Part shown: piece by piece, positions 1-64,000 of the stretch | How positions within the stretch are numbered: position 1 is the stretch's first letter | Layout of the letters: each line of letters starts with the position of its first letter | Source of the DNA: Terriglobales bacterium | Lineage (GTDB): Bacteria; Acidobacteriota; Terriglobia; Terriglobales; Acidobacteriaceae | DNA length: 64,000 nt | Direction: 5' to 3' | NCBI GenBank assembly: GCA_035573675.1 | Contig: DATMAB010000025.1 | Coordinates: 1-64,000, forward strand | Notes under the pieces: model-generated | What the model saw: only the letters and a program-made list of their open reading frames with translations | What the model was told of the DNA's origin: nothing | Databases searched by the model: none | Position numbers and translations under genes: made by a program

Positions 1-12
1 CATCCTGCCGCC

Positions 13-75
13 ACTACTGGGTACTGAGTACTGGGTACTGGGTACTCACTGAGAACCGAGAACTGAGAACTGGAT
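13..75. repeat. Tandem word repeat upstream of the first gene
   Basis: The stretch is built from degenerate copies of two words, roughly GGTACTGAGTACT and GAGAACTGAGAACT. It runs to the base before the first start codon and leaves no clear Shine-Dalgarno site. Similar word arrays occur at 519-582, 2090-2185, 5121-5168, 5481-5510, 33995-34016, 35409-35475 and 36860-36881. Confidence 0.8.
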
Positions 76-495
76 ATGTTCGAATTTCCCCAATCCTTCG
101 ACACGGCCCGCAGCCAGGCCATGGCCCGCGTGGCGGAATCGATGCTGCGCGCCCTTGGCGGCAGCGCCATCACCGTGCGCCTGCCGCAGAACGTCGCGCA
201 GGAGAACGCCGACCTCGGCCTGGCCTCGCCCGTCACCGAAGACGTCGTGCTCACGCCCGCTGTAGTGCGTTCCGTGCCCGCCGCCCGTGGCGAGATCGGC
301 CTGCGGGTGGAGCTCGTGGTCTCCGCTGCTTCGGTCGCCGAACAGGCGGCCGCGCGCAACCTCGCGTCACCCGACGCCCTGCTCGAGAACGCCATCGGCA
401 TCGTGCACGACGACAAGCTGCTGCGCGTCCGCAGCGTCGACATCCACTCCTTTGCCGACGACCCGGCCTTCTACCGCATCACCGCAACGGAGTAA
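76..495 (+). CDS. Hypothetical protein of phage tail-like module
   Basis: This 139-residue protein is not one I recognise by sequence. It is soluble, with no signal peptide or membrane segment, and has an alternating hydrophobic pattern after residue 30 that suggests beta structure. It is the first of six same-strand genes whose later members look like tail tube, tail hub and holin-type proteins. A head-tail connector or tail-completion role is therefore possible by position only. The ATG follows a tandem word repeat with no obvious ribosome binding site. Its operon may begin to the left of the window. Confidence 0.55.
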   Translation: MFEFPQSFDTARSQAMARVAESMLRALGGSAITVRLPQNVAQENADLGLASPVTEDVVLTPAVVRSVPAARGEIGLRVELVVSAASVAEQAAARNLASPDALLENAIGIVHDDKLLRVRSVDIHSFADDPAFYRITATE

Positions 496-518
496 CCATC
501 GATTCAGGATGTGATGGC

Positions 519-582
519 TTCTAGCTAGAGGCTAGAAGCTACTAGCTAGTAGCCAACAGAGAAGAGCCAAAAGCCAAAAGCC
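519..582. repeat. Tandem word repeat (CTAGAAGCTA / GCCAAAAGCC type)
   Basis: Two word types follow each other: TAGCTAGAAGCTA-like units, then GCCAAAAGCCAAAAGCC-like units. The array fills the whole gap before the start codon at 583. The same two words occur in the same order upstream of glyA at 35409-35475. Confidence 0.8.
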
Positions 583-1083
583 ATGCAATTCGCCAAAGAC
601 ACCTTCTACGTCACCCTCCGCGACCGCCTGGCCGCGCTCAATCCGTCCCGCACCGTGTTTCTCGATGGCGTCAGTCGCCCCGCGGTGATCGTCGCCGAAA
701 ACGAGCCCGCCAACACCGCCGGCGCGTTGCTCGACGCCTTCTACCTGGTGTGGGGCGCAGTGCGGGTAGTGGAAAGTGCGGCGCGTGCTCTTCGCCCCCT
801 TCTGGCGCTCGACTGCGCCATCGTCTACCGCACCCGCGGCACTGAGGAGATGAGCGGCGTGGATCGCGGCCGCACCCTGGCGGCGCTCGACACCGAGCTC
901 CTGCGCATCTTCTCGCCTCACTCCGTGCCCAAACGCGATTACACGCAGGCGACCCCGGCCGAACTCGGCACCAGCGTCTTCTGGCTTCCGCCCCAACTGG
1001 CCGAGCCGGTCAACGTCGGCGGCGAACTGCGCCGCACCGCCCGCACCACCGTCTATTTCTTCCCTGAGGCTGACCTCGCATGA
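583..1083 (+). CDS. Hypothetical protein of phage tail-like module
   Basis: This 166-residue protein is soluble and unrecognised. It begins MQFAKDTFYVTLRDRL and contains mixed alpha/beta segments, with no membrane segment. Its stop overlaps the next start by 4 bases (ATGA at 1080-1083), so the two are translationally coupled. In siphovirus-type clusters a protein of this size just before the tail tube is often a tail terminator or completion protein. Here that is inference from order and size only. Confidence 0.55.
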   Translation: MQFAKDTFYVTLRDRLAALNPSRTVFLDGVSRPAVIVAENEPANTAGALLDAFYLVWGAVRVVESAARALRPLLALDCAIVYRTRGTEEMSGVDRGRTLAALDTELLRIFSPHSVPKRDYTQATPAELGTSVFWLPPQLAEPVNVGGELRRTARTTVYFFPEADLA

Positions 1084-2057
1084 GCACCACGCCCCTGCGT
1101 CCGCCGCTTTCGCCCATCGCGCGACGCGTCCGCGCCTACTTTGCTCCCGTTGACCGCAACAGCTCCATCCCGGCCATCTTCGATCCCGCCCTCGACGCCG
1201 GCTTCCCGCTCGACGCCCCGCCCGCCCCCTGGCTCGACGTCGGTTGGATCGAGAACTTCCGCCGCTCACCCGGTACCGAAGTTCTGCCCGTGCGTGCCGG
1301 TGCAAAGGGAACCACCGCGTCTCAGTTCCGCGCCCGGCTCGAAGCCCGCGTCGAGTTCGACTTCCTCGACTGGGGCAAGCTGCAGATGGCGCTGGCCGGC
1401 GGCTCTGAGCACTTCAACGTGCTCGACCCCGATCCCAACGCGCCACGCACGCCCTCCGGCGCCAAGGGAATTCCCGCCGTCGCTCTCCAGCCCGGCTCCA
1501 CCGCCACGGAGATCATCGTCGGATCCGGTGCGGTCGCCGCTTTCGCTCCCGGCGACGTCATTGTCGTCGACCTCGACTACGTCAACCAGACCGGATACGT
1601 CGGTGCCGCCATCGCCGGTGCGTTCGTGCGCAATCCCGCCGACGTCTCCGGCGACGTCGATTTCATCCGCCGTGCTTCCTTCAACCTGGGCAAGGTCGCT
1701 TCCACCACCGCGACTTCGCTCCTCCTGGTTCAGCCGCTTCTGGGCGGCACGCCTCCGGTCAATGCCAAAGTGCAGAAGGTCATCGCTTTCGTGGATCGTG
1801 AGGCCGGTAGCTTCTTCCAGGAGTGGTCGGCGCTGTTCATTCTGCCCGCCGAGTCGGGAGGCCGCGTCTGCTTCCACTATCCGTTCCTCCAGCCCGCGGC
1901 GTCCGCGCGCGAGACTTCTTTCACCGTCGCCGGGCCGCTGGAGTCGTTTGCGCTGCACGCCGCCTTCACCGCCCGTCCTCTCGGCGACCCGATCGATGCC
2001 GAGCGCGTGCTCTGTTACCGAACCTTCTACCCACCGCCCGCTGCCCCTTTGTATTAG
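1080..2057 (+). CDS. Putative phage tail tube / major tail-like protein
   Basis: This 325-residue protein has an acidic, beta-rich composition with many Gly, Thr and Val residues and no signal peptide or membrane segment. It lies between two small completion-type proteins and a large tail-hub-like protein, the usual slot for a tail tube subunit. No tape measure gene lies between it and the hub gene, which is unusual for a complete tail cassette. The start overlaps the upstream stop. The tail assignment rests on context and general composition; I see no diagnostic motif. Confidence 0.45.
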   Translation: MSTTPLRPPLSPIARRVRAYFAPVDRNSSIPAIFDPALDAGFPLDAPPAPWLDVGWIENFRRSPGTEVLPVRAGAKGTTASQFRARLEARVEFDFLDWGKLQMALAGGSEHFNVLDPDPNAPRTPSGAKGIPAVALQPGSTATEIIVGSGAVAAFAPGDVIVVDLDYVNQTGYVGAAIAGAFVRNPADVSGDVDFIRRASFNLGKVASTTATSLLLVQPLLGGTPPVNAKVQKVIAFVDREAGSFFQEWSALFILPAESGGRVCFHYPFLQPAASARETSFTVAGPLESFALHAAFTARPLGDPIDAERVLCYRTFYPPPAAPLY

Positions 2058-2089
2058 CAGCCGACTCACTGGACACTCCCCGTCGTTCG

Positions 2090-2185
2090 GAAAACGAAAA
2101 GCGGAAAGCGGAGAGCAGAAATCGATTGGCATCGGCCAAGAGCCAATAGCCAAAAGCCAGCAGCCAGCAGCTAGGAGCCAGGAGC
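2090..2185. repeat. Tandem word repeat before tail-hub gene
   Basis: Words of the type AAAGCGGAAAGCGGAGAGC and GCCAATAGCCAAAAGCC end in CTAGGAGCCAGGAGC directly before the TTG start at 2186. The last words contain AGGAG, so the array itself appears to supply the Shine-Dalgarno sequence. Confidence 0.75.
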
Positions 2186-4522
2186 TTGTTTCTCACCATC
2201 GACAACCTCGACGGCGCCGGCCCTCGTGAATACACCGCGTCTCTCGACGCCACGGTTGCGCCCACGATCGAGCGCCGCCTCAACCGCCCGTCCGCGCTGC
2301 GACTCACCCTGGTTGCCGAGACGCCGGTCTTCATCGTTCCGTTGAGCGGGAGCCGCATCATCCTGGGCCGCGCCGACGGCACCAAGCTTTTCACCGGCTA
2401 TCTCACCCAGGAGCCCGCGCACGAGTATCTCGGCTGGGGTGAGCGCGGGCCCGTCTATCGCTACGTCATCGTGGCTCAGGGCGACGAGTTCATTCTCGAC
2501 CGCAAGCGCCTGCCCTCGCGCGCGCCCTTCATCGACCGCACCGCAGGCGCCGTTCTCACGCAACTGGCTGAGGACGCGCTCCCCGGCGCCTTCGATACCA
2601 GCGCCGTGCAGGATGTCGTGACCCTGCACTCCTTCTCTGCCAGCCCCAGCCGGCCCTGGTCGGCACACGCCGCCGAACTCGCTCGGCTCGCCCGCGCCGT
2701 ATGGCGCGCCCATGACGGTGCGCTCACGTTCCAGCCTGTCGGCGCAGTGACGCATGCCATTGACGAATCGAGCAGCAGCTTCACGCCGGAAGGCCTTCGC
2801 CTGTCTGCCGCCGCCCCCATCCTGAACGACGTCACGGTCGTCGGCCGCGTCGAGCCGCGCCCCCTGGTCAAGGACTACTTCCTGGGCGACGGGCTCACGC
2901 TCCGCTTCCAGCTCTCGCACACGCCCTTCACGCGCCGCAACGCGGTCATCCTCGAGGAGGAGTACAAGAGCGGCGCGCTCGACCCGCTGCTGTGGAACGT
3001 CACCGATCCCGCTTCCGCCTTCAGCATCTCCGCCGGCAAGCTCAACGTCGAAGGAGGCGCCGGCGCCGATGGCGCAACTCGCCTCGAATTCGTCGAACCG
3101 ATTGAGCTTGGCGGTGCGCTGCTGCTCCAGCACGGTGAAGCCACCTTCACCGCGCCCACCGACGCCGTCCTGGGCGGGCTCTACTCCGCATCGGTATCCA
3201 TCGCCACCTGCTTCGCCGGTTTCCGCGTGACGCCTTCCGCCGGCCAGTCACAGATTCAGGCGCTCGTCAACGGCGTAGCCACCGGCCCGGCCATCACGAC
3301 TGCCGCCGGTCACGGCTACTCGCTCACCACCCGGCTCTACGCCACGCAACCGTTCCGCACCCAGTCGTTGTTTCATTCTTCGACCCATCCGGCAGGCAGC
3401 GGACGCGGCGGCGCCTCGCTCGCCGCCGGCGTACGCGTCGTCCTCGAAGTGCACGACGTCGATCCCGCCAGCCCCGGTTCGCTGGCAGCCCCATCCACCG
3501 TGCTCTATGATGCCGTGATCGGCGCCGCTCCGGCGTATGTGACCTACGCGCCGGTGAACGCGCTCAGCGCCCACTGCAAGCTGTCGTTCACGCGCGTCGC
3601 GCGCGCCGTCGGCACGGAGATCCGCAGTGTGATCCCTGCGCAATCGTTCCGCACACGTCTGGTGGGCCCGGTGGCCGAAGGTGCGGAATGCATCGTGCTC
3701 GAATCCAACGAGCTCCTGTTCCACTCCCAGTACGTTCCCGTCGCCAACGAGGAGATCGTGGTGCGCTACCGGGGCCGTGGGCGCGCCCAGGCGCGGGTCA
3801 CCGATCCTGCTAGCATCGCCGCGCTGGCCCGGGGCACGGATGACGGCGTGCGCGCCGCCGCTGTGCGCGTGCTCGATCCGCCGCCCCGCACCGCCGCCGA
3901 CTGCGAAAACGCTGCCCTTGCCGTGCTCGACGATTCCACGCAACCCGCCCGGGCCGGCGAGTACGAAGTGTGGAGCGACATTCTCCCCGGCCTTACCGCG
4001 ACCGACGTTTTTCCGGGTGACGCTGTCACCGTCAACGTCCCCGCGCAGTCCGCGAACTTCAGCGCCATCGTGCGGGAAGTCGATGTCGAGGCCGTCGATC
4101 TTGTCAACGAACGCTGCCGTTATCGCATCGCCTTCGCCAACGATGCCGCCGCGCCCCTTGGCCTCACGCTGGCTGACTCCCCGCTGCGCGACCTGCCGGA
4201 AGACGCGCTCACCATCTCCAACGCCGGCACTACGTTCATCGCTGACCTTCCCGACGCTGAAATCACTGCCATTACCTCCACCACCGTCACCATCGACGCC
4301 GGCGTCGCTCCGCCGCCCGGCGGCGGATTCGAAGTCCGACGCAGCGACTTCGGCTGGGGCCCGGAGAACGATCGCAACCTCGTCGGCCGCTTCACCACGC
4401 AGTCGTTCACCGTCACTCGGGTCACGCGCGTAGTGGACTTTTTCGTCCGCCAGTTCGACAACTCTTCGCCGCCCCGCTACTCCCGCTACTCCACCGCCCT
4501 GCACGTGGATTACCCGCTGTAG
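2186..4522 (+). CDS. Putative phage tail hub / baseplate-like protein
   Basis: This 778-residue protein starts at a TTG about 8 bases after an AGGAG supplied by the preceding repeat. Residues 1-240 have the look of a tail hub or baseplate protein: a beta-rich start (FLTIDNLDG), ordered turns and a domain that would carry other tail subunits. The middle (about 260-480) is beta-rich and resembles a lectin-like or LamG-type sandwich. The C-terminal third returns to hub-like beta strands, with phrases such as VFPGDAVTVN and IVREVDVEAVDL typical of long tail proteins. I read it as a host-facing tail protein. Family membership should be tested with a profile search or structure model. Confidence 0.5.
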   Translation: MFLTIDNLDGAGPREYTASLDATVAPTIERRLNRPSALRLTLVAETPVFIVPLSGSRIILGRADGTKLFTGYLTQEPAHEYLGWGERGPVYRYVIVAQGDEFILDRKRLPSRAPFIDRTAGAVLTQLAEDALPGAFDTSAVQDVVTLHSFSASPSRPWSAHAAELARLARAVWRAHDGALTFQPVGAVTHAIDESSSSFTPEGLRLSAAAPILNDVTVVGRVEPRPLVKDYFLGDGLTLRFQLSHTPFTRRNAVILEEEYKSGALDPLLWNVTDPASAFSISAGKLNVEGGAGADGATRLEFVEPIELGGALLLQHGEATFTAPTDAVLGGLYSASVSIATCFAGFRVTPSAGQSQIQALVNGVATGPAITTAAGHGYSLTTRLYATQPFRTQSLFHSSTHPAGSGRGGASLAAGVRVVLEVHDVDPASPGSLAAPSTVLYDAVIGAAPAYVTYAPVNALSAHCKLSFTRVARAVGTEIRSVIPAQSFRTRLVGPVAEGAECIVLESNELLFHSQYVPVANEEIVVRYRGRGRAQARVTDPASIAALARGTDDGVRAAAVRVLDPPPRTAADCENAALAVLDDSTQPARAGEYEVWSDILPGLTATDVFPGDAVTVNVPAQSANFSAIVREVDVEAVDLVNERCRYRIAFANDAAAPLGLTLADSPLRDLPEDALTISNAGTTFIADLPDAEITAITSTTVTIDAGVAPPPGGGFEVRRSDFGWGPENDRNLVGRFTTQSFTVTRVTRVVDFFVRQFDNSSPPRYSRYSTALHVDYPL

Positions 4523-4875
4523 GACGGCCGCCAGCAATCGGCCATCAGCACTAGAAGCTCTCACAAATGCCGGGTTCGGTTGGGTTCGTTTCAGGGCACG
4601 ACTTCAGCCGTGCCAAAAAGTCGCGGAAATCATGGGCTTTAGCCCCTGACGCCAAAGCCCGAAGGCCCTCTGCATTTATGAAGTGGCTACCAGGCATCTT
4701 GGGCATTGCCCTGGAAACTCGACGCTCAGTACTCGACCTCGATGTTCGGATAACACCGGAACGCTCGGGTCTCTGCGTCTCAGTCCGCCGAAGGCGGACG
4801 GCAAGTCGATAGCCCAGGGCGTAAGCCCTGGGTCAGCGGGCACAAATGAAGAATGAGCCCTGTAGGGGCGACACC
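4523..4875. other. Intergenic region with degenerate repeat sequence
   Basis: I see no convincing gene in these 353 bases. An 81-codon open frame at 4567-4812 has no Shine-Dalgarno and runs through repeat-like text such as GGGCTTTAGCCCC. A perfect 20-base palindrome lies at 4813-4832. The final bases carry AGGGG (4865-4869), which serves the next gene. Confidence 0.6.
4813..4832. repeat. Intergenic palindrome, arms CCCAGGGC / GCCCTGGG
   Basis: Perfect 8-base arms are separated by GTAA. The same GGGC-TA-GCCC theme recurs at 4636-4649, 13561-13578, 13624-13638 and 23585-23595, which points to a dispersed small repeat family rather than one operator. Confidence 0.75.
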
Positions 4876-5097
4876 ATGACTGAATTTGAAAGACAAGTCC
4901 TCGCCGACCTCGCCGTCCTCAAGGAGCAGATGCGTTCCCTGGTCGGCAACGGACAGCCCGGACGCCTGCGCTGCCTCGAAGAGCGCGTCGAGCGTCACGA
5001 AGCCCTTGCCCAACGCGCCGGCGGTGTCGGCGCACTTCTCGCGACTCTGCTCACCCTCTTCCACGCCGGCATCGACTACCTGCGCCTCAAACACTAG
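4876..5097 (+). CDS. Small holin-like membrane protein
   Basis: The 73-residue protein begins MTEFERQVLADLAVLKEQM, a charged helical stretch likely to form a coiled coil. It ends with one hydrophobic segment (about residues 47-66, GGVGALLATLLTLFHAGI) and a short charged tail. This layout matches small phage holin or XhlA-like proteins. I chose the ATG at 4876, preceded by AGGGG, over an in-frame ATG at 4846 that has no ribosome binding site. Its position after the tail-hub gene supports a lysis-module role, but no endolysin is visible. Confidence 0.6.
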   Translation: MTEFERQVLADLAVLKEQMRSLVGNGQPGRLRCLEERVERHEALAQRAGGVGALLATLLTLFHAGIDYLRLKH

Positions 5098-5120
5098 CGA
5101 CGCCACGCGCCGTCCTTCCA

Positions 5121-5168
5121 ACTGAGTACTGGCCACTGGCCACTGAACACCGACCACTGACAACTGGA
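5121..5168. repeat. Tandem word repeat (CTGGCCACTGGCCACTG type)
   Basis: Degenerate copies of GAGTACTGGCCACTGG and CGACCACTGACAACTGG fill the gap between the two small genes and end in a GGAGG ribosome binding site at 5167-5171. Confidence 0.75.
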
Positions 5169-5177
5169 GGTCTTTCC

Positions 5178-5438
5178 ATGATCTTCCTCGCCAAGCTTCT
5201 GCGCGGCATCTCTTTCATTCCCATGATTGTCCAGGGGATCGAAGCAGTCCTGGGCGGCCGCCCCGGCGCCGAAAAGAAAGAATCCGCGCTCGATTTCATT
5301 GCTGCCGCAATCTCGATGGCCGAATACGTCAGCTCGCGGGAGATTGCCGACCAGGAGAAGTTCCGCGACGGCCTCAGCAAGATCGTCGACGGCGTCGTGC
5401 AATGCCTGAACGCTTCCGCCTGGGCCAAGAGCCGCTAA
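5178..5438 (+). CDS. Small hypothetical protein of phage-like module
   Basis: The 86-residue protein has a hydrophobic, probably amphipathic N-terminus (MIFLAKLLRGISFIPMIVQG), then a helical charged domain. A good GGAGG lies 8 bases before the ATG. It is the last gene of the module and is followed at once by a hairpin terminator. I recognise the general type, small proteins encoded next to holins in prophages, but cannot assign a function. Confidence 0.5.
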   Translation: MIFLAKLLRGISFIPMIVQGIEAVLGGRPGAEKKESALDFIAAAISMAEYVSSREIADQEKFRDGLSKIVDGVVQCLNASAWAKSR

Positions 5439-5446
5439 GACACGAA

Positions 5447-5468
5447 CGGCAGGCCTTTCGGCCTGCCG
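5447..5468 (+). terminator. Hairpin terminator after the tail-like module
   Basis: Arms CGGCAGGCC and GGCCTGCCG (9 perfect pairs) close on a TTTC loop, followed by a mixed pyrimidine run. It lies 9 bases after the last module gene and may also act on the minus-strand E2 gene, which ends at 5515. Confidence 0.7.
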
Positions 5469-5480
5469 CTTCACGCTCTT

Positions 5481-5510
5481 CTGACAACTGGCAACCGGCA
5501 ACCGACAACT
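5481..5510. repeat. Tandem word repeat (CAACTGGCAACCGGCAACCG type)
   Basis: Three to four degenerate copies of a CAACCGG word lie between the terminator and the convergent E2 stop codon. Confidence 0.7.
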
Positions 5511-5514
5511 TCCG

Positions 5515-6894
5515 TCAGTAGATGTCCTCGTTCCACTCCTCGAGGTACTTCTTCACCTGGGCCATGAACTTGTCGGCCACGGCGCCGTCGATCACCCGAT
5601 GGTCATAGCCCAGCACCAGGTGGACGATCGAACGGATGGCGATGGAGTCGTTCCCACTCTCGTCGGTCACCACCACCGGCGCCTTGAAGATGCCGCCCAC
5701 GCCCATGATGGCCACGTTCGGCTGGTTGATGATGGGCAGCCCAAACAGCGCCCCGAACTGTCCCGGGTTGGTGATGGTAAAGGTCGCTCCCTGCACGTCC
5801 TCCGGCGTCAGCTTCTTCGATCGCGCGCGCTCGCCCAGGTCGGTGATGGCCCGCTGCAGCCCCAGGAAGTTGCGCTCCTCGGCGTTCTTCACCACCGGCA
5901 CGATCAGCCCCCAGTCCAGCGCCACCGCAATCCCCACGTTGATGTTGCGATGGTAGTGGATGTTCTCGCCCTCCACCGACGAGTTGATGATCGGCCAGTC
6001 GCGGATGGCGCTGATCGCCGCCCGCACGAAGAACGGCATGAACGTCAGCCGGCTTCCGGTGCGCTGCTCGAAGTTCTTCTTCTCTCGCTCGCGCAGTTTC
6101 ACGATGCGGGTCAGGTCGACCTCGTAGACGCAGTGCACGTGCGCGCTGGTGCGCCGCGACTGGATCATGTGCTCGGCGATCTTCTTGCGCATCGCCGTCA
6201 TGGGCACGATTTCGCCCGGCACCACCGCCGGCGCGCGCATGGGCGCGGGCGCCGCCGGGGCTGCCGCAGGAGCTGCTGCGGCTTGAGCTACCGCCGCACG
6301 CGCCGGGGCCGCTGCTGCCCCGCCGCGCCCGATGAACGCCTGGATGTCTTCCTTGGTGATGCGTCCCTCGAGTCCCGTACCCGGCACCTGGCGCAGGTCG
6401 ATGCCGTGCTCCTTGGCCATCTTGCGCACCAGCGGCGACGACCGTATGCGCTCTCCCTCTTCGTGCGCCACCGCCGCCGGCATCTCCACCACCGGCGCGC
6501 GCGCCGGCTCGGCCTTCGGAGGCGCGACCTTGGGGGCGACTTCTGCCGCCTTCGCCGCCTCGGCCGGTTCGGCTTTCGCCGCCTCCGCTTTCGCTGGCAC
6601 TGCCTCCGCTTTTGCCGGCGCGGCCTTGGCGGGCGCCGGCACAGCGGCTCCCGCGCCGTCCGCGTCAATCACGGCCACCACCGTGTTCACCTGCACCGTG
6701 GTGCCTTCCTGCACCTTGATCTCCTTGAGCACGCCGCTCGCCGGCGCCGGGATCTCGGCGTCCACCTTGTCGGTCGAGATCTCGAACAGCGGCTCGTCGC
6801 GCTGCACCTTCTCGCCCGGCTTCTTCAGCCACTTGGTCAGCGTGCCTTCGAATATCGATTCCCCCATCTGGGGCATGATCACATCGGTCGGCAT
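5515..6894 (-). CDS. Dihydrolipoamide acyltransferase (E2) of a 2-oxoacid dehydrogenase complex
   Basis: E2 forms the core of the complex and transfers the acyl group from lipoyl-lysine to CoA. The 459-residue protein has an N-terminal lipoyl domain with the modified Lys43 in EISTDKVDAEIP. A long Ala/Pro/Lys linker follows, then a peripheral subunit-binding domain near 150-192 (SSPLVRKMAKEHGIDL, GRITKEDI). A second linker leads to the catalytic domain, which ends with the DHRVIDG motif carrying the catalytic His. It is the last gene of a minus-strand operon encoding heteromeric E1, LipB and E3. That makes it the E2 of a pyruvate or branched-chain type complex; the substrate cannot be fixed from sequence. 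AAGGAG precedes the ATG. Confidence 0.93.
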   Translation of the reverse strand: MPTDVIMPQMGESIFEGTLTKWLKKPGEKVQRDEPLFEISTDKVDAEIPAPASGVLKEIKVQEGTTVQVNTVVAVIDADGAGAAVPAPAKAAPAKAEAVPAKAEAAKAEPAEAAKAAEVAPKVAPPKAEPARAPVVEMPAAVAHEEGERIRSSPLVRKMAKEHGIDLRQVPGTGLEGRITKEDIQAFIGRGGAAAAPARAAVAQAAAAPAAAPAAPAPMRAPAVVPGEIVPMTAMRKKIAEHMIQSRRTSAHVHCVYEVDLTRIVKLREREKKNFEQRTGSRLTFMPFFVRAAISAIRDWPIINSSVEGENIHYHRNINVGIAVALDWGLIVPVVKNAEERNFLGLQRAITDLGERARSKKLTPEDVQGATFTITNPGQFGALFGLPIINQPNVAIMGVGGIFKAPVVVTDESGNDSIAIRSIVHLVLGYDHRVIDGAVADKFMAQVKKYLEEWNEDIY

Positions 6895-6941
6895 GATCTC
6901 CTTCCAGAGGCTCCTTGGATCAGTTCGGCCCGAACCTTAAG

Positions 6942-6971
6942 ATTATAGGAGTGGCTCACCCTCCAACTGAA
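6942..6971 (-). promoter_or_regulatory. Putative promoter of the E2 gene
   Basis: On the minus strand a perfect TATAAT occupies 6947-6942, with a weak TTCAGT-like -35 about 18 bases upstream. Transcription would start near 6935, leaving a 40-base leader with AAGGAG before the ATG at 6894. E2 may therefore be transcribed separately from the upstream operon genes. Confidence 0.55.
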
Positions 6972-7020
6972 AGTGAGTTTTCAACCTCCTTGTCTTCAAT
7001 AGCTTGCAGCTACCTAAAAC

Positions 7021-7190
7021 TTGACAGCGAATGCACAGGTGGCTATCCTTGTATTGGAATTATCCCCCCTGCTTCTTCGGGAGCAGGGCGCGAGGCCGGG
7101 CCCCATTGGGTTCCGGCCTCTGCTTCTTATGCGGTTCCGCACGATTGTTTATGTCGACGGCTCTCGACAGGGAGCAGGCCTTGCGAGGCG
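7021..7190 (+). ncRNA. Candidate structured RNA downstream of a sigma70-like promoter
   Basis: TTGACA at 7021-7026 and TATCCT at 7044-7049 are 17 bases apart on the plus strand. Five hairpins then follow in 125 bases. They are 7067-7088 (9 pairs, UUCG tetraloop), 7092-7120 (GAGGCCGG/CCGGCCTC), 7130-7141, 7152-7169 (TGTCGA/TCGACA) and 7178-7189. No protein-coding frame is convincing. The gap lies between the 49-residue gene and E2 on the opposite strand. It could be an independent sRNA (a 6S-like RNA was considered) or a processed intercistronic leader read from the minus strand. The family is unknown to me. Confidence 0.4.
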
Positions 7191-7218
7191 GCAATAGGAG
7201 GGCGCCCAAGCGCGTGGC

Positions 7219-7368
7219 CTACGCAATCCCCCGCCCGCGCCGCTTGAAGAACTGCACCTGCCGTTCCCGCTTCAGCGCCTCCTCGCGCGTCTTGTACGGC
7301 CCGCCCAATCTCCGCCGCGGCTTCGACAAAGAGTAGAGTACGTATCCCTTGGGCGTCTTCTTGATCAT
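7219..7368 (-). CDS. Small conserved-type basic protein, 49 residues
   Basis: Read on the minus strand, an ATG at 7368 opens a 49-codon frame: MIKKTPKGYVLYSLSK, then LGGPYKTREEALKRERQVQFFK and a short basic tail. The phrase GGPYKTREEA followed by RQVQFFK resembles small bacterial and phage proteins carrying GGPYKSREEAEKRLRQVEYFK-like sequences, whose role is unknown. It lies 34 bases after the E1-beta stop on the same strand, so it probably belongs to the dehydrogenase operon. It is too short for most gene callers. I judge it real from the family resemblance. Confidence 0.6.
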   Translation of the reverse strand: MIKKTPKGYVLYSLSKPRRRLGGPYKTREEALKRERQVQFFKRRGRGIA

Positions 7369-7402
7369 AGTCCTCAGCGTGCTCGGCAATCTCGGCGGTG
7401 AA

Positions 7403-8377
7403 TCAATAGGTTTTCAACCGCCGCGCCTCGCGCACTACGTCCGCCACCTTGGGCAGGAACACTTCCTCGAGCGGCGGCGAGAACGGCACCGGCGTGTCCA
7501 GAGCCGCGATGCGTACCACCGGCCCGTCCAGGTCGTCGAAGCACTCTTCGTGGATCACCGCCGTCACCTCGCCCGCAATTCCGCCTGTCTTCGTGTCCTC
7601 GTGCAGGATGATGGCCCTGCTGGTCTTGCGCACCGTCGCGGCAATTGCCTCGCGATCCAGCGGCGCGAGCGTCCGCAGGTCGAGCACCTCGACGTCGATC
7701 CCTTCTTTCGCCAGGATCTCGGCCGCCTCCAGCGCCACATGCAGCATCGCGGCGTAGGTGATGATGCTCAGGTCGCCGCCCCCGCGCGCCACACGCGCCT
7801 TGCCCAGCGGTACCGTGTACTCCTCTTCCGGCAGCTCTTCCTTGATGCGCCGGTAGAGGTACTTGTGTTCCAGGAAGATCACCGGATTGTTATCGCGCAC
7901 CGCACTCTTGATCAGCCCCTTGGCGTCGTACGCCGTGCCCGGCGCAACGACCTTCAGCCCTGGCGTGTGCACGAAGTACATCTCCGGGTTCTGCGAGTGG
8001 AACGGACCGCCGTGCACGTTCCCGCCGCACGGCCCGCGCAGCACCACCGGCGCCGGCGCGCCCCAGCGGTAGTGCGATTTGGCCAGCATGTTGGTGATCT
8101 GGTTGAACGCGCAGACGATGAAGTCAATGAACTGGAACTCCACCACCGGCCGCATCCCGGTGAGCGCCGCGCCGAACGCCGCGCCCACGATGGCCGACTC
8201 GGCGATGGGCGTATCGATCACCCGCTCCGCGCCGAAGTGATGGATGAAGCCGTCCGTCACCTTGAACGCCCCGCCGTAGATGCCGATGTCCTCCCCGATG
8301 CAGAACACCGCCGGGTCGCGCTCCATCTCCTCCCAAAGTCCCTGGCGGATGGCTTCGAGATAGGTAACAGTCGGCAT
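7403..8377 (-). CDS. 2-oxoacid dehydrogenase E1 component, beta subunit
   Basis: This is the beta subunit of the thiamine diphosphate-dependent alpha2-beta2 E1 enzyme, which decarboxylates a 2-oxoacid and acylates the E2 lipoyl group. The 324 residues match the usual length. Diagnostic stretches include the N-terminal TYLEAIRQGL and FCIGEDIGIYGG, the cofactor-site ERVIDTPIAES, the VEFQFIDF strand, and a transketolase C-terminal domain with VEVLDLRTLAPLD. It pairs with the alpha subunit encoded at 9033-10307. A DUF1080 gene intervenes, whose frame-corrected stop would lie 2 bases from this ATG. Pyruvate or 2-oxoisovalerate are both possible substrates. Confidence 0.93.
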   Translation of the reverse strand: MPTVTYLEAIRQGLWEEMERDPAVFCIGEDIGIYGGAFKVTDGFIHHFGAERVIDTPIAESAIVGAAFGAALTGMRPVVEFQFIDFIVCAFNQITNMLAKSHYRWGAPAPVVLRGPCGGNVHGGPFHSQNPEMYFVHTPGLKVVAPGTAYDAKGLIKSAVRDNNPVIFLEHKYLYRRIKEELPEEEYTVPLGKARVARGGGDLSIITYAAMLHVALEAAEILAKEGIDVEVLDLRTLAPLDREAIAATVRKTSRAIILHEDTKTGGIAGEVTAVIHEECFDDLDGPVVRIAALDTPVPFSPPLEEVFLPKVADVVREARRLKTY

Positions 8378-8396
8378 CCCTAAAGCGGCCTCACGC

Positions 8397-9020
8397 TCAC
8401 TTCCTTGAAGTACACGGTCGATTCGCGCCCGTGGTTCTGCAGACCCACGTATCCGGCTTCAGGCCGCGGCCCACGCTCCGGCTCCCAATCTTCTTCCGTT
8501 CGGGGACAGGGCCCGAAGGATCGAACTCGGTCACGCGAATCCTGTTCAGGTCGACCACAATGCGCGGGCCCGTCAACGTAATCTCCATGACGTTCCACTC
8601 GCCGGCGGGCTTGGCCGCTCCGCCTTTCGCGGGAGCCAGGGAATAGATTGCGCCGGTCCGGTGCAGTTCGTCTTCGGCATCCTGTATTTGCACCTCGTAA
8701 CCATGGTGCACGGCGTACCAGGGATTGGCGGGCTGCTCGGCGATTCGCACAAACACCCCCGAGTTCGAGGCGCGAGCCGTGGTCCGATACACCACGCGAA
8801 TCACGCAGTTGCCCAGCTTTTCGCGCGTGTACCACAAGAGGCCCATCCCGCCTTCCGTGCGAAGAAGACCTCCCTCCACCATGAATCGTCCTGCTCCCAC
8901 GTGCTGCCAGCCATCCAGATCCTGTCCGTTGAACAAGGGGCGGAACTCCTTTTCCGCCACGGCTGGGCTCGCAGTCATAAGAACCGTCAACAACAACAGA
9001 AGCTGATACCTGGCACTCAT
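8397..9020 (-). CDS. Secreted DUF1080 (3-keto-disaccharide hydrolase-like) protein, frameshifted near its end
   Basis: The 207-residue product starts with a signal peptide (ARYQLLLLLTVLMTASPAVA) and then follows the DUF1080 pattern: FRPLFNGQDLDGW, GGLLRTEGGMGLLWY, NSGVFVRI, GYEVQIQD and GEWNVMEITL. DUF1080 proteins have a concanavalin-like fold and some hydrolyse 3-keto-glycosides. After PVPERKK (near 8490) the frame loses the family ending. The next frame restores it (WEPERGPRPEAGYVGLQNHG, then VYFKEVSVRPL, stop at 8380). One missing base near 8490/8491 explains this. The location between the E1 subunit genes of a dehydrogenase operon is odd. Confidence 0.85.
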   Translation of the reverse strand: MSARYQLLLLLTVLMTASPAVAEKEFRPLFNGQDLDGWQHVGAGRFMVEGGLLRTEGGMGLLWYTREKLGNCVIRVVYRTTARASNSGVFVRIAEQPANPWYAVHHGYEVQIQDAEDELHRTGAIYSLAPAKGGAAKPAGEWNVMEITLTGPRIVVDLNRIRVTEFDPSGPVPERKKIGSRSVGRGLKPDTWVCRTTGANRPCTSRK

Positions 9021-9032
9021 TCTGTCCGCGGG

Positions 9033-10307
9033 CTAACGCAAATGCACCGCCGCCTCCGACTCCTTCGGCTTGCCTTCGTCCTTCCTCTGCGCCACCTTCA
9101 CCGGCCCATACTTCAGCTTGATCTCGTGGCAGCCTTCTTCACAGTAGACGCCGGTCGCGGCCGTCTCCGGCTTGGGCATCGGTGAAGCCACTGCAGCTTC
9201 GCGATCGGCTTCCAGCTCTTTCTCCACGTCGTCAATCAGCTTCTTGTTCTCCGCCGGTGTTAGCCACTTCTTCTCCAACAGATATTTCTCGAAGCGCGCA
9301 ATGGGATCGCGCTTGCGCCAGAACTCGAACAATTCCCTGGGGACGTATCCGGCGGCGTCGTGGATGGCATGGCCCTTCATGCGCATCATCTTGGCCTCGA
9401 TCAGCGTCGGACCCTCGCCGCGGCGGGCGCGCTCACAGGCCTCGTGCGCCGCGTCATACACCTGGCAGGCGTCGGTCCCGTCTACGATCACTCCCGGCAC
9501 CCCGTATCCCGGCGCGCGCGTCGCCAGGTCTTCCACCGCGAATTGCATTTCCGTCGGCGTCGAATATGCCCACAGGTTGTTTTCCACGATCAGCACCAGC
9601 CCCAGCTTCTGGACGGCGGCGAAGTTCAGTCCTTCATGGAACACGCCGGTGGATTGGCCTCCGTCGCCGATGTAGGTCATTACCGCGATGTTCCGCCCCT
9701 GCATGCGCGCGCCCAGCGCCACACCCGCCAGCACCGGGATCAGGTCGCCCAGCATGGAGATGGGCGCGCACACGTTGCGCTCCTTGATGTCTCCGAAGTG
9801 CGACGACGCATCCCGGCCCTTGGTCGGCGAGCCCGCCCGCGCCATGTACTGCATCATGATGTCGCGCGCCGGAAAGCCCTTCACCAGCAGCGACCCCTGA
9901 TTGCGGATCATGGGCGCCAGCCAGTCTTCCTTGCGCAGCGCGTAGGCGGAAGCGCACGAACAAGCCTCCTGTCCCAGCCCGAAGTACACGCCGCCCACCA
10001 CCTGGCCCTGCTTGTAGAGATTCTCCAGCGCCTGTTCCATCCTGCGGTTGAGCAGCATCCAGCGATAGATCTCGACGCACTGCTGCTTGCTGAGGTACTT
10101 CGACTCGCGGATCGGCGGCACGGGCGCGTCCAGCTTCCCGCGCACTTCGTACCGCACCTCGCCGTCGCGCACCACCTCGACCACGCGGAAGGAAGGCTTC
10201 TCGAGCCGCAAATCAACAATGGCCTGCGCGTTTCTCACCGCCGGAGCCGGTGCGGGTCTTGCGCCGTCCTTCGCTTGCCTCGGAATCTTGTTGTGCCTGT
10301 TCTTCAT
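9033..10307 (-). CDS. 2-oxoacid dehydrogenase E1 component, alpha subunit
   Basis: This subunit binds thiamine diphosphate through the visible motif GDGGQSTGVFHEGLNFA ending in VENN. The 424 residues include about 60 extra at the N-terminus and a Cys-containing tail (GVYCEEGCHEIKLKYG) beyond the usual core. Other family signatures are YFGLGQEACSCASAYAL, the active-site region APMIRNQGSL, and a phosphorylation-loop-like MKGHAIHDAAGYVP. It follows lipB with a one-base gap and precedes the DUF1080 and beta-subunit genes in the same operon. The double-Cys tail resembles a metal-binding appendage and is unusual for E1-alpha. Confidence 0.93.
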   Translation of the reverse strand: MKNRHNKIPRQAKDGARPAPAPAVRNAQAIVDLRLEKPSFRVVEVVRDGEVRYEVRGKLDAPVPPIRESKYLSKQQCVEIYRWMLLNRRMEQALENLYKQGQVVGGVYFGLGQEACSCASAYALRKEDWLAPMIRNQGSLLVKGFPARDIMMQYMARAGSPTKGRDASSHFGDIKERNVCAPISMLGDLIPVLAGVALGARMQGRNIAVMTYIGDGGQSTGVFHEGLNFAAVQKLGLVLIVENNLWAYSTPTEMQFAVEDLATRAPGYGVPGVIVDGTDACQVYDAAHEACERARRGEGPTLIEAKMMRMKGHAIHDAAGYVPRELFEFWRKRDPIARFEKYLLEKKWLTPAENKKLIDDVEKELEADREAAVASPMPKPETAATGVYCEEGCHEIKLKYGPVKVAQRKDEGKPKESEAAVHLR

Positions 10308-10308
10308 C

Positions 10309-11103
10309 TCACGCCCAGGTCTCTTCGCTCTCGCCCCGCAGCCTGCGGATCTCCTCCGGCGCCCGCATGGGCACGCCCATCGGCCGTCCTGGGAGTTCGT
10401 CGAGCGTCTTCACCCACTGCATTTCGCCGGCGAACACTTCACCGCACCGCCGCGCCACTGCTTCTGCGACCTCATCGAGCGAAACTGCCTTGTCCAGCTC
10501 CTTCGCCATGGAGGTCACCGGCTTCTGAACGATGCCGCAGGGCACGATCAGCTCAAAATCGCTCAAGTCGGTATTCACGTTGAGCGCAAACCCGTGCGAC
10601 GTCACCCCGCGCGAAATGTGCACGCCGATCGCCGCGATCTTGCCTTGTGCCCGGTCTTTCTCCGTGTCTCCGTGTCTCCCTGGTGAATCCGCCCTTGTCC
10701 AAACGCCTGTCATGCCCGCCACGCGCTCGGCCGCGATGCCGAAGTCGGCGCATGTGCGGATCAGCACCTCCTCCAGCCGCCGCACGAATTCCACCGCGCC
10801 GATGGGAGGCGTGAAGCCGCGCAGGTCGAAGATGGGATATCCCACAAGCTGTCCCGGTCCGTGATAGGTCACGTCGCCGCCGCGATCACATTCGAAGACC
10901 TCGACGCCTCGCGTTGCAAGCTCCTCCGGCGCCGCGATAACGTTGGCGGCTTTCGCGTTGCGCCCCAGGGTGATCACCCGGGGATGCTCCAACAGCAGCA
11001 GGACGTCCCCGATTTCGCCGCGCTTGCGCCGTTCTATCAGGGAGCGCTGCAGCTCGAGCGCCGTGCCGTACTCCACTGTCCCGAGTTGGACCACAGAAAT
11101 CAA
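10309..11103 (-). CDS. lipB: Octanoyltransferase LipB
   Basis: LipB moves octanoyl groups from acyl carrier protein to the lipoyl domains of E2 proteins, the first step of lipoate assembly. The 264-residue protein has the LipB signature RGGDVTYHGPGQ, the catalytic Lys in GKIAAIGVHISRG and the catalytic Cys in ELIVPCGIV. Between GVW and GKIAAIG it carries about 18 extra polar residues (ADSPGRHGDTEKDRAQ). The DNA there is a tandem TCTCCGTG word repeat, so the loop looks repeat-derived. It overlaps lpd by 4 bases. Its place in an operon with lipoylated E2 and E3 is functionally coherent. No lipA is seen in the window. Confidence 0.95.
   Translation of the reverse strand: MISVVQLGTVEYGTALELQRSLIERRKRGEIGDVLLLLEHPRVITLGRNAKAANVIAAPEELATRGVEVFECDRGGDVTYHGPGQLVGYPIFDLRGFTPPIGAVEFVRRLEEVLIRTCADFGIAAERVAGMTGVWTRADSPGRHGDTEKDRAQGKIAAIGVHISRGVTSHGFALNVNTDLSDFELIVPCGIVQKPVTSMAKELDKAVSLDEVAEAVARRCGEVFAGEMQWVKTLDELPGRPMGVPMRAPEEIRRLRGESEETWA
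10657..10690. repeat. Tandem word repeat inside lipB (TCTCCGTG units)
   Basis: The plus strand reads three near-identical TCTCCGTG-type units followed by TGGTGAATCC. It stays in frame on the minus strand and encodes the variable loop of LipB before its catalytic Lys. Equivalent words are otherwise an intergenic feature in this window. Confidence 0.7.
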
Positions 11104-12527
11104 AAGTTGATCGCCACTCCCTGCACCGCATTGAATGCATCGCCCATCCCCTCAGAGAGCGTCGGATGCGCGTGGATGGTGAACATCAGGTCGTCCACCG
11201 TGCCTTCCAGTTCCAGCACCGCCACCGATTCCGCGATCAGCTCCGTCGCCGACGGCCCGATGATGTGCACGCCCAGGATCTCGCCGTACTTCGCCTCCGA
11301 GACCACCTTGATGAACCCTTCGTGCGAGCCCACGATGCTGGCCTTGGAGTTCGCCGTGAACGGGAACTTGCCCACTTTGACCTGGTATCCAGCCTGCCTC
11401 GCGGCAGCTTCGGTCAGCCCTACACTCCCGATCTGCGGTTCGCAGTACGTGCAGTTGGGGATGCGCTCGCGCCGCACCGGACGCGCCGGCTTCGCCGCGA
11501 TGCGCGCCACCGCTACGATGCCCTCCATCATCCCCGCGTGCGCCAGTTGCGGCAGTCCGGCCACGATGTCGCCCACCGCGTACACGCCCGGCTCGGCAGT
11601 CTCCATCCACTCGTTCACGTGGATGTATCCTCGCTCGCTCTTGACTTTGGTCTTCTCCAGACCGATGCCCTCCGTGCGCGGCGCCCGCCCCACTGCGATC
11701 AGGATCTTCTCCGCCTCGATCTTCTGCGGCTTGCCGTCCCTTCCGGTGATGCTCACCGCCACGCCGGCCTTCGTCTTCTCGACCTTTTCGACCTTGGCGC
11801 CGGTATGGCTCTTGATGCCTTTCTTGTTGAACGACCGCAGCAGTTCCTTGGAGACCTCCTCGTCCTCGAGCGGCACCAGCCGCGGCAGCATTTCCAGGAT
11901 GGTCACGTCGCTCTCGAATGAGCGATAGATGGAAGCAAATTCCACACCCACTGCACCTGCGCCCACCACGATTAGCGATTTGGGAATCGCCTCCAGGCTG
12001 AGGATCTCGATATTCGTCAGCACTCGGTCATCCGCCTTCAACCCGGGCAGCATGCGCGCCTCGGAACCCGTCGCCACGATGACGTTCTCTGCCTTCACCG
12101 TCGTGGCCGTGCCCTTGCCGTCCGTCGGCGTCACTTCCACCGTCAGGATTCCGTCTTTGCGCGGCCCGGTCAGCCTCCCGAATCCGCCGGCCACTGTGAC
12201 CTTGTTCTTGCGCATCAGATAGTCCAGGCCCTTGGTGTGCTTGGCGACGATCTTGTTTTTGCGTTCCTGCACCGCCGCCCAGTTGATCCTGGGATTGGTG
12301 ACGCCTTCGATGCCGAATTCCTTGGCGGCCTTCAGATGGTCGTAGATTTCGGCATTGAAGAGCAGTGCCTTCGTGGGAATGCAGCCCACCTGCAGGCAGG
12401 TGCCGCCCAGTTTGGCGTCCTTTTCGATCAGGCAGGTCTTCAGGCCCCACTGGCCGGCGCGGATGGCGGCCGTGTATCCGCCCGGCCCCGCACCCAGGAT
12501 GGCCACATCGAAGATGGTTTCAGCCAA
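11100..12527 (-). CDS. lpdA: Dihydrolipoyl dehydrogenase (E3)
   Basis: E3 reoxidises dihydrolipoyl groups of E2 with FAD and NAD+. The 475-residue protein has the FAD dinucleotide motif ILGAGPGGYTAA, redox-active Cys44 and Cys49 in GGTCLQVGCIPTK, the NAD-binding GAGAVGVEFA, the second FAD motif ending in YAVGDIVAG, and the C-terminal catalytic His in IHAHPTLSEG. It is the first gene of the minus-strand operon lpd-lipB-E1-alpha-DUF1080-E1-beta-E2. A second E3 gene (54595-56010) belongs to the other pyruvate dehydrogenase cluster. The two are diverged paralogues, so each complex may have its own E3. Confidence 0.96.
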   Translation of the reverse strand: MAETIFDVAILGAGPGGYTAAIRAGQWGLKTCLIEKDAKLGGTCLQVGCIPTKALLFNAEIYDHLKAAKEFGIEGVTNPRINWAAVQERKNKIVAKHTKGLDYLMRKNKVTVAGGFGRLTGPRKDGILTVEVTPTDGKGTATTVKAENVIVATGSEARMLPGLKADDRVLTNIEILSLEAIPKSLIVVGAGAVGVEFASIYRSFESDVTILEMLPRLVPLEDEEVSKELLRSFNKKGIKSHTGAKVEKVEKTKAGVAVSITGRDGKPQKIEAEKILIAVGRAPRTEGIGLEKTKVKSERGYIHVNEWMETAEPGVYAVGDIVAGLPQLAHAGMMEGIVAVARIAAKPARPVRRERIPNCTYCEPQIGSVGLTEAAARQAGYQVKVGKFPFTANSKASIVGSHEGFIKVVSEAKYGEILGVHIIGPSATELIAESVAVLELEGTVDDLMFTIHAHPTLSEGMGDAFNAVQGVAINF

Positions 12528-12564
12528 GTTCGCGCTCCCGCTCTCGGAGATGGCTACGCGCTCG

Positions 12565-12570
12565 ATTGTA
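12565..12570 (-). promoter_or_regulatory. Possible -10 element of the lpd-lipB-E1 operon
   Basis: On the minus strand TACAAT (12570-12565) lies about 38 bases upstream of the lpd start, the right distance for a -10. I see no good -35 hexamer 16-18 bases further out, so this is tentative. Confidence 0.3.
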
Positions 12571-12603
12571 TTCGAGCCCCGCGCAGGGAGGCGAGTTTCC
12601 GAC

Positions 12604-12984
12604 CTACCGCGCCACTTCGCTCATCAGCGCCAGCAGGTTGCCCTCGGAATCGCGGAACGAGCACAGCCACAGGTCGAACTTCTCTAGCTTCGCCACCAGG
12701 ATGGGCGCTTCCTCCACTTGCACCTTCCGTTCCACCAGGGCGGCATGGGCCTTCTGGATGTCGGGGACTTTGAAATAGATGATGGAGCTGGGATGGTCGA
12801 ACTCCTTCTTATCCGGCACCGCCAGCATCAGGCGGATGCCATCGCAGTCGAAGAACGCCAGCGTCCCGGCAGGGAAGAGGAATTTCATGCCCAGCACGTC
12901 GCGATAGAATGCCACCGCCCGGTTCAGGTCGTAGGCGGTCACGCTGATCTGGCCGATCTGGGAGAGCGCGAGTTCCGTCGTCAT
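12604..12984 (-). CDS. VOC-family (glyoxalase/bleomycin resistance-like) protein
   Basis: This 126-residue protein shows the VOC fold pattern: QISVTAYDLNRAVAFYRDVLGMKFLF, then AFFDCDGIRLMLAVP, and a second module ending LWLCSFRDSEGNLLALMSEV. VOC proteins are metal-dependent lyases, dioxygenases or antibiotic-binding proteins; this one cannot be assigned a substrate. I chose the ATG at 12984 because AAGGAGG lies 8 bases upstream. A longer frame starting at 13026 would begin inside the operator palindrome. It is divergent from the MarR gene, whose product probably controls it. Confidence 0.85.
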   Translation of the reverse strand: MTTELALSQIGQISVTAYDLNRAVAFYRDVLGMKFLFPAGTLAFFDCDGIRLMLAVPDKKEFDHPSSIIYFKVPDIQKAHAALVERKVQVEEAPILVAKLEKFDLWLCSFRDSEGNLLALMSEVAR

Positions 12985-13016
12985 GGTTGAAGCCTCCTTG
13001 CGGGCCATCTGCAATG

Positions 13017-13035
13017 TAGTTAGCATAGCTAACTA
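13017..13035. promoter_or_regulatory. Perfect 19-bp palindrome, probable MarR operator
   Basis: Arms TAGTTAGC and GCTAACTA are separated by ATA. The site sits between the divergent VOC and MarR genes and ends one base before the MarR ATG. Length, AT-rich symmetry and position are typical of a MarR-type operator that represses both directions. Confidence 0.8.
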
Positions 13036-13036
13036 A

Positions 13037-13498
13037 ATGCTGCGGCGCAAGCCAAAAATCGCACCCCCCAGGGAAGGGACGCGCCGGGTCGTGGCCGACC
13101 GCCTGCACTCCGCCGCCATCCGCCTGCTCCGCCGGCTGCGCGCCCAGGACCGCGCCGCCGGCATCGGCCCCGCCCAGCTCTCGGCGCTCTCGGTGCTGGT
13201 CTTCGGCGGGCCGTGTTCCCTCAAGCAGCTGGCGGAGGCCGAGCAGGTGCGGCCTCCCACCATGAGCCGCATCGCGGCCGGGTTGCGCCGCGCCGGCCTG
13301 GTGCGCGCGGAAGCCGTCGGCGCCGACCGCCGCAAGCTCCGACTGGTCCCCACGGCCAAGGGGATCCAGGTCATGCAGCAGGGCCGCCGCCGCCGCGTCC
13401 AGCAGCTCGCCCGCGCCCTGCGGACATTTCCAGAGAACAAAGTCCGCCGCCTCGGGCATGCCGCGGAAACTATCTTTGAACTGGTGCGGCGACTCTGA
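13037..13498 (+). CDS. MarR-family transcriptional regulator
   Basis: The 153-residue protein has the MarR winged-helix layout: an N-terminal dimerisation helix (LHSAAIRLLRRLRAQD), the helix-turn-helix region GPCSLKQLAEAEQVRPPTMSRIAAGLRRAGLV, and a wing with VGADRRKLRLVPTAKG. A basic C-terminal helix completes the dimer. The DR of the wing matches the family DNA-contacting loop. The ATG lies one base after the 19-bp palindrome, so bound repressor would cover its own start region. An internal GTG at 13091 is an alternative start. Its likely targets are itself and the divergent VOC gene; the ligand is unknown. Confidence 0.9.
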   Translation: MLRRKPKIAPPREGTRRVVADRLHSAAIRLLRRLRAQDRAAGIGPAQLSALSVLVFGGPCSLKQLAEAEQVRPPTMSRIAAGLRRAGLVRAEAVGADRRKLRLVPTAKGIQVMQQGRRRRVQQLARALRTFPENKVRRLGHAAETIFELVRRL

Positions 13499-13560
13499 TA
13501 ACGACAAGTGGAAGGCTGACTCGGGCGCCTGATTCTGGTGGGCGAGCGGGGCTGGGTAGG

Positions 13561-13578
13561 TCGGGCCTTTAGGCCCGA
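13561..13578. repeat. Intergenic palindrome, arms TCGGGCCT / AGGCCCGA
   Basis: Perfect 8-base arms around TT, followed 46 bases later by GGGCGTTAGCCC. Both belong to the GGGC-TA-GCCC family also seen near 4640 and 4820. It could act as a terminator between the convergent MarR and hemB genes. Confidence 0.65.
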
Positions 13579-13626
13579 CTCGCGAAGCGATCCCGCGTCA
13601 GCAGCGGACTCTCCCGACAGAGGGCG

Positions 13627-14631
13627 TTAGCCCTGGGTACTGCAGCTGCCCAGCTTCCGGGCCGCATCCTTGGCGTGATAGGTCAGGATCACGTCCGCAC
13701 CCGCCCGCCGGATGGCGGTGAGCGACTCCAGGATCACGCGCTCCCGATCGATCCACCCGTTGCGCGCCGCCGCTTCGATCATGGCGTATTCGCCGGAAAC
13801 CTGGTACGCCGCCAGGGGCGCGTCGAAGCGCTCCCGAGCTTCGCGGATCACATCCAGGTAAGGCAGCGCCGGCTTGACCATGATCATGTCGGCGCCTTCC
13901 TCCAGGTCGAGTTCGATCTCACGCATCGCCTCGCGCCGGTTCGCCGGATCCATCTGGTACGACCGTCGGTCGCCGAACTGGGGCGCTGAGTCCGCCGCCT
14001 CGCGGAACGGCCCATAGAACGCCGACGCGAACTTCGCCGCATAAGAAAGGATGGGAGTATTCCCGAAGCCGGCCGCGTCCAACCCCTTACGGATTGCAGC
14101 CACGCGCCCATCCATCATGTCCGAAGGGGCCACGATATCGATCCCCGCCTCGGTGAGCGAGACTGCCGTCCGCGCCAGCAGCTCCAGGGTCTCATCATTG
14201 ACGATTTCATACGCTCCGCCCACGCCGGTACGCACGATCCCGCAGTGCCCGTGGGACATGTACTCGCACAGGCAGACATCGCCAATGAGGAGCAGTTCGG
14301 GCACCTCCTTCTTGATGGCTCGGGCCGCCTGCTGCACGATGCCGTCCTCGGCCCACGCCCCGGTGGCCACTTCGTCTTTGGTTTCCGGCAGCCCGAACAG
14401 GATCAACGCACCGATCCCCAGCCCGTGCGCCTGCCGCGCTTCCTCCACGGTCTGGTCCACTGAGAGGTTGAAGACTCCCGGCATGGAGCGCACTTCCTTG
14501 CGCACTCCCTTTCCCGGACATACGAACAGCGGATACACCAGGCATTGGGGGGAAAGCCGCGTCTCGCGCACCAGCTCCCGCAGCCTCTCCGTCTGCCGGA
14601 GCCGCCGCATGCGGGTTTCGGGGAAGGCCAT
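13627..14631 (-). CDS. hemB: Delta-aminolevulinic acid dehydratase (porphobilinogen synthase)
   Basis: HemB condenses two 5-aminolevulinate molecules into porphobilinogen in haem and corrinoid biosynthesis. The 334-residue length is normal. The metal site is the Cys-rich [14 protein letters not shown], indicating a Zn-dependent type. The two Schiff-base lysines lie in [14 protein letters not shown] and [11 protein letters not shown]. Other signatures are [26 protein letters not shown] and [15 protein letters not shown]. It stands alone between the MarR gene and the histidine kinase on the opposite strand, with no other hem gene in the window. Start ATG at 14631, followed by the family N-terminus. 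Confidence 0.97.
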
Positions 14632-14781
14632 AGGAGGCGAATTCTAGCAGACCCCTCCCTATGCCTCTCCGGCGTGTCCACCCCCTTGGGGGCACAACCG
14701 GCGCTAGTAGCGGATTTGGTCCGGGTACTTCCGTAACTTGTCCTTTTTCATGCCGGAGCTAGAATCGGCACAAGTGTGGTT

Positions 14782-16572
14782 ATGACCCTCTCCCGCAGAC
14801 GGTACTGGTTGGCCATCACCGGCTTCATCATCCTGGTCCACCTCATGGTGTCTCTGGGCGTGAAGTGGGGCCACCTCGAACGCCAGTACTGGCTCACCGC
14901 CTTCGGCAACCTTCTGCAGACCGCGCTGCTGGCCGCCGTGCTGGCTGCCATGCTGCTGAACGTCATCGGCACCCGCGGGCGCCGGCGCGCCTTCTGGAGC
15001 CTGATGGCCCTCGGTTCCGGCCTCTGGCTTACCGCCCAGCTGCTTTGGACCTGGTATGAGATTGTCCGTCGCACCGAGGTGCCCAATCCCTTTGTGGCCG
15101 ATGTTGTGGTTTTCCTGCACATCGTCCCCATGATGGGCGCGCTCGCCGTGCGTCCTCATCTGCCCGGCAGCCAGAGCCGGCAGCGGTTGGGCTATATCGA
15201 CTTCCTGCTGCTGCTGTTGTGGTGGCTCTACCTCTATCTGATCCTCGTCATTCCCTGGCAGTATGTGAAATTCGACGAAGCCCTTTACGGTTTCAGTTTC
15301 AATCTGCTCTATGACGTTGAAAAACTTGTCCTCACGGTCGGCGCCGGCTGGCTCTGGCTGACCACTCAAGGGATGTGGAAGCGCGTCTACGGCCACCTGT
15401 TCGGTGCCACGGCGCTCTATGAGTTGGGCTCACACTGGGTCAACATCGCTATTGACGCCAAGGCCTACTACACCGGAAGCCTCTACGACGTCCCGCTGGT
15501 GGCCTCCATGGCCTGGTTCGTTTGGATCGGGCTTCTGGCTCAAAAGCTTGCTCCCGGCGTTCCCGCGGAAGAAGAGGGGCGCCATCAGGCCATGTGGCCG
15601 GCCAAGCTGGCGATGGGAGCGGTCTTCTCCATCCCCCTGCTGATTTTCTGGAGCGTTTTCATCAGCACCGCGCCCCAAATGGTCCGCGATTTCCGCCTCC
15701 TGGTCTCCCTGGGCGCCTTCGTGGTTTTCTGCTTGCTGGTCTTTTGGCGCCAGCACACGCTGGATCGTGAGCTCTTGCGCCTGCTGCGCACCTCCGAAGA
15801 ATCACTCGCCCGACAGAAAATGTTGCAGGACGAGCTGGTCCGTTCTGCCAAGCTGGCGGCCATGGGCCAGTTGGTGGCCGGCGCGGCGCACGAGATCAAC
15901 AATCCCCTCACCGCCATCCTGGGCTACGCCGATCTGCTCGAATCCAATCCTGCCCTCAGCGAGCAGGAGCGCAGCCTGGCCGACAAGATCCGCCGCCAGG
16001 CCCGCCGCACCCGCGAGCTGGTCAGCAACCTCATCAGCTTCGCGCGCCAGTCGCCGGCGGAGAAAAAACGGGTGGACGTGAACGCCGCCATCGCCAGCGC
16101 CGTCAAGATGCGCCAGTCTCAGCTCGCCAAGCAGAACATCGTCCTCGAGATGCATCTCAAGTCCGAGCTTCCCGCGGTGATGGCCGATGAGAGCCACCTC
16201 TTTCAGGTGTTTTCCCACCTCATCAATAACGCTGCGGACGCCATGGCAGCCGGCGGCGGAGGACCGCTTACCATCCGCACCTCCCGCGACGGCAAGGACG
16301 TCGTGATGGAATTCAGCGATGCCGGTCCCGGAGTCGCGGATCCCCAGCGCGTCTTCGACCCCTTCTACACCACCAAGCCTGTGGGAAAGGGAACCGGCCT
16401 CGGCCTGAGCGCCGCCTACGGCATCGTGGCCGAGCATGGCGGCCAGATCGTCTGCGCCAACCGTCCCCAAGGCGGAGCTACGTTCATCGTTCGACTGCCC
16501 GCTGCGCCGGACGTTGCTCCGCCTCCGGCCGCCGCGGCCGGTGCCGCGAACCGCGCTCCCGTCACCCACTGA
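14782..16572 (+). CDS. Multi-pass membrane sensor histidine kinase
   Basis: The N-terminal 330 residues contain about ten hydrophobic segments and no recognisable extracellular sensor domain, so signals may be read within the membrane. The soluble part has a HisKA domain with the phospho-accepting His in GAAHEINNPLTAILGYADLL. An ATPase domain follows, with N-box HLINNAADAM, G1 SDAGPGVADP, the FDPFYTTK loop and G2 GKGTGLGLSAAYGIV. This is the NtrB/ZraS-like subclass often linked to sigma54 regulators. No response regulator is adjacent, so it is an orphan. I use ATG 14782; an in-frame GTG at 14776 is possible. Confidence 0.92.
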   Translation: MTLSRRRYWLAITGFIILVHLMVSLGVKWGHLERQYWLTAFGNLLQTALLAAVLAAMLLNVIGTRGRRRAFWSLMALGSGLWLTAQLLWTWYEIVRRTEVPNPFVADVVVFLHIVPMMGALAVRPHLPGSQSRQRLGYIDFLLLLLWWLYLYLILVIPWQYVKFDEALYGFSFNLLYDVEKLVLTVGAGWLWLTTQGMWKRVYGHLFGATALYELGSHWVNIAIDAKAYYTGSLYDVPLVASMAWFVWIGLLAQKLAPGVPAEEEGRHQAMWPAKLAMGAVFSIPLLIFWSVFISTAPQMVRDFRLLVSLGAFVVFCLLVFWRQHTLDRELLRLLRTSEESLARQKMLQDELVRSAKLAAMGQLVAGAAHEINNPLTAILGYADLLESNPALSEQERSLADKIRRQARRTRELVSNLISFARQSPAEKKRVDVNAAIASAVKMRQSQLAKQNIVLEMHLKSELPAVMADESHLFQVFSHLINNAADAMAAGGGGPLTIRTSRDGKDVVMEFSDAGPGVADPQRVFDPFYTTKPVGKGTGLGLSAAYGIVAEHGGQIVCANRPQGGATFIVRLPAAPDVAPPPAAAAGAANRAPVTH

Positions 16573-16587
16573 CGCGGCTGCGATACC

Positions 16588-19032
16588 ATGAAGCCGGCCG
16601 CCATGCCCCCTGCGCCGATCCTCCATACCAGCGCCCGCGTCCTCGAATTTGACTCGCTGCGCGAGATTCTGCTCGCCTACGCCGCGTCTTCCCTGGGCCG
16701 CCGGCGGTTGGAAACCCTCGCGCCGGCCTCGGACCCTGCCTGGATCGAGCGCCAGCAGCATCTCACCGCCGAGATTCGGCAGTTCCTGCATGCAGGGGGT
16801 CGCTTCGATTTCTCCGGCCTCACGGATCCGGAACCGCAGCTCGAGCGCGCCCGCATCGAAGGCGTAGCCCTTGAACCGGCCGAGATCGTCTCCGTCGTCA
16901 CGCTCGCCGATCGCGCTGCGCAATGGCGTGACCTGGCGCTTCATCCGCCGGCCGCCCTCGAAGGCGCATGGGATGAAGTCGCAGTGTTATCGGCCGGCAT
17001 CGCCGACTTCGGCGACTTCCTTCGTTTCTTCAAGAGCAAGATTCTCCCGGACGGCACCCTCGATGACCGTGCTTCGCCCGACCTGGCCCGTATCCGCCGC
17101 GAGGTCGAAAAACAGAAGCGCCACATCCAGGATTCTCTCCGCGTCTACCTGCGCCGGCTGGCCGAAGGCGGCGCCTTGCAGGAGGAACTCGTCACCATTC
17201 GCGGGGAGCGCTTTGTCATCCCGGTCCGCGTGGAGCAGAAGCGCAGGGTTTCCGGCGTGGTGCACGGCGCAAGTTCCAGCGGCCAGACCGTCTTCATCGA
17301 GCCGCTCGAGACCATCGAGCAGAACAACGAACTGGTCCGCCTGCTGGAGGAAGAACAGGCCGAGGTCCGGCGCATCCTGCTGGAGATGAGCCGGCGCATC
17401 GCCGCCCAGGCTGTGGCCATCTCTGCCGCCGCGGAGGTGCTGGCCGAACTCGAACTGCAATTCATCAAGGCTCGCTTTGCCGCGGAGTACCACTGTGTTC
17501 CGGTCCGCTTCGGCACAGGCAGCCTGATCCTGGAACAGGCCCGGCACCCGGTGCTCGAGCGCAGCTTGCGGCTGCACGACGCTCAGGTCGTGCCCATCAG
17601 CCTGCGACTCGGCGAGGACCATCGTCAGCTCGTCATCAGCGGCCCCAACACCGGCGGCAAGACCGTCGCCCTGAAGACAATCGGACTCCTTGCGTTGATG
17701 GCACAGGCGGGCATCCCTGTGCCCGCGACAGACGCTGAATTTCCTGTCTTCGACGCCGTGCTGGCCGACATTGGCGACTACCAGTCCATCGAGCAGAATC
17801 TTTCGACCTTCTCCGCTCATGTGACCAACATCGAGTTCATCTCGCGCACCGCCACGCCGCACTCGTTGGTGCTGCTCGACGAACTCGGCTCCGCCACCGA
17901 CCCGCAGGAAGGCGCCGCCCTCGCCGTCGCCATCGCCGACCACTTCCGTCGCCTGGGAGCGCTGTGCGTCGTTTCCACCCACCACACCTCGCTCAAGGTC
18001 TATGCTGCGAACACGGAGGGCGTGCTCAACGCCGCCGTCGGCTTCGACGAAAAGACGCTGCGTCCCACCTACGAGCTGCGTCTCGGCGTGCCCGGTGCTT
18101 CCGCCGGCATCAACATTGCGCAGCGCCTCGGTCTGAACGCGGAGATCATTGCTGCCGCCCGCGCCCGCCTCGGCTCGGACGCCCAGGACGTCGCCCGCTT
18201 TCTTGACCGCCTCCACGAAGAACTGCGTCAGGCGGAAGAAGAACGCGCTCGCCTCGCCCGCCAGGAGGAAGAAGTCGCCCGCGAGCGCTCGCGCCTGGCC
18301 GCTCGTGGCATGGACGAGCAGCGCGCCAGGGTCCGCGAGCTGGAGAAAAAGCTGGAAGGACTGCTGCGCGATTTCGAATACCGAATCCGCGAGACCCTCT
18401 CCGCTGTCCAGGACCGCGCCGCTTCGGTCAAGCTCTCGAAAGACGCCGACCGCCGCCTCGCCCGCCTGCGCCGCGAGTTCCGCGAGCAGTTCGATTCCGC
18501 CGTGGTCGCCCACTCCACCGGCGCCGACCGCGGCGACCCGCACGCCCAGCCGGCGCTGGTCCGCAACGTCGCCGAGGGCGATACCGTCAAGCTCAAGTCG
18601 CTCGGCCGCTCGGGCATCGTCCGCCGCCAGCTCGACTCCGACACGTTCGAGATCGAGGTCGGGGCCATGAAGATGCGCATCCCGCGCAGCGACATTGCCG
18701 AAGTCGCCGCCCGCGCTGCCGAATCGCCCGTCAAAGCCGCGCGCGCCCGCGGCATCGCCGTCTCGCTCTCCGAGGAAGATGCCGGAACGCCGACTGAACT
18801 CAACGTCATCGGCGAGACCGTGGACGAAGCCACCCGCCGCGTAGAAAAGTTCCTCGACCGCGCTTTTCTCGCCGGCCTTCCGCGCGTGCGCATCGTGCAC
18901 GGTAGCGGTATGGGCGTCCTGCGCAAGGCCTTGCGCAAGTACCTCGAGCAGCACCCGCACGTGGCTTCCATCGCCGAACCCCCGCAGAACGAGGGTGGGG
19001 CAGGTGCGACCGTCGTGGAGTTACGAGTGTAG
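16588..19032 (+). CDS. mutS2: MutS2 family protein, recombination suppressor / ribosome rescue factor
   Basis: The 814-residue protein lacks the mismatch-recognition domain of MutS and has the MutS2 order: core and clamp helices, then an ABC-type ATPase, a long coiled coil and a C-terminal Smr nuclease domain. Walker A is SGPNTGGKT near residue 352, Walker B is LLDELGSATDP near 430, and the signature region SIEQNLSTFSAH lies between. The coiled coil covers about 520-620. The Smr domain (about 735-814) shows HGSGMGVLRKALRKYL. Its opening reads LNVIGETV instead of the usual LDLRG, which may weaken nuclease activity. It begins 15 bases after the kinase stop, so co-transcription is likely. Confidence 0.96.
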   Translation: MKPAAMPPAPILHTSARVLEFDSLREILLAYAASSLGRRRLETLAPASDPAWIERQQHLTAEIRQFLHAGGRFDFSGLTDPEPQLERARIEGVALEPAEIVSVVTLADRAAQWRDLALHPPAALEGAWDEVAVLSAGIADFGDFLRFFKSKILPDGTLDDRASPDLARIRREVEKQKRHIQDSLRVYLRRLAEGGALQEELVTIRGERFVIPVRVEQKRRVSGVVHGASSSGQTVFIEPLETIEQNNELVRLLEEEQAEVRRILLEMSRRIAAQAVAISAAAEVLAELELQFIKARFAAEYHCVPVRFGTGSLILEQARHPVLERSLRLHDAQVVPISLRLGEDHRQLVISGPNTGGKTVALKTIGLLALMAQAGIPVPATDAEFPVFDAVLADIGDYQSIEQNLSTFSAHVTNIEFISRTATPHSLVLLDELGSATDPQEGAALAVAIADHFRRLGALCVVSTHHTSLKVYAANTEGVLNAAVGFDEKTLRPTYELRLGVPGASAGINIAQRLGLNAEIIAAARARLGSDAQDVARFLDRLHEELRQAEEERARLARQEEEVARERSRLAARGMDEQRARVRELEKKLEGLLRDFEYRIRETLSAVQDRAASVKLSKDADRRLARLRREFREQFDSAVVAHSTGADRGDPHAQPALVRNVAEGDTVKLKSLGRSGIVRRQLDSDTFEIEVGAMKMRIPRSDIAEVAARAAESPVKAARARGIAVSLSEEDAGTPTELNVIGETVDEATRRVEKFLDRAFLAGLPRVRIVHGSGMGVLRKALRKYLEQHPHVASIAEPPQNEGGAGATVVELRV

Positions 19033-19183
19033 ATACGCCTTGCGTTCGCAGTACAGTGCCGTTGACCTTCGAGCGCTGACCGATCCTTTGCTGCTGCAAT
19101 GACGCAGCGCCAAAGGGCTCCTGTCGCGCTCTTCGCGGCTTCAAGCGCGACAAACGTGGCGCCGGGCGCTTCGCCGGCTGTCG

Positions 19184-19202
19184 CGCGGGCACCTTGCCCG
19201 CG
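19184..19202. terminator. Hairpin between convergent genes
   Basis: Arms CGCGGGCA and TGCCCGCG form 8 perfect pairs on a CCT loop, 9 bases after the end of the minus-strand cystathionine enzyme gene. There is no U-run on either strand, so it may need Rho or act as an mRNA-end structure. Confidence 0.5.
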
Positions 19203-19210
19203 AAATCGTC

Positions 19211-20338
19211 CTAACCCCTCAACGCCCCCTCCACATCCGCCAGCAGATCATCCACGTGCTCCAGCCCCATCGAGAACCGCAAGAGGTTCGCCGGGGTCTT
19301 GCTGTCCGGCGGCTCGACGCTCTTGCGGTGGTCCACGTTGGAATGCACGCCGCCCAGGCTGGTGGCGCGCGTAATCAGTTTCAACCGCGCTGCGAACGCC
19401 AGCGCCTCTTTGGCCCCGCCCTTGATCTGCACCGAGACCAGCCCGCCGAACCCGCCCTTCATCTGTTTGGCCGCGATGGCGTGTCCGGGATGGCTCTTCA
19501 ATCCCGGATAACGCACCCGCTCTACTGCCGGCTGCTTCTCCAGGAACTCGGCGATCCGCAGCGCACTCTGCGCCTGGGCGCGGACTCGATAGGGCAGCGT
19601 CTGGATGCTGCGCAGCAGCAGCCAGCAGTCGAACGCCGAGGGCACTCCGCCGCCGCTCTGTTGCATCTTGCGCACGGCGGCGAACAGCGGGTGCCCTGCC
19701 TCGTGTGCCACAATCGCTCCGCCGGTCAAGTCGCTGTGGCCGCCAAGGTACTTCGTCGTCGAATGCAAGACCAGGTCGACACCGAATGCCAGTGGATTCT
19801 GCAAAACCGGCGACGCCAGCGTGCTGTCGCACACCACAACCGCTCCCGCCTCATGCGCGATGCTGGCCGCCGCTTCGATATCCGTTATGCACAGCAGCGG
19901 GTTGGACGGCGTCTCGATCCAAACCAGTCGCGTGTTGGGCCGCAACGCCTTGCGGATCTGCTCCGCGTCGGTCATATCCACGAACGAGGACTCCAGGCCC
20001 CAATCCTTGAAGGTGCCCCGCAGGAAGAGCCCGGTTTCGTAAAAGACATCCTGCGGCGCGATCACATGATCGCCCGGCCGCAGGCTCTGCAGCACCGCCA
20101 TGCTCGCGGCCTGCCCGGAGGAGAAGGCCGCCGCGTCCGCGCCTCCTTCCAGCGCTGCCAGGCACTCTTCCAGCGCTTGCCGGTTGGGGTTCTCGTCCCG
20201 TGCGTACAGGTAACCGCTCAGCCTGCCGCCGTCCTCACCGCGCTCGTACACGGTCGAGAGATAGATAGGAGTGGCCACCGCCCGGAACTGCGATTCGATC
20301 TTGCGTCCGGCATGCACTGCTTGTGTCTCGATTTTCAT
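19211..20338 (-). CDS. Cys/Met metabolism PLP enzyme (cystathionine gamma-synthase/lyase family)
   Basis: Enzymes of this family catalyse trans-sulfuration (cystathionine gamma-synthase, gamma- or beta-lyase, or O-acylhomoserine sulfhydrylase). The 375-residue protein has the PLP Lys in HSTTKYLGGHSD, the phosphate-binding SSGQAASMA, and the C-terminal RATSLGGVHSNVDHR. The second half is the typical small domain ending FSMGLEHVDDL. Family subtype is hard to decide; the reading VHSNVDHR differs from the common SLGGVESL pattern. I chose ATG 20338, preceded by GGAGG, over an upstream frame extension to 20437 that lacks a ribosome binding site. Confidence 0.9.
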   Translation of the reverse strand: MKIETQAVHAGRKIESQFRAVATPIYLSTVYERGEDGGRLSGYLYARDENPNRQALEECLAALEGGADAAAFSSGQAASMAVLQSLRPGDHVIAPQDVFYETGLFLRGTFKDWGLESSFVDMTDAEQIRKALRPNTRLVWIETPSNPLLCITDIEAAASIAHEAGAVVVCDSTLASPVLQNPLAFGVDLVLHSTTKYLGGHSDLTGGAIVAHEAGHPLFAAVRKMQQSGGGVPSAFDCWLLLRSIQTLPYRVRAQAQSALRIAEFLEKQPAVERVRYPGLKSHPGHAIAAKQMKGGFGGLVSVQIKGGAKEALAFAARLKLITRATSLGGVHSNVDHRKSVEPPDSKTPANLLRFSMGLEHVDDLLADVEGALRG

Positions 20339-20463
20339 GGCGCCTCCACTGTTGCGGCTTCCCGGGTCTGCGTCAAGCCCCATCGGCCGGTTGGCATCGC
20401 ATGTCTGCGGCGGGAGCCTATAAGATGTCAGCGGCATCCCATCGGACGCCGTGGGAAGGCAAC

Positions 20464-20943
20464 ATGACCCAACAGGAACTGGACGAAAAGCTGGCCGCTG
20501 TCGAGCGCGGCCCCTCCCTCATCGCAGCTGCCGTGGCCGGCCTTGACGACGCCACCCTGCGCTTTAAGCCCGCACCCGGCAAGTGGTGCATTCTGGAGAT
20601 TCTCGGCCACCTGGCCGACATCGAAGTGCTCTATGGCTACCGTATGCGCCAGATGATCGCGGACAAAGAGCCCGTCATCGCGCCCGTTGATCAGGACGAT
20701 TGGGCTCGCAACCTGGGCTATCTGGAGGCCACCCCGGCGGAACTGCTGGACGCCTACCAGGCCGCCCGCCGGGCCAACCTCCGCCTGCTGCGCCGGCTCC
20801 GCCCCGCCGACCTGGAGAAGGGCGCCTTTCATCCCGAGCGCGGCGGCAAGGTCACGCTGGCCGAGCTTCTCGGCATGATGGCTGGCCACGACCCTAACCA
20901 CCTGGCCCAGATTGAACGCTTGAAGCGAGAGGCGGGTAAGTAG
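20464..20943 (+). CDS. DinB-family protein
   Basis: The 159-residue protein is a four-helix DinB-like fold with the expected metal-binding histidines: ILGHLADIEVLYGYR early and GMMAGHDPNHLAQIERL near the end. DinB proteins are usually thiol-dependent transferases or of unknown function. GKWCILEILGHL is the usual central motif. The ATG at 20464 follows GGAAGG. A longer frame starting at 20323 overlaps the divergent gene start and is rejected. It is followed directly by the promoter of the toxin-antitoxin pair. Confidence 0.9.
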   Translation: MTQQELDEKLAAVERGPSLIAAAVAGLDDATLRFKPAPGKWCILEILGHLADIEVLYGYRMRQMIADKEPVIAPVDQDDWARNLGYLEATPAELLDAYQAARRANLRLLRRLRPADLEKGAFHPERGGKVTLAELLGMMAGHDPNHLAQIERLKREAGK

Positions 20944-20976
20944 ATTCGTATCTCCCAAGAAGAAGACAACAGTCTA

Positions 20977-21006
20977 TTGACAGGGGGACATTCACCCCCT
21001 TACAAT
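20977..21006 (+). promoter_or_regulatory. Promoter of the toxin-antitoxin pair with operator between -35 and -10
   Basis: TTGACA (20977-20982) and TACAAT (21001-21006) are 18 bases apart. The spacer and its edges form an inverted repeat: arms AGGGGG and CCCCCT around ACATTCA. Transcription would start near 21013, only about 5 bases before the antitoxin ATG, so the mRNA would be nearly leaderless. A repressor bound here would block RNA polymerase, as expected for autoregulated toxin-antitoxin operons. Confidence 0.7.
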
Positions 21007-21017
21007 GCTGCAAGCAT

Positions 21018-21293
21018 ATGAGTGCTCGGGCTAAGGCAACGCGGCCGAAGGTTTCCACGACCGTGGCGCCGGAGACCTTCGCCTACCTGCAGTCTTTGGT
21101 CAAGGGGGGACAAGCCGCCAGCATGGCTGAAGCTCTCGACCTTACGGTCGCGCAGCTCCGCGAGCAGGAGCGGCGCATTCAACTTGAAGCCGCTACTGCG
21201 GCCTACTATGACTCGCTTTCGGAAGAGGAAGCCGCCGAGCAGAAAGCCTGGGGTGAGTTCGCCGGGAGCGCTCTCGTGCAGGACGAGGACTGA
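21018..21293 (+). CDS. Ribbon-helix-helix-type antitoxin
   Basis: The 91-residue acidic protein has a basic start (SARAKATRPKVSTTVAPETFAYLQSL) resembling a ribbon-helix-helix DNA-binding domain. A helical acidic tail follows (AAYYDSLSEEEAAEQKAWGE) of the type that folds over a toxin. It precedes the MazF-like toxin gene by 2 bases. The likely roles are neutralising the toxin and repressing the shared promoter through the inverted repeat at 20982-21000. The assignment rests on layout and neighbour; the family is diverse. Confidence 0.75.
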   Translation: MSARAKATRPKVSTTVAPETFAYLQSLVKGGQAASMAEALDLTVAQLREQERRIQLEAATAAYYDSLSEEEAAEQKAWGEFAGSALVQDED

Positions 21294-21295
21294 GC

Positions 21296-21667
21296 ATGCC
21301 CTTCTTGCGAACGCCTGCGCGCGGCGAGATCTGGTTTGTTCAGTTGCACACCGATCCGCCCGAAAAAGGGCGGCGTCCGGTCGTGGTGATTTCCCTCGAT
21401 GCGCGCAATCGCAATCCGCATGCCAGCACCGTGCTCGTAGTACCACTGTCTACGACGCCCGCGCGTGCTCCCAGCCACGTCGAGTTACCCCCAGGAGAGA
21501 CCGGCCTGAGCGAGCTTTCCACCGCCCGAGCGGAAGACATCAGTTGCGTTCCGAAGGCGTGGCTCGTCGAGCCTCGCTCCGCTCTGCGCAGGTTGGGCGA
21601 GAATCGTTTAAGGGAAATCGCCGCCGGTGTGCAGCTTGCCCTAGGGTTTCCGTCGGTCGGTTACTAG
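21296..21667 (+). CDS. MazF/PemK-type endoribonuclease toxin
   Basis: The 123-residue protein follows the PemK/MazF pattern: PARGEIWFVQLHTDPPEKGRRPVVVISLDARN, then VLVVPLSTTPARA, and the conserved SELSTARAEDISCVPKAWL. The Arg in KGRRPVVV and the Thr/Ser in PLSTTP correspond to the catalytic and substrate-binding residues of the family. It is encoded immediately downstream of a ribbon-helix-helix antitoxin, making a complete type II module. MazF enzymes cut single-stranded RNA at short sequence motifs; its specificity cannot be read from sequence. Confidence 0.9.
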   Translation: MPFLRTPARGEIWFVQLHTDPPEKGRRPVVVISLDARNRNPHASTVLVVPLSTTPARAPSHVELPPGETGLSELSTARAEDISCVPKAWLVEPRSALRRLGENRLREIAAGVQLALGFPSVGY

Positions 21668-21760
21668 CGACCGGGGTGCTGTTATCCACAGCACGCTTGG
21701 CTAGAATGCGTTTCGCAACCGTGTGCATCCGCGTCGATCCGCGGTCAGAAACAGCAGCCC

Positions 21761-23569
21761 ATGCCTAACCCCGGCTCCCTCGCCGACACCGTCAAGCAGC
21801 AGGCGGATATCGTTCGCGTCGTCGGCGAGTACGTGAAGCTCAAGAAATCCGGGGCGCAGAACTACACCGGCCTCTGCCCCTTTCATAAGGAGAAGACACC
21901 CTCGTTCTCCGTCCACGCCACGCGCCAGTTCTACCATTGCTTCGGCTGCGGCGCCTCCGGCGACGTTTTCAGCTTCGTGCAGAAGGTGGAGAACATTACC
22001 TTCCCGGAGGCCGTGCGCGCCGTAGCGCAGAAGGCCGGCGTTCCCCTGCCCAAAGCTTCCTTCAGCGGGCCGGGCGAAGCCCGCGACGCCAAGCTGCGCG
22101 CCACCCTGCTCGACCTCCACGACCGCGCCTGCGCGTTCTTTCAAGATCAGCTCCGCCGTCCCGAAGGGACCGCCGCGCGTGAATATCTGGCTGGCCGCGG
22201 GCTGACCGAGGAGACCATCCGCGCCTTCCGTATCGGTTTCGCCCCCGATTCCGGCTTCCTCCTGCGCGACTATTTCAAAGGCGTTTCCGATGAGGAAGCC
22301 CTGCGCGCCTCCGGCCTGTTCGCGTGGAAATCGGAAGGGGCGTCGCCCGTGATGTACTCGCGTTTCCGCAACCGTGTGATGTTTCCCATCGCCAACGAAG
22401 CCGGGAAGATCGTCGCCTTCACCGGTCGTACGCTGGCTACCGACGAGCGCTCCGGACCCAAGTATCTCAACTCGCCGGAAACGCCCATCTATTCCAAATC
22501 GCGCGTGCTGTTCAACCTCGACCGCGCCCGCGAGGCCATCCGCAAACTCGACTACGCCATCCTGGTCGAAGGCCAGATGGATTGCATCGCCGTCGACGCC
22601 GCCGGCTTCCACAACGTCATCGCCAGTTCCGGTACGGCTTTTACGGAAGCGCAGGTCCGGTTGCTGGCCCGTTTCACCCGCAACCTGGTGGTCAATTTCG
22701 ATCCCGATACCGCCGGCGCTGCAGCCGCCGAGCGTTCACTCGCCCTGCTGGTCGCCGAAGACTTCCACGTCAAAGTTTTGACCCTTGAGCCTGGTCTCGA
22801 TCCCGACCTGTTCCTCCGCCGCCGTGGCCGCGAGGCTTACGCTCGCGCCCTGCGTGAGTCGCAGAAATATTTCGACTACCTGATCGAGCGCGCCCGTGCC
22901 TCATTCCCCGTCCGCACGCCGGAAGGCAAGGTGCAGGCCGTGACCTTTTTGCTGCCGCACATTCACCGCGTCCCCAGCCGCATCGCTCGCGACGAGCTGG
23001 CGCAGGAGATCGCCCAGAAGCTGGGCATAGATTCCGCTGTCCTGCGCGAGGAACTTCGCCACGCGGCCGCCACCCGCACCGCCACGGTGCGTCCCGCGGC
23101 CGAGCCGCAGGTCACCGATGCCGAGCGCATCCTCATCCGCGCCCTTGCTTCCGGCGGCCAACTTCCCGTCGAGCCCGGCGGTAACCCTGTTTCTGAGCCT
23201 GCCGAGCAGCTTGATCCCGCGCGCCAGGCGCGCTTTGCGCTTTCAACCGAGGGCCTGCATGAAGGTCTGGCCTCCGAATCCCTGCTGGAGTTGTTGCTGC
23301 AGAAGGAAGAGGACGCCGACGCCCTGGCTCTCCCGCTCTCCGATTCCGATCGCAGCCTGCTGGCCGCCATCCTGATGGACGAGCGCGAGGAACTGACGCC
23401 CGAGCTTCTGGAGGGGGCCATCGAGGCCCTCCGCCGCCGCCACCTGGAGCGCCGCCGACGCCAGCTCAAGGCTGAGATCGCCGAGGCCGAGCGCCGCAGC
23501 GACTCCGCCACGCTTAGCCGCTTGCTTCAGGAAAAAGTGGATATCGACCGCGTCCTCGCCACCCACTGA
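21761..23569 (+). CDS. dnaG: DNA primase DnaG
   Basis: DnaG makes RNA primers for lagging-strand synthesis. The 602-residue protein begins with the zinc-binding domain: Cys39 and His42 in GLCPFHKEKTPSFSV, Cys60 and Cys63 in HCFGCGASGD. The RNA polymerase domain follows. The Toprim motif is ILVEGQMDCIAV, with the metal-binding acidic cluster VVNFDPDTAG. The C-terminal helical region binds DnaB. It precedes rpoD, the familiar dnaG-rpoD macromolecular synthesis order, with dnaB also nearby. The ATG at 21761 leads directly into the family N-terminus. Confidence 0.97.
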   Translation: MPNPGSLADTVKQQADIVRVVGEYVKLKKSGAQNYTGLCPFHKEKTPSFSVHATRQFYHCFGCGASGDVFSFVQKVENITFPEAVRAVAQKAGVPLPKASFSGPGEARDAKLRATLLDLHDRACAFFQDQLRRPEGTAAREYLAGRGLTEETIRAFRIGFAPDSGFLLRDYFKGVSDEEALRASGLFAWKSEGASPVMYSRFRNRVMFPIANEAGKIVAFTGRTLATDERSGPKYLNSPETPIYSKSRVLFNLDRAREAIRKLDYAILVEGQMDCIAVDAAGFHNVIASSGTAFTEAQVRLLARFTRNLVVNFDPDTAGAAAAERSLALLVAEDFHVKVLTLEPGLDPDLFLRRRGREAYARALRESQKYFDYLIERARASFPVRTPEGKVQAVTFLLPHIHRVPSRIARDELAQEIAQKLGIDSAVLREELRHAAATRTATVRPAAEPQVTDAERILIRALASGGQLPVEPGGNPVSEPAEQLDPARQARFALSTEGLHEGLASESLLELLLQKEEDADALALPLSDSDRSLLAAILMDEREELTPELLEGAIEALRRRHLERRRRQLKAEIAEAERRSDSATLSRLLQEKVDIDRVLATH

Positions 23570-23618
23570 CACGGCGTATCAAAACCAGGGCTAACACCCC
23601 CTTTTTCTGTCACTTGAA

Positions 23619-23649
23619 GGAATCTAAACCACCTTCTGGCGCGTCTAAT
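23619..23649 (+). promoter_or_regulatory. ECF-sigma-type promoter upstream of rpoD
   Basis: GGAA (23619-23622) and CGTCTAATGG (23642 onward) are separated by 19 bases, like the GGAAC/CGTC elements recognised by ECF sigma factors. The same CGTCTAATGG, with an 18-base spacing, lies directly upstream of the ECF sigma gene at 45920-45950. Here it is about 195 bases before rpoD. Confidence 0.5.
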
Positions 23650-23844
23650 GGTGTAAGACCAAGGCGGTTGCCCCGTATCCCCAGAAGAGGCGGCAGGAGG
23701 GCGCGTAGTAGGCGCGTTCAGTTTTGTGCTAACATGATTGGGTTTCGTGTTTTCTCCGCGGCGACTCCATCTTCCCGGCAGTTCCTTGGTAACCGCTGTG
23801 CCCCGGCACGGGTGTCGCCGGGCACGGAATGAGGATTGACTGCT

Positions 23845-25542
<1,698 letters not shown>

Positions 25543-25559
25543 CTGCCTATGAGATTGTC

Positions 25560-25637
25560 ATCCTGAGCGAGCGCCGCGACTGCTTTTCTGCCGTGCTTCT
25601 CCTTGGCGCGGTCGCGGCGCGACTCGAAGGATCTTGC
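25560..25637. repeat. Dispersed GTCATCCTGAGCGAG element
   Basis: It begins GTCATCCTGAGCGAG and ends with a CGAAGGATCT motif, with a GC-rich middle. The same ends frame elements at 36794-36830, 47814-47887, 49324-49436 and 54487-54560; all are intergenic or at a gene edge. Confidence 0.7.
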
Positions 25638-25789
25638 GTTTGCTGTTCGAGCTCGCAAGGGTGGGGGGCACTTTTCCTCTCTCTTCCACAGCAAACCCGT
25701 GAACTTCACAGTTTCTTCACACCGTCGGCGCCGTTGGCTCTTGCCTCCAGCGTTCCCTGCGAGGCATCGTGGGCGCAACGACAGCGTGC

Positions 25790-25906
25790 GTAGCATTACG
25801 GCGCGTACTCACTGAGCAGCGCGTCCCCGGCCCGGTTCGATAGGGAACGGCCGAGGGCTTCGCACCAGACAGCCCGGCCTGTGCGGCTGGCGCAGGCCGG
25901 GTTTTT
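25790..25906 (+). ncRNA. Candidate small RNA with intrinsic terminator
   Basis: About 115 bases of GC-rich sequence with pairing potential (for example GCCC-GGGC around 25832-25860) end in a strong intrinsic terminator at 25873-25906. TAGCAT at 25791-25796 is the only -10-like element and no good -35 is present. The RNA would lie downstream of the rpoD stop and might instead be the end of the rpoD transcript. I cannot match it to a known RNA family. Confidence 0.3.
25873..25906 (+). terminator. Rho-independent terminator
   Basis: Arms CCCGGCCTG and CAGGCCGGG (extended by TGC/GCG pairs) close a small loop and are followed by five T residues at 25902-25906. It is one of the clearest intrinsic terminators in the window and stops transcription before the dnaB promoter region. 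Confidence 0.85.
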
Positions 25907-26027
25907 GTCGGCTGTCATCGCCGGACTTCCGCAGGGGGCTTCTTTTGAGAGCGTTTCATCCGAAGTTACTGGTTTCTTTTGGCATTTTTTGCTTGTAATA
26001 TTGGTTTCGTAAATTCTTCGCCCCTGC

Positions 26028-27383
26028 ATGGCGACGCTCGACCAAAGCCTCGACCGCGGTCTCCCGGCCAGCGCCGACGCCGAACGCTCGGTGTTGGGCG
26101 CCATCCTGCTGGATAACTTCGCCTACAACCAGGCCGCCGAGGTCCTGCGCGCCGAGGACTTCTCCCTCGATTCGCATCGCCGCATTTACGCCCGCATGAT
26201 GGACCTGAACGAGTCGGGCCGGCCCATTGATCTCGTCACTCTGAGCGAAGAGCTCGCCCGCCGCAAGGAACTGGAGGCAGTGGGCGGCGCCGCCTACATC
26301 TCCTCGCTCACTGACGGCGTACCCCGCCGCACCTCCATCGAGCATCACGTGCGCATCGTGCGCGATAAGGCCATGCTGCGCGGCCTCATTCACGCCGCCA
26401 ACAGCGCCATCGCCCGAGCTCTGGAGCAGGCCGATCCCGCCGAAGAGGTTCTGGACGCCGCTGAAACCGCCATCTTCCAACTCTCCGACCAGCGCATCAG
26501 CCGCGGTTTTTCCGGCATCACCGAGATTGTCCGTGACTCCTTCGGCTCCATCGACGCCCTCTACCAGCGCGGCCAGCGCATCACCGGCCTCGAAACCTAC
26601 TACGAGGATCTCGACGGCCTCACCAGCGGCCTGCAGCCTTCCGAACTCATCATCCTCGCCGCCCGGCCCTCCATGGGCAAGACGGCGCTGGCCATCAATA
26701 TCGCCGAGAATGCCGCCGTGCGCGGCGGCAAGGCCGTGGGCATCTTCTCGCTGGAGATGTCGCGCGAAGCTCTGCTCCTGCGCCTCCTCTGTTCGCAAGC
26801 CCACGTGGATTCGCACAAGCTGCGCACCGGCTTCCTCGGCCGGGACGACTTCAAGCAGTTGGCCGACGCGCTGGGCCGCCTGGCCGAGGCGCCCATCTTC
26901 ATCGACGACACTCCCGGCATCTCCCTGCACGAGATGCGCGCCAAGGCCCGCCGCCTGCAGCAGTCCCAGGGACGGCTCGACCTCATCGTCGTGGATTACC
27001 TGCAGCTCATGTCCGCGGGCGCCGGCCGTCGCTATGAGAACCGTACCCAGGAAGTCTCGGCCATCTCCCGCGGCCTCAAGGGGCTGGCCAAGGAACTGCG
27101 TGTGCCCGTGCTGGCCCTCTCCCAGCTCAGCCGCGCCCCCGAAAGCCGCGGCGGCGACCATCGCCCGCAGCTTTCCGACCTGCGCGAGTCGGGCTCCATC
27201 GAGCAGGATGCCGACGTCGTCATGTTCATCTTCCGCGAAGAGGTCTATAAGCCCGACAATCCCGACCTCGACGGCCTGGCCGAACTCATCATCGCCAAGC
27301 AACGCAACGGCCCCACCGGGAAGGTCAACCTGGTCTTCTTGAAGAAGTCCACCCGCTTTGAATCGCGGGCAAGCGAAGGCTAG
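26028..27383 (+). CDS. dnaB: Replicative DNA helicase DnaB
   Basis: DnaB is the hexameric replication-fork helicase and binds DnaG. The 451-residue protein has the N-terminal domain (PASADAERSVLGAILLDN), then a RecA-type ATPase: Walker A ARPSMGKTALAINIA, the SLEMSREALLLRLL strand, Walker B LIVVDYLQLM, and the Arg-finger-like region SQLSRAPESRGG followed by SDLRESGSIEQDADVVMF. The C-terminal end NGPTGKVNLVFLKKSTRFESR is typical. No intein is visible. It lies close to dnaG and rpoD. The ATG at 26028 has no strong Shine-Dalgarno. Confidence 0.97.
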   Translation: MATLDQSLDRGLPASADAERSVLGAILLDNFAYNQAAEVLRAEDFSLDSHRRIYARMMDLNESGRPIDLVTLSEELARRKELEAVGGAAYISSLTDGVPRRTSIEHHVRIVRDKAMLRGLIHAANSAIARALEQADPAEEVLDAAETAIFQLSDQRISRGFSGITEIVRDSFGSIDALYQRGQRITGLETYYEDLDGLTSGLQPSELIILAARPSMGKTALAINIAENAAVRGGKAVGIFSLEMSREALLLRLLCSQAHVDSHKLRTGFLGRDDFKQLADALGRLAEAPIFIDDTPGISLHEMRAKARRLQQSQGRLDLIVVDYLQLMSAGAGRRYENRTQEVSAISRGLKGLAKELRVPVLALSQLSRAPESRGGDHRPQLSDLRESGSIEQDADVVMFIFREEVYKPDNPDLDGLAELIIAKQRNGPTGKVNLVFLKKSTRFESRASEG

Positions 27384-27495
27384 CCCTGTTCACTGCCTAG
27401 GCTCCGCCCGCCGACTCCGGGGTTCGCGGAAACGTTATAATCAGACTGCTCGGCAGCCGTTTCTCTCCGCTCCGCATCTCCTGACTTAGCGTCTC

Positions 27496-28644
27496 ATGGA
27501 GTCCCGACCCACCTGGGCTGAAGTCTCGCTTCCCGCGCTGCGGCACAATTACTGCGCGGTGCGCGACTACGTCGCGCCGGCCACGGTCTGCGCTGTTCTC
27601 AAGGCCGATGCCTACGGCCACGGCGCCGTCGAGTGCGCGGAAGCCCTGGAATCCGAAGGCGCCACCTGGTTCGGCGTCACCTCCACCGGCGAAGGCGTCG
27701 AGCTTCGCCAGGCGGGCGTCAAGGCCCGCATCCTCCTGATGACCGGCTTCTGGCAGGGCGAGGAGGAAGATGTTCTGCGCTACGACCTCACCCCCGCGGT
27801 CTGGGAGCCCTTCCATCTCGAGCTGCTCGATCGCGCCGCCCTCAAGTTCAACCCCAAGGGCAAAGCGATTCCCGTCCACCTCAAGGTGGATACCGGCATG
27901 ACCCGCCTCGGCATCGCCTGGGAAGGCTCCGAAGGCATGGTCGAACTGCTCAAGTCCTTTCCTCGTCTCACGCTCGAGGGTGTGGCCACGCACCTGGCAT
28001 CCTCGGAAGTGGTCGGCGCCGCCGACGTCGAGCTGCAAAGCCGCCGTTTCGACCAGGTTCTGCAGGCGCTGGCCGGGCGCGGATGTTCGCCCAGGTACGT
28101 GCACATGGCCAACAGCGCCGCTGTAGCTCTCCGCCGGGCCGCCTGGAAGACCATGGTTCGCCCGGGCCTCTGTCTTTATGGCTACTTCCTCAAGTTTCGC
28201 TGCCCCGATGGCAAGGCCGCGGATTCCCCCCTGCCCTTCGCGCCGGAGCCGGTCCTCTCCTGGAAGACGCGCATCCTCACCCTGCGTGATGTTCTGGCCG
28301 GCCAGGCCCTGGGCTATGGCGGCACTTATGTGACGCCGGGACCATCCCGCATCGCCGTGCTTCCGGTGGGCTACGCCGATGGCCTCAACCGCCAGCTCTC
28401 CAACCGCGGCCGGGTTGTCGTCCGCGGCCAGTACGCCCGTATCGTCGGCAACATCTCGATGGATATCACTCTGATTGACGTCACCCACATTCCCGGCGCT
28501 GCCGTTGGCGACGAAGTCGTCCTGCTGGGCCGCAATGGCGGGCTCTCCGTCAGCCCCCACGAACACGCCGCCATTGCCGCCACCGTGCCCTACGAGATCC
28601 TCTGTGCCATCTCCAAGCGCGTGCCGCGCCGCTATCGGAAATAG
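27496..28644 (+). CDS. alr: Alanine racemase
   Basis: Alr interconverts L- and D-alanine for peptidoglycan. The 382-residue PLP enzyme has the Schiff-base Lys36 in AVLKADAYGHGAVE, the barrel motifs KVDTGMTRLGI and HMANSAAV, and the C-terminal domain catalytic Tyr in ALGYGGTYVTP. GYADGLNRQLSNRG and VGNISMDITLIDV complete the signature. It begins about 110 bases after dnaB, and the kinase-TPR gene follows about 80 bases later on the same strand. Start ATG 27496 fits the family N-terminus (RPTWAEVSLPALRHNY). Confidence 0.96.
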   Translation: MESRPTWAEVSLPALRHNYCAVRDYVAPATVCAVLKADAYGHGAVECAEALESEGATWFGVTSTGEGVELRQAGVKARILLMTGFWQGEEEDVLRYDLTPAVWEPFHLELLDRAALKFNPKGKAIPVHLKVDTGMTRLGIAWEGSEGMVELLKSFPRLTLEGVATHLASSEVVGAADVELQSRRFDQVLQALAGRGCSPRYVHMANSAAVALRRAAWKTMVRPGLCLYGYFLKFRCPDGKAADSPLPFAPEPVLSWKTRILTLRDVLAGQALGYGGTYVTPGPSRIAVLPVGYADGLNRQLSNRGRVVVRGQYARIVGNISMDITLIDVTHIPGAAVGDEVVLLGRNGGLSVSPHEHAAIAATVPYEILCAISKRVPRRYRK

Positions 28645-28725
28645 CCTCCAGCGATTGTTTCCCGGCGAGACGGGGAGTACGATGACGACATTCGGGGGCA
28701 CGCGACCTGCCGTGTGCTGGCCTCC

Positions 28726-31700
28726 ATGGTGGCCCCACAGAGAAAACCGGTGGACCTTCACTCCAGCGAAGACCTGGCAGGCTCGACCGTAGGCCGCTAC
28801 CTGGTGCGGGAGCGCCTGGGTGTCGGCGGTATGGGCGAGGTCTATCGCGCCGAGGACCCCACTCTGAAGCGCCCCGTCGCCCTCAAGCGCCTGGCCGCGC
28901 GTTTGCGCGCCGATCCCCACTATCGCCGCCGTTTCCTCAGCGAGGCCGAGCGCGCCTCCGCCCTGAACTGCGGTTCGATAGCCTCCATCTATGACGTCGT
29001 CGAGAAGGGCGACCAGGTCTTCCTGGTCATGGAGTACGTCGAGGGCGTTACCCTGCGCCGCCGGCTGCGGGAGTCCATACCGCTGTCCGAGTTCTACCGT
29101 ATCGCCGAACAGTGCCTGGAGGCCCTGGTGGCCGCCCACGAGAAGGGCATCATCCACCGTGACATCAAGCCGGAAAATATCATGCTCACCCCGACCGGCG
29201 AGGTGAAGGTGCTCGACTTCGGGCTGGCGCGCCGCCAACTGCTCTCCGAGGAGACCCTCGATAGCTCCCAGCTCACCAGTCACACCTCGAACCTGGCGGG
29301 CACGCCCGGCTACATGGCGCCGGAGCTGCTTCTGGAATCCGACCCCGGGCCGCGCACCGATATTTTTTCTCTCGGCGTGGTCTTCTTCGAGATGCTCCAC
29401 CGCCGCCATCCCTTCCTTACCCGCAAGCTGGTAGTGGGAGACGGGCAGATCCTGGGAGAGGAATCCGTCACCACCCACAGCGTGCGCGTGCCGGCGGCCC
29501 TAGAGGCCCTCATCAAGCGCATGCTGGCCAAGGACCCCGACGCCCGGCTGAGCTCCGCGCGCGAAGCCCTGACCGAATTGCGCGCCATCGAGCAGGGCGC
29601 CACTCTGCCGGTCGTGCCCGCCGGCATCACCATCCAGTTGCGCACCCGGTTCCTGAAGGTGGCGGCGATCGTGCTGGCGGCGGTGGTGGTAGGCGTCGTG
29701 GCCTGGCAGTTCCGCAGGCCGCCCGTGCCTCCCGAGCGCATCCGCGTCGCGGTGCTGCCCTTCAGCAACCAGACCGGCAACGCCGCGCTCGAGCGCTTCC
29801 GCATGACCCTCACCCACATGCTGGTGCTCGACCTCACTGGTTCGCCCAACGTCCAGGTGCTGCCCTATGAGCGTCTGTTGGAACTGAGCCGTGGCTTCGA
29901 GGCCGGCGGCAAGGATATCTATCAGCCCGAAGCCATCAAGACCGTGGCCGATTATTCCGGCTCCCGTTATGTCGTCGTGCCCTCCATGTTCGCCGCCGGC
30001 AACATGCTGCGCCTCTCCGCTGAATTTCGTGACGTGCGCACCGGCGAGACCGTGGCCGCCGCCAAAGCCGAGCGCGCCCTCTCCGGTTCACCCGAGGAGA
30101 CCTTCTACGCCATGCAGGATGAGCTTGCGGACAGCATCCAGGACTACTTCAAACGCGTCGGCCCCGGACAAACCTACGAAGCCCGGCCTCCCACCGGACG
30201 TCCGCGCACCGTCACCGCCGCCTTCAACTACACCGAGGCCAAGAACGCCCTCGCCCAGGGCAACACTGCACGCGCCCTCGGCTTCCTGCAGCGCGCCATT
30301 GATGAGGACCCGGACTTCGCCCTCGCCTACGCCCGCATGAGCCAGGTGTACGGGGCGCTCGGCTACGACGACCGTGCCCGCGAGCCTGCGGAAAAAGCCA
30401 GCCAGTTGATCCGGGGCGAGACCCCCGTCGTGGATGCGTTGCTCATCCAGGCCAACCTGGCCGAGCGCAACTACGACTACTCGCTGGCGGAACAGAAGTA
30501 CCAGGAACTCATCCGCCTCTACCCCGATGATCCTGATGCGCTCGCCGGCCTCGCCGCGGTGCACATCAACCAGGTGCGCTACGCGGCTGCCATCTCGCGC
30601 TACCTGGAAGCGCTCCGGCTCGATCCCAATTACGTGGTCGTGCACCAGAGATTGAGCTGGCTCTACACCCGTACCGGCGACCTGGCCAGGGCGGTCGAGC
30701 ACGGCCAGCGCGCCGTCGAACTCTGCCGTGCGATCAACAATCGCGAAGGTGAAGTAGACGCTTTGCTCAATCTCGGCGAGATCTACCGGGTCAAGGGAGA
30801 TGCCGCCAAGGCCTGGGAGACTGCGCAGGACGCCTCCCGCGTGGCGCAGTCGCTGGGCTATGAGGCCTCCTTGTTGGCCACGGAAAAGTTCCTCGGCGAC
30901 GTCCTGGCTTCACAGGGAAAACTGGAGGAAGCCCGCCGCCACTATCTTCCCGTTATCGAAACCGGCGCCGAGGTGCGCAACAATCGGTTTCAGGCTCAAA
31001 CCCTCATGAACATCGGCGTCACCTACTGGAACCAGGGTGACCTTGCCAAAGCCAGGGACTACTTCGAGCAGAGTCTCGCGCAATGGCGGCGTTATGGCGA
31101 GTACCGCGACGTGCCGGCACTCCGCCAGCGCGCTCAGCTTCTCGCCAACTTCGGCGCTCTCCTCATGCAGTCCGGTCCCGACCCCGAGCGCGGTGCGCGT
31201 TACGCGCAGGAGGCGCTTTCCCTGTTTCGGACCATGGGCGAAACCTATTGGGAGGCGCTCAGCTTGAGGAATCTCGGCACGCACAGCCTGAACGCCGGCT
31301 CCTTCCAGCAGGCCAACCAGTCGCTTCAACAGGCCCGCGATCTTTTCCAGAAGGTGCAGGCCGGCCCCCAGGTCACTCAGGCCACTTACTTCCAGGCGAG
31401 CGCATTCTTTTACCAGAATCGCTATCAGCTGGCTCGCCTGGCCGCCGATGCCGCCCTGGCACAGGCTCGGGAGGCGAAGCACCCCTTTCAGGTCCCCAAC
31501 GTGGAACTCCTGAGCGGCTGGATCTATCTGCGTTTGGGCGACACCGCGCGCGCTCGTTCGCTGTTGGAGGAGGCGCTGCAAGCGGCCCTGAAGGGCGGGT
31601 ACGGCGAGCTCCTTCCGGACGCCTATGCGGCACTGGGCGAACTGCATCTCGAACTCGGCGACCGTGGTCGCGCGCGCTCCTACTGGCAAAAGGGCGCAGT

Positions 31701-32169
31701 CCTCTGGAAGGAGCCCAGCGTTTCTGAGGCTTCCATCGAAGCACGGTCGAATCTGGGATTGCTTCTTGCCGAAGAAGGCACCGCAGATCGCGGCCTGGCG
31801 GAATGTCGCGCCGCCTTGCAGGGCGCGCGCCGCCTCCAGCACTACCACACCATCGCACGCGCCACGCTCAACCTGGCTCAAGTGCACCTCTTGCGTCATG
31901 AAGCCAAAATGGCGCTGGAAGTCCTGAACCCGCTCCTTTCTGCGCAGGCTGACCTGGGCGGCGAATGGCAGGCCCGAGCCTGGTTCTTGCAGGCCCAGGC
32001 GCTTGCAAATCTGGGCCAAAAGGAGCAGGCTGGTGCGGCTCGGCAGCGCGCCCGGGAGGCTATTCTGCAGTTGCAGCGCGAGTTGGATCCCGCCGACCGC
32101 CAGGGCTTCGCTTCCCGCCGCGATGTCCGCGCGATCCTCGAGGAGCCGCCCCTCCGGCGCGCCTCCTGA
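28726..32169 (+). CDS. Membrane Ser/Thr protein kinase with TPR domain
   Basis: This protein of about 1147 residues starts with a full Hanks-type kinase domain: glycine loop [13 protein letters not shown], the ATP-contacting Lys in VALKRLA, catalytic loop [17 protein letters not shown] and [16 protein letters not shown] single membrane segment ([19 protein letters not shown], about residues 305-325) follows. An adenylate-cyclase-type TolB-like N-terminal region ([15 protein letters not shown]) and more than ten TPR repeats make up the rest. The sensor part would lie outside the membrane. Such TPR-bearing kinases are abundant in Acidobacteriota. I use ATG 28726; an in-frame GTG at 28714 is an alternative. 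Two small proteins of unknown function follow. Confidence 0.92.
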
Positions 32170-32224
32170 ACCGTTATCATTACCGGCCTCTTAGTAAATC
32201 TCAGCGAGCCAAGGAGAGTGCTTT

Positions 32225-32536
32225 ATGCCAGGTGGGACAGGAGAGATCGGCGGCGGTAGCTGCAACGTGAGCTTCCGATGTCCGGGCGTAAGACCCGCGT
32301 GGAGACCCCACGGCGGCAACCCGAACCCTGTGGGTGCAGCTGGCGATGCTGCCGAACTTGAGGATACGGCGCAGGCGTGTCCCTTCGACGTTCTGGTCAC
32401 TTTCCCAGACAAGACGGCGCGAATCGTCACCGTGGACAGAGGCAAAAAGATCACGTTTCATTGGCCGTGGCCCCCGGCGGCCTCCACGGCAAAGCGCAAG
32501 CCAAAAGCGAAAGGTAAGCGCCGGCGTTCCAAGTGA
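32225..32536 (+). CDS. Small protein of unknown function, paralogue 1 (GEIGGGSC type)
   Basis: The 103-residue protein begins MPGGTGEIGGGSCNVSFRC, then a Gly/Asn-rich turn, ACPFDVLVTFPDKTARI and KKITFHWPW. It ends with a basic Lys/Arg tail. AAGGAG lies 10 bases before the ATG. It shares start, two Cys and overall plan with the next gene (32577-32816), so the two arose by duplication. Alternating hydrophobic residues suggest a small beta sandwich. No signal peptide or known domain is seen. Position after the kinase-TPR gene suggests a functional link, for example as substrate or accessory protein, but I do not know the function. Confidence 0.75.
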   Translation: MPGGTGEIGGGSCNVSFRCPGVRPAWRPHGGNPNPVGAAGDAAELEDTAQACPFDVLVTFPDKTARIVTVDRGKKITFHWPWPPAASTAKRKPKAKGKRRRSK

Positions 32537-32576
32537 GAGTTTCCGGAGCAGGGTTCGACCAAAAGGAGAACGCAAT

Positions 32577-32816
32577 ATGCCAGGCAGCGGAGAAATCGGC
32601 GGCGGTAGTTGCACGGTAAAGTTTCGAGCCAATGGCGTAATACCCACGGCCAGTCCGAACGCTGGTGGGGATGCCGAAGTCTATGACAGCGGGCAGGGTT
32701 GTCCCTTTGACGTGATCATTACCGTCGGTAACAGTACTGGGCAGCCAACTCCACTGCAAGCCGGCAGGTACAAGGTTACGCTGAACGCAGGCGACGAGGT
32801 GAAGTTTAGGTTCTGA
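32577..32816 (+). CDS. Small protein of unknown function, paralogue 2 (GEIGGGSC type)
   Basis: This 79-residue protein begins MPGSGEIGGGSCTVKFRANG and includes GDAEVYDSGQGCPFDVIITV, an insertion rich in Thr/Pro/Gln, and ends YKVTLNAGDEVKFRF. Cys12 and Cys43 align with cysteines in the upstream paralogue. AAAAGGAG precedes the ATG at 32577. An open frame extending upstream to 32334 overlaps the other paralogue and is not used. It looks like a compact all-beta domain. No function is known to me. Confidence 0.78.
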   Translation: MPGSGEIGGGSCTVKFRANGVIPTASPNAGGDAEVYDSGQGCPFDVIITVGNSTGQPTPLQAGRYKVTLNAGDEVKFRF

Positions 32817-32851
32817 CGTTACGCCTTCTGTAGCGCTGCTATATTCATGGC

Positions 32852-33964
32852 GTGCCGCGCGGCCTCTACCGCCGCTGGATGCACGACTGGGAGACCCGCC
32901 TCACCACGCGGGACACCAATCGTGTCGTCCGCCCGTTCGAGCTGGGACTGGAGTGGACGCGTGGGTGGCCCCTTGCCAACGGCCACCCTCCCTCCGCCGG
33001 GCCCGGTCAGGAAGAGTTCCTGCGCGAACTCAACCGGCGCATTGTCGCCGAAAGCGACGTCTTCTTCTCCTATCAGACACCCCGCGACTTCCGCCTGGAG
33101 CGTCGTATCGCTGAACTTCATCCCACCGGCAACGGCCAGCCCCGCATCGCCTCCAGAGAGAGAAGGGAAGCGACCTTCCTGCGCTTCACCTCGCCCGTCT
33201 CCACGCCCCATGCGGAAAACAACCTGGTCTGCGCGCGCTGGTTCCCGGCCCGCGGCCGCCGGGCCGTGGTGGTGCTGCCGCAATGGAACTCGGATGCGGA
33301 AGGGCACAACGGGCTCTGCCGCATCCTGAATTTCGCCGGTGTTGCCGCCTTGCGGCTCAGCCTGCCCTATCACGATGTCCGCAAGCCGCCCGAGACCGAG
33401 CGCGCCGACTATGCCGTCAGTTCCAACGTGGCCCGCACCATCGACGCCGCCCGCCAGGCCGTCATCGACGTGCGCTGTTGCCTGGATTGGCTTGAGCGAC
33501 AGAACTACGACTGGCTGGGCGTCGTGGGCACCAGCCTTGGCTCCTGCTATGCCTTCCTGGCCACGGCGCACGAGCCCCGCCTGCGCGTTAACGTCTTCAA
33601 CCATGCCTCGCTGCATTTCGCCGACGTCATCTGGAGCGGCCAGTCCACCCGCCACATCCGCGCCGCTATCCCGGCTGATCTCACCCTCGACCGCCTGCGC
33701 AGCCTGTGGTCCGCCATCAGCCCCAGCTCTTACTTTGATAAGTTCGCAGAGCAGTCAGCGAAGAAGTCGCTCATCGTCTACGCGACGCACGACCTGACGT
33801 TCCTGCCCGAGGTCTCCCGAGCCATCATCGCCGAGTTCCGCCGCCGAAGGCTCGACCTCAGCGTCCGCGTCCTCCCCTGTGGCCACTACACCACCGGCGA
33901 AGCTCCCTTCAAATACCTTGACGCGTACTACATCGCCGCGTTTTTGGACCACGCGTTCGCCTGA
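32852..33964 (+). CDS. Alpha/beta hydrolase-like protein
   Basis: The 370-residue protein has an alpha/beta hydrolase core in its second half. A nucleophile elbow GTSLGS follows the strand LGVVG (near residue 230). A possible catalytic Asp lies in VYATHDLTFLP and a His in LPCGHYTTGEAP. Residues 1-120 form a distinctive N-terminal region (WMHDWETRLTTRDTNRVVRPFELGLEW). I see no signal peptide, so it should be cytosolic. The start GTG 32852 directly follows the paralogue gene by 35 bases, suggesting one transcript. The substrate is unknown. Confidence 0.8.
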   Translation: MPRGLYRRWMHDWETRLTTRDTNRVVRPFELGLEWTRGWPLANGHPPSAGPGQEEFLRELNRRIVAESDVFFSYQTPRDFRLERRIAELHPTGNGQPRIASRERREATFLRFTSPVSTPHAENNLVCARWFPARGRRAVVVLPQWNSDAEGHNGLCRILNFAGVAALRLSLPYHDVRKPPETERADYAVSSNVARTIDAARQAVIDVRCCLDWLERQNYDWLGVVGTSLGSCYAFLATAHEPRLRVNVFNHASLHFADVIWSGQSTRHIRAAIPADLTLDRLRSLWSAISPSSYFDKFAEQSAKKSLIVYATHDLTFLPEVSRAIIAEFRRRRLDLSVRVLPCGHYTTGEAPFKYLDAYYIAAFLDHAFA

Positions 33965-33994
33965 AAGATTGAAAGGGCGCAGCGCGCGCCCTCT

Positions 33995-34016
33995 GAGAAC
34001 CGAGAACTGAGAACTA
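33995..34016. repeat. Tandem word repeat at a gene end (GAGAACTGAGAACT type)
   Basis: Three copies of the GAGAAC(C/T)GA word, identical in type to that at 48-70, reach into the stop codon (34014-34016) of the minus-strand enoyl-CoA hydratase gene. Confidence 0.75.
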
Positions 34017-34805
34017 CTTGTTCTTCCACACCGGCTTTCTCTTCTCCACCACCGCCCTCAGCCCTTCCTGCACGTCCTCCAGCGCCATGAGCTGGTTGAG
34101 ATAGATGTCGTGCGACTTCTTCATGGCCTCGGCCAGCGGCAGGCCCATGGCGCTGCCGATCACCTTCTTGGTCATCTCCAGCACCGGCCCGGAGAACTCC
34201 CCGATCCGCGCCAGCACTTCGTTCACGGTCTTTTCCAGTTCCGTTTCCGGCACGACCTTGTTCACGAACCCGATGCGCAACGCATCTTCCGCGCTCATCC
34301 GTTCGCCGGTCAGGATCAGCTCGTACGTCTTCTTGGGGCCGATGAGCTGCGGCAGCATGACGGCGGCGAACGGCGGGAACACTCCCAGCTTCACCTCCGG
34401 CTGCGCGAACGACGCCTTGGGCGTGGCGATCACGATGTCGCCGAAGGCCACCAGTTCCGAACCCGCACCGATCGCCGGCCCGTTGACGACGACGATGAGC
34501 GGTTTCGAAATCTCGCCCACCGCGACAAACACGCGGTTGAATGCGTCCAGGGTCTGGAAGACGCGGTCGGGCTTGGAATCTTCCAGTCCGATGCCTGCCG
34601 AGAACAGTTTCTGCGACGAATCGACCAGAATGGCCTTGATGTCTCCGCGACCGTTCAGGCTCTCGATGCCTTCCGCCATCTCGGTCATCAGCGGCACTGT
34701 GAGCACGTTGTGCGGCGGGTTGTTCAACGTCAGGCGCGCGACGTAACTGCTGGTGTCGAAGCGGATGAATTTGAAGCCCTGCGCGGCTGGGGTCGCGGCA
34801 GCCAT
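34014..34805 (-). CDS. Enoyl-CoA hydratase/isomerase family protein
   Basis: The 263-residue crotonase-fold protein contains oxyanion-hole segments FSAGIGLEDS and VVNGPAIGAGSELVAFGD, plus SFAQPEVKLGVFPPFAAVMLPQLIG with the Glu of the catalytic region. The C-terminal helices follow (TGERMSAEDALRIGFVNKVVPE). It may be a hydratase, isomerase or a diverged member, and no partner enzymes are adjacent. I chose ATG 34805, preceded by GAGGTG, over the in-frame ATG at 34817. Its stop lies within a word-repeat array. Confidence 0.88.
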   Translation of the reverse strand: MAAATPAAQGFKFIRFDTSSYVARLTLNNPPHNVLTVPLMTEMAEGIESLNGRGDIKAILVDSSQKLFSAGIGLEDSKPDRVFQTLDAFNRVFVAVGEISKPLIVVVNGPAIGAGSELVAFGDIVIATPKASFAQPEVKLGVFPPFAAVMLPQLIGPKKTYELILTGERMSAEDALRIGFVNKVVPETELEKTVNEVLARIGEFSGPVLEMTKKVIGSAMGLPLAEAMKKSHDIYLNQLMALEDVQEGLRAVVEKRKPVWKNK

Positions 34806-34911
34806 AATGCACCTCACCTGGAAAGTTCCGGAGCGTGATTATCGTGCGAAACTCCGCCCCGGGCAAGCTCTCCCGTATCGGCAACGGCACCCGGCACGGT
34901 AGAATCACAGC

Positions 34912-35373
34912 ATGAAGATCGCCCTCGGCGCCGACCATGCGGGCTACGAGCTCAAGGAGCAGCTTCGCAAGCTGCTGGCGGATCGCGGCATCGAGGTCCG
35001 CGACCAGGGCACGAATTCCGCAGACTCCGTCGATTATCCCGACTACGCCCGCAAGGTTGCCGAGGAAGTGGCCGCGCATCGCGCTGACTTCGGCATCCTG
35101 GTGTGCGGCAGCGGCATCGGCATGGCCATAGCGGCCAACAAGGTACCCGGGGTGCGCGCCGCCCACGTTACCTCGGAGTACGAGGCCCAGGTCAGCCGCG
35201 AGCACAATGACGCCAATGTGCTCGCGCTCGGAGGACGCACGCTCGACCCCTCCACGGCCTGGAAGCTGGTCGAGAAATGGCTGGCAACGCCTTTCGCCGG
35301 CGGCCGCCACCAGCGCCGCGTCGAGAAGATTGCGCAAATCGAGAAAGAGGAACTGCTGGCTGAAAAGAAGTGA
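34912..35373 (+). CDS. rpiB: Ribose-5-phosphate isomerase B
   Basis: RpiB interconverts ribose 5-phosphate and ribulose 5-phosphate in the pentose phosphate pathway. The 153-residue protein has the RpiB/LacA pattern: KIALGADHAGYELKEQL, NSADSVDYPDYARKVAEEV, the catalytic Cys in LVCGSGIGMAIAANKVPGVRAA, and HNDANVLALGGRTLDP. The C-terminal extension is short and charged. It is followed by a word repeat and glyA. Pairing of rpiB with glyA is a common arrangement in many bacteria. Confidence 0.96.
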   Translation: MKIALGADHAGYELKEQLRKLLADRGIEVRDQGTNSADSVDYPDYARKVAEEVAAHRADFGILVCGSGIGMAIAANKVPGVRAAHVTSEYEAQVSREHNDANVLALGGRTLDPSTAWKLVEKWLATPFAGGRHQRRVEKIAQIEKEELLAEKK

Positions 35374-35408
35374 TTTGGGTTACCGACGCGACTGCGGTTT
35401 CGCCTTCT

Positions 35409-35475
35409 AGCGAGTAGCTAGGAGCTAGAAGCTAAGAGCCAATAGCCAAAAGCCAAGAGCCAAGAGCCAAGAGCG
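35409..35475. repeat. Tandem word repeat before glyA
   Basis: TAGCTAGGAGCTAGAAGCTA-type units are followed by at least five AAGAGCCAA-type units, ending 5 bases before the glyA ATG. The same two word types occur in the same order at 519-582. Confidence 0.8.
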
Positions 35476-35479
35476 CTTC

Positions 35480-36772
35480 ATGAACTCCGACTGGATGTCC
35501 CGCTCCCTTTCGCAGGTTGACCCGGAGACCGCCGCTGCTATCGACGCCGAAGCGCGCCGCCAGCACGAAGGTCTGGAACTCATCGCCTCAGAGAATTTCG
35601 TCAGCGAAGCCGTGCTGGAAGCCATGGGTTCGGTTTTCACCAATAAGTACGCCGAAGGCTACCCCGGCCGGCGCTACTACGGCGGCTGCGAGTTCACCGA
35701 TATTGTCGAGAACCTGGCCCGCGACCGCGCCAAACAGCTCTTCGGCGCTGAGCACGCGAACGTCCAGCCGCACGCCGGCTCCCAGGCCAACATGGCGGCC
35801 TATGCCGCAGTGCTGCAGCCCGGCGACACCATTCTGGGCCTGAACCTGGCCCACGGAGGCCATCTCACGCACGGCCACCATCTGAATTTTTCCGGCAAGA
35901 CCTACCGCATCGTCCCCTACGGCGTCACGCGCGAGACGGAAACCATCGACTACGACGAACTGGAAAAGCTCGCGCTCCAGGAGAAGCCCAAGCTCATCAT
36001 CGGCGGCGGCAGTGCTTATCCCCGCATCATCGACTTCGCGCGCATGCGTCAGATCGCCGATAAGGTAGGAGCGCTTTACCTGGTCGACATGGCGCACTTC
36101 GCCGGCCTGGTCGCCGGCGGCGTGCATCCGTCACCGGTGCCGCACGCGCAAATCGTCACCTCCACCACGCACAAGACGCTGCGCGGCCCGCGCTCCGGCA
36201 TGATTCTCTCCAAGACGGAGTTCGCCGCCGCCATCGACAAGACCGTGTTCCCCGGCATGCAGGGAGGCCCGCTGGTGCACATCATGGCGGCCAAGGCGGT
36301 CTGCTTCCAGGAAGCCATGCAGCCCGGCTTCCGCGACTACGCGCGCCAGATTGTCTCCAACGCCAAGGTGTTGGCGGAGACGCTCTCCGCCGAGGGTTTC
36401 CGGGTTATCTCCGGCGGCACCGACACCCATCTCATGCTGGTGGACGTCTTTTCCCGCGGCATGCTGGGCAGCGAGGCGGAAAAAGCGCTGGGCGAAGCCG
36501 GCATCACCGTGAACAAGAACGCCATCCCGTTCGACACCAACCCGCCGCTCAAGCCCAGCGGTATTCGCATTGGCACGCCCGCGGTGACCACGCGCGGCAT
36601 GAGGGAAGAGGAGATGCGACAGATCGGCGGCTGGATCGGGCAGTCGCTCAACAACCGTGCCGACGCCATGGTGCTGGCCCGTATCCGCCGGCAGGTGCTG
36701 GAACTATGCGAGGCCTTTCCGCTCTACGCCGGTCGCCGCGCCCGCGCCGCCCAGCCTGCACCCGCCCGCTAG
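35480..36772 (+). CDS. glyA: Serine hydroxymethyltransferase
   Basis: GlyA converts serine and tetrahydrofolate to glycine and methylene-THF. The 430-residue protein has the PLP Lys in [14 protein letters not shown]-type motif (here [17 protein letters not shown]), the substrate-binding [20 protein letters not shown], and [13 protein letters not shown]. Other conserved parts are [19 protein letters not shown] and [18 protein letters not shown]. The ATG at 35480 sits right after a word-repeat array. It follows rpiB on the same strand. Confidence 0.97.
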
Positions 36773-36793
36773 GGCGATTCCGCCCTGGGGATT

Positions 36794-36830
36794 GTCATCC
36801 CGAGTCCGCCGCGGCGGACAAGATCTGCGG
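36794..36830. repeat. Short dispersed GTCATCC...AGATCTGCGG element
   Basis: A short member of the GTCATCCTGAGCGAG family: GTCATCCCGAG, a CCGCCGCGGCGG core palindrome, then AAGATCTGCGG. It lies between glyA and the glycosyltransferase gene. Confidence 0.6.
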
Positions 36831-36859
36831 TTCTTGTTCTTCGTTCGCGGCGCTACACT

Positions 36860-36881
36860 AGCCACTGGGCACTGGCCACGA
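36860..36881. repeat. Tandem word repeat (CCACTGGGCACTGG type)
   Basis: Copies of a CACTGGCCA word precede the TTG start of the glycosyltransferase gene by 9 bases, with no Shine-Dalgarno between. Confidence 0.65.
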
Positions 36882-36890
36882 GCCCCTGAA

Positions 36891-38036
36891 TTGAAGATCG
36901 CTTTCGATATCCGCCGTCTGCGCAGCTTCGGCATCGGCACTTACATCCGCAATGTGGTGCAGAACCTGGCGCGCCTGGACCAGCGCAACCAGTACGTGCT
37001 GATCGGCCATGCCGAAGGCTTCGATGAGATCGGCCCCCTGCCAGCGAACTTCATGACCGAAGCCTTCCCGCCGGAGAGTTCAGCGCGCAACTATTTCGAG
37101 TTCCAGCAGGTGGTGCGTCTCTACGGCTGCGAGCTGGTGCACGTCCCGCATCTGTTCTGGCGGCCGCGTTCCATCCCCTGTCCGTATGTAGTGACCGTGC
37201 ACGACCTGTTCACCTACATGCGGCCGCGTCCCCCACGCTCCGGGATGCGCCGCTTCCTGCGCTCCTGGCTCACGCGGCGCGTGCTCCGCCATGCTGAGCG
37301 CATCGTGGCCGTCTCTGATTTCACCCGCCACGACATCATGCGCCTGTTCGGCATCCCGGAATCGAAGATCGAAGTGCTCTATAACGCCATCGACAGCCGC
37401 TTCCGCCTGGGACACGCCACGGACACCGAGCGGCAACTCATCGCCGAGCGCTACCAGGTCCACTACCCGTTCCTTCTCTATGCCGGCAATATCAAGCCGC
37501 ACAAGAACATCGTGCGCCTCATCGAGGCCTTCTCAGCGCTCAAGACCGAGCTGAAAAAGGAAGGGAAGTTCCCCGACCTCAAGCTCATCATCATCGGCGA
37601 CGATCTCTCCCAGCATCCCGACCTGCGCCGTACCGTCATCCGCAGCGGCGTGCAGCACGACGTCCGCTTCCTGGGGTTCGTGCCGGTCGAGGTGCTGCGC
37701 ATCTTCTACGACGCCGCCAAAATCTTCGTTTTCCCCTCGCTCTACGAAGGCTTCGGCCTGCCGCCGCTGGAGGCCATGGCCCACGGCACGCCGGTCGTGA
37801 CTTCGAACGTCTCCTCGCTGCCGGAGGTCGTGGGCAATGCCGCCGTGCTGGTCAACCCGGAGAACGTCTTCGACATCATGCGCGCCCTGCACCGCGTCCT
37901 GGTCGACCAGCCCCTGCGCGAGCGCCTGAAGCAACGCGGCTACGAACAGATCCAGCGCTTCTCGTGGGAGACATCGGTGGCCCGCTTGATCGAGATTTAC
38001 GAGGAAGTGAACGCCCGCCACGCCCGCGCCGCTTGA
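36891..38036 (+). CDS. Glycosyltransferase family 1 (GT-B, group 1)
   Basis: The 381-residue protein has a GT-B fold: N-terminal half starting KIAFDIRRLRSFGIGTYIRNV, acceptor-side VHVPHLFWRP, and the nucleotide-sugar binding half with FLLYAGNIKPHKNIVRLIEAF, VRFLGFVP and the E-x7-E motif FPSLYEGFGLPPLEAMA with GTPVVTSNVSSLPEV. It should transfer a sugar to a cell-surface or storage acceptor. Start TTG 36891 is inferred from where homology-like sequence begins. The long upstream frame to 36657 overlaps glyA and is rejected. The gene ends just before a hairpin and the convergent rnpB. Confidence 0.9.
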   Translation: MKIAFDIRRLRSFGIGTYIRNVVQNLARLDQRNQYVLIGHAEGFDEIGPLPANFMTEAFPPESSARNYFEFQQVVRLYGCELVHVPHLFWRPRSIPCPYVVTVHDLFTYMRPRPPRSGMRRFLRSWLTRRVLRHAERIVAVSDFTRHDIMRLFGIPESKIEVLYNAIDSRFRLGHATDTERQLIAERYQVHYPFLLYAGNIKPHKNIVRLIEAFSALKTELKKEGKFPDLKLIIIGDDLSQHPDLRRTVIRSGVQHDVRFLGFVPVEVLRIFYDAAKIFVFPSLYEGFGLPPLEAMAHGTPVVTSNVSSLPEVVGNAAVLVNPENVFDIMRALHRVLVDQPLRERLKQRGYEQIQRFSWETSVARLIEIYEEVNARHARAA

Positions 38037-38061
38037 ACAAGTTGCGTGCAGGAAGCTTGAA

Positions 38062-38094
38062 GCCCTCCCTCCCGCTCATCGCAGGAGGGAGGGC
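38062..38094. terminator. Hairpin between glycosyltransferase gene and rnpB
   Basis: Arms GCCCTCCCTCC and GGAGGGAGGGC form 11 perfect pairs around an 11-base loop. It lies between the plus-strand stop (38036) and the 3' end of the minus-strand RNase P RNA, and may serve both. Confidence 0.7.
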
Positions 38095-38100
38095 GCAGTA

Positions 38101-38503
38101 GCAATCGGGCCTGTAAGCCGAATTCTGTCCGCCGGCCGAAACCGACAGGACGGCCATTCCTCTGGGCCGGACATTGCTGTCCGGCTCTAGCGACCTACCC
38201 GGGAGTCCTGGCGCGCCGAGCCGGCACGCGCTCACCGCGTGAGCGGCGTTCTCCTCCCCTATTTGGTCTTGCTCCGTGTGGGGTTTGCCCTGCCCCGTGC
38301 ATCGCTGCCCGGGCGGTGCGCTCTTACCGCACCTTTTCACCCTTACCCGCCGAAACGGGCGGTATCTTTTCTGTGGCACTCTCCGTCGGACGGGCTTGAA
38401 CCCGCCCTCCCGGACGTTATCCGGCACACTGCTCTTCGGAGTTCGGACTTTCCTCCCCCGCCGCGGCTCGCGCCGCGCGGAAGCGACCGTCCGGCCCGTT
38501 TGC
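38101..38503 (-). ncRNA. rnpB: RNase P RNA (bacterial class A)
   Basis: On the minus strand the region holds the conserved pieces of RNase P RNA: GAGGAAAGTCC near 38455, ACAGAAA near 38370, GGTAAGGGTGAAA near 38350, AGAGGAATGG and, near the 3' end, ACAGAATTCGGCTTACAGG (38128-38110). The two ends pair as stem P1: GCAAACGGGCC at the 5' end and GGCCCGATTGC at the 3' end. Length (403) and motifs fit class A. Several small open frames through it are spurious. It processes the 5' ends of precursor tRNAs. Confidence 0.97.
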
Positions 38504-38513
38504 CTACACTTTC

Positions 38514-38519
38514 ATTATA
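38514..38519 (-). promoter_or_regulatory. -10 element of rnpB
   Basis: A perfect TATAAT (minus strand, 38519-38514) lies 11 bases before the 5' end of the RNase P RNA, giving a start near 38506. The -35 region is weak (GATGAA-like). Confidence 0.7.
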
Positions 38520-38606
38520 CGGCCATTCCGTGCGCTTCATCCCGGCGAAAAACCGGGCCCTGGAACGCTCTTTGCTACACTTCCGTAGCTACACTCATAA
38601 GCGCCC

Positions 38607-39836
38607 ATGAACCCGTTGGAAGCCATGCGTATCGCGCTGTTGTCGCTGTGGGCGAACAAGCTTCGCAGCGTGCTTACGCTGCTGGGCACCGTGATCGGTG
38701 TGGCCGCGGTGATCGCGGTCGTTACTTTCACCGAGGGTCTGAATCGCTACATGGCGGAGAGGGTTTTCAACCTCGGCGCTGACGTCATCATCATCAACAA
38801 GAGTTCCAACGTCATCACCAACGTGGAACAGTGGCTGGAAGCCCAGCGCCGCAAGGACATCACCTACGAGGACTACGAAGCGGTCCGCGACCAGTGCCGC
38901 TCCTGCAAGATCGTCGGCGCGTCCATCGGCACTTTCAGCGGCAATGTGAAATACGGCGACCGGGACAGCGAAAACACCGGCATTCGCGGCTGGACGCACT
39001 CCATGGGCCGCATCTACGACCTGGACCTCATCCTCGGCCGGCCTCTTACCGAAGCCGATGAGCGCGCCGGTTCGCACGTGGCCATGGTGGGCCATGACAT
39101 CTATGAGAACCTGCTCGGTCCCGGCGACCCGTTGGGCAAGCTGATCCGCATCGATGGCCAGGAGTACGCCGTCATCGGCGTAGGAAAGAAGGAAGGTTCC
39201 TCCCTGGGACAGAGCCGCGATAACTGGGTGGCCATCCCGCTCACTTCCTGGATGCACCAGTACGGGACGCGGCGCAGCGTCCGCATCTGGATCAAGGCCT
39301 ATGGTGTGGGCGCCGACCTGGAGCGCGCCGTCGACGAGGCCCGTGTCATCCTGCGTGCCCGCCGCCACGATCTCCCCGGCCAGCCCGACAGCTTTGAGGC
39401 CGATACCAATCAGACCTTCCTCAACATCTGGGCCAGCATCTCCAGCACCGTGTTCCTGGTCGTCACCATTCTGGCTTCCATCTCCCTCATCGTGGGCGGC
39501 ATCGTCATCATGAACATCATGCTCATGGCGGTCACCGAGCGCACCCGGGAGATCGGCGTGCGCAAGGCGCTCGGCGCCCGCCGCATCGATGTGCTGATGC
39601 AGTTCCTCATCGAAGCCGTAACCATTGAGCTAGTGGCCGGCATCATTGGCGTGGTGCTGGGCGTCGCCGTTGCCAAGACGGTCACTCTGCTGGTGGGTAT
39701 GCCCTCGGCCGTTCCCCCGTGGGCCATCGCGGCCGGCGTCATCGTGGCCGCCGCGGTGGGCGTATTCTTCGGCGTCTACCCTGCCAGCCGCGCCGCCCGG
39801 CTGGACCCCATCGTCGCGCTGCGTTTCGAGCTCTAG
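38607..39836 (+). CDS. MacB-like ABC transporter permease (first of two)
   Basis: The 409-residue membrane protein has the MacB/FtsX layout: a first membrane helix ([22 protein letters not shown]), a large periplasmic domain, and three C-terminal helices with the conserved [27 protein letters not shown] coupling region. These proteins act with an ABC ATPase and a fusion protein in export or mechanotransmission. No ATPase is encoded nearby, so it must use one encoded elsewhere or act without. It is followed 7 bases later by a similar permease. Confidence 0.9.
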
Positions 39837-39843
39837 GAGACCT

Positions 39844-41106
39844 ATGTATCAGCGTTCCGAATTCGCCGAAAACGCCGGAATGGCGCTCGAAACCCTGCGC
39901 AAGAACAAGGTTCGCTCCGGGCTCGCGGTGCTGGGCATCGCCATCGGCATCATGCTGGTCATCGCCGTTTCTTCAGTGGTGAACGCCCTCAACTCCAACG
40001 TCAGCGGCATGATCGCAGAAATGGGTTCCAACATCGTCATGGCCTTCCACCTTGACGTGTTCACCTTCGGCCGTGCCCCGGAGGGCTGGCGCACTCGGAA
40101 GCCGCTCTCGCTCGAAGATGCCGAGGCCATGAAGCACCTGCCCCACGTCAAGTACGTCACGGCCGGCGTGCGCAAGTTCCTTCCCGAGTTCGGCGTGGGG
40201 TCCTACGTGGTCAAGTACGGCGACCGCCGCGCCAAGAACGTCATCCTCGAAGGGGACACGCCTTCGGTGAAGGAAGTCTTCGATCTCACCATGCAGGAAG
40301 GCCGCTGGTTCAGCGAGTTCGATGAGCAGAACCGCTCGCCGGTCATCGTGCTCGGCTCGGAGACCGCCAAGACCCTGTTCGACACCCGCTCCGCCCTCGG
40401 CCGTGAAATCAACATCGAAGGCCAGACGTTCCAGGTCGTGGGCGTGGCCGCGCCCCGCAAGACCGTGCTTGGTTCCGGCTCCAACCCCGAAGACAACATC
40501 GTCTTCTTCCCGCTCTCTACATTTCGCAAGCTGCACCCCGAGCTGAAGGACCATTGGATCAGCGTTAAAGCCACTTCGCGGGAAGACATCCCCAAGGCCA
40601 AGGACGAGATGCGCGATCTCCTCCGCCGGCGTCGTCACCTGCGTCCCAACGAGCCCGACAACTTCGCCATCTTCACCCAGGATTCCATCACCCAGGTCTG
40701 GGACCAGATCACCGGCGGTCTCTTCATCTTCCTGTTCGCCGTCGGCAGCGTGGCCCTCATCGTGGGCGGCGTGGGAGTCATGACCATCATGCTGGTTTCG
40801 GTCACGGAACGCACCCGCGAGATCGGCGTGCGCAAGGCCATCGGCGCCCGCAAGTTCGACATCCTCATGCAGTTCAGTACTGAAGCTGTCATGCTTTCTG
40901 GTGTCGGCGGGATTCTGGGGATTCTGGCTGGCGCCATCATCACCTACAGTGTCCGCTTCATCTGGGAATCACTGCCGGCGCAGATGTCCCTCTTCTGGGT
41001 GGTGGCCGCTCTGGTGCTGTCCGGAGGCTTCGGCCTGATTTTTGGAATCTACCCAGCCTGGAAGGCCGCCGGCCTCGACCCCATCGAGGCCCTGCGCTAC
41101 GAATAA
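39844..41106 (+). CDS. MacB-like ABC transporter permease (second of two)
   Basis: This 420-residue paralogue has the same plan: N-terminal helix ([18 protein letters not shown]), a periplasmic domain, then three helices with [25 protein letters not shown] and a Pro-rich end ([21 protein letters not shown]). The two genes are separated by 7 bases with AGGAGACC before the ATG, so they likely form a heterodimeric permease. An ABC ATPase gene is missing next to them. A strong hairpin follows. Confidence 0.9.
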
Positions 41107-41119
41107 CCCATGACGGTGC

Positions 41120-41156
41120 CCCACATCTGCGCCTTGCTGTTCGGCGCAGATGTGGG
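41120..41156. terminator. Bidirectional hairpin between convergent genes
   Basis: Arms CCCACATCTGCGCC and GGCGCAGATGTGGG (14 perfect pairs, 9-base loop) lie between the permease stop and the site-2 protease gene. The arm ends one base before the minus-strand stop codon (41157-41159). No U-run follows on the plus strand. Confidence 0.75.
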
Positions 41157-42287
41157 TTACATCCGCAACTCCTCCCTCGCTTGCAGCAGTTGCACCACCT
41201 CGCCGCGGGAAAAGATTCCCAGCAGCTTGCCTTCCGAGACCACCGGAATCTGGTTGATGTCCTCGCGGCGCATCAGGTCCAGGGCGTCGGCCGCCGAGGT
41301 TTGCGGCGAAACCACGCGTAACTGGCTCATCGGGCGCATGGCGTCGCGGACCAGCGTCGTCGGCCATCGTTCGCGCTCCACTTGCCGCACCTCATGAGCC
41401 GTGATCAAGCCGGACATGTTTCCATGCTCCTCGACCACGAAGCATCTTCGCCCGCTGCGCAGCAGGTGATCGTCCACGAAGCTCTGCAGGCTGATGCCTC
41501 CGGAGACGGTCCAGCAGTCCCGCGACATGACGTCGCCCACGCGCACCCCTCGCATCAGGGCCATCGCTTCGCGCTCCACCAGGCTGGCCGTCGCCGCGTC
41601 CAGCAGGAACCAGCCGATGAACGCCATCCACAGCCCGCCGAATCCCTCGCCGCTGAAGAAGCGCAGCAGCCCCAGCAGAATGAAGGCCAGGGCCACCGCC
41701 TGCCCGGTCCGGGCCGCGCTTCGTGTGGCCCGGTCAGCGTCGTCCATGCTCCACCACAGGATGGCGCGCAGCACTCGGCCACCGTCCAGTGGGAACCCGG
41801 GGATCAGGTTGAACGCCGCCAGCGCCAGGTTGATGTACCCCAGCCACACCAGCACGGCCACCGGCGGCGAGGCTAGGCTGCCACCCGGCGTCCATCCCAG
41901 CAACCCGCCCAGTCCCAGGCAGAGGACCCCGATTAGGATGCTGGTGATGGGCCCCGCAATCCCGACCCAGAACTCGGTCTTGGCGTCAGTGGCGTCCTTG
42001 TCGATGCGCGCCACGCCGCCCAGGGCGAATAGTGTCACGGAGCGTACCGGCAGGCCGCGCGCCATAGCGACCACCGAGTGACCCAGCTCATGGGTCACGA
42101 TGGCGGCGAAGAACAACACCGCCGTCAAGATGGCCGACAGCCACACCGTCCCCGGGCTCCAGCCCGGATTCTGCGTGCGGAAGTAGTTGGCCAGTGAGAA
42201 CGTGATCAGCAGCGCGATGATCACCCAACTGTAGTGCAGGCCGATTTCGATGCCGCGCACCCGCCCCAGCTTAATCTGCGCCTCCAT
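41157..42287 (-). CDS. Site-2 protease family protein with CBS domains
   Basis: Site-2 proteases cleave membrane-embedded regulators. The 376-residue protein has several membrane helices, the zinc-binding HELGH (His66, Glu67, His70) in [15 protein letters not shown], and the third metal ligand motif [16 protein letters not shown]. Two CBS domains form the C-terminal third ([12 protein letters not shown]... and [15 protein letters not shown]...). CBS domains usually sense adenine nucleotides. No anti-sigma substrate is adjacent, but ECF sigma/anti-sigma genes lie 4-5 kb away. The gene is divergent from the second Ser/Thr kinase. Confidence 0.93.
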
Positions 42288-42380
42288 GCGGCTCTCCGGC
42301 GTTCTGCTTTCATCCTAAATGCTTTCCCACCGTGCGTGGCGCGTTGGACGCTGTTTGCACAGCAGTCGCGCTACTGCCTC

Positions 42381-42389
42381 TGTTATACT
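42381..42389 (+). promoter_or_regulatory. Extended -10 promoter of the second Ser/Thr kinase
   Basis: TGTTATACT (TGnTATACT) is an extended -10 element 70 bases before the kinase ATG. No -35 of note is 17 bases upstream, which is normal for extended -10 promoters. Confidence 0.45.
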
Positions 42390-42462
42390 TCGGCTCGTTT
42401 CCCGTCCGAGCGTTCGGGTCCGTTGGCTTGCGTATGCGGCCGGCGTACGGTCCAGCCACACC

Positions 42463-43878
42463 ATGATTGGGACACAGTTCGGCAACTACCGTATTGAGGC
42501 GAAGCTGGGCGCCGGCGGCATGGGTGTGGTTTACAAGGCCTTCGACACCGAGCTCGATCGCCCGGTTGCCATCAAGACCCTGCTGGCCACCGACAGCTCC
42601 GACCCCGGCTCGCTGGCCCGTTTCCTGCGCGAGGCCAAGGCCGCCTCCCGCCTGCAGCACTCTTCCATCGTCACTATCCATCACTTCGGCGTTGAGGGCG
42701 ACACCCGCTACATCGTGATGGAGTTCGTGGAAGGCAAGACGCTGAAGAAAATCATCAGCGGCAAGCCCATTGCCATCGACCAGTTCTTCGACATCGGCAT
42801 CCAGACCATGGACGGCATCGCCCTGGCCCATGAGAAGGGCATCATTCATCGCGACCTCAAGGCCGAAAACATCATGGTCACCACCCGTGGCCAGGTGAAG
42901 ATTCTCGACTTCGGCCTGGCCAAGATCCGCGAAGCCGAATCCGCCAACCCCGACGACGTCACTGTCTACAAGACGCAGGCCGGCCTGGTCATCGGCACCG
43001 TCAGCCACATGTCTCCCGAACAGGCCATGGGCAAGGAAGTGGACGTTCGCTCGGACATCTTCTCCATGGGCGTCGTCTTCTATGAGATGGCCACTGGAGC
43101 CATGCCCTTCGATGCTCCCACGCCCCAGGCCACGTTGGCGCGCGTGCTCGATTCTGAGCCGACTCCGGTCTATCGCCTCAACCCGGATATTCCGCCCGAA
43201 CTCGAGCGCCTCATCCACCAGTGCCTGAACAAGAACCGGGATTTCCGCCCCGATGCGGCCGAAGTTCTCGCCCGCCTGAAAGCTCTTCAGGCCGCCTGGA
43301 TGGGCGGCGAACAGGTCTTGCCCACCGCCATCGTGGGGACGAACCCGGTCTATGCCGCGGGCGCGGGCTACGGCGATGCCGCCACGTTGGGGAGCGGAGA
43401 AGCACGTCCGCCTTCCGGCGCTCGCGCCACCGGCTATGCCACGCGCCCCGCCTCTTCCGGTGCGATGACCTGGGGTGCGCAGGCTCAGCCGGCCCCCCCG
43501 GACCCAAAAGCCAAGGCGATATACCAGGCCGTCAAGACCACGCGCATCGTGCTGTCTCTGGCTTTGCTGACCATCCCCCTGGCGTACGTGCTCTACTTCG
43601 TCGTCGGTGGCGGCATCATTCGCCAGCAGGCCATCGAGGACACGTTCCTGATGAGCTTCATGCGCGCCGTGGTCGTGCCCGTCATGCAGCTCGTAGACCG
43701 CGTCTTCGCCGTCCGCCTGGTTTCCGGCGGTTGGAACTTCATGCTCCTGATCCTGGGCGTGGGCGCCTTCATTCTGCGTTTCCTGTTGCTCATGCCCTTT
43801 GAGCGCGTGGAGCACAAGCTCCGCCTGCGCGTCGAAGGGTCGGGCCCGCGGCGCGTCTCCCGTTTGGAGCGCATGTAG
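42463..43878 (+). CDS. Membrane Ser/Thr protein kinase
   Basis: The 471-residue protein has a complete kinase domain: glycine loop KLGAGGMGVVYKA, Lys in VAIKTLL, catalytic IIHRDLKAENIM, DFGLAKI, GTVSHMSPEQA and the DVRSDIFSMGVVFYEM region. A linker rich in Ala, Gly and Pro follows (about 290-360). Two hydrophobic segments (VLSLALLTIPLAYVLYFVV and FMLLILGVGAFILRFLLLM) anchor it in the membrane with a short tail. It has no TPR or sensor domain. ATG 42463 is chosen; the upstream frame to 42319 lacks kinase-type sequence. The next gene, glgB, is on the same strand. Confidence 0.93.
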   Translation: MIGTQFGNYRIEAKLGAGGMGVVYKAFDTELDRPVAIKTLLATDSSDPGSLARFLREAKAASRLQHSSIVTIHHFGVEGDTRYIVMEFVEGKTLKKIISGKPIAIDQFFDIGIQTMDGIALAHEKGIIHRDLKAENIMVTTRGQVKILDFGLAKIREAESANPDDVTVYKTQAGLVIGTVSHMSPEQAMGKEVDVRSDIFSMGVVFYEMATGAMPFDAPTPQATLARVLDSEPTPVYRLNPDIPPELERLIHQCLNKNRDFRPDAAEVLARLKALQAAWMGGEQVLPTAIVGTNPVYAAGAGYGDAATLGSGEARPPSGARATGYATRPASSGAMTWGAQAQPAPPDPKAKAIYQAVKTTRIVLSLALLTIPLAYVLYFVVGGGIIRQQAIEDTFLMSFMRAVVVPVMQLVDRVFAVRLVSGGWNFMLLILGVGAFILRFLLLMPFERVEHKLRLRVEGSGPRRVSRLERM

Positions 43879-43931
43879 GGCCCTTCCGGTTGCGCTCCGG
43901 TCTCGCCTCCTGTTAGAAGTCGTAGCCTGCC

Positions 43932-45878
<1,947 letters not shown>

Positions 45879-45919
45879 CGCCACGCGTTTCGCTATCTGA
45901 CCTGCGCCCCAAGTTTTCC

Positions 45920-45950
45920 GGAAGAAATCTCTTCGCCCGGTCGTCTAATG
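45920..45950 (+). promoter_or_regulatory. ECF-sigma-type promoter of the sigma/anti-sigma operon
   Basis: GGAA (45920-45923) and CGTCTAATGG (45942-45951) are 18 bases apart, matching the rpoD upstream motif. Transcription would begin near 45952, right at the GTG start of the sigma gene, so the mRNA would be leaderless. This suggests the sigma factor activates its own operon. Confidence 0.65.
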
Positions 45951-45955
45951 GGCGT

Positions 45956-46540
45956 GTGAATCCTGCGGCTGCCGGCGCTCAGCAGGTGGTGGACGCCGAT
46001 CTCCTCCGCGCCTGCCAGCGCGGGGACCGGCATGCCTTTCGTGTGCTCTTCGAGGCCTACCGTGACCGCGTGTACTCTATCGCGCTGCACTTCACGGGCG
46101 ACAGCGCTGTGGCCGCCGACGTCACCCAGGACGTCTTCGTCAAGCTCTTCCACGCCATCGGTAAGTTTCGTTTCGATTCCGACTTCGGCACCTGGCTCTA
46201 TCGTCTGGTGGCCAACGTCTGCATGGATGAGCACCGTCGCCGGCGCCGCTGGCTTCCCCTTGAAGATGTCTTCATGAGCCCGTCCCGCTCCCAGGAGAAG
46301 GCCGCAATGCGCTCTGAGATGTCGGGAGCCGTGCAGGCGGCCGTCGCCCGGCTCGCGCCTCGCCTGCGCCTGCCCATCCTGTTGCGGTACGTCGAGGGCC
46401 TTTCCTACGACCAGATCGCCGGCGCGCTTGGCTGTTCCAAGGGCACGGTGGCTTCCCGCCTGAACCGCGCTCACAAGATCCTCGCCCGCAGGCTCTCCTA
46501 CCTGCGCAACCAGGTCCCCGCGGAGGGCGAACATGTTTGA
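45956..46540 (+). CDS. ECF-family RNA polymerase sigma factor
   Basis: The 194-residue protein has sigma regions 2 and 4 only: region 2 DRHAFRVLFEAYRDRVYSIALHFTGDSAVAADVTQDVFVKLF, and region 4 with VEGLSYDQIAGALGCSKGTVASRLNRAHKIL. The GTG start at 45956 follows the ECF-like promoter by a few bases. An 8-base overlap with the next gene couples it to its predicted anti-sigma factor. The operon is therefore sigma, anti-sigma, cytochrome c. Its targets are unknown apart from the matching motif before rpoD. Confidence 0.92.
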   Translation: MNPAAAGAQQVVDADLLRACQRGDRHAFRVLFEAYRDRVYSIALHFTGDSAVAADVTQDVFVKLFHAIGKFRFDSDFGTWLYRLVANVCMDEHRRRRRWLPLEDVFMSPSRSQEKAAMRSEMSGAVQAAVARLAPRLRLPILLRYVEGLSYDQIAGALGCSKGTVASRLNRAHKILARRLSYLRNQVPAEGEHV

Positions 46541-47426
46541 GCGGCATGTCTCGTGTCTGCTCTCCGCCTATTGTCACGGCGAGATCTCGACCCAGGACGC
46601 AGAACGCGTTCAGCAACATCTCCGCGAATGTGACCGCTGCCGGCGGGAGCTGGACCAGGTTCGCCTGGGAGTCTCGCTCGCCCGCCAGCTTCCGCTGATG
46701 GCCGCGCCCGCCGGCCTCTGGGAGCAGGTGCACCGCCGCCTCGACGAAGCGCCCCCGCCCGAACGCACCGCGCGTTCCTTCTGGCTCCGCCCGGTCCCGC
46801 TCGCGGCTGCTGCCGTGCTTTCCTTCGCTGTACTGTCCATCTTCTGGTATTACCGTTGGCGCGAACCGCTGCATCTCACGGTCGCCTCTACGCCGCTCTC
46901 CACGCTGGAGTCGGCGGCGCTCGACCAGCATCGCGCCCTGCTTTCCGGCGACCAGAGTCTGGACTACTTCGCCCGCGATCCGCTCGATCTGCGCCAATGG
47001 GTGGAGCGCAACACCCGCCTTCATGCCAGCCTCGCCCTCGCGCGCCCGCCCGAGGAGGCCGCGCAGTACCGCCCGGTGGGCGCGCGCCGCATCCTGGTCG
47101 GCGGTGTCGAAGTGGCAGTGCTCGCCTACCGCGTTGACGAGCACCACGTCACCTTGCTCACGGCGCGTCTCCAGGACCTCGCCGATGCGCCCCACGCCGG
47201 CGTCTTCTCCAAGGACATCGCCTTCCGTCCCATCTCGCCCGGCGACCTCAAGATGCTCACCTGGGGCACGGCGGGCCAGGCTTATGTGATGGTTTCCGAC
47301 CTGCCCGGCTTCGGGCAGCGGAGTTGCTTCATCTGCCACACCGACCAGCAGCGTCGCGAACTCATCCGCCGCGCGCAGCCCCGCCCCGCGGGCACGCACT
47401 GGTGGGACTACGGAGTACGCCAATGA
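46533..47426 (+). CDS. Membrane anti-sigma factor with zinc motif and periplasmic CxxCH
   Basis: The 297-residue protein has an N-terminal zinc-binding anti-sigma domain with H29-x3-C33-x2-C36 (QQHLRECDRCRREL). One membrane helix (about residues 87-106) follows, then a periplasmic domain of about 190 residues. Near its end, RSCFICHTD contains Cys265, Cys268 and His269 (CxxCH), the attachment motif of c-type haem, on the side of the membrane where haem is attached. The stop overlaps the next gene, a cytochrome c (ATGA). A redox, oxygen or NO sensing role through haem is a plausible inference. It could also be an unmodified zinc or disulfide site. Confidence 0.88.
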   Translation: MFERHVSCLLSAYCHGEISTQDAERVQQHLRECDRCRRELDQVRLGVSLARQLPLMAAPAGLWEQVHRRLDEAPPPERTARSFWLRPVPLAAAAVLSFAVLSIFWYYRWREPLHLTVASTPLSTLESAALDQHRALLSGDQSLDYFARDPLDLRQWVERNTRLHASLALARPPEEAAQYRPVGARRILVGGVEVAVLAYRVDEHHVTLLTARLQDLADAPHAGVFSKDIAFRPISPGDLKMLTWGTAGQAYVMVSDLPGFGQRSCFICHTDQQRRELIRRAQPRPAGTHWWDYGVRQ

Positions 47427-47752
47427 TCCGCGTCGGACTTATCAATGCCGTGTTCCTGTCTTTCCTTTTTCTGGTAGCTGCGGCCGACGACGCCAGGCCG
47501 CCAAAGCCTGAAGCGTCGCCCGCCGAGGAATCAGCCCGTCTGCTGGCCATCGGCCGCGACCTGTTCGTCGCCCGGTGCGGTCGTTGCCATGACGCCGACG
47601 GCTCCAAGCCCTTGGCCGACGGACCGCCCCTCAACCGGCGCAAGGTTCCCGCCGACCGTCTCGCGCGTATGGTCGACTCGCGCCTGAAGGACGCCACCGA
47701 AGAACAGCGTCGCGCCGTCAAGCTCCACATCACCAGCTTCATGAAGAACTGA
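47423..47752 (+). CDS. Small periplasmic cytochrome c
   Basis: The 109-residue protein has a signal peptide (RVGLINAVFLSFLFLVAAADD) and one haem-attachment motif CGRCH (Cys52, Cys55, His56), followed by a short cytochrome fold. The start overlaps the stop of the anti-sigma gene. Co-translation with a CxxCH-bearing anti-sigma factor suggests the two proteins exchange electrons or sit in one signalling chain. The axial sixth ligand is uncertain; Met residues are near the C-terminus (SFMKN). Confidence 0.88.
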   Translation: MIRVGLINAVFLSFLFLVAAADDARPPKPEASPAEESARLLAIGRDLFVARCGRCHDADGSKPLADGPPLNRRKVPADRLARMVDSRLKDATEEQRRAVKLHITSFMKN

Positions 47753-47813
47753 ACCGCCAACGCCCGCCGCGGAGGAAAGCATCCATGTCTCACGCTCACA
47801 CCAAGAATCGTGC

Positions 47814-47887
47814 CGTCATCCTGAGCCAGGGAGGGCTCCCGCGCGTTTTCACCGGCGCGGGAAACCCGAGCGAAGGATCTGGGTTTG
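47814..47887. repeat. Dispersed GTCATCCTGAGCGAG element
   Basis: GTCATCCTGAGCCAGGGAGG, a GC-rich middle with GCGCG repeats, then CGAAGGATCTGGG. It lies just upstream of the hydrolase gene and contributes spurious in-frame codons to a longer open frame that starts at 47785. Confidence 0.75.
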
Positions 47888-47909
47888 GCTTGGGTATCCT
47901 CAGACTACA

Positions 47910-49241
47910 GTGTCTCGCAGGCCTGCTGCTCGCGTGCCTATGGGCGGCGCTCCACTCACTGCCTTCGCTGCCGAGCCGGAAAGGATCGGCGGTCTTCGGC
48001 GCCACGCCAGGTTCGGCGCGGTCGTCAACCCGCCCGAAGGCCGGGCGGGTGCGTCTGTCGGGCGCGTGGACGAGGGCACCGTCGCCGCCCAGGCCGGCTT
48101 GCGCCGCGGCGACCTCATCCTGCGCGTCAACGGAACGCTGCTCGATAGCCTTCTCGCCTTCGACCGGGCCTTTGTTGCGCTGCGTGGCGGCGACACCGCG
48201 CGCCTCGAAGTCCTGCGGAACGGCCAGACCTTCGAGCGCACGGTCACGCTCCCGCCCATGCCGCTGCAGACTTTCTCCGGCATCGACGTCGCCTACGACT
48301 CCGTCGTCGCCGAGAACGGCCTCCGCTTCCGCACCATCATCGCCAGGCCGAAGAATGCCACCGGCCGCTTGCCCGGCCTCTTTCTTGCCGGCTGGCTCAG
48401 TTGTGATTCGGTCGAGGTCCCGGTCGGCCCCAAGGGCGGCATCGAGAAGCTTCTCGACATCCTGATCACGCAGTCCGGCTTCGTCATGATGCGCATGGAC
48501 AAGCCCGGCATCGGCGACAGCGAGGGATACTGCAGCCAGGCCGACTTTCAGACCGAACTCGCCGGCTACCGTGCCGCCATGCGCGCCTTCAAGGCGCTCG
48601 ACTATGTGGATGCCGAGCGCATCTACATCTTCGGCGACAGCAACGGCGCCGCCTACGCGCCGCTCATCGGCAACGAAGCCGGCGTACGCGGCTACGTCGT
48701 TTCCGGAGGTTGGGCCAAGACCTGGCTGGAGCACATGCTCGAGCTCGAGCGCCGCCGCCTTGCCCTGATGGGCCAGAGTCCCGGCGACATCACCGAAAAG
48801 CTGCGCGGTTATTCCGAGTTCTACAGCGCCTACTACAACCAGAAGCTCACACCTGCCGAGGTCATCCGCCAAAAGCCCCACCTCGCCGGCCTTTGGTACG
48901 ACGCCCCCGAGCACCAGTACGGCCGGCCCGCCTCCTTCTATCAGCAGCTTCAGGACCTCAACATTGCTGGCGCGTGGTCCAGGGTCAGTGTGCCCACGCT
49001 TTCCATCTACGGCGAGTACGACTGGTTCATGAGCGCTGACGACCATCAGACCTTCGCCGCTTTGGTGAACCGTAATCGCCCGGGGGCAGGCCGCTACGTC
49101 ATGCTCCCGAAGACCAACCACGGCTTTAACGTCTATGACAGCCCGGAAAAGGAGTTCCGCGGCGAAGGCGGCCGCTTCAACCAGAGCGTCGGCCCGCTCA
49201 TCCTTGACTGGCTGAAAGAGCAGAACACAGCGGGGAAGTAG
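47910..49241 (+). CDS. PDZ-containing alpha/beta hydrolase, probably exported, N-terminus frameshifted
   Basis: The frame encodes a PDZ-like domain (VGRVDEGTVAAQAGLRRGDLILRVNGTLL) followed by an alpha/beta hydrolase fold: nucleophile Ser in GDSNGA (IYIFGDSNGAAYAP), Asp in YGEYDWFM and His in KTNHGFNVYD. The frame as written starts at GTG 47910 without a signal peptide. The alternative frame holds an ideal signal segment (CLAGLLLACLWAA) just before 47945. One missing base near 47945-47953 would join it to LTAFAAEPERIGG. I think the gene is frameshifted in this assembly, so the mature protein would be periplasmic. The substrate is unknown. Confidence 0.82.
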   Translation: MSRRPAARVPMGGAPLTAFAAEPERIGGLRRHARFGAVVNPPEGRAGASVGRVDEGTVAAQAGLRRGDLILRVNGTLLDSLLAFDRAFVALRGGDTARLEVLRNGQTFERTVTLPPMPLQTFSGIDVAYDSVVAENGLRFRTIIARPKNATGRLPGLFLAGWLSCDSVEVPVGPKGGIEKLLDILITQSGFVMMRMDKPGIGDSEGYCSQADFQTELAGYRAAMRAFKALDYVDAERIYIFGDSNGAAYAPLIGNEAGVRGYVVSGGWAKTWLEHMLELERRRLALMGQSPGDITEKLRGYSEFYSAYYNQKLTPAEVIRQKPHLAGLWYDAPEHQYGRPASFYQQLQDLNIAGAWSRVSVPTLSIYGEYDWFMSADDHQTFAALVNRNRPGAGRYVMLPKTNHGFNVYDSPEKEFRGEGGRFNQSVGPLILDWLKEQNTAGK

Positions 49242-49687
49242 CGAGGCGCTGGTTCGTACCAGGGCACGGCTTCAGAATGTGCTGCGACGACCCCACATCA
49301 AGCACCTGGACGTGCCTGATGCCGTCATCCTGAGCGAGGGAGGGCTCCCGCGCGCTCACGCCACAAGCGCACCGCGCACAGCACGGTGCGCCTGGTCGTG
49401 CGCGGGAAACCCGAGCGAAGGACCTGGGTTTTGCATCACGAATCACACACAACCGTCTCCCGGAATCACGCCAGGCATTCACCAGAAATTTCACACTCCC
49501 GCAACCACGCTGTAACGCCTCGCCGCCACAATGCACTCAGGGCATGCGCGGCCGCCCCATCTGGGGGGCGCTAACCAGCGAACCGGGACGGCCGCCACTC
49601 GCCCTTTACGGTCTTATCCCGAGCGAAGCGAGGGACCCCTGTGCCCGTTCAAACGATGGGAGACGAGACTGCGTCCGAAGGCCGCTT
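49242..49687. other. Intergenic repeat-rich region
   Basis: These 446 bases hold a long GTCATCCTGAGCGAG element (49324-49436), a second partial copy near 49616-49640 and GC-rich inter-repeat sequence. I see no coding frame with a Shine-Dalgarno, no RNA gene and no terminator. The DinB gene ends here on the minus strand at 49688. Confidence 0.6.
49324..49436. repeat. Dispersed GTCATCCTGAGCGAG element (long copy)
   Basis: Long copy of the family: GTCATCCTGAGCGAGGGAGG, a GC-rich middle with an internal palindrome (GCGCACAGCACGGTGCGC), then GAAGGACCTGGG. Confidence 0.75.
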
Positions 49688-50230
49688 CTACTTCTTGGGC
49701 TGCGCCGTCGGCGGCAGCAATCCGTTCAAGCGCAGATACATCGCCGCCATGCCGTAGTGGTCGGCCCAGTTCGTCGCCACCCCGATCATCGCCGCCGCCC
49801 GGGGCCGCTGCTGCTGGCCGAACGCCACCGAATCGCCCAACTTGGAATCGTCCATCTTCTCCAGCGCGGTGCTGCAATATGCGAACGAAGCCTTCAACGC
49901 TTCCAGCAGCTTCTCCTTCGCGTCCGCATCGCTCAGCTTCACTTCCGGCTGTGCTTCGCCTGCGATCCTGGAGCAGAAGAAATAGTTGGCCTCGGCCGTG
50001 TGCACAGCCAGATGCGCAAAGGTCATCTGGTCGGCGGTCGGTTTGAAGTTGTACTTGTCCGCCGGCATGGCTTCGGCCGCGGCCACCAGGTTCTTCGTGT
50101 TTCGCTCCAGTAGCGTCTTTACCGTCGAGGTTACCGGTCCCGGTTCGGCTTTCTTTTCCTGGGCCGCCGCCAGACTCGCGCCGGCCAGCGCCACGAAAAG
50201 AACCACCAGCACTACAGTTCGTTGAATCAT
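49688..50230 (-). CDS. Secreted DinB-family protein
   Basis: The 180-residue protein has a signal peptide (RTVVLVVLFVALAGASLAAA), then a DinB-like helical domain: YNFKPTADQMTFAHLAVHTAEANYFF and NWADHYGMAAMYLRLNGLLPP. The His in FAHLAVHTAEAN and WADHYG match the metal-binding positions. Export of a DinB domain is common in Acidobacteriota. I chose ATG 50230, with AAGGAG 7-12 bases before it, and dismissed the long frame extending upstream to 51637, which runs through other genes' shadows. Confidence 0.88.
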   Translation of the reverse strand: MIQRTVVLVVLFVALAGASLAAAQEKKAEPGPVTSTVKTLLERNTKNLVAAAEAMPADKYNFKPTADQMTFAHLAVHTAEANYFFCSRIAGEAQPEVKLSDADAKEKLLEALKASFAYCSTALEKMDDSKLGDSVAFGQQQRPRAAAMIGVATNWADHYGMAAMYLRLNGLLPPTAQPKK

Positions 50231-50404
50231 GGATGCTCTCCTTGGGAGCCGCACTAGCATAAATCGCGCGGCTCGCGCCGGCAAAGCCCGCGTCGGTCGT
50301 CTCTTTTGCGATAATGAATATTTGGGCTCCAGCGCCGGCTCTCTTCCGAGTGCTAGACTGTGAGATTGGCTCTTGCGGCGGCTGGATTCCAGAGGTGAGC
50401 GACG

Positions 50405-53077
50405 ATGTCGGAAAAGTCTTCCAACGGGATGACCGAGCTCGAAGCGATTGAGCTTCGCGAATGGCTCGATTCCCTCGATTACATCCTGCAGAACGGCAAC
50501 GCCGAGCGCGCCGGACGCCTGCTGCAGCATCTGCGGGCGCACACCGAGCAGCGCGGCATCAAGCTCCCGTTCTCTGCCACTACGCCGTACTGCAACACCA
50601 TCCCGGTCGAGCAGCAGCCGCCTTTCCCGGGCTCGCAGGAAGTAGAGCGCCGCATCAAGAGCCTTATCCGCTGGAACGCCCTGGCCATGGTGGTGCGCGC
50701 CAACCGCCTCGAGGACGGCATCGGCGGACACATTTCCACCTACGCCTCCGCCGCCACCCTCTACGAGGTCGGTTTCAACCACTTCTTCCGCGCCCGCACC
50801 GCCGAGCACGACGGCGACGTCGTTTACTTCCAGGGACACGCCGCCCCCGGCATTTACGCCCGCGCGTTCCTCGAAGGACGGCTGCCCGTCCAGCGCCTGG
50901 AGAACTTCCGCCGCGAACTCAAGCCCGGCGGCGGCCTCTCCTCCTATCCTCACCCCTGGCTGATGCCCGACTTCTGGGAGTTTCCCACCGTCTCCATGGG
51001 GCTCAGCCCCATCATGGCCATTTACCACGCCCGCTTCATCCGCTATCTCGAAGACCGCGGGCTGAAGAAGCCATCCAACTCCAAAGTTTGGGCGTTCCTC
51101 GGCGATGGCGAAACCGACGAACCGGAATCGCTCGGCGCCATCACTCTGGCCTCGCGCGAGAAGCTGGATAACCTCATCTTCGTCGTCAACTGCAACCTGC
51201 AGCGCCTCGATGGTCCGGTGCGCGGCAACGGCAAGATCATTCAGGAACTCGAAGCCGCCTTCCGCGGCGCAGGCTGGAACGTCATCAAGGTCATTTGGGG
51301 CAGCGAGTGGGACCCGCTGCTCGCCCGCGACAAGGACGGTCTGCTCCTCCGCCGCATGGAAGAGACGGTGGACGGCCAGTACCAGAAGTACGCCGTCGAG
51401 AGCGGCGCCTACGTCCGTGAGCACTTCTGGGGCGCCGATCCACGCCTCCTGGAGATGGTCAGCAACATCTCCGACGAGGGCCTCAAGCGCCTCAAGCTGG
51501 GCGGCCATGACCCCATTAAGGTTCACGCGGCGTACAAGGCGGCGGTCGAGCATAAGGGCTCGCCCACCGTCATCCTCGCCAAGACCATCAAAGGCTACGG
51601 CCTCGGTGAAGCCGGTGAGGGCAAGAACATCACCCACCAGCAGAAGAAGCTGAACGAGGACGAGTTGCGCGCCTTCCGCTCCCGCTTCGGCATCCCTGTT
51701 TCAGACGAAGATATCGCCGGCGCGCCCTTCTATCGCCCCGACGACGACACCCCCGAGATGAGGTACATGCAGGCACGGCGGCGCGAACTGGGCGGTTACG
51801 TGCCGGCCCGGAGCGTCCTGGCCCAACCGATCGAGCCGGTGCCGGAGGAGTTGTTCGAGGAATTCTACGAGGGCACCGAGGACCGCAAGGTTTCCACCAC
51901 CATGGTTTTCGTGCGCATGCTCGCCAAGTTGCTGCGCGATCCCAAGGTCGGCAGGCTCATCGTGCCCATCATCCCCGACGAAGCGCGCACCTTCGGCATG
52001 GAAGCGCTCTTCCGCCAGGTGGGCATCTATTCGCACGTCGGCCAGCTCTACGAACCCGTCGATCGCGACACCCTGCTCTACTACAAGGAAGCCATCGACG
52101 GCCAGATCCTAGAGGAAGGCATCACCGAGGCCGGTTCCGTGTCCTCTTTCATCGCCGCCGGCACCGCCTACGCCAACCACGGCATCAACACCATTCCGTT
52201 CTTCATCTTCTATTCCATGTTTGGCTTCCAGCGTATCGGCGACCTCATCTGGGCGGCCGCCGACTCGCGCTGCCGCGGCTTCCTGCTGGGCGGCACCGCC
52301 GGCCGCACCACGCTCGCCGGTGAAGGTCTCCAGCACCAGGATGGCAACAGCCACCTGCTCGCTTATCCCGTGCCCAACTGTCTCTGTTACGACCCCGCCT
52401 TCGCCTACGAGCTTGCCGTCATCATTCAGGACGGCATCCGCCGCATGTACGTCGAGGGCGAGAGCGTCTTCTACTACCTGACGGTTATGAACGAGCCGTA
52501 CGCGATGCCGCACATGCCGAAAGGCGTACGCGAGGGCATCCTGCGCGGCATGTATCGCTTCCGCCCGGCCCAGAAAAAGCACAAGCTGCAGGCCCAACTG
52601 TTCGGCTCCGGCGCCATCCTGCCCCAGGTCATCCAGGCGCAGGAGATGCTGGACAAATACGGCGTCGCCGCCGACGTCTGGAGCATCACCAGCTACAAGG
52701 AGCTCTACCGCGACGGCAACGCCGCCGAGCGCTGGAACATGCTGCACCCCAGGTCGAAGCCGCGCCGTCCTTACGTGACCGAATGCCTGGAAGGCGCCCC
52801 CGGCGTCTTCGTCTGCGCCTCCGATTACGTCAAGGCCCTGCCCAACTCCATCGCGCGCTGGTTCCCGCGGCCGATCATGGCCCTGGGCACGGATGGCTTC
52901 GGCCGCAGTGAGAGCCGCGCCAGCCTGCGCGACTTCTTCGAAGTGGACGCCCGCTTCGTCACCCTGGCTGCGCTCAGCGCGCTCGCCCGCGAAGGCCAGC
53001 TCAAGCCCGAGGTCGTGCAGAAAGCCATTCGCGACCTCGAGATCGATCCCGAGAAGCTGGATCCCGCCATCTCCTGA
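50405..53077 (+). CDS. aceE: Pyruvate dehydrogenase E1 component, homodimeric type
   Basis: AceE decarboxylates pyruvate using thiamine diphosphate and feeds the E2 lipoyl group. The 890-residue homodimeric enzyme has the TPP motif LGDGETDEPESLGA near residue 233, N-terminal ERRIKSLIRWNALAMV and GGHISTYASAATLYEVGFNHFFR, and a C-terminal domain rich in the usual conserved blocks (FFIFYSMFGFQRIGDLIWAA; GGTAGRTTLAGEGLQHQDG). AGAGGTGAG precedes the ATG. It is the first gene of aceE-aceF-lpd. The window also encodes a heteromeric E1, so the cell has two E1 types. Confidence 0.96.
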   Translation: MSEKSSNGMTELEAIELREWLDSLDYILQNGNAERAGRLLQHLRAHTEQRGIKLPFSATTPYCNTIPVEQQPPFPGSQEVERRIKSLIRWNALAMVVRANRLEDGIGGHISTYASAATLYEVGFNHFFRARTAEHDGDVVYFQGHAAPGIYARAFLEGRLPVQRLENFRRELKPGGGLSSYPHPWLMPDFWEFPTVSMGLSPIMAIYHARFIRYLEDRGLKKPSNSKVWAFLGDGETDEPESLGAITLASREKLDNLIFVVNCNLQRLDGPVRGNGKIIQELEAAFRGAGWNVIKVIWGSEWDPLLARDKDGLLLRRMEETVDGQYQKYAVESGAYVREHFWGADPRLLEMVSNISDEGLKRLKLGGHDPIKVHAAYKAAVEHKGSPTVILAKTIKGYGLGEAGEGKNITHQQKKLNEDELRAFRSRFGIPVSDEDIAGAPFYRPDDDTPEMRYMQARRRELGGYVPARSVLAQPIEPVPEELFEEFYEGTEDRKVSTTMVFVRMLAKLLRDPKVGRLIVPIIPDEARTFGMEALFRQVGIYSHVGQLYEPVDRDTLLYYKEAIDGQILEEGITEAGSVSSFIAAGTAYANHGINTIPFFIFYSMFGFQRIGDLIWAAADSRCRGFLLGGTAGRTTLAGEGLQHQDGNSHLLAYPVPNCLCYDPAFAYELAVIIQDGIRRMYVEGESVFYYLTVMNEPYAMPHMPKGVREGILRGMYRFRPAQKKHKLQAQLFGSGAILPQVIQAQEMLDKYGVAADVWSITSYKELYRDGNAAERWNMLHPRSKPRRPYVTECLEGAPGVFVCASDYVKALPNSIARWFPRPIMALGTDGFGRSESRASLRDFFEVDARFVTLAALSALAREGQLKPEVVQKAIRDLEIDPEKLDPAIS

Positions 53078-53092
53078 GGGAAGGAGCGCCCG

Positions 53093-54448
53093 TTGGCCAC
53101 CGAATTCCGGATTCCTGAGCTGGGTGAGAACGTTACCTCCGGCGACCTGGTCAAAATCCTGGTCGCCGAAGGGGACACCATCGCGAAGGACCAGCCTGTT
53201 CTCGAGCTCGAAACCGACAAGGCCATCGTCGAAGTCCCCTCTTCCGTCGCCGGGACCATCTCCAAGATTCACGTCAAGGCCGGCCAGAAGGTGAAAGTTG
53301 GAGACCTCGTCCTCACGGTGGAAGACGGCGCCGCCGCCAAACTGGAAAAGAAGGAAGAGAAAAAGAAGGAAGCCAAGCCAACCGCCGAGAAGGCTGCCGA
53401 GAAAAAGACCGCCAAAGAGGAGAAAAAAGTTGCGGCGCCAGCTCCCGCGGCTGCGCCGCCTCCGGCCGTGGCCGCTCCCATCCCGCCTCCTCCCGCAGTG
53501 GAAGCGCCGCCGCCGGCTCCTGCTGAGCCTCGTGTGCAGGTCGCTGCCTCCCCCGCTGTCCGCCGCTTCGCCCGCGAGTTGGGCATCGACATCAATGAAG
53601 TCCGCGGCAGCGGCCCCGGCGGCCGCATCACCGAAGGCGACGTCAAGGCCTTCGTTAAGCAAATCACCACCGGCGCGCGCGTCGCGCCGGCCGCCGCGGC
53701 GCTCCCTGGGATTCCCGTCGAGCCGCTCCCAGACTTTTCCAAGTGGGGCGTCATCGACCGGCAGCCCATGCGGGCCATCCGCCGCGCCACGGCGCGCCAC
53801 TTGAGCTACGCCTGGGCCACCATCCCGCACGTCACCCAGCATGACAAGGCTGACATCACCTCGCTCGAGCAGCTTCGCGAAAAGTTCGGCAAACGCGCCG
53901 AGGAAGCCGGCGGCAAGCTCACCGTCACCGCCATCGCGGTCAAGATCATCGCCTCCGCGCTCAAGCATTACCCCCAGTTCGCCGCCTCCATTGACATGGC
54001 GCGCGAGGAGGTCATCTACAAGAAGTACTGTCACATCGGCATCGCCGTGGATACCGAGCGCGGCCTGCTGGTGCCGGTCATCCGGGACGCCGACCAGAAG
54101 AACCTCATCCAGATCTCGGCCGAACTCTCGCAGCTGGCCGAGAAAGCGCGCACCGGCAAGCTCACGCCGGCGGAGATGGAAGGCGGCGTCTTCAGCATCA
54201 CCAACCTGGGCGGCATCGGTGGCACTTCGTTCTCGCCCATCGTCAACGCGCCTGAAGTCGCCATCCTCGGCCTCTCCCGCGGACGCCAGGAGCCCGTCTT
54301 CCTGAACGGCATGTTCCAGCCGCGACTCATGCTGCCCCTCTCGCTTTCCTACGACCACCGCCTCATCGACGGCGCCGACGCCGCCCGCTTCCTGCGCTGG
54401 GTCGCCGACGCCTTCGAGCAGCCCTTCCTGCTCCCGCTCGAAGGATGA
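53093..54448 (+). CDS. aceF: Pyruvate dehydrogenase E2 (dihydrolipoyl acetyltransferase)
   Basis: The 451-residue E2 has an N-terminal lipoyl domain with Lys43 in LETDKAIVEVP, a Lys/Ala/Pro linker, a subunit-binding domain near residues 155-190 (SPAVRRFARELGIDINEV, GRITEGDVKAFV) and a catalytic domain with YDHRLIDGADAARFL (catalytic His and Asp). It has a single lipoyl domain. It starts at TTG 53093, after GGGAAGGAG. It is followed by an element of the GTCATCCTGAGCGAG family before lpd. Confidence 0.94.
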   Translation: MATEFRIPELGENVTSGDLVKILVAEGDTIAKDQPVLELETDKAIVEVPSSVAGTISKIHVKAGQKVKVGDLVLTVEDGAAAKLEKKEEKKKEAKPTAEKAAEKKTAKEEKKVAAPAPAAAPPPAVAAPIPPPPAVEAPPPAPAEPRVQVAASPAVRRFARELGIDINEVRGSGPGGRITEGDVKAFVKQITTGARVAPAAAALPGIPVEPLPDFSKWGVIDRQPMRAIRRATARHLSYAWATIPHVTQHDKADITSLEQLREKFGKRAEEAGGKLTVTAIAVKIIASALKHYPQFAASIDMAREEVIYKKYCHIGIAVDTERGLLVPVIRDADQKNLIQISAELSQLAEKARTGKLTPAEMEGGVFSITNLGGIGGTSFSPIVNAPEVAILGLSRGRQEPVFLNGMFQPRLMLPLSLSYDHRLIDGADAARFLRWVADAFEQPFLLPLEG

Positions 54449-54486
54449 GGTCAGCCGCATGAAGCCAACTAGAACCGATCCATGCC

Positions 54487-54560
54487 GTCATCCTGAGCGA
54501 GGGAGGGCTCCCGCGCGCTTTCTCCGGCGCGGGAAACCCGAGGGAAGGACCTGGGACTTC
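54487..54560. repeat. Dispersed GTCATCCTGAGCGAG element between aceF and lpd
   Basis: Full copy: GTCATCCTGAGCGAGGGAGG, a GC-rich middle, then GAAGGACCTGGGAC. It sits inside the aceF-lpd operon, about 35 bases before the lpd TTG start, and may be transcribed as an intercistronic stem-loop. Confidence 0.75.
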
Positions 54561-54594
54561 TGTTCCGCGCCATTCAAGCTGCGGGAGCGTTCGC

Positions 54595-56010
54595 TTGCCT
54601 GACTCGACCCACCTCGCCGTCATCGGCGCCGGGCCCGGCGGATACGCCGCCGCCTTCCTGGCCGCCGACCTCGGCCTCGAGGTCACGCTCATCGACGCCG
54701 AACCCAACCCCGGCGGCGTGTGCCTCTACCGCGGATGCATCCCGTCGAAAGCCCTCCTGCACGTCGCCAAGGTCATCGACGAGGCCGCGAACGCCTCGGC
54801 GTGGGGCGTCACCTATCCCGAACCCAAGCTCGATTTGGCCAAGCTCCGCGGCTGGAAGGACGGCGTTGTTTCCAAGCTCACCGGCAACCTTGGCATCCTC
54901 GCCCGTACCCGCAAGGTGAAATACGTCCAGGGCCGCGCCGCCTTCGCCGACTCCAGCACGCTCACCATCACCCAAGAAGGAAGCAAGGGCACTCAGACAC
55001 TCAAGTTCCAGAACGCCATCATCGCCACCGGCTCGCGACCGGCTTCCGTTCCCGGACTTTCCATCGACAGCACGCGCGTGCTCGACTCGACGTCTGCACT
55101 TGACCTCAAGGTGATTCCCAAGACCCTGCTGGTCATCGGCGGCGGCTACATCGGCCTTGAACTCGGTACCGTCTACGCCGCGCTGGGCTCCAAGGTCACG
55201 GTGGTCGAGATGCTCGACGGCCTTCTGCCCGGCGCCGACCGCGACCTGGTGAAGCCGCTGCATCAGCGCCTGGAAAAGCTGTTCGCTGCCATCAAGCTCA
55301 AGACCAAGGTCGCCTCCATGCAGGAAGGGAAAGACGGCCTGCGCGTGAAGTTCGAGGGTGGGGACGCCTCCGAGCAGACCTTCGAGCAGGTTCTGGTTTC
55401 GGTCGGCCGCAAGCCCAACCCGGTTCCGGGCATCGAGAACACTAAGGTCAACGTGGACGCGCGCGGCTTCATTCAGGTGGACGCGCAGCGCCGCACCACC
55501 GACCCCGCCATTTTCGCCATCGGCGACGTGGCCGGCGAGCCCATGCTGGCGCACAAGGCTTCGCATGAAGGACGCGTCGCCGTCGAGGCCATCGCGGGCC
55601 ACAAGGTCGCCTTCGAGCCCAACGCCATCCCTGCCGTCGTCTTCACTGACCCCGAGATCGCCTGGTGCGGCCTGACCGAGACTCAGGCCGAGAAGGAAGG
55701 GAAAAAGGTCGAGGTCGTTCGCTTCCCCTGGGCGGCCTCCGGACGCGCCATGACGCTCGATCGCTCCGACGGCGTCACCAAGCTCGTTCTCGATCCCGCG
55801 ACACAGCGCATTCTGGGCGTCGGCATCGCAGGCCCCGGCGCCGGCGAGCTCATCGCCGAGGGCGTGCTGGCCGTCGAGATGGCCGCCCTCGCCACCGACC
55901 TCAAGCTCTGCATCCACCCCCACCCTACGCTCTCGGAAACGTTGATGGAGGCCGCCGAAGTCTTCTTCGGCCAGGCCACCCACCTGTACCGTCCGAAAAA
56001 GAAAGCCTGA
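54595..56010 (+). CDS. lpd: Dihydrolipoyl dehydrogenase (E3), second copy
   Basis: The 471-residue FAD enzyme has motif AVIGAGPGGYAAA, active-site Cys43 and Cys48 in GVCLYRGCIPSK, NAD-binding GGGYIGLELG, FAD motif FAIGDVAGEPMLA, and catalytic His in CIHPHPTLSET. Start TTG 54595 is inferred from the conserved N-terminus. It completes the second 2-oxoacid dehydrogenase complex. Its difference from the first E3 (11100-12527) suggests complex-specific use. A parS-like palindrome and a CRP/FNR gene follow. Confidence 0.95.
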   Translation: MPDSTHLAVIGAGPGGYAAAFLAADLGLEVTLIDAEPNPGGVCLYRGCIPSKALLHVAKVIDEAANASAWGVTYPEPKLDLAKLRGWKDGVVSKLTGNLGILARTRKVKYVQGRAAFADSSTLTITQEGSKGTQTLKFQNAIIATGSRPASVPGLSIDSTRVLDSTSALDLKVIPKTLLVIGGGYIGLELGTVYAALGSKVTVVEMLDGLLPGADRDLVKPLHQRLEKLFAAIKLKTKVASMQEGKDGLRVKFEGGDASEQTFEQVLVSVGRKPNPVPGIENTKVNVDARGFIQVDAQRRTTDPAIFAIGDVAGEPMLAHKASHEGRVAVEAIAGHKVAFEPNAIPAVVFTDPEIAWCGLTETQAEKEGKKVEVVRFPWAASGRAMTLDRSDGVTKLVLDPATQRILGVGIAGPGAGELIAEGVLAVEMAALATDLKLCIHPHPTLSETLMEAAEVFFGQATHLYRPKKKA

Positions 56011-56051
56011 ACGCGCCGTCCCGCATTTAGCCGCATGCTTATGAGCGGCGC

Positions 56052-56067
56052 TGTTCCACGTGGAACA
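56052..56067. promoter_or_regulatory. parS-like perfect palindrome
   Basis: TGTTCCAC and GTGGAACA meet to form a perfect 16-bp palindrome that matches known chromosomal parS (ParB-binding) sites in core and flanks. Its last base is the A of the ATG of the CRP/FNR gene. parAB genes are not in the window. A different repressor site is possible, but the sequence agreement with parS is close. Confidence 0.65.
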
Positions 56068-56846
56068 TGCCCCTTTTCCCATTCAGGAACCCGGCGGTGC
56101 TAGAATCGGGCTACGAGGTGGTCGTGGCGCGCGCCCCGTTCGGCCTGGAAATCGCGGACAACTGCCTGAACTGCTCCCTGCGTTCGGACACCTTTTTCTG
56201 CAGCCTGCCCAAGGATGCGCTGCAGAATTTCCAGTCCATCGCTTCGCCTGCCGCCTTTCCGTCGGATGCGGTGCTGTTCGTCGAGGGACAGCAGCCGCGC
56301 GGCATCTACGTCATCTGCTCGGGCAAGGTGAAGCTCTCGATGGGCTCGGCGGAAGGCAAGGTGCTCATCCTGCGCATCGCCGAGCCCGGCGAGGTGCTGG
56401 GCATCAGCGCCACGGTATCCGGCCGCCCCTACGACCTGACCGCCGAGACGCTGGAGCCGACACAGGCCAACTTCGTGCGCCGCGACGATTTCCTGCGCTT
56501 CCTGCAGAAACACTCTACCGCCTGCTTCCGCGCCGCGCAGCAGCTCAGCGACAAGTACGACGTGGCCTGCCGCGAGATCCGCTCGCTCGGCCTGTCGCAC
56601 TCCGCCGCCGAGAAGCTGGCCCTGTTCCTTTTGCAGTTGGCGGCGCGCGACGTGGCACGCGGCGGCAAAGGCGTGCGCATCCGCGTCACCCTCACCCACG
56701 AAGAGATCGCCCAGATGATCGGCACTTCGCGCGAGACCGTGACCCGCCTGCTGACGGAGCTGCGCAAGAAGCAGCTCATCGGCTGGAAGGGATCCATCCT
56801 CGAGATCCGCAACAAGCACGCGCTCCAGGCCCTGGTGGGATCCTAG
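56067..56846 (+). CDS. CRP/FNR-family transcriptional regulator with N-terminal cysteines
   Basis: The 259-residue protein has a cNMP/FNR effector domain (FPSDAVLFVEGQQPRGIYVICSGKVKLSM, GEVLGISATVSG) and an HTH domain (IRVTLTHEEIAQMIGTSRETVTRLLTELRKKQLI). Near the N-terminus Cys33, Cys36 and Cys45 (NCLNCSLRSDTFFC) resemble the cluster ligands of FNR; a fourth could be Cys143-like in STACFRAA. This would suit an oxygen- or redox-sensing role. The ATG begins in the parS-like palindrome. Three CRP-type sites occur downstream in the window, likely targets. Confidence 0.9.
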   Translation: MPLFPFRNPAVLESGYEVVVARAPFGLEIADNCLNCSLRSDTFFCSLPKDALQNFQSIASPAAFPSDAVLFVEGQQPRGIYVICSGKVKLSMGSAEGKVLILRIAEPGEVLGISATVSGRPYDLTAETLEPTQANFVRRDDFLRFLQKHSTACFRAAQQLSDKYDVACREIRSLGLSHSAAEKLALFLLQLAARDVARGGKGVRIRVTLTHEEIAQMIGTSRETVTRLLTELRKKQLIGWKGSILEIRNKHALQALVGS

Positions 56847-56997
56847 AAGCCGCCTTTGCTTACCCCTCGACGCTGATCCTGGCTTGGTGTGCGAACGCCA
56901 GGCGCGCCCACAGTGGTGCCCGTCACTCTACGCGCGCCATACCGGCCAAAGATGCCGCGAATCCGTTACTGCGGCTCAGCTCGCAATCACTCTCAGC

Positions 56998-57013
56998 AGT
57001 GACCGGGGTCACA
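56998..57013. promoter_or_regulatory. CRP/FNR-like binding site, copy 1
   Basis: AGTGA-N6-TCACA (near perfect to TGTGA-N6-TCACA). It lies 22 bases upstream of CAAGAT (57036-57041), a possible -10, and about 37 bases before the ATG at 57050. The geometry fits class II activation. Confidence 0.6.
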
Positions 57014-57049
57014 GTTTCCATCCTGGTCCGCGCGGCAAGATGCGCCGCA

Positions 57050-57553
57050 ATGGGGGCGCGTTCGAAACCGGATTCCGATCAGCCATGTGGCACCTGTGAC
57101 CTTTGTCCCGAACAGGACTTCCACGACGCCTTTCATGGCGACTGGAAGAAGTTCGAAAGCCGCTTCGGCGAGCGGTCCTACGATAAAGGCGAGTGTCTGT
57201 TCCGCGAGGGGCGGAACGCACGCGGCGTCTACGTGCTGCGAGCCGGTGAGGCGGAACTCGTGGTGAACCCGCCGGGCGGCAAGCGCATCGTGGTGTGCAA
57301 GGCGCGGCCGGGAACGCTGCTGGGATTGAGCGCCGCCATCAGGGGGACGCCGGCGGAACTCAGCGCTGAGGTCACCCGTCCCAGCCGCGTCCTCTACATT
57401 CCCCGCCCGCAGTTCCTGCGCTTCCTGAAGCAGCATACCGCGGCCTGGCTGCCCATCCTGCAGCGGCTGAGCCGCGACGTGGAAGAAGCGCACCAGCGCG
57501 TGCATGCCATTCGCGAGAGCCAGCCGCGCCGCCGCCGGCCGCCGGCGCGTTGA
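57050..57553 (+). CDS. Cyclic-nucleotide-binding-domain protein without HTH
   Basis: The 167-residue protein has a CRP-type effector domain: ECLFREGRNARGVYVLRAGEAELVVNPPGGKRI, then KARPGTLLGLSAAIRGTPAELSAEV and a helical C-terminus. It has no HTH. At the N-terminus CGTCDLCPEQD contains three Cys (CxxCxxC), similar in style to the neighbouring CRP/FNR protein. It could be a signal-binding partner, sensor or decoy. ATG 57050 follows a CRP-like site. Upstream in-frame starts such as GTG 56999 are possible. Confidence 0.8.
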   Translation: MGARSKPDSDQPCGTCDLCPEQDFHDAFHGDWKKFESRFGERSYDKGECLFREGRNARGVYVLRAGEAELVVNPPGGKRIVVCKARPGTLLGLSAAIRGTPAELSAEVTRPSRVLYIPRPQFLRFLKQHTAAWLPILQRLSRDVEEAHQRVHAIRESQPRRRRPPAR

Positions 57554-57560
57554 CCGGTGG

Positions 57561-58451
57561 TTACGCCTCGCCCCGCACTGTCAGCACCGGGCAGTGCGCT
57601 TCGCAGGCCATGGTGTAGGCGGTGCTGGCCGGGAGATGCGCGGAGAACGCCGCCACCGGCTTCACACCCATCACAATCAGGTCGGCCGCGCAGTCGCTGG
57701 CCACGCGCAGGATCCATTGCCGCGCATCGCCCATGCGCACCAGAAATTCAGGCTCGCACCACAGTTCGGCCTCGGGCGGGACCAGCGCGTGCAACCGCCG
57801 GACCGCTTCGGTGCGGACGTCCAGCTTCTCGCGCAGGGTGGCGCCGTGCCGCTCCTCGGCCACGTGCAGCAAAGTGATGCCGGCCTGGTTCTCCTGCGCC
57901 AGCGAGACCGCATAAGGCGCCGCATGCGCCGAAGCCTCGCCGAAGTCGGTGGGATACAGGATGTGGCGGAACACAATCTCTTCCGGCGGCCGACGCGAGG
58001 CATGCGGCCCCACGGTCAGCACCGGGCAGGGCGCCATGCGGAAGATTTCTTCCGCCGCCGAGCCCAGGACCACCTTGCTCACGCCCTTCTTGCCGCGCGT
58101 GCCGGTGACCACCAGGTCAATCTCATGGCGCCGGACCATGTCGCCGAGCGCGTCCCAGATCTCTCCACGCCCCATCAGCCCCTGGTGGGGAATGCCTTCC
58201 AGCGAAGCCGAGGCCAGCAGCTCTTCCATTTGTTTCTCGGCAAACCTTTCCTGCTTCTGTCCGGTGGAGGTGCGCGCCGGCGGCGGGGGAGAGATTTCCG
58301 GCAGCAGCACATGGGCTACGAACAGCTTGGACTCGTAGCGGCGTGCGATGGCCGCGGCATAGGCCAGCGCCGTCTGGGCGGGCGGAGTGAAATCCGTCGC
58401 CACCAGAATGTTGGCCAGCGAGACCCGCGTCTTTGCATCCAGAACTTTCAT
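57561..58451 (-). CDS. Tandem universal stress protein
   Basis: The 296-residue protein has two UspA domains. The first (residues 1-148) carries the ATP-binding signature GTRGKKG-x6-GS, and ends PCPVLTVG. The second (about 155-296) has IVMGVKPVAAFS and lacks the G-x2-G-x9-G motif, so it may not bind ATP. Usp proteins respond to starvation, hypoxia or redox stress. It lies 22 bases after the nitroreductase gene on the same strand and probably shares its CRP-like promoter. Confidence 0.93.
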   Translation of the reverse strand: MKVLDAKTRVSLANILVATDFTPPAQTALAYAAAIARRYESKLFVAHVLLPEISPPPPARTSTGQKQERFAEKQMEELLASASLEGIPHQGLMGRGEIWDALGDMVRRHEIDLVVTGTRGKKGVSKVVLGSAAEEIFRMAPCPVLTVGPHASRRPPEEIVFRHILYPTDFGEASAHAAPYAVSLAQENQAGITLLHVAEERHGATLREKLDVRTEAVRRLHALVPPEAELWCEPEFLVRMGDARQWILRVASDCAADLIVMGVKPVAAFSAHLPASTAYTMACEAHCPVLTVRGEA

Positions 58452-58473
58452 TTCACACCTCCACGAGACGGAG

Positions 58474-59541
58474 TCAGGAACGCGCCACGTCAGGCAGCAG
58501 CACGTCGTCCACCGGACGGCGCGGTTCCGGCCGCACCTCGCGGCCGTAGCCCAGGCGCATCAACACCTGCGGATAGCCGTATCCGCCGGTCAACTCGCAC
58601 AGCTTGCTGCGCAGGTCGGGCAGCTCCACGGGCTGGTTGAGGAACGAGGCCCACACTTCATGGGCACGCGCCATCAGCAGCACGCGAGCGAGAGCCTGGC
58701 CGGCCGCCAGCCAGTCGTAGGGCCAGTCGCCGTCGGTGCCCAGCACCGCCAGGGCCGGCGAGCCCGCCGCGATCCTGCGGTCGGAAGCGGCGACCTGCCC
58801 GCCCAGGTCGAAGGTACGGATGAAGAACGGACCGCCACGCGACATCAGGTCGCCGTGGCCGAACCCATAACCGCGCATGCCGTCACAACTGGAGCTGGCG
58901 TTGGGATGCATCCATGACGCCAACTCGCGGCGGAAGCGCCGGTCGGCCCACTCGATGCGGTCGCCCTCGGCCACCAGGTCCGCGACCTGGTTCTTTTCTT
59001 CCTCGCTCTGGAAGATGTGCAGCCAGGCGCCCTCGGCGCGCGCCTCCACCCGCAGCTGGAAGAGCACACCCGGGTCCACGGGACGCGCCTCGAAGGGCAT
59101 GCGGTTGGTCCTGCGCCGCGGGATGGCGTGGAACATTTTTTCCTCCTCGCCGGTTGGCGGATGCAGGCGGCCCAGACGCACGCGCGCCAGCAGATCGGGA
59201 TCGGTGTTGTCGGGAAACAAAGCGACCTCACACGCATGACCGAAATGGCGGATGGCGATGCGCAGGTGCAGCAGCGCCGCGCCGCAGCTCATGATGAGCT
59301 GGCGATCGTCGGGGTCCACCACCGGCAGGCCGCGGCTGCGGTCGGCGTAGAGCTCTACGGCGTCGTCGCGGATGCGGAACAGCCAGGGCTGGGTGTTATG
59401 GCTGGAGGGCGCCAGCACCGCGTAGCGCAGCAGAAAACGCAGCTTGTCGGCGGCCCGGCCCTCCACCGGGTAATCGCGCTCGGAAACCTCCCAGGCTTCC
59501 AAAGGCTCGGGCGGCAGAATGGCTTGGACGGCGGCGGACAT
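58474..59541 (-). CDS. Nitroreductase-family protein (Acg-like)
   Basis: The 355-residue protein belongs to the large nitroreductase/Acg group: LRYAVLAPSSHNTQPWLFRIRDD, MSCGAALLHLRIAIRHFG, and a second half with MPFEARPVDPG. It is longer than simple nitroreductases, as in the two-domain Acg family. Acg of Mycobacterium is hypoxia induced and may store FMN. It is transcribed divergently from the VIT1-like gene and precedes the usp gene. A CRP-like site lies 61 bases before its ATG. Confidence 0.87.
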   Translation of the reverse strand: MSAAVQAILPPEPLEAWEVSERDYPVEGRAADKLRFLLRYAVLAPSSHNTQPWLFRIRDDAVELYADRSRGLPVVDPDDRQLIMSCGAALLHLRIAIRHFGHACEVALFPDNTDPDLLARVRLGRLHPPTGEEEKMFHAIPRRRTNRMPFEARPVDPGVLFQLRVEARAEGAWLHIFQSEEEKNQVADLVAEGDRIEWADRRFRRELASWMHPNASSSCDGMRGYGFGHGDLMSRGGPFFIRTFDLGGQVAASDRRIAAGSPALAVLGTDGDWPYDWLAAGQALARVLLMARAHEVWASFLNQPVELPDLRSKLCELTGGYGYPQVLMRLGYGREVRPEPRRPVDDVLLPDVARS

Positions 59542-59601
59542 AAGGCACCTCCTCGCACACGGCGTCCTGGTTTGAGCCTAGAACTGTGCCGCGCAGGCGG
59601 C

Positions 59602-59617
59602 AGTGACTGCCATCACA
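59602..59617. promoter_or_regulatory. CRP/FNR-like binding site, copy 3 (divergent gap)
   Basis: TGTGA-N6-TCACT read on the minus strand. It ends 21 bases before TAGGCT (59580-59575), a -10-like hexamer, and 61 bases before the nitroreductase ATG. The class II position is exact (21 bases between site and -10). Confidence 0.65.
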
Positions 59618-59718
59618 AGCAGGGGTGAGACAGGACACCGTGAGCGAGCCGGTCCTGCGGCGACGATATCGGCGCCAGCCGTTACCATGGAGCAGCCATT
59701 CCTGTTCCGGAGGCGTGC

Positions 59719-60270
59719 GTGAGCATCCAGGACGATCCGCCAACCTCGCTCGGTTTCTGGCCCTCGTGGGCGCATCACATCGGCGACCTGGTGTTCGGCG
59801 CCAACGACGGCATCGTGACCACCTTCGCCGTGGTCAGCGGCGTGACCGGCGCTGCACTGAATCCCGCCATCGCCATCGTGCTGGGTTTTGCCAACCTGCT
59901 GGCCGATGGCTTCTCCATGGCGGCCGGGGCTTATCTGGGACAGCGCTCCGAGCAGGACTACCGCATTAGCGTCGAAGGCCACATCCACGAAGGACGCATC
60001 CATGCCGTCGGGCATGGCGCCGCCATCTTTTTTGCCTTTTTGGGCGCGGGCAGCGTGCCCCTGCTGCCGTTGTTGTTCACGCGCGAGCACAGCTTCGCCA
60101 TCTCCTGCGCGGCCACGGCGGTGACGCTGTTCATCGTCGGCAGCCTGCGCACAGTGATCACGCGCGGGCGCTGGCTGCACAACGGCCTGGAGATGCTGCT
60201 GGTCGGATCGACGGCTGCGGCTGTTTCCTACGCCGTCGGGCACCTGTTGGGAGGCATGGCAAGAGGATGA
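59719..60270 (+). CDS. VIT1/CCC1-family membrane protein
   Basis: The 183-residue protein has the VIT1/CCC1 N-terminal signature LVFGANDGIVTTFAVVSGVTGAALNPAIAIVLGFANLLADGFSMAAGAYLGQRSEQD, then four further hydrophobic segments (AIFFAFLGAGSVPLLPLL, AISCAATAVTLFIVG). The family transports Fe2+ or Mn2+. GTG 59719 follows CGGAGG. It is divergent from the nitroreductase-usp operon, with a CRP-like site between them, and precedes the acyl-CoA synthetase-GNAT gene. Confidence 0.88.
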   Translation: MSIQDDPPTSLGFWPSWAHHIGDLVFGANDGIVTTFAVVSGVTGAALNPAIAIVLGFANLLADGFSMAAGAYLGQRSEQDYRISVEGHIHEGRIHAVGHGAAIFFAFLGAGSVPLLPLLFTREHSFAISCAATAVTLFIVGSLRTVITRGRWLHNGLEMLLVGSTAAAVSYAVGHLLGGMARG

Positions 60271-60279
60271 AGAGCCGCG

Positions 60280-60299
60280 TCCATCGTGGACGGTATACT
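60280..60299 (+). promoter_or_regulatory. Hairpin and -10-like element before acyl-CoA synthetase gene
   Basis: A CGTCCA/TGGACG inverted repeat is followed by TATACT at 60294-60299, which would give a start near 60306 and a 26-base leader to the ATG at 60332. The inverted repeat may be an operator. Evidence is modest. Confidence 0.4.
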
Positions 60300-60331
60300 C
60301 GCGGTAGGTCGCCGTACGAAGAGGCAGCCCG

Positions 60332-63073
60332 ATGAAACCTGTGGCCGCACTCACTTCGGATCCCGCCTACGACGTGCTGCGCGCCGAGCGCCAGCCGCTG
60401 GACGCCATCTTTGCGCCCCGTTCGGTGGCCGTGATCGGCGCTACCGAGCGAGCGGGGAGCGTGGGCCGCAGCATTCTCTGGAACCTGCTCAGCAGCCCGT
60501 TCGGCGGCACGGTGTTTCCTGTGAATCCCGCGCGCGCCAGCGTGCTGGGCATCAAGGCGTACCCGGCCATCGGCGCGGTGCCGGAGAAAGTGGACCTGGC
60601 GGTGGTGGTGACGCCGGCCGTCACCGTGCCCGGCGTCATCGGCGAGTGCGTGGCCGCCGGCGTGCGCGGCGCCATCATCATCTCCGCCGGTTTCAAGGAA
60701 ATCGGCGAGAAGGGCGTGGAACTGGAACGGCAGGTGCTCGAGCAGGCGCGTCGCGGACGCCTGCGCATCATCGGCCCCAACTGCCTCGGCCTGATGAGTC
60801 CCTACTCCGGCCTCAACGCCACCTTCGCGCACAGCATGGCGCGTCCCGGCAAAGTGGCCTTCATCAGCCAGAGCGGGGCGCTCTGCACCGCCATCCTCGA
60901 CTGGAGCCTGAAGGAGATGGTGGGCTTCAGCGCCTTTGTTTCCGTGGGCTCGATGCTCGATGTGGGCTGGGGCGACCTCATCTACTACCTCGGGGACGAC
61001 GTGCGCACCGAAAGCATCGTCCTTTATATGGAATCGATCGGCGATGCGCGGGCTTTTCTCTCCGCCGCGCGCGAGGTTGCGCTCTCCAAGCCCATCATCG
61101 TCATCAAGGCGGGACGCACCGAGCAGGCCGCGCGCGCCGCAGCGTCCCACACCGGCGCCCTCACCGGCAGCGACGAAGTGCTGGACGCCGCCTTCCGCCG
61201 CTCCGGCGTCTTGCGCGTGCGCAGCATCGCGGACCTCTTCTACATGGCGGAGGTGCTTTCCAAGCAGCCGCGTCCCCGCGGACCGCGCCTGGCCATCGTG
61301 TCGAACGCAGGCGGCCCCGCCGTGCTGGCGACTGACGCGCTCATCGACGGCGGCGGAGAGCTGGCGCCGCTGGCGCCGGAAACCGTGAAGGCCCTGAACG
61401 AATTCCTTCCGCCGCACTGGAGCCGCAACAACCCTATCGACATCCTGGGTGACGCCGACGCGCCGCGTTACGCACGCGCGCTGGAGGTTGTCTCTCGCGA
61501 TCCCAACACCGACGGCATGCTGGTGGTGATGGCCCCGCAGGCCATGACCGATCCCACTGGGGTGGCCGAACTGCTGCGCCCGCTCGCCTCTTCCACCGGC
61601 AAGCCGGTGCTGGCGAGCTGGATGGGCGGCGTTGAGGTCTCGGGCGGCGAAGCCATCTTGAATCGTTCCGGCATTCCCACCTTTCCGTATCCGGATACGG
61701 CGGCGCGCGCCTTCAACTACATGTGGCGCTACAGCTACAACCTGCGCGGACTGTACGAGACACCCGTGCTGCGCGCCGAATCGGGCTCGGCGCCCGACCG
61801 CGCGCGCGCGACGGAGATCATCGCGGCCGCGCGCCGCGCCGGACGCACGCTGCTCACGGAGTTTGAGTCCAAGCAGGTCCTGGCCGCCTACGGCATTCCG
61901 ACAGTGGAGACGCGCGTGGCGCGTTCGCTGCAGGAAGCCCGGGAACAGGCCGAGGCGCTCGGGTATCCGGTGGTCGTCAAGCTGCATTCGGAAACCATCA
62001 CACACAAGACCGACGTAGGCGGCGTGCGGCTGAACCTGGACAACGGTGAAGCGGTCGAGCGTGCCTGGCGCGAGATCGAGTCTGCGGTGCGCCAGAAGAC
62101 TGGCGACGGACACTTCCTGGGCGTCACCGTGCAGCCCATGGTGCGCATCGACGGATACGAGCTCATCCTGGGCTCAAGCCTAGATCCGCAGTTCGGTCCG
62201 GTCTTGCTGTTCGGCGCCGGAGGCCAACTGGTGGAAGTGTTCCGCGACCGCGCCCTCGCCCTGCCTCCGCTCAACACCACGCTGGCCCTGCGCATGATGG
62301 AACAGACCAGGATCTTCACCGCGCTCCAGGGTGTGCGCGGGCGCGCCGCCGTGGACATCGATGCCCTCGAACAACTGCTGGTGCGCTTCGGGCAACTGGT
62401 GGTGGAGCAGCCCGCCGTCTGCGAGATCGACATCAACCCGCTGCTGGCCTCCCCCGAGCGCCTGCTGGCTCTGGATGCGCGCGTCGTGCTGCATCCCCGC
62501 GAGGTGAGCGACGAGCGGCTGCCGCGTCCGGCCATCCGTCCGTACCCCTCGCAGTACGTGGCGCCGTGGAGGATGAGCGACGGCACCGAGGTCGTCATCC
62601 GCCCCATCCGTCCCGAGGACGAGCCGCTCATGGTCTGGTTCCATCAGACGCTCTCCGAACGCAGCGTCTACCTGCGCTACTTCCAGCAGTTGCAACTGTC
62701 GCAGCGTGTGTCACACGAGCGGCTGACGCGCATCTGCTTTGTGGACTACGACCGCGAGATGGCGCTGGTGGCGGAGAAACGGGATGGTCACAACGGCCAG
62801 CCGGAGATCATCGCCGTCGGCCGCCTGAGCAAGTTGCATCTCGCCGAGGAAGGCGAGGTCGCCTTCCTGGTCAGCGACGTCTACCAGCAGCACGGCCTGG
62901 GCAGCGAATTGCTGCGACGGCTCATCCAGGTGGGGCGCGACGAAAAGCTGCGCCGCATCCGCGCCTATATGCTGCCCGAGAACCGCGCCATGCAGCACGT
63001 TTGCGAGAAGCTCGGCTTTCGCATGCAGCCCGATCCCGAGGAACCCCTGGTCGTGGGCGAACTCGACCTCTGA
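60332..63073 (+). CDS. ADP-forming acyl-CoA synthetase fused to GNAT acetyltransferase
   Basis: The 913-residue protein has a CoA-binding domain ([24 protein letters not shown]), a succinyl-CoA-ligase-like domain with the His of the catalytic histidine motif [13 protein letters not shown], an ATP-grasp domain (about 500-710, [22 protein letters not shown]) and a C-terminal GNAT domain (about 742-905; [21 protein letters not shown]). The layout is that of PatZ/Pat-type lysine acetyltransferases. The retained SHTG His suggests it may still catalyse NDP-forming acyl-CoA synthesis, unlike PatZ. It links acetyl-CoA metabolism with protein acetylation. Confidence 0.93.
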
Positions 63074-63105
63074 CCCCGGCTTGCGTGCGGCGCATCACCG
63101 CCGCC

Positions 63106-63121
63106 GGTGACGTTAGTCACA
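63106..63121. promoter_or_regulatory. CRP/FNR-like binding site, copy 2
   Basis: GGTGA-N6-TCACA lies 21 bases before TAACCT (63143-63148), a possible -10, and 50 bases before GTG 63172. It has the same spacing as the site upstream of the nitroreductase gene. Confidence 0.6.
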
Positions 63122-63171
63122 GCGCTCCCGGCCGGCCCGCAGTAACCTTCATTGGACGGCGGGAGGCGCTT

Positions 63172-63843
63172 GTGATTTCGCATTGCGCCAATCCGGGTTG
63201 TTCGGCTCCCTTCCGCTACCTGCGGGAAGGGAAGCTGTTTCAGCTCTACACCGATCCCGAGCCTGGAACCGGAGAACGCACCGAGACCTCCCGCCGCATC
63301 GAATACTACTGGTTGTGCGGCCGCTGTGCCGCCAGCACCACCCTGCTGTTCGAAAGGAAGGATGGCACCGTGACGGTGCGCACGAAGCACCCCGGGGAGA
63401 GTGGAGGATCCATGCCCGCGAATGAAGCCCAGACCGTGAAAGCCAGAGAGATTCCGCTGAACAAGGACGACCGCGACCTGCTCGAGCTGCTCAAGTTCGA
63501 GCTGGCCTTCCTGGAAGGCGGCGGGTACGGCCGCTCCGTACGCACCCCGCAGGTGCCCACGCGTCCGTTCCAGGATTCCATCACCTGCATCAACTACGGC
63601 GACCCGCTGCGCTCGCGCCCCTGCGAAGAGTGCCTGCTCATGCAGTTCGTGCCGGAGTCGCGGAAGCACGAGGACGTTCCCTGCCATCACATCCCCCTGA
63701 CTGAAAAAGGGGAAACGGTGGAGACGCTGGAAGCGCGCGGCAACCAGGCCGTGCTGGAAGAGGCCATGATGCAGTGGCTGCGCACCACCATCCGTCGCCT
63801 GGAGCAGGATCGCGCTCTGGCCCAGGCCGCCAAGGGCGTCTGA
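63172..63843 (+). CDS. Cys-rich protein of unknown function, possible zinc ribbon
   Basis: The 223-residue protein starts with two CxxC-type pairs: HCANPGCSAPFRYL and YYWLCGRCAAS, and has further Cys residues later (PCEECLLMQFVPE and DVPCHHIPL). The first two pairs may form a zinc ribbon. The rest is helical and charged, with no known domain I can name. GTG 63172 follows GGGAGG. A CRP-like site lies in its promoter region. It is followed 7 bases later by a response regulator gene, possibly in the same operon. Confidence 0.82.
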   Translation: MISHCANPGCSAPFRYLREGKLFQLYTDPEPGTGERTETSRRIEYYWLCGRCAASTTLLFERKDGTVTVRTKHPGESGGSMPANEAQTVKAREIPLNKDDRDLLELLKFELAFLEGGGYGRSVRTPQVPTRPFQDSITCINYGDPLRSRPCEECLLMQFVPESRKHEDVPCHHIPLTEKGETVETLEARGNQAVLEEAMMQWLRTTIRRLEQDRALAQAAKGV

Positions 63844-63850
63844 GGAAAAG

Positions 63851-64000
63851 ATGGAGAAGCGCATCCTGATCGTCGATAACGACGAGACCGTGCTTTGTGC
63901 GCTCGAGCGCCTGCTGGGCACCATCGGCTACGAGACCGAAACCGCATGGAGCGGAGCCCAGGCTCTCGAACTTCTGCGCACGCAACCCTTCGATCTGGTC
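63851..64000 (+). CDS. Response regulator receiver domain (truncated by window end)
   Basis: The first 50 residues of a receiver domain are visible: MEKRILIVDNDETVLCALERLLGTIGYETETAWSG, with the acidic pocket Asp and Asn/Asp residues (VDNDE). The phospho-accepting Asp should be near the edge of the window (FDLV). Output domain unknown. It is downstream of the Cys-rich gene and may share its CRP-like promoter. Confidence 0.9.
   Translation, partial: MEKRILIVDNDETVLCALERLLGTIGYETETAWSGAQALELLRTQPFDLV

Follow-up and report, generated by a model that had tools for sequence, protein, structure and literature searches.

Two small tandem paralogues behind a membrane kinase gene in Acidobacteriaceae: a family seen so far in one genus

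The locus analyzed here raises the question of what two short tandem genes directly behind a large membrane kinase gene encode, and whether they belong functionally to this kinase. The window, i.e. the whole stretch of 64,000 nucleotides that was analyzed, had been annotated in a preliminary description as harbouring two small paralogues of unknown function between a kinase-TPR gene and an alpha/beta hydrolase gene. We asked whether both frames are genuine genes, whether they can be assigned to a known family, how far they are distributed, and which role they might play next to the kinase.

Anatomy and evolution of the small genes

The first small gene, P1, is located at 32225..32536 on the forward strand and would encode a protein of 103 amino acids (pI 10.3), in which an N-terminal MPGGTGEIGGGSC is followed by a variable middle, the CPFDV core and a basic tail. 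The second, P2, is situated on the forward strand at 32577..32816 and would encode 79 amino acids (pI 5.0); it has the same type of N-terminus and CPFDV core, is devoid of the basic tail and carries a longer stretch past the core. The start of P2 is the ATG at 32577, while the automated list of open reading frames opens this frame too early, at 32334. Each start is preceded by an AAGGAG sequence resembling a ribosome-binding site, at 32211..32216 (forward strand) for P1, where it is identical in the sister species, and at 32563..32568 (forward strand) for P2, where the sister species likewise has AAGGAG. The search of the own genome with P2 identified P1 with an E value of 4.4e-11 and 51% identity over query residues 3-66 as the sole match at E<=10, the pairwise alignment of both proteins gave 50% identity, and a four-row profile of the family returned one extra match in the own genome, at a not credible E value of 0.375. 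Both frames, their ribosome sites and this degree of identity bear out the notion of tandem small paralogues. Both proteins have MPG(G)xGEIGGGSCxVxFR close to their N-terminus and CPFDV as a central motif, hence the shared MPG(G)xGEIGGGSC start and CPFDV(L/I) core named in the preliminary description are present as stated, as are the differences in the basic tail of P1 and in insertions. As a DNA pattern, which was derived from the P1 and P2 sequences themselves, the N-terminal motif occurs twice in the window compared to a mean of 0.00 in 100 shuffles. A search of the conserved 5' ends of the small genes for an RNA element gave no Rfam match at E<=1, and the scan for promoters and terminators found 0 and 3, compared to 0.6 and 3.4 in shuffles.

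The first gene of the block (28714..32169, forward strand) encodes a membrane Ser/Thr kinase of 1151 amino acids with TPR repeats. It comprises a kinase domain at about residues 31-286, one hydrophobic membrane-type stretch at about 313-331 and TPR repeats at about 512-1110; it matches Pfam Pkinase at 3.3e-50 as well as TPR families, and the catalytic motifs GxGxxG, HRD, DFG and APE are present. Because only the single segment around 313-331 is of membrane type, the kinase domain is expected in the cytoplasm and the TPR part on the opposite side of the membrane. Hydrophobic segments are absent from P1 and P2 (best 19-residue means of 0.75 and 0.48), so both proteins should be found on the kinase side of the membrane.

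The sister species, which is the sole other genome of the genus examined (2 of 2 genomes together with the own one), has one contig that ends with the kinase, P1 and the first 16 codons of P2, and a second contig at whose beginning the last 58 residues of a paralogue are encoded, with the hydrolase gene behind them. Thus, the small genes are found directly behind the kinase in both of the two genomes carrying them. With 33% identity to P2, the paralogue tail could be either P2 itself in a diverged form or an additional copy. As the contig break of the sister falls within the array of small genes, shortly after the repeated 5' end, more copies than those seen may exist there. The N-terminal cysteine is present in all four starts, while the second one occurs in three of the four sequences; the sister P1 has a Met at this position and an extra cysteine at CRVCF. 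The two shared cysteines reported before are therefore correct for P1 and P2 of the window, but they do not hold as a strict signature of the family. Because the second cysteine is replaced by Met in the sister P1, a conserved disulphide or metal pair seems unlikely.

Identity between the species is 89.6% for the kinase (dN/dS 0.10), 87.5% for the hydrolase (dN/dS 0.14), 93.2% for the hydratase and 92.2% for the isomerase, while P1 shows only 61.9% identity and a dN/dS of 0.41. The DNA agreement amounts to 188 of 210 bases at the kinase end and 48 of 50 from the P1 ribosome site to codon 13, and to 50 of 99 aligned bases in P1 codons 14-52 and 109 of 153 in codons 53-103. At the protein level, no difference occurs in the first 13 residues of P1 compared to 37 among 84 aligned positions elsewhere (Fisher p 0.0015). 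The silent sites of these first 13 codons are also quiet between the species (1 change in about 9.7 sites). The comparison of P1 with P2 over codons 1-13 gave a pS of 0.42 and a pN of 0.05, hence the N-terminal motif is, judged from these codons, constrained at the protein level. The dN/dS of 0.41 between the species likewise speaks for purifying selection on the protein sequence of P1. Positive selection is unsupported for the P1 middle (codons 14-51) between species (pN 0.43, pS 0.64) as well as for the middle of P1 versus P2 (pN 0.36, pS 0.50). The comparison of the middle with the sister tail, in which pN exceeded pS (0.67-0.70 versus 0.46-0.63), covers just 18-19 poorly alignable codons and was not relied on.

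These results also bear on the question of whether P1 and P2 could be chance open frames instead of genes. Such an explanation could refer to the lack of homologues outside the genus in the searches and to structure models of low confidence (both described below). However, P1 has retained its reading frame, start, stop and ribosome site although the synonymous kinase sites differ by 41% between the species, its dN/dS is 0.41, and there are two paralogues in one genome. We regard chance frames as very improbable. Both genes look genuinely coding, because each has a ribosome site and P1 is intact in the sister species, with a dN/dS of about 0.41.

Search for homologues and known families

The distribution of the family was analyzed in four overlapping draws of genomes (150 relatives, 396 of the phylum, 398 of the family and 399 of the class; own genome and sister counted in), none of which yielded a credible homologue of P1 or P2 outside the genus. 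The single-protein search matched 15 of the 150 relatives at E<=0.1, with the own genome and the sister alone below 0.001. The four-row profile, for which up to 12 candidates per genome were scored, matched 7 of the 396 genomes of the phylum at E<=0.1 (the sister is absent from this draw), 40 of the 398 of the family at E<=0.5 and 7 of the 399 of the class at E<=0.05; matches below 0.01 were restricted to the own genome and, where drawn, the sister. The weak matches elsewhere (E values of 0.004 and up) are partial, and several fall within long frames or run across stops. Larger collections were scanned as well; these scans demand the motif or fair similarity, and genomes near to the own one may be missing from the collections. 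In the genome-contig collection, which covers 84,980 species by its description, and in viral contigs, 15 and 25 stretches, respectively, fit a CPF-type pattern, of which none was confirmed. The GEIGGGSC-type pattern occurred in 46 stretches of the genome contigs, whose translations are without the rest of the protein; in viral contigs its longer form had 0 matches and its shorter form 7, with no homologue on translation. The tblastn searches of plasmids and phages gave best E values of 1 and 4, respectively, which were taken as chance. Among the scanned loci, L072 (a Patescibacteria MAG) and L100 (an uncultured bacterium) have frames sharing YIGEMGGGSCC and similar surroundings, which are not homologues of P1 or P2 as far as read. 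Judged by these searches, P1 and P2 form a genus-restricted (orphan) family in the genomes and collections covered.

Taxonomically restricted or orphan gene families of bacteria are short, confined to a genus, fast-evolving and without known domain. P1 and P2 resemble such families by being short, found in one genus in our searches, fast-evolving and without known domain, but they differ in their tandem arrangement and in their fixed place behind a kinase gene within the block. Among the matches listed, the accessible parts of publications on orphan genes or kinases held nothing on this locus.

The view that the pair has no known family gained support, since a clear match to a known domain was sought by family and PDB-sequence searches and did not occur. 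P1 and P2 gave no significant match in Pfam (best E 0.074), NCBIfam (0.098), PDB sequences (0.066), PHROGs or PADLOC (none in the latter two), and the profile of four members reached a best E of 0.18 against the PDB. The Pfam value refers to DUF7177 (PF23801), whose model of 83 positions aligns from 20 to 71 with residues 24-76 of P2 at E 0.074. With 13.8 bits compared to a cut-off of 27, and with just one of the four members matching, membership in DUF7177 was rejected. Structure models calculated from the two own sequences show strands and no helix, at pLDDT values of 45.6 and 48.2, which makes them unusable. A small beta fold is nevertheless plausible for both proteins.

A second likeness concerns the protein V of inoviruses (PF02303, helix-destabilising protein), with which the sister tail shares a hairpin pattern of about 30 residues at E 0.0011. 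It might be considered that P1 and P2 are small nucleic-acid-binding, OB-like beta proteins acting in the manner of protein V, with the basic tail of P1 (pI 10.3) adding charge. In line with this explanation, the sister tail also matches a PHROGs family of ssDNA-binding proteins at E 0.36 and, in a single pairwise BLASTP, M13 protein V at E 5e-05 with 14 of 37 residues identical; moreover, with a profile of eight phage proteins none of 500 shuffles reached the score of the tail and 3 of 500 reached that of P2. However, P1 as the copy with the basic tail performed no better than shuffles (246 of 500 were as good), for the sister P1 12 of 500 were as good, and the probability obtained by profile comparison was 0.4% for a single phage protein and 1.1% (13 columns) for the profile of eight. 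Furthermore, the sister tail also matches flagellin (E 0.0036), FimG (0.13) and Dr-adhesin (0.04), hence the resemblance to protein V is read as a general hairpin pattern. An OB-like function is thus held unlikely. Membership in the protein V family was rejected, because the sister tail as the best member reached 19.6 bits compared to the cut-off of 25, only this one of the four members matches, while P1, P2 and the sister P1 were unlisted at E<=5 or 10, and the N-terminal motif of the P1/P2 family is absent there; similarity at the profile level was rejected by hhalign (1.1% probability over 13 columns, eight-phage-protein profile).

The kinase points to another alternative. Its matches below cut-off include TIGR04510 (75.2 compared to 400 bits) and lanthionine synthetases, which align via the kinase and TPR parts. 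Together with the constant N-terminus, the variable middle and the tandem copies, this could suggest that P1 and P2 give rise to modified peptides or form a small pair of toxin and immunity protein, in which the constant N-terminus would serve as leader and the variable rest as product. However, no enzyme for peptide modification and no transporter is found among the nine annotated genes around the pair, proteins of 79-103 amino acids with a conserved inner core are long for a core peptide, and P1 and P2 matched no model of a toxin or antitoxin. This explanation appears to be quite unlikely, even a little less credible than the OB-like one.

A variable junction between alr and the hydrolase gene

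The block is bordered on its left side by the alanine racemase gene alr (27496..28644, forward strand; Pfam Ala_racemase_N 4.2e-62, and synteny) and on its right side by the gene for an alpha/beta hydrolase near the RcgR family (32852..33964, forward strand; NCBIfam NF047337, E 4e-51). Hence, kinase-TPR and hydrolase genes as neighbours of the pair, which had been proposed before, are real according to their family matches. Further genes around the block are dnaB, an enoyl-CoA hydratase, a LacAB/RpiB-type isomerase and a serine hydroxymethyltransferase gene. Kinase, P1 and P2 are all encoded on one strand, with spacers of 55 bases between kinase and P1, 40 between P1 and P2, and 35 between P2 and the hydrolase gene, while the corresponding first two spacers of the sister species comprise 57 and 37 bases.

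While the hydrolase gene is widespread (90 of 100 genomes, including the own one and the sister), the kinase block is not, hence the hydrolase does not belong to the unit of kinase and small genes. Among the 28 best-matching hydrolase loci of 88 other genomes, alr was found upstream of the hydrolase gene in 23, without the block of kinase, P1 and P2; neither the small-gene profile nor the kinase matched in any of these 23. The distance is up to 1.5 kb in 19 of the 28 loci (gaps of at most 343 bases in 15 and of 700-965 in 4). Eight of the remaining loci have longer flanks, in which alr is found 1.4-2.9 kb upstream in 4 and not within about 10 kb in 4; the contig of the one left is too short for longer flanks. 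The stretch between alr and the hydrolase gene, which corresponds to 28644-32852 here, contains differing accessory genes across relatives, as expected of an insertion-prone site. At L134 this gap encodes a DNA methylase with an Mrr-like part, at L138 BrnA, at L040 both BrnT and BrnA, at L139 a PEP-CTERM protein and at L141 a Band 7 protein. Two further loci, where alr is out of reach, have the gene of a PD40-repeat kinase (L135) or of BrnT (L140) upstream of the hydrolase gene. Within the material examined, the block of kinase, P1 and P2 is genus-specific and situated at a variable junction.

The distribution of the kinase is as narrow as that of the small genes. At E<=1e-60, a search of 61 genomes recovered its TPR part from the own genome and the sister alone. 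Among 397 genomes of the order, with two candidates scored in each, a third genome joined these two at E<=1e-50; its protein is 25% identical and has no small homologue in its flanks. The small genes and this kinase have thus been found together in one genus only, hence their co-occurrence amounts to a single evolutionary event. Flanks of up to 1.5 kb around 22 further kinase matches in this genome contained no small homologue (best E 1.2), so a small partner is not a general requirement of such kinases.

Partners of the kinase or passengers

Taking these findings together, P1 and P2 may represent a family, seen so far in one genus, which entered or arose with the membrane kinase as one accessory block and could act as cytoplasmic substrates or adaptors of this kinase. 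Gene order, spacing and the shared distribution of the kinase and the small genes were counted in support, as were the purifying selection on P1, the catalytic motifs of the kinase and the expected location of both small proteins on the kinase side; the 22 kinase matches lacking a small neighbour were counted against it. It is equally conceivable that P1 and P2 are accessory passengers, which landed with or beside the kinase at the insertion-prone junction and have an unrelated function of their own. Such a scenario would fit the other accessory genes that relatives hold at this site, including those upstream of the hydrolase gene where alr is out of reach, and the pace of change of P1, which is far faster than that of the kinase (62% versus 90% identity) and would be odd for a tightly fitted partner. 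On the other hand, the same strand, the similarly short spacers in both species and the restricted distribution equal to that of the kinase speak against mere passengers. The co-occurrence in one lineage, i.e. two genomes, was likewise counted against a partnership, since hitch-hiking would give the same picture. Because the linkage amounts to one event in one lineage, the role as kinase partners is proposed tentatively, and we consider it level with, and no likelier than, the passenger scenario.

If P1 and P2 are partners of the kinase, their place would be on its cytoplasmic side, where they would serve it as dedicated substrates or adaptors. The kinase would sense via its extracytoplasmic TPR part and pass the signal on by phosphorylating or binding P1 and P2. 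The near-invariant MPGxGEIGGGSCxVxF might serve as a shared docking or assembly element and the CPFDV part might form a small beta core, while the fast-changing middle and the basic tail of P1 could meet the target, possibly an acidic membrane lipid or nucleic acid. A more far-reaching version, which we regard as rather unlikely, would be that the kinase travels with multi-copy partners, in which a constant docking N-terminus is combined with a diversifying, retargeting body and the copy number changes via recombination at the repeated 5' ends.

Our data support the notion that P1 and P2 represent a real, undescribed and narrow family of small proteins with a clear candidate partner. To our knowledge, many membrane kinases exist in these bacteria and few of their targets are known. 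If P1 and P2 are true substrates, the locus would provide a compact bacterial pair of kinase and substrate, and if the multi-copy version is correct, it would represent a modular kinase output of a type new for bacteria. If they are not substrates of the kinase, the block would simply add to the accessory inserts restricted to a genus, at a junction where several relatives harbour differing accessory genes.

Finally, the hydrolase at the right border scores 174.1 bits against NF047337, i.e. below the cut-off of 182. It lies near the RcgR family, whose members are putative quorum lactone hydrolases, and its wide presence suggests a general role.
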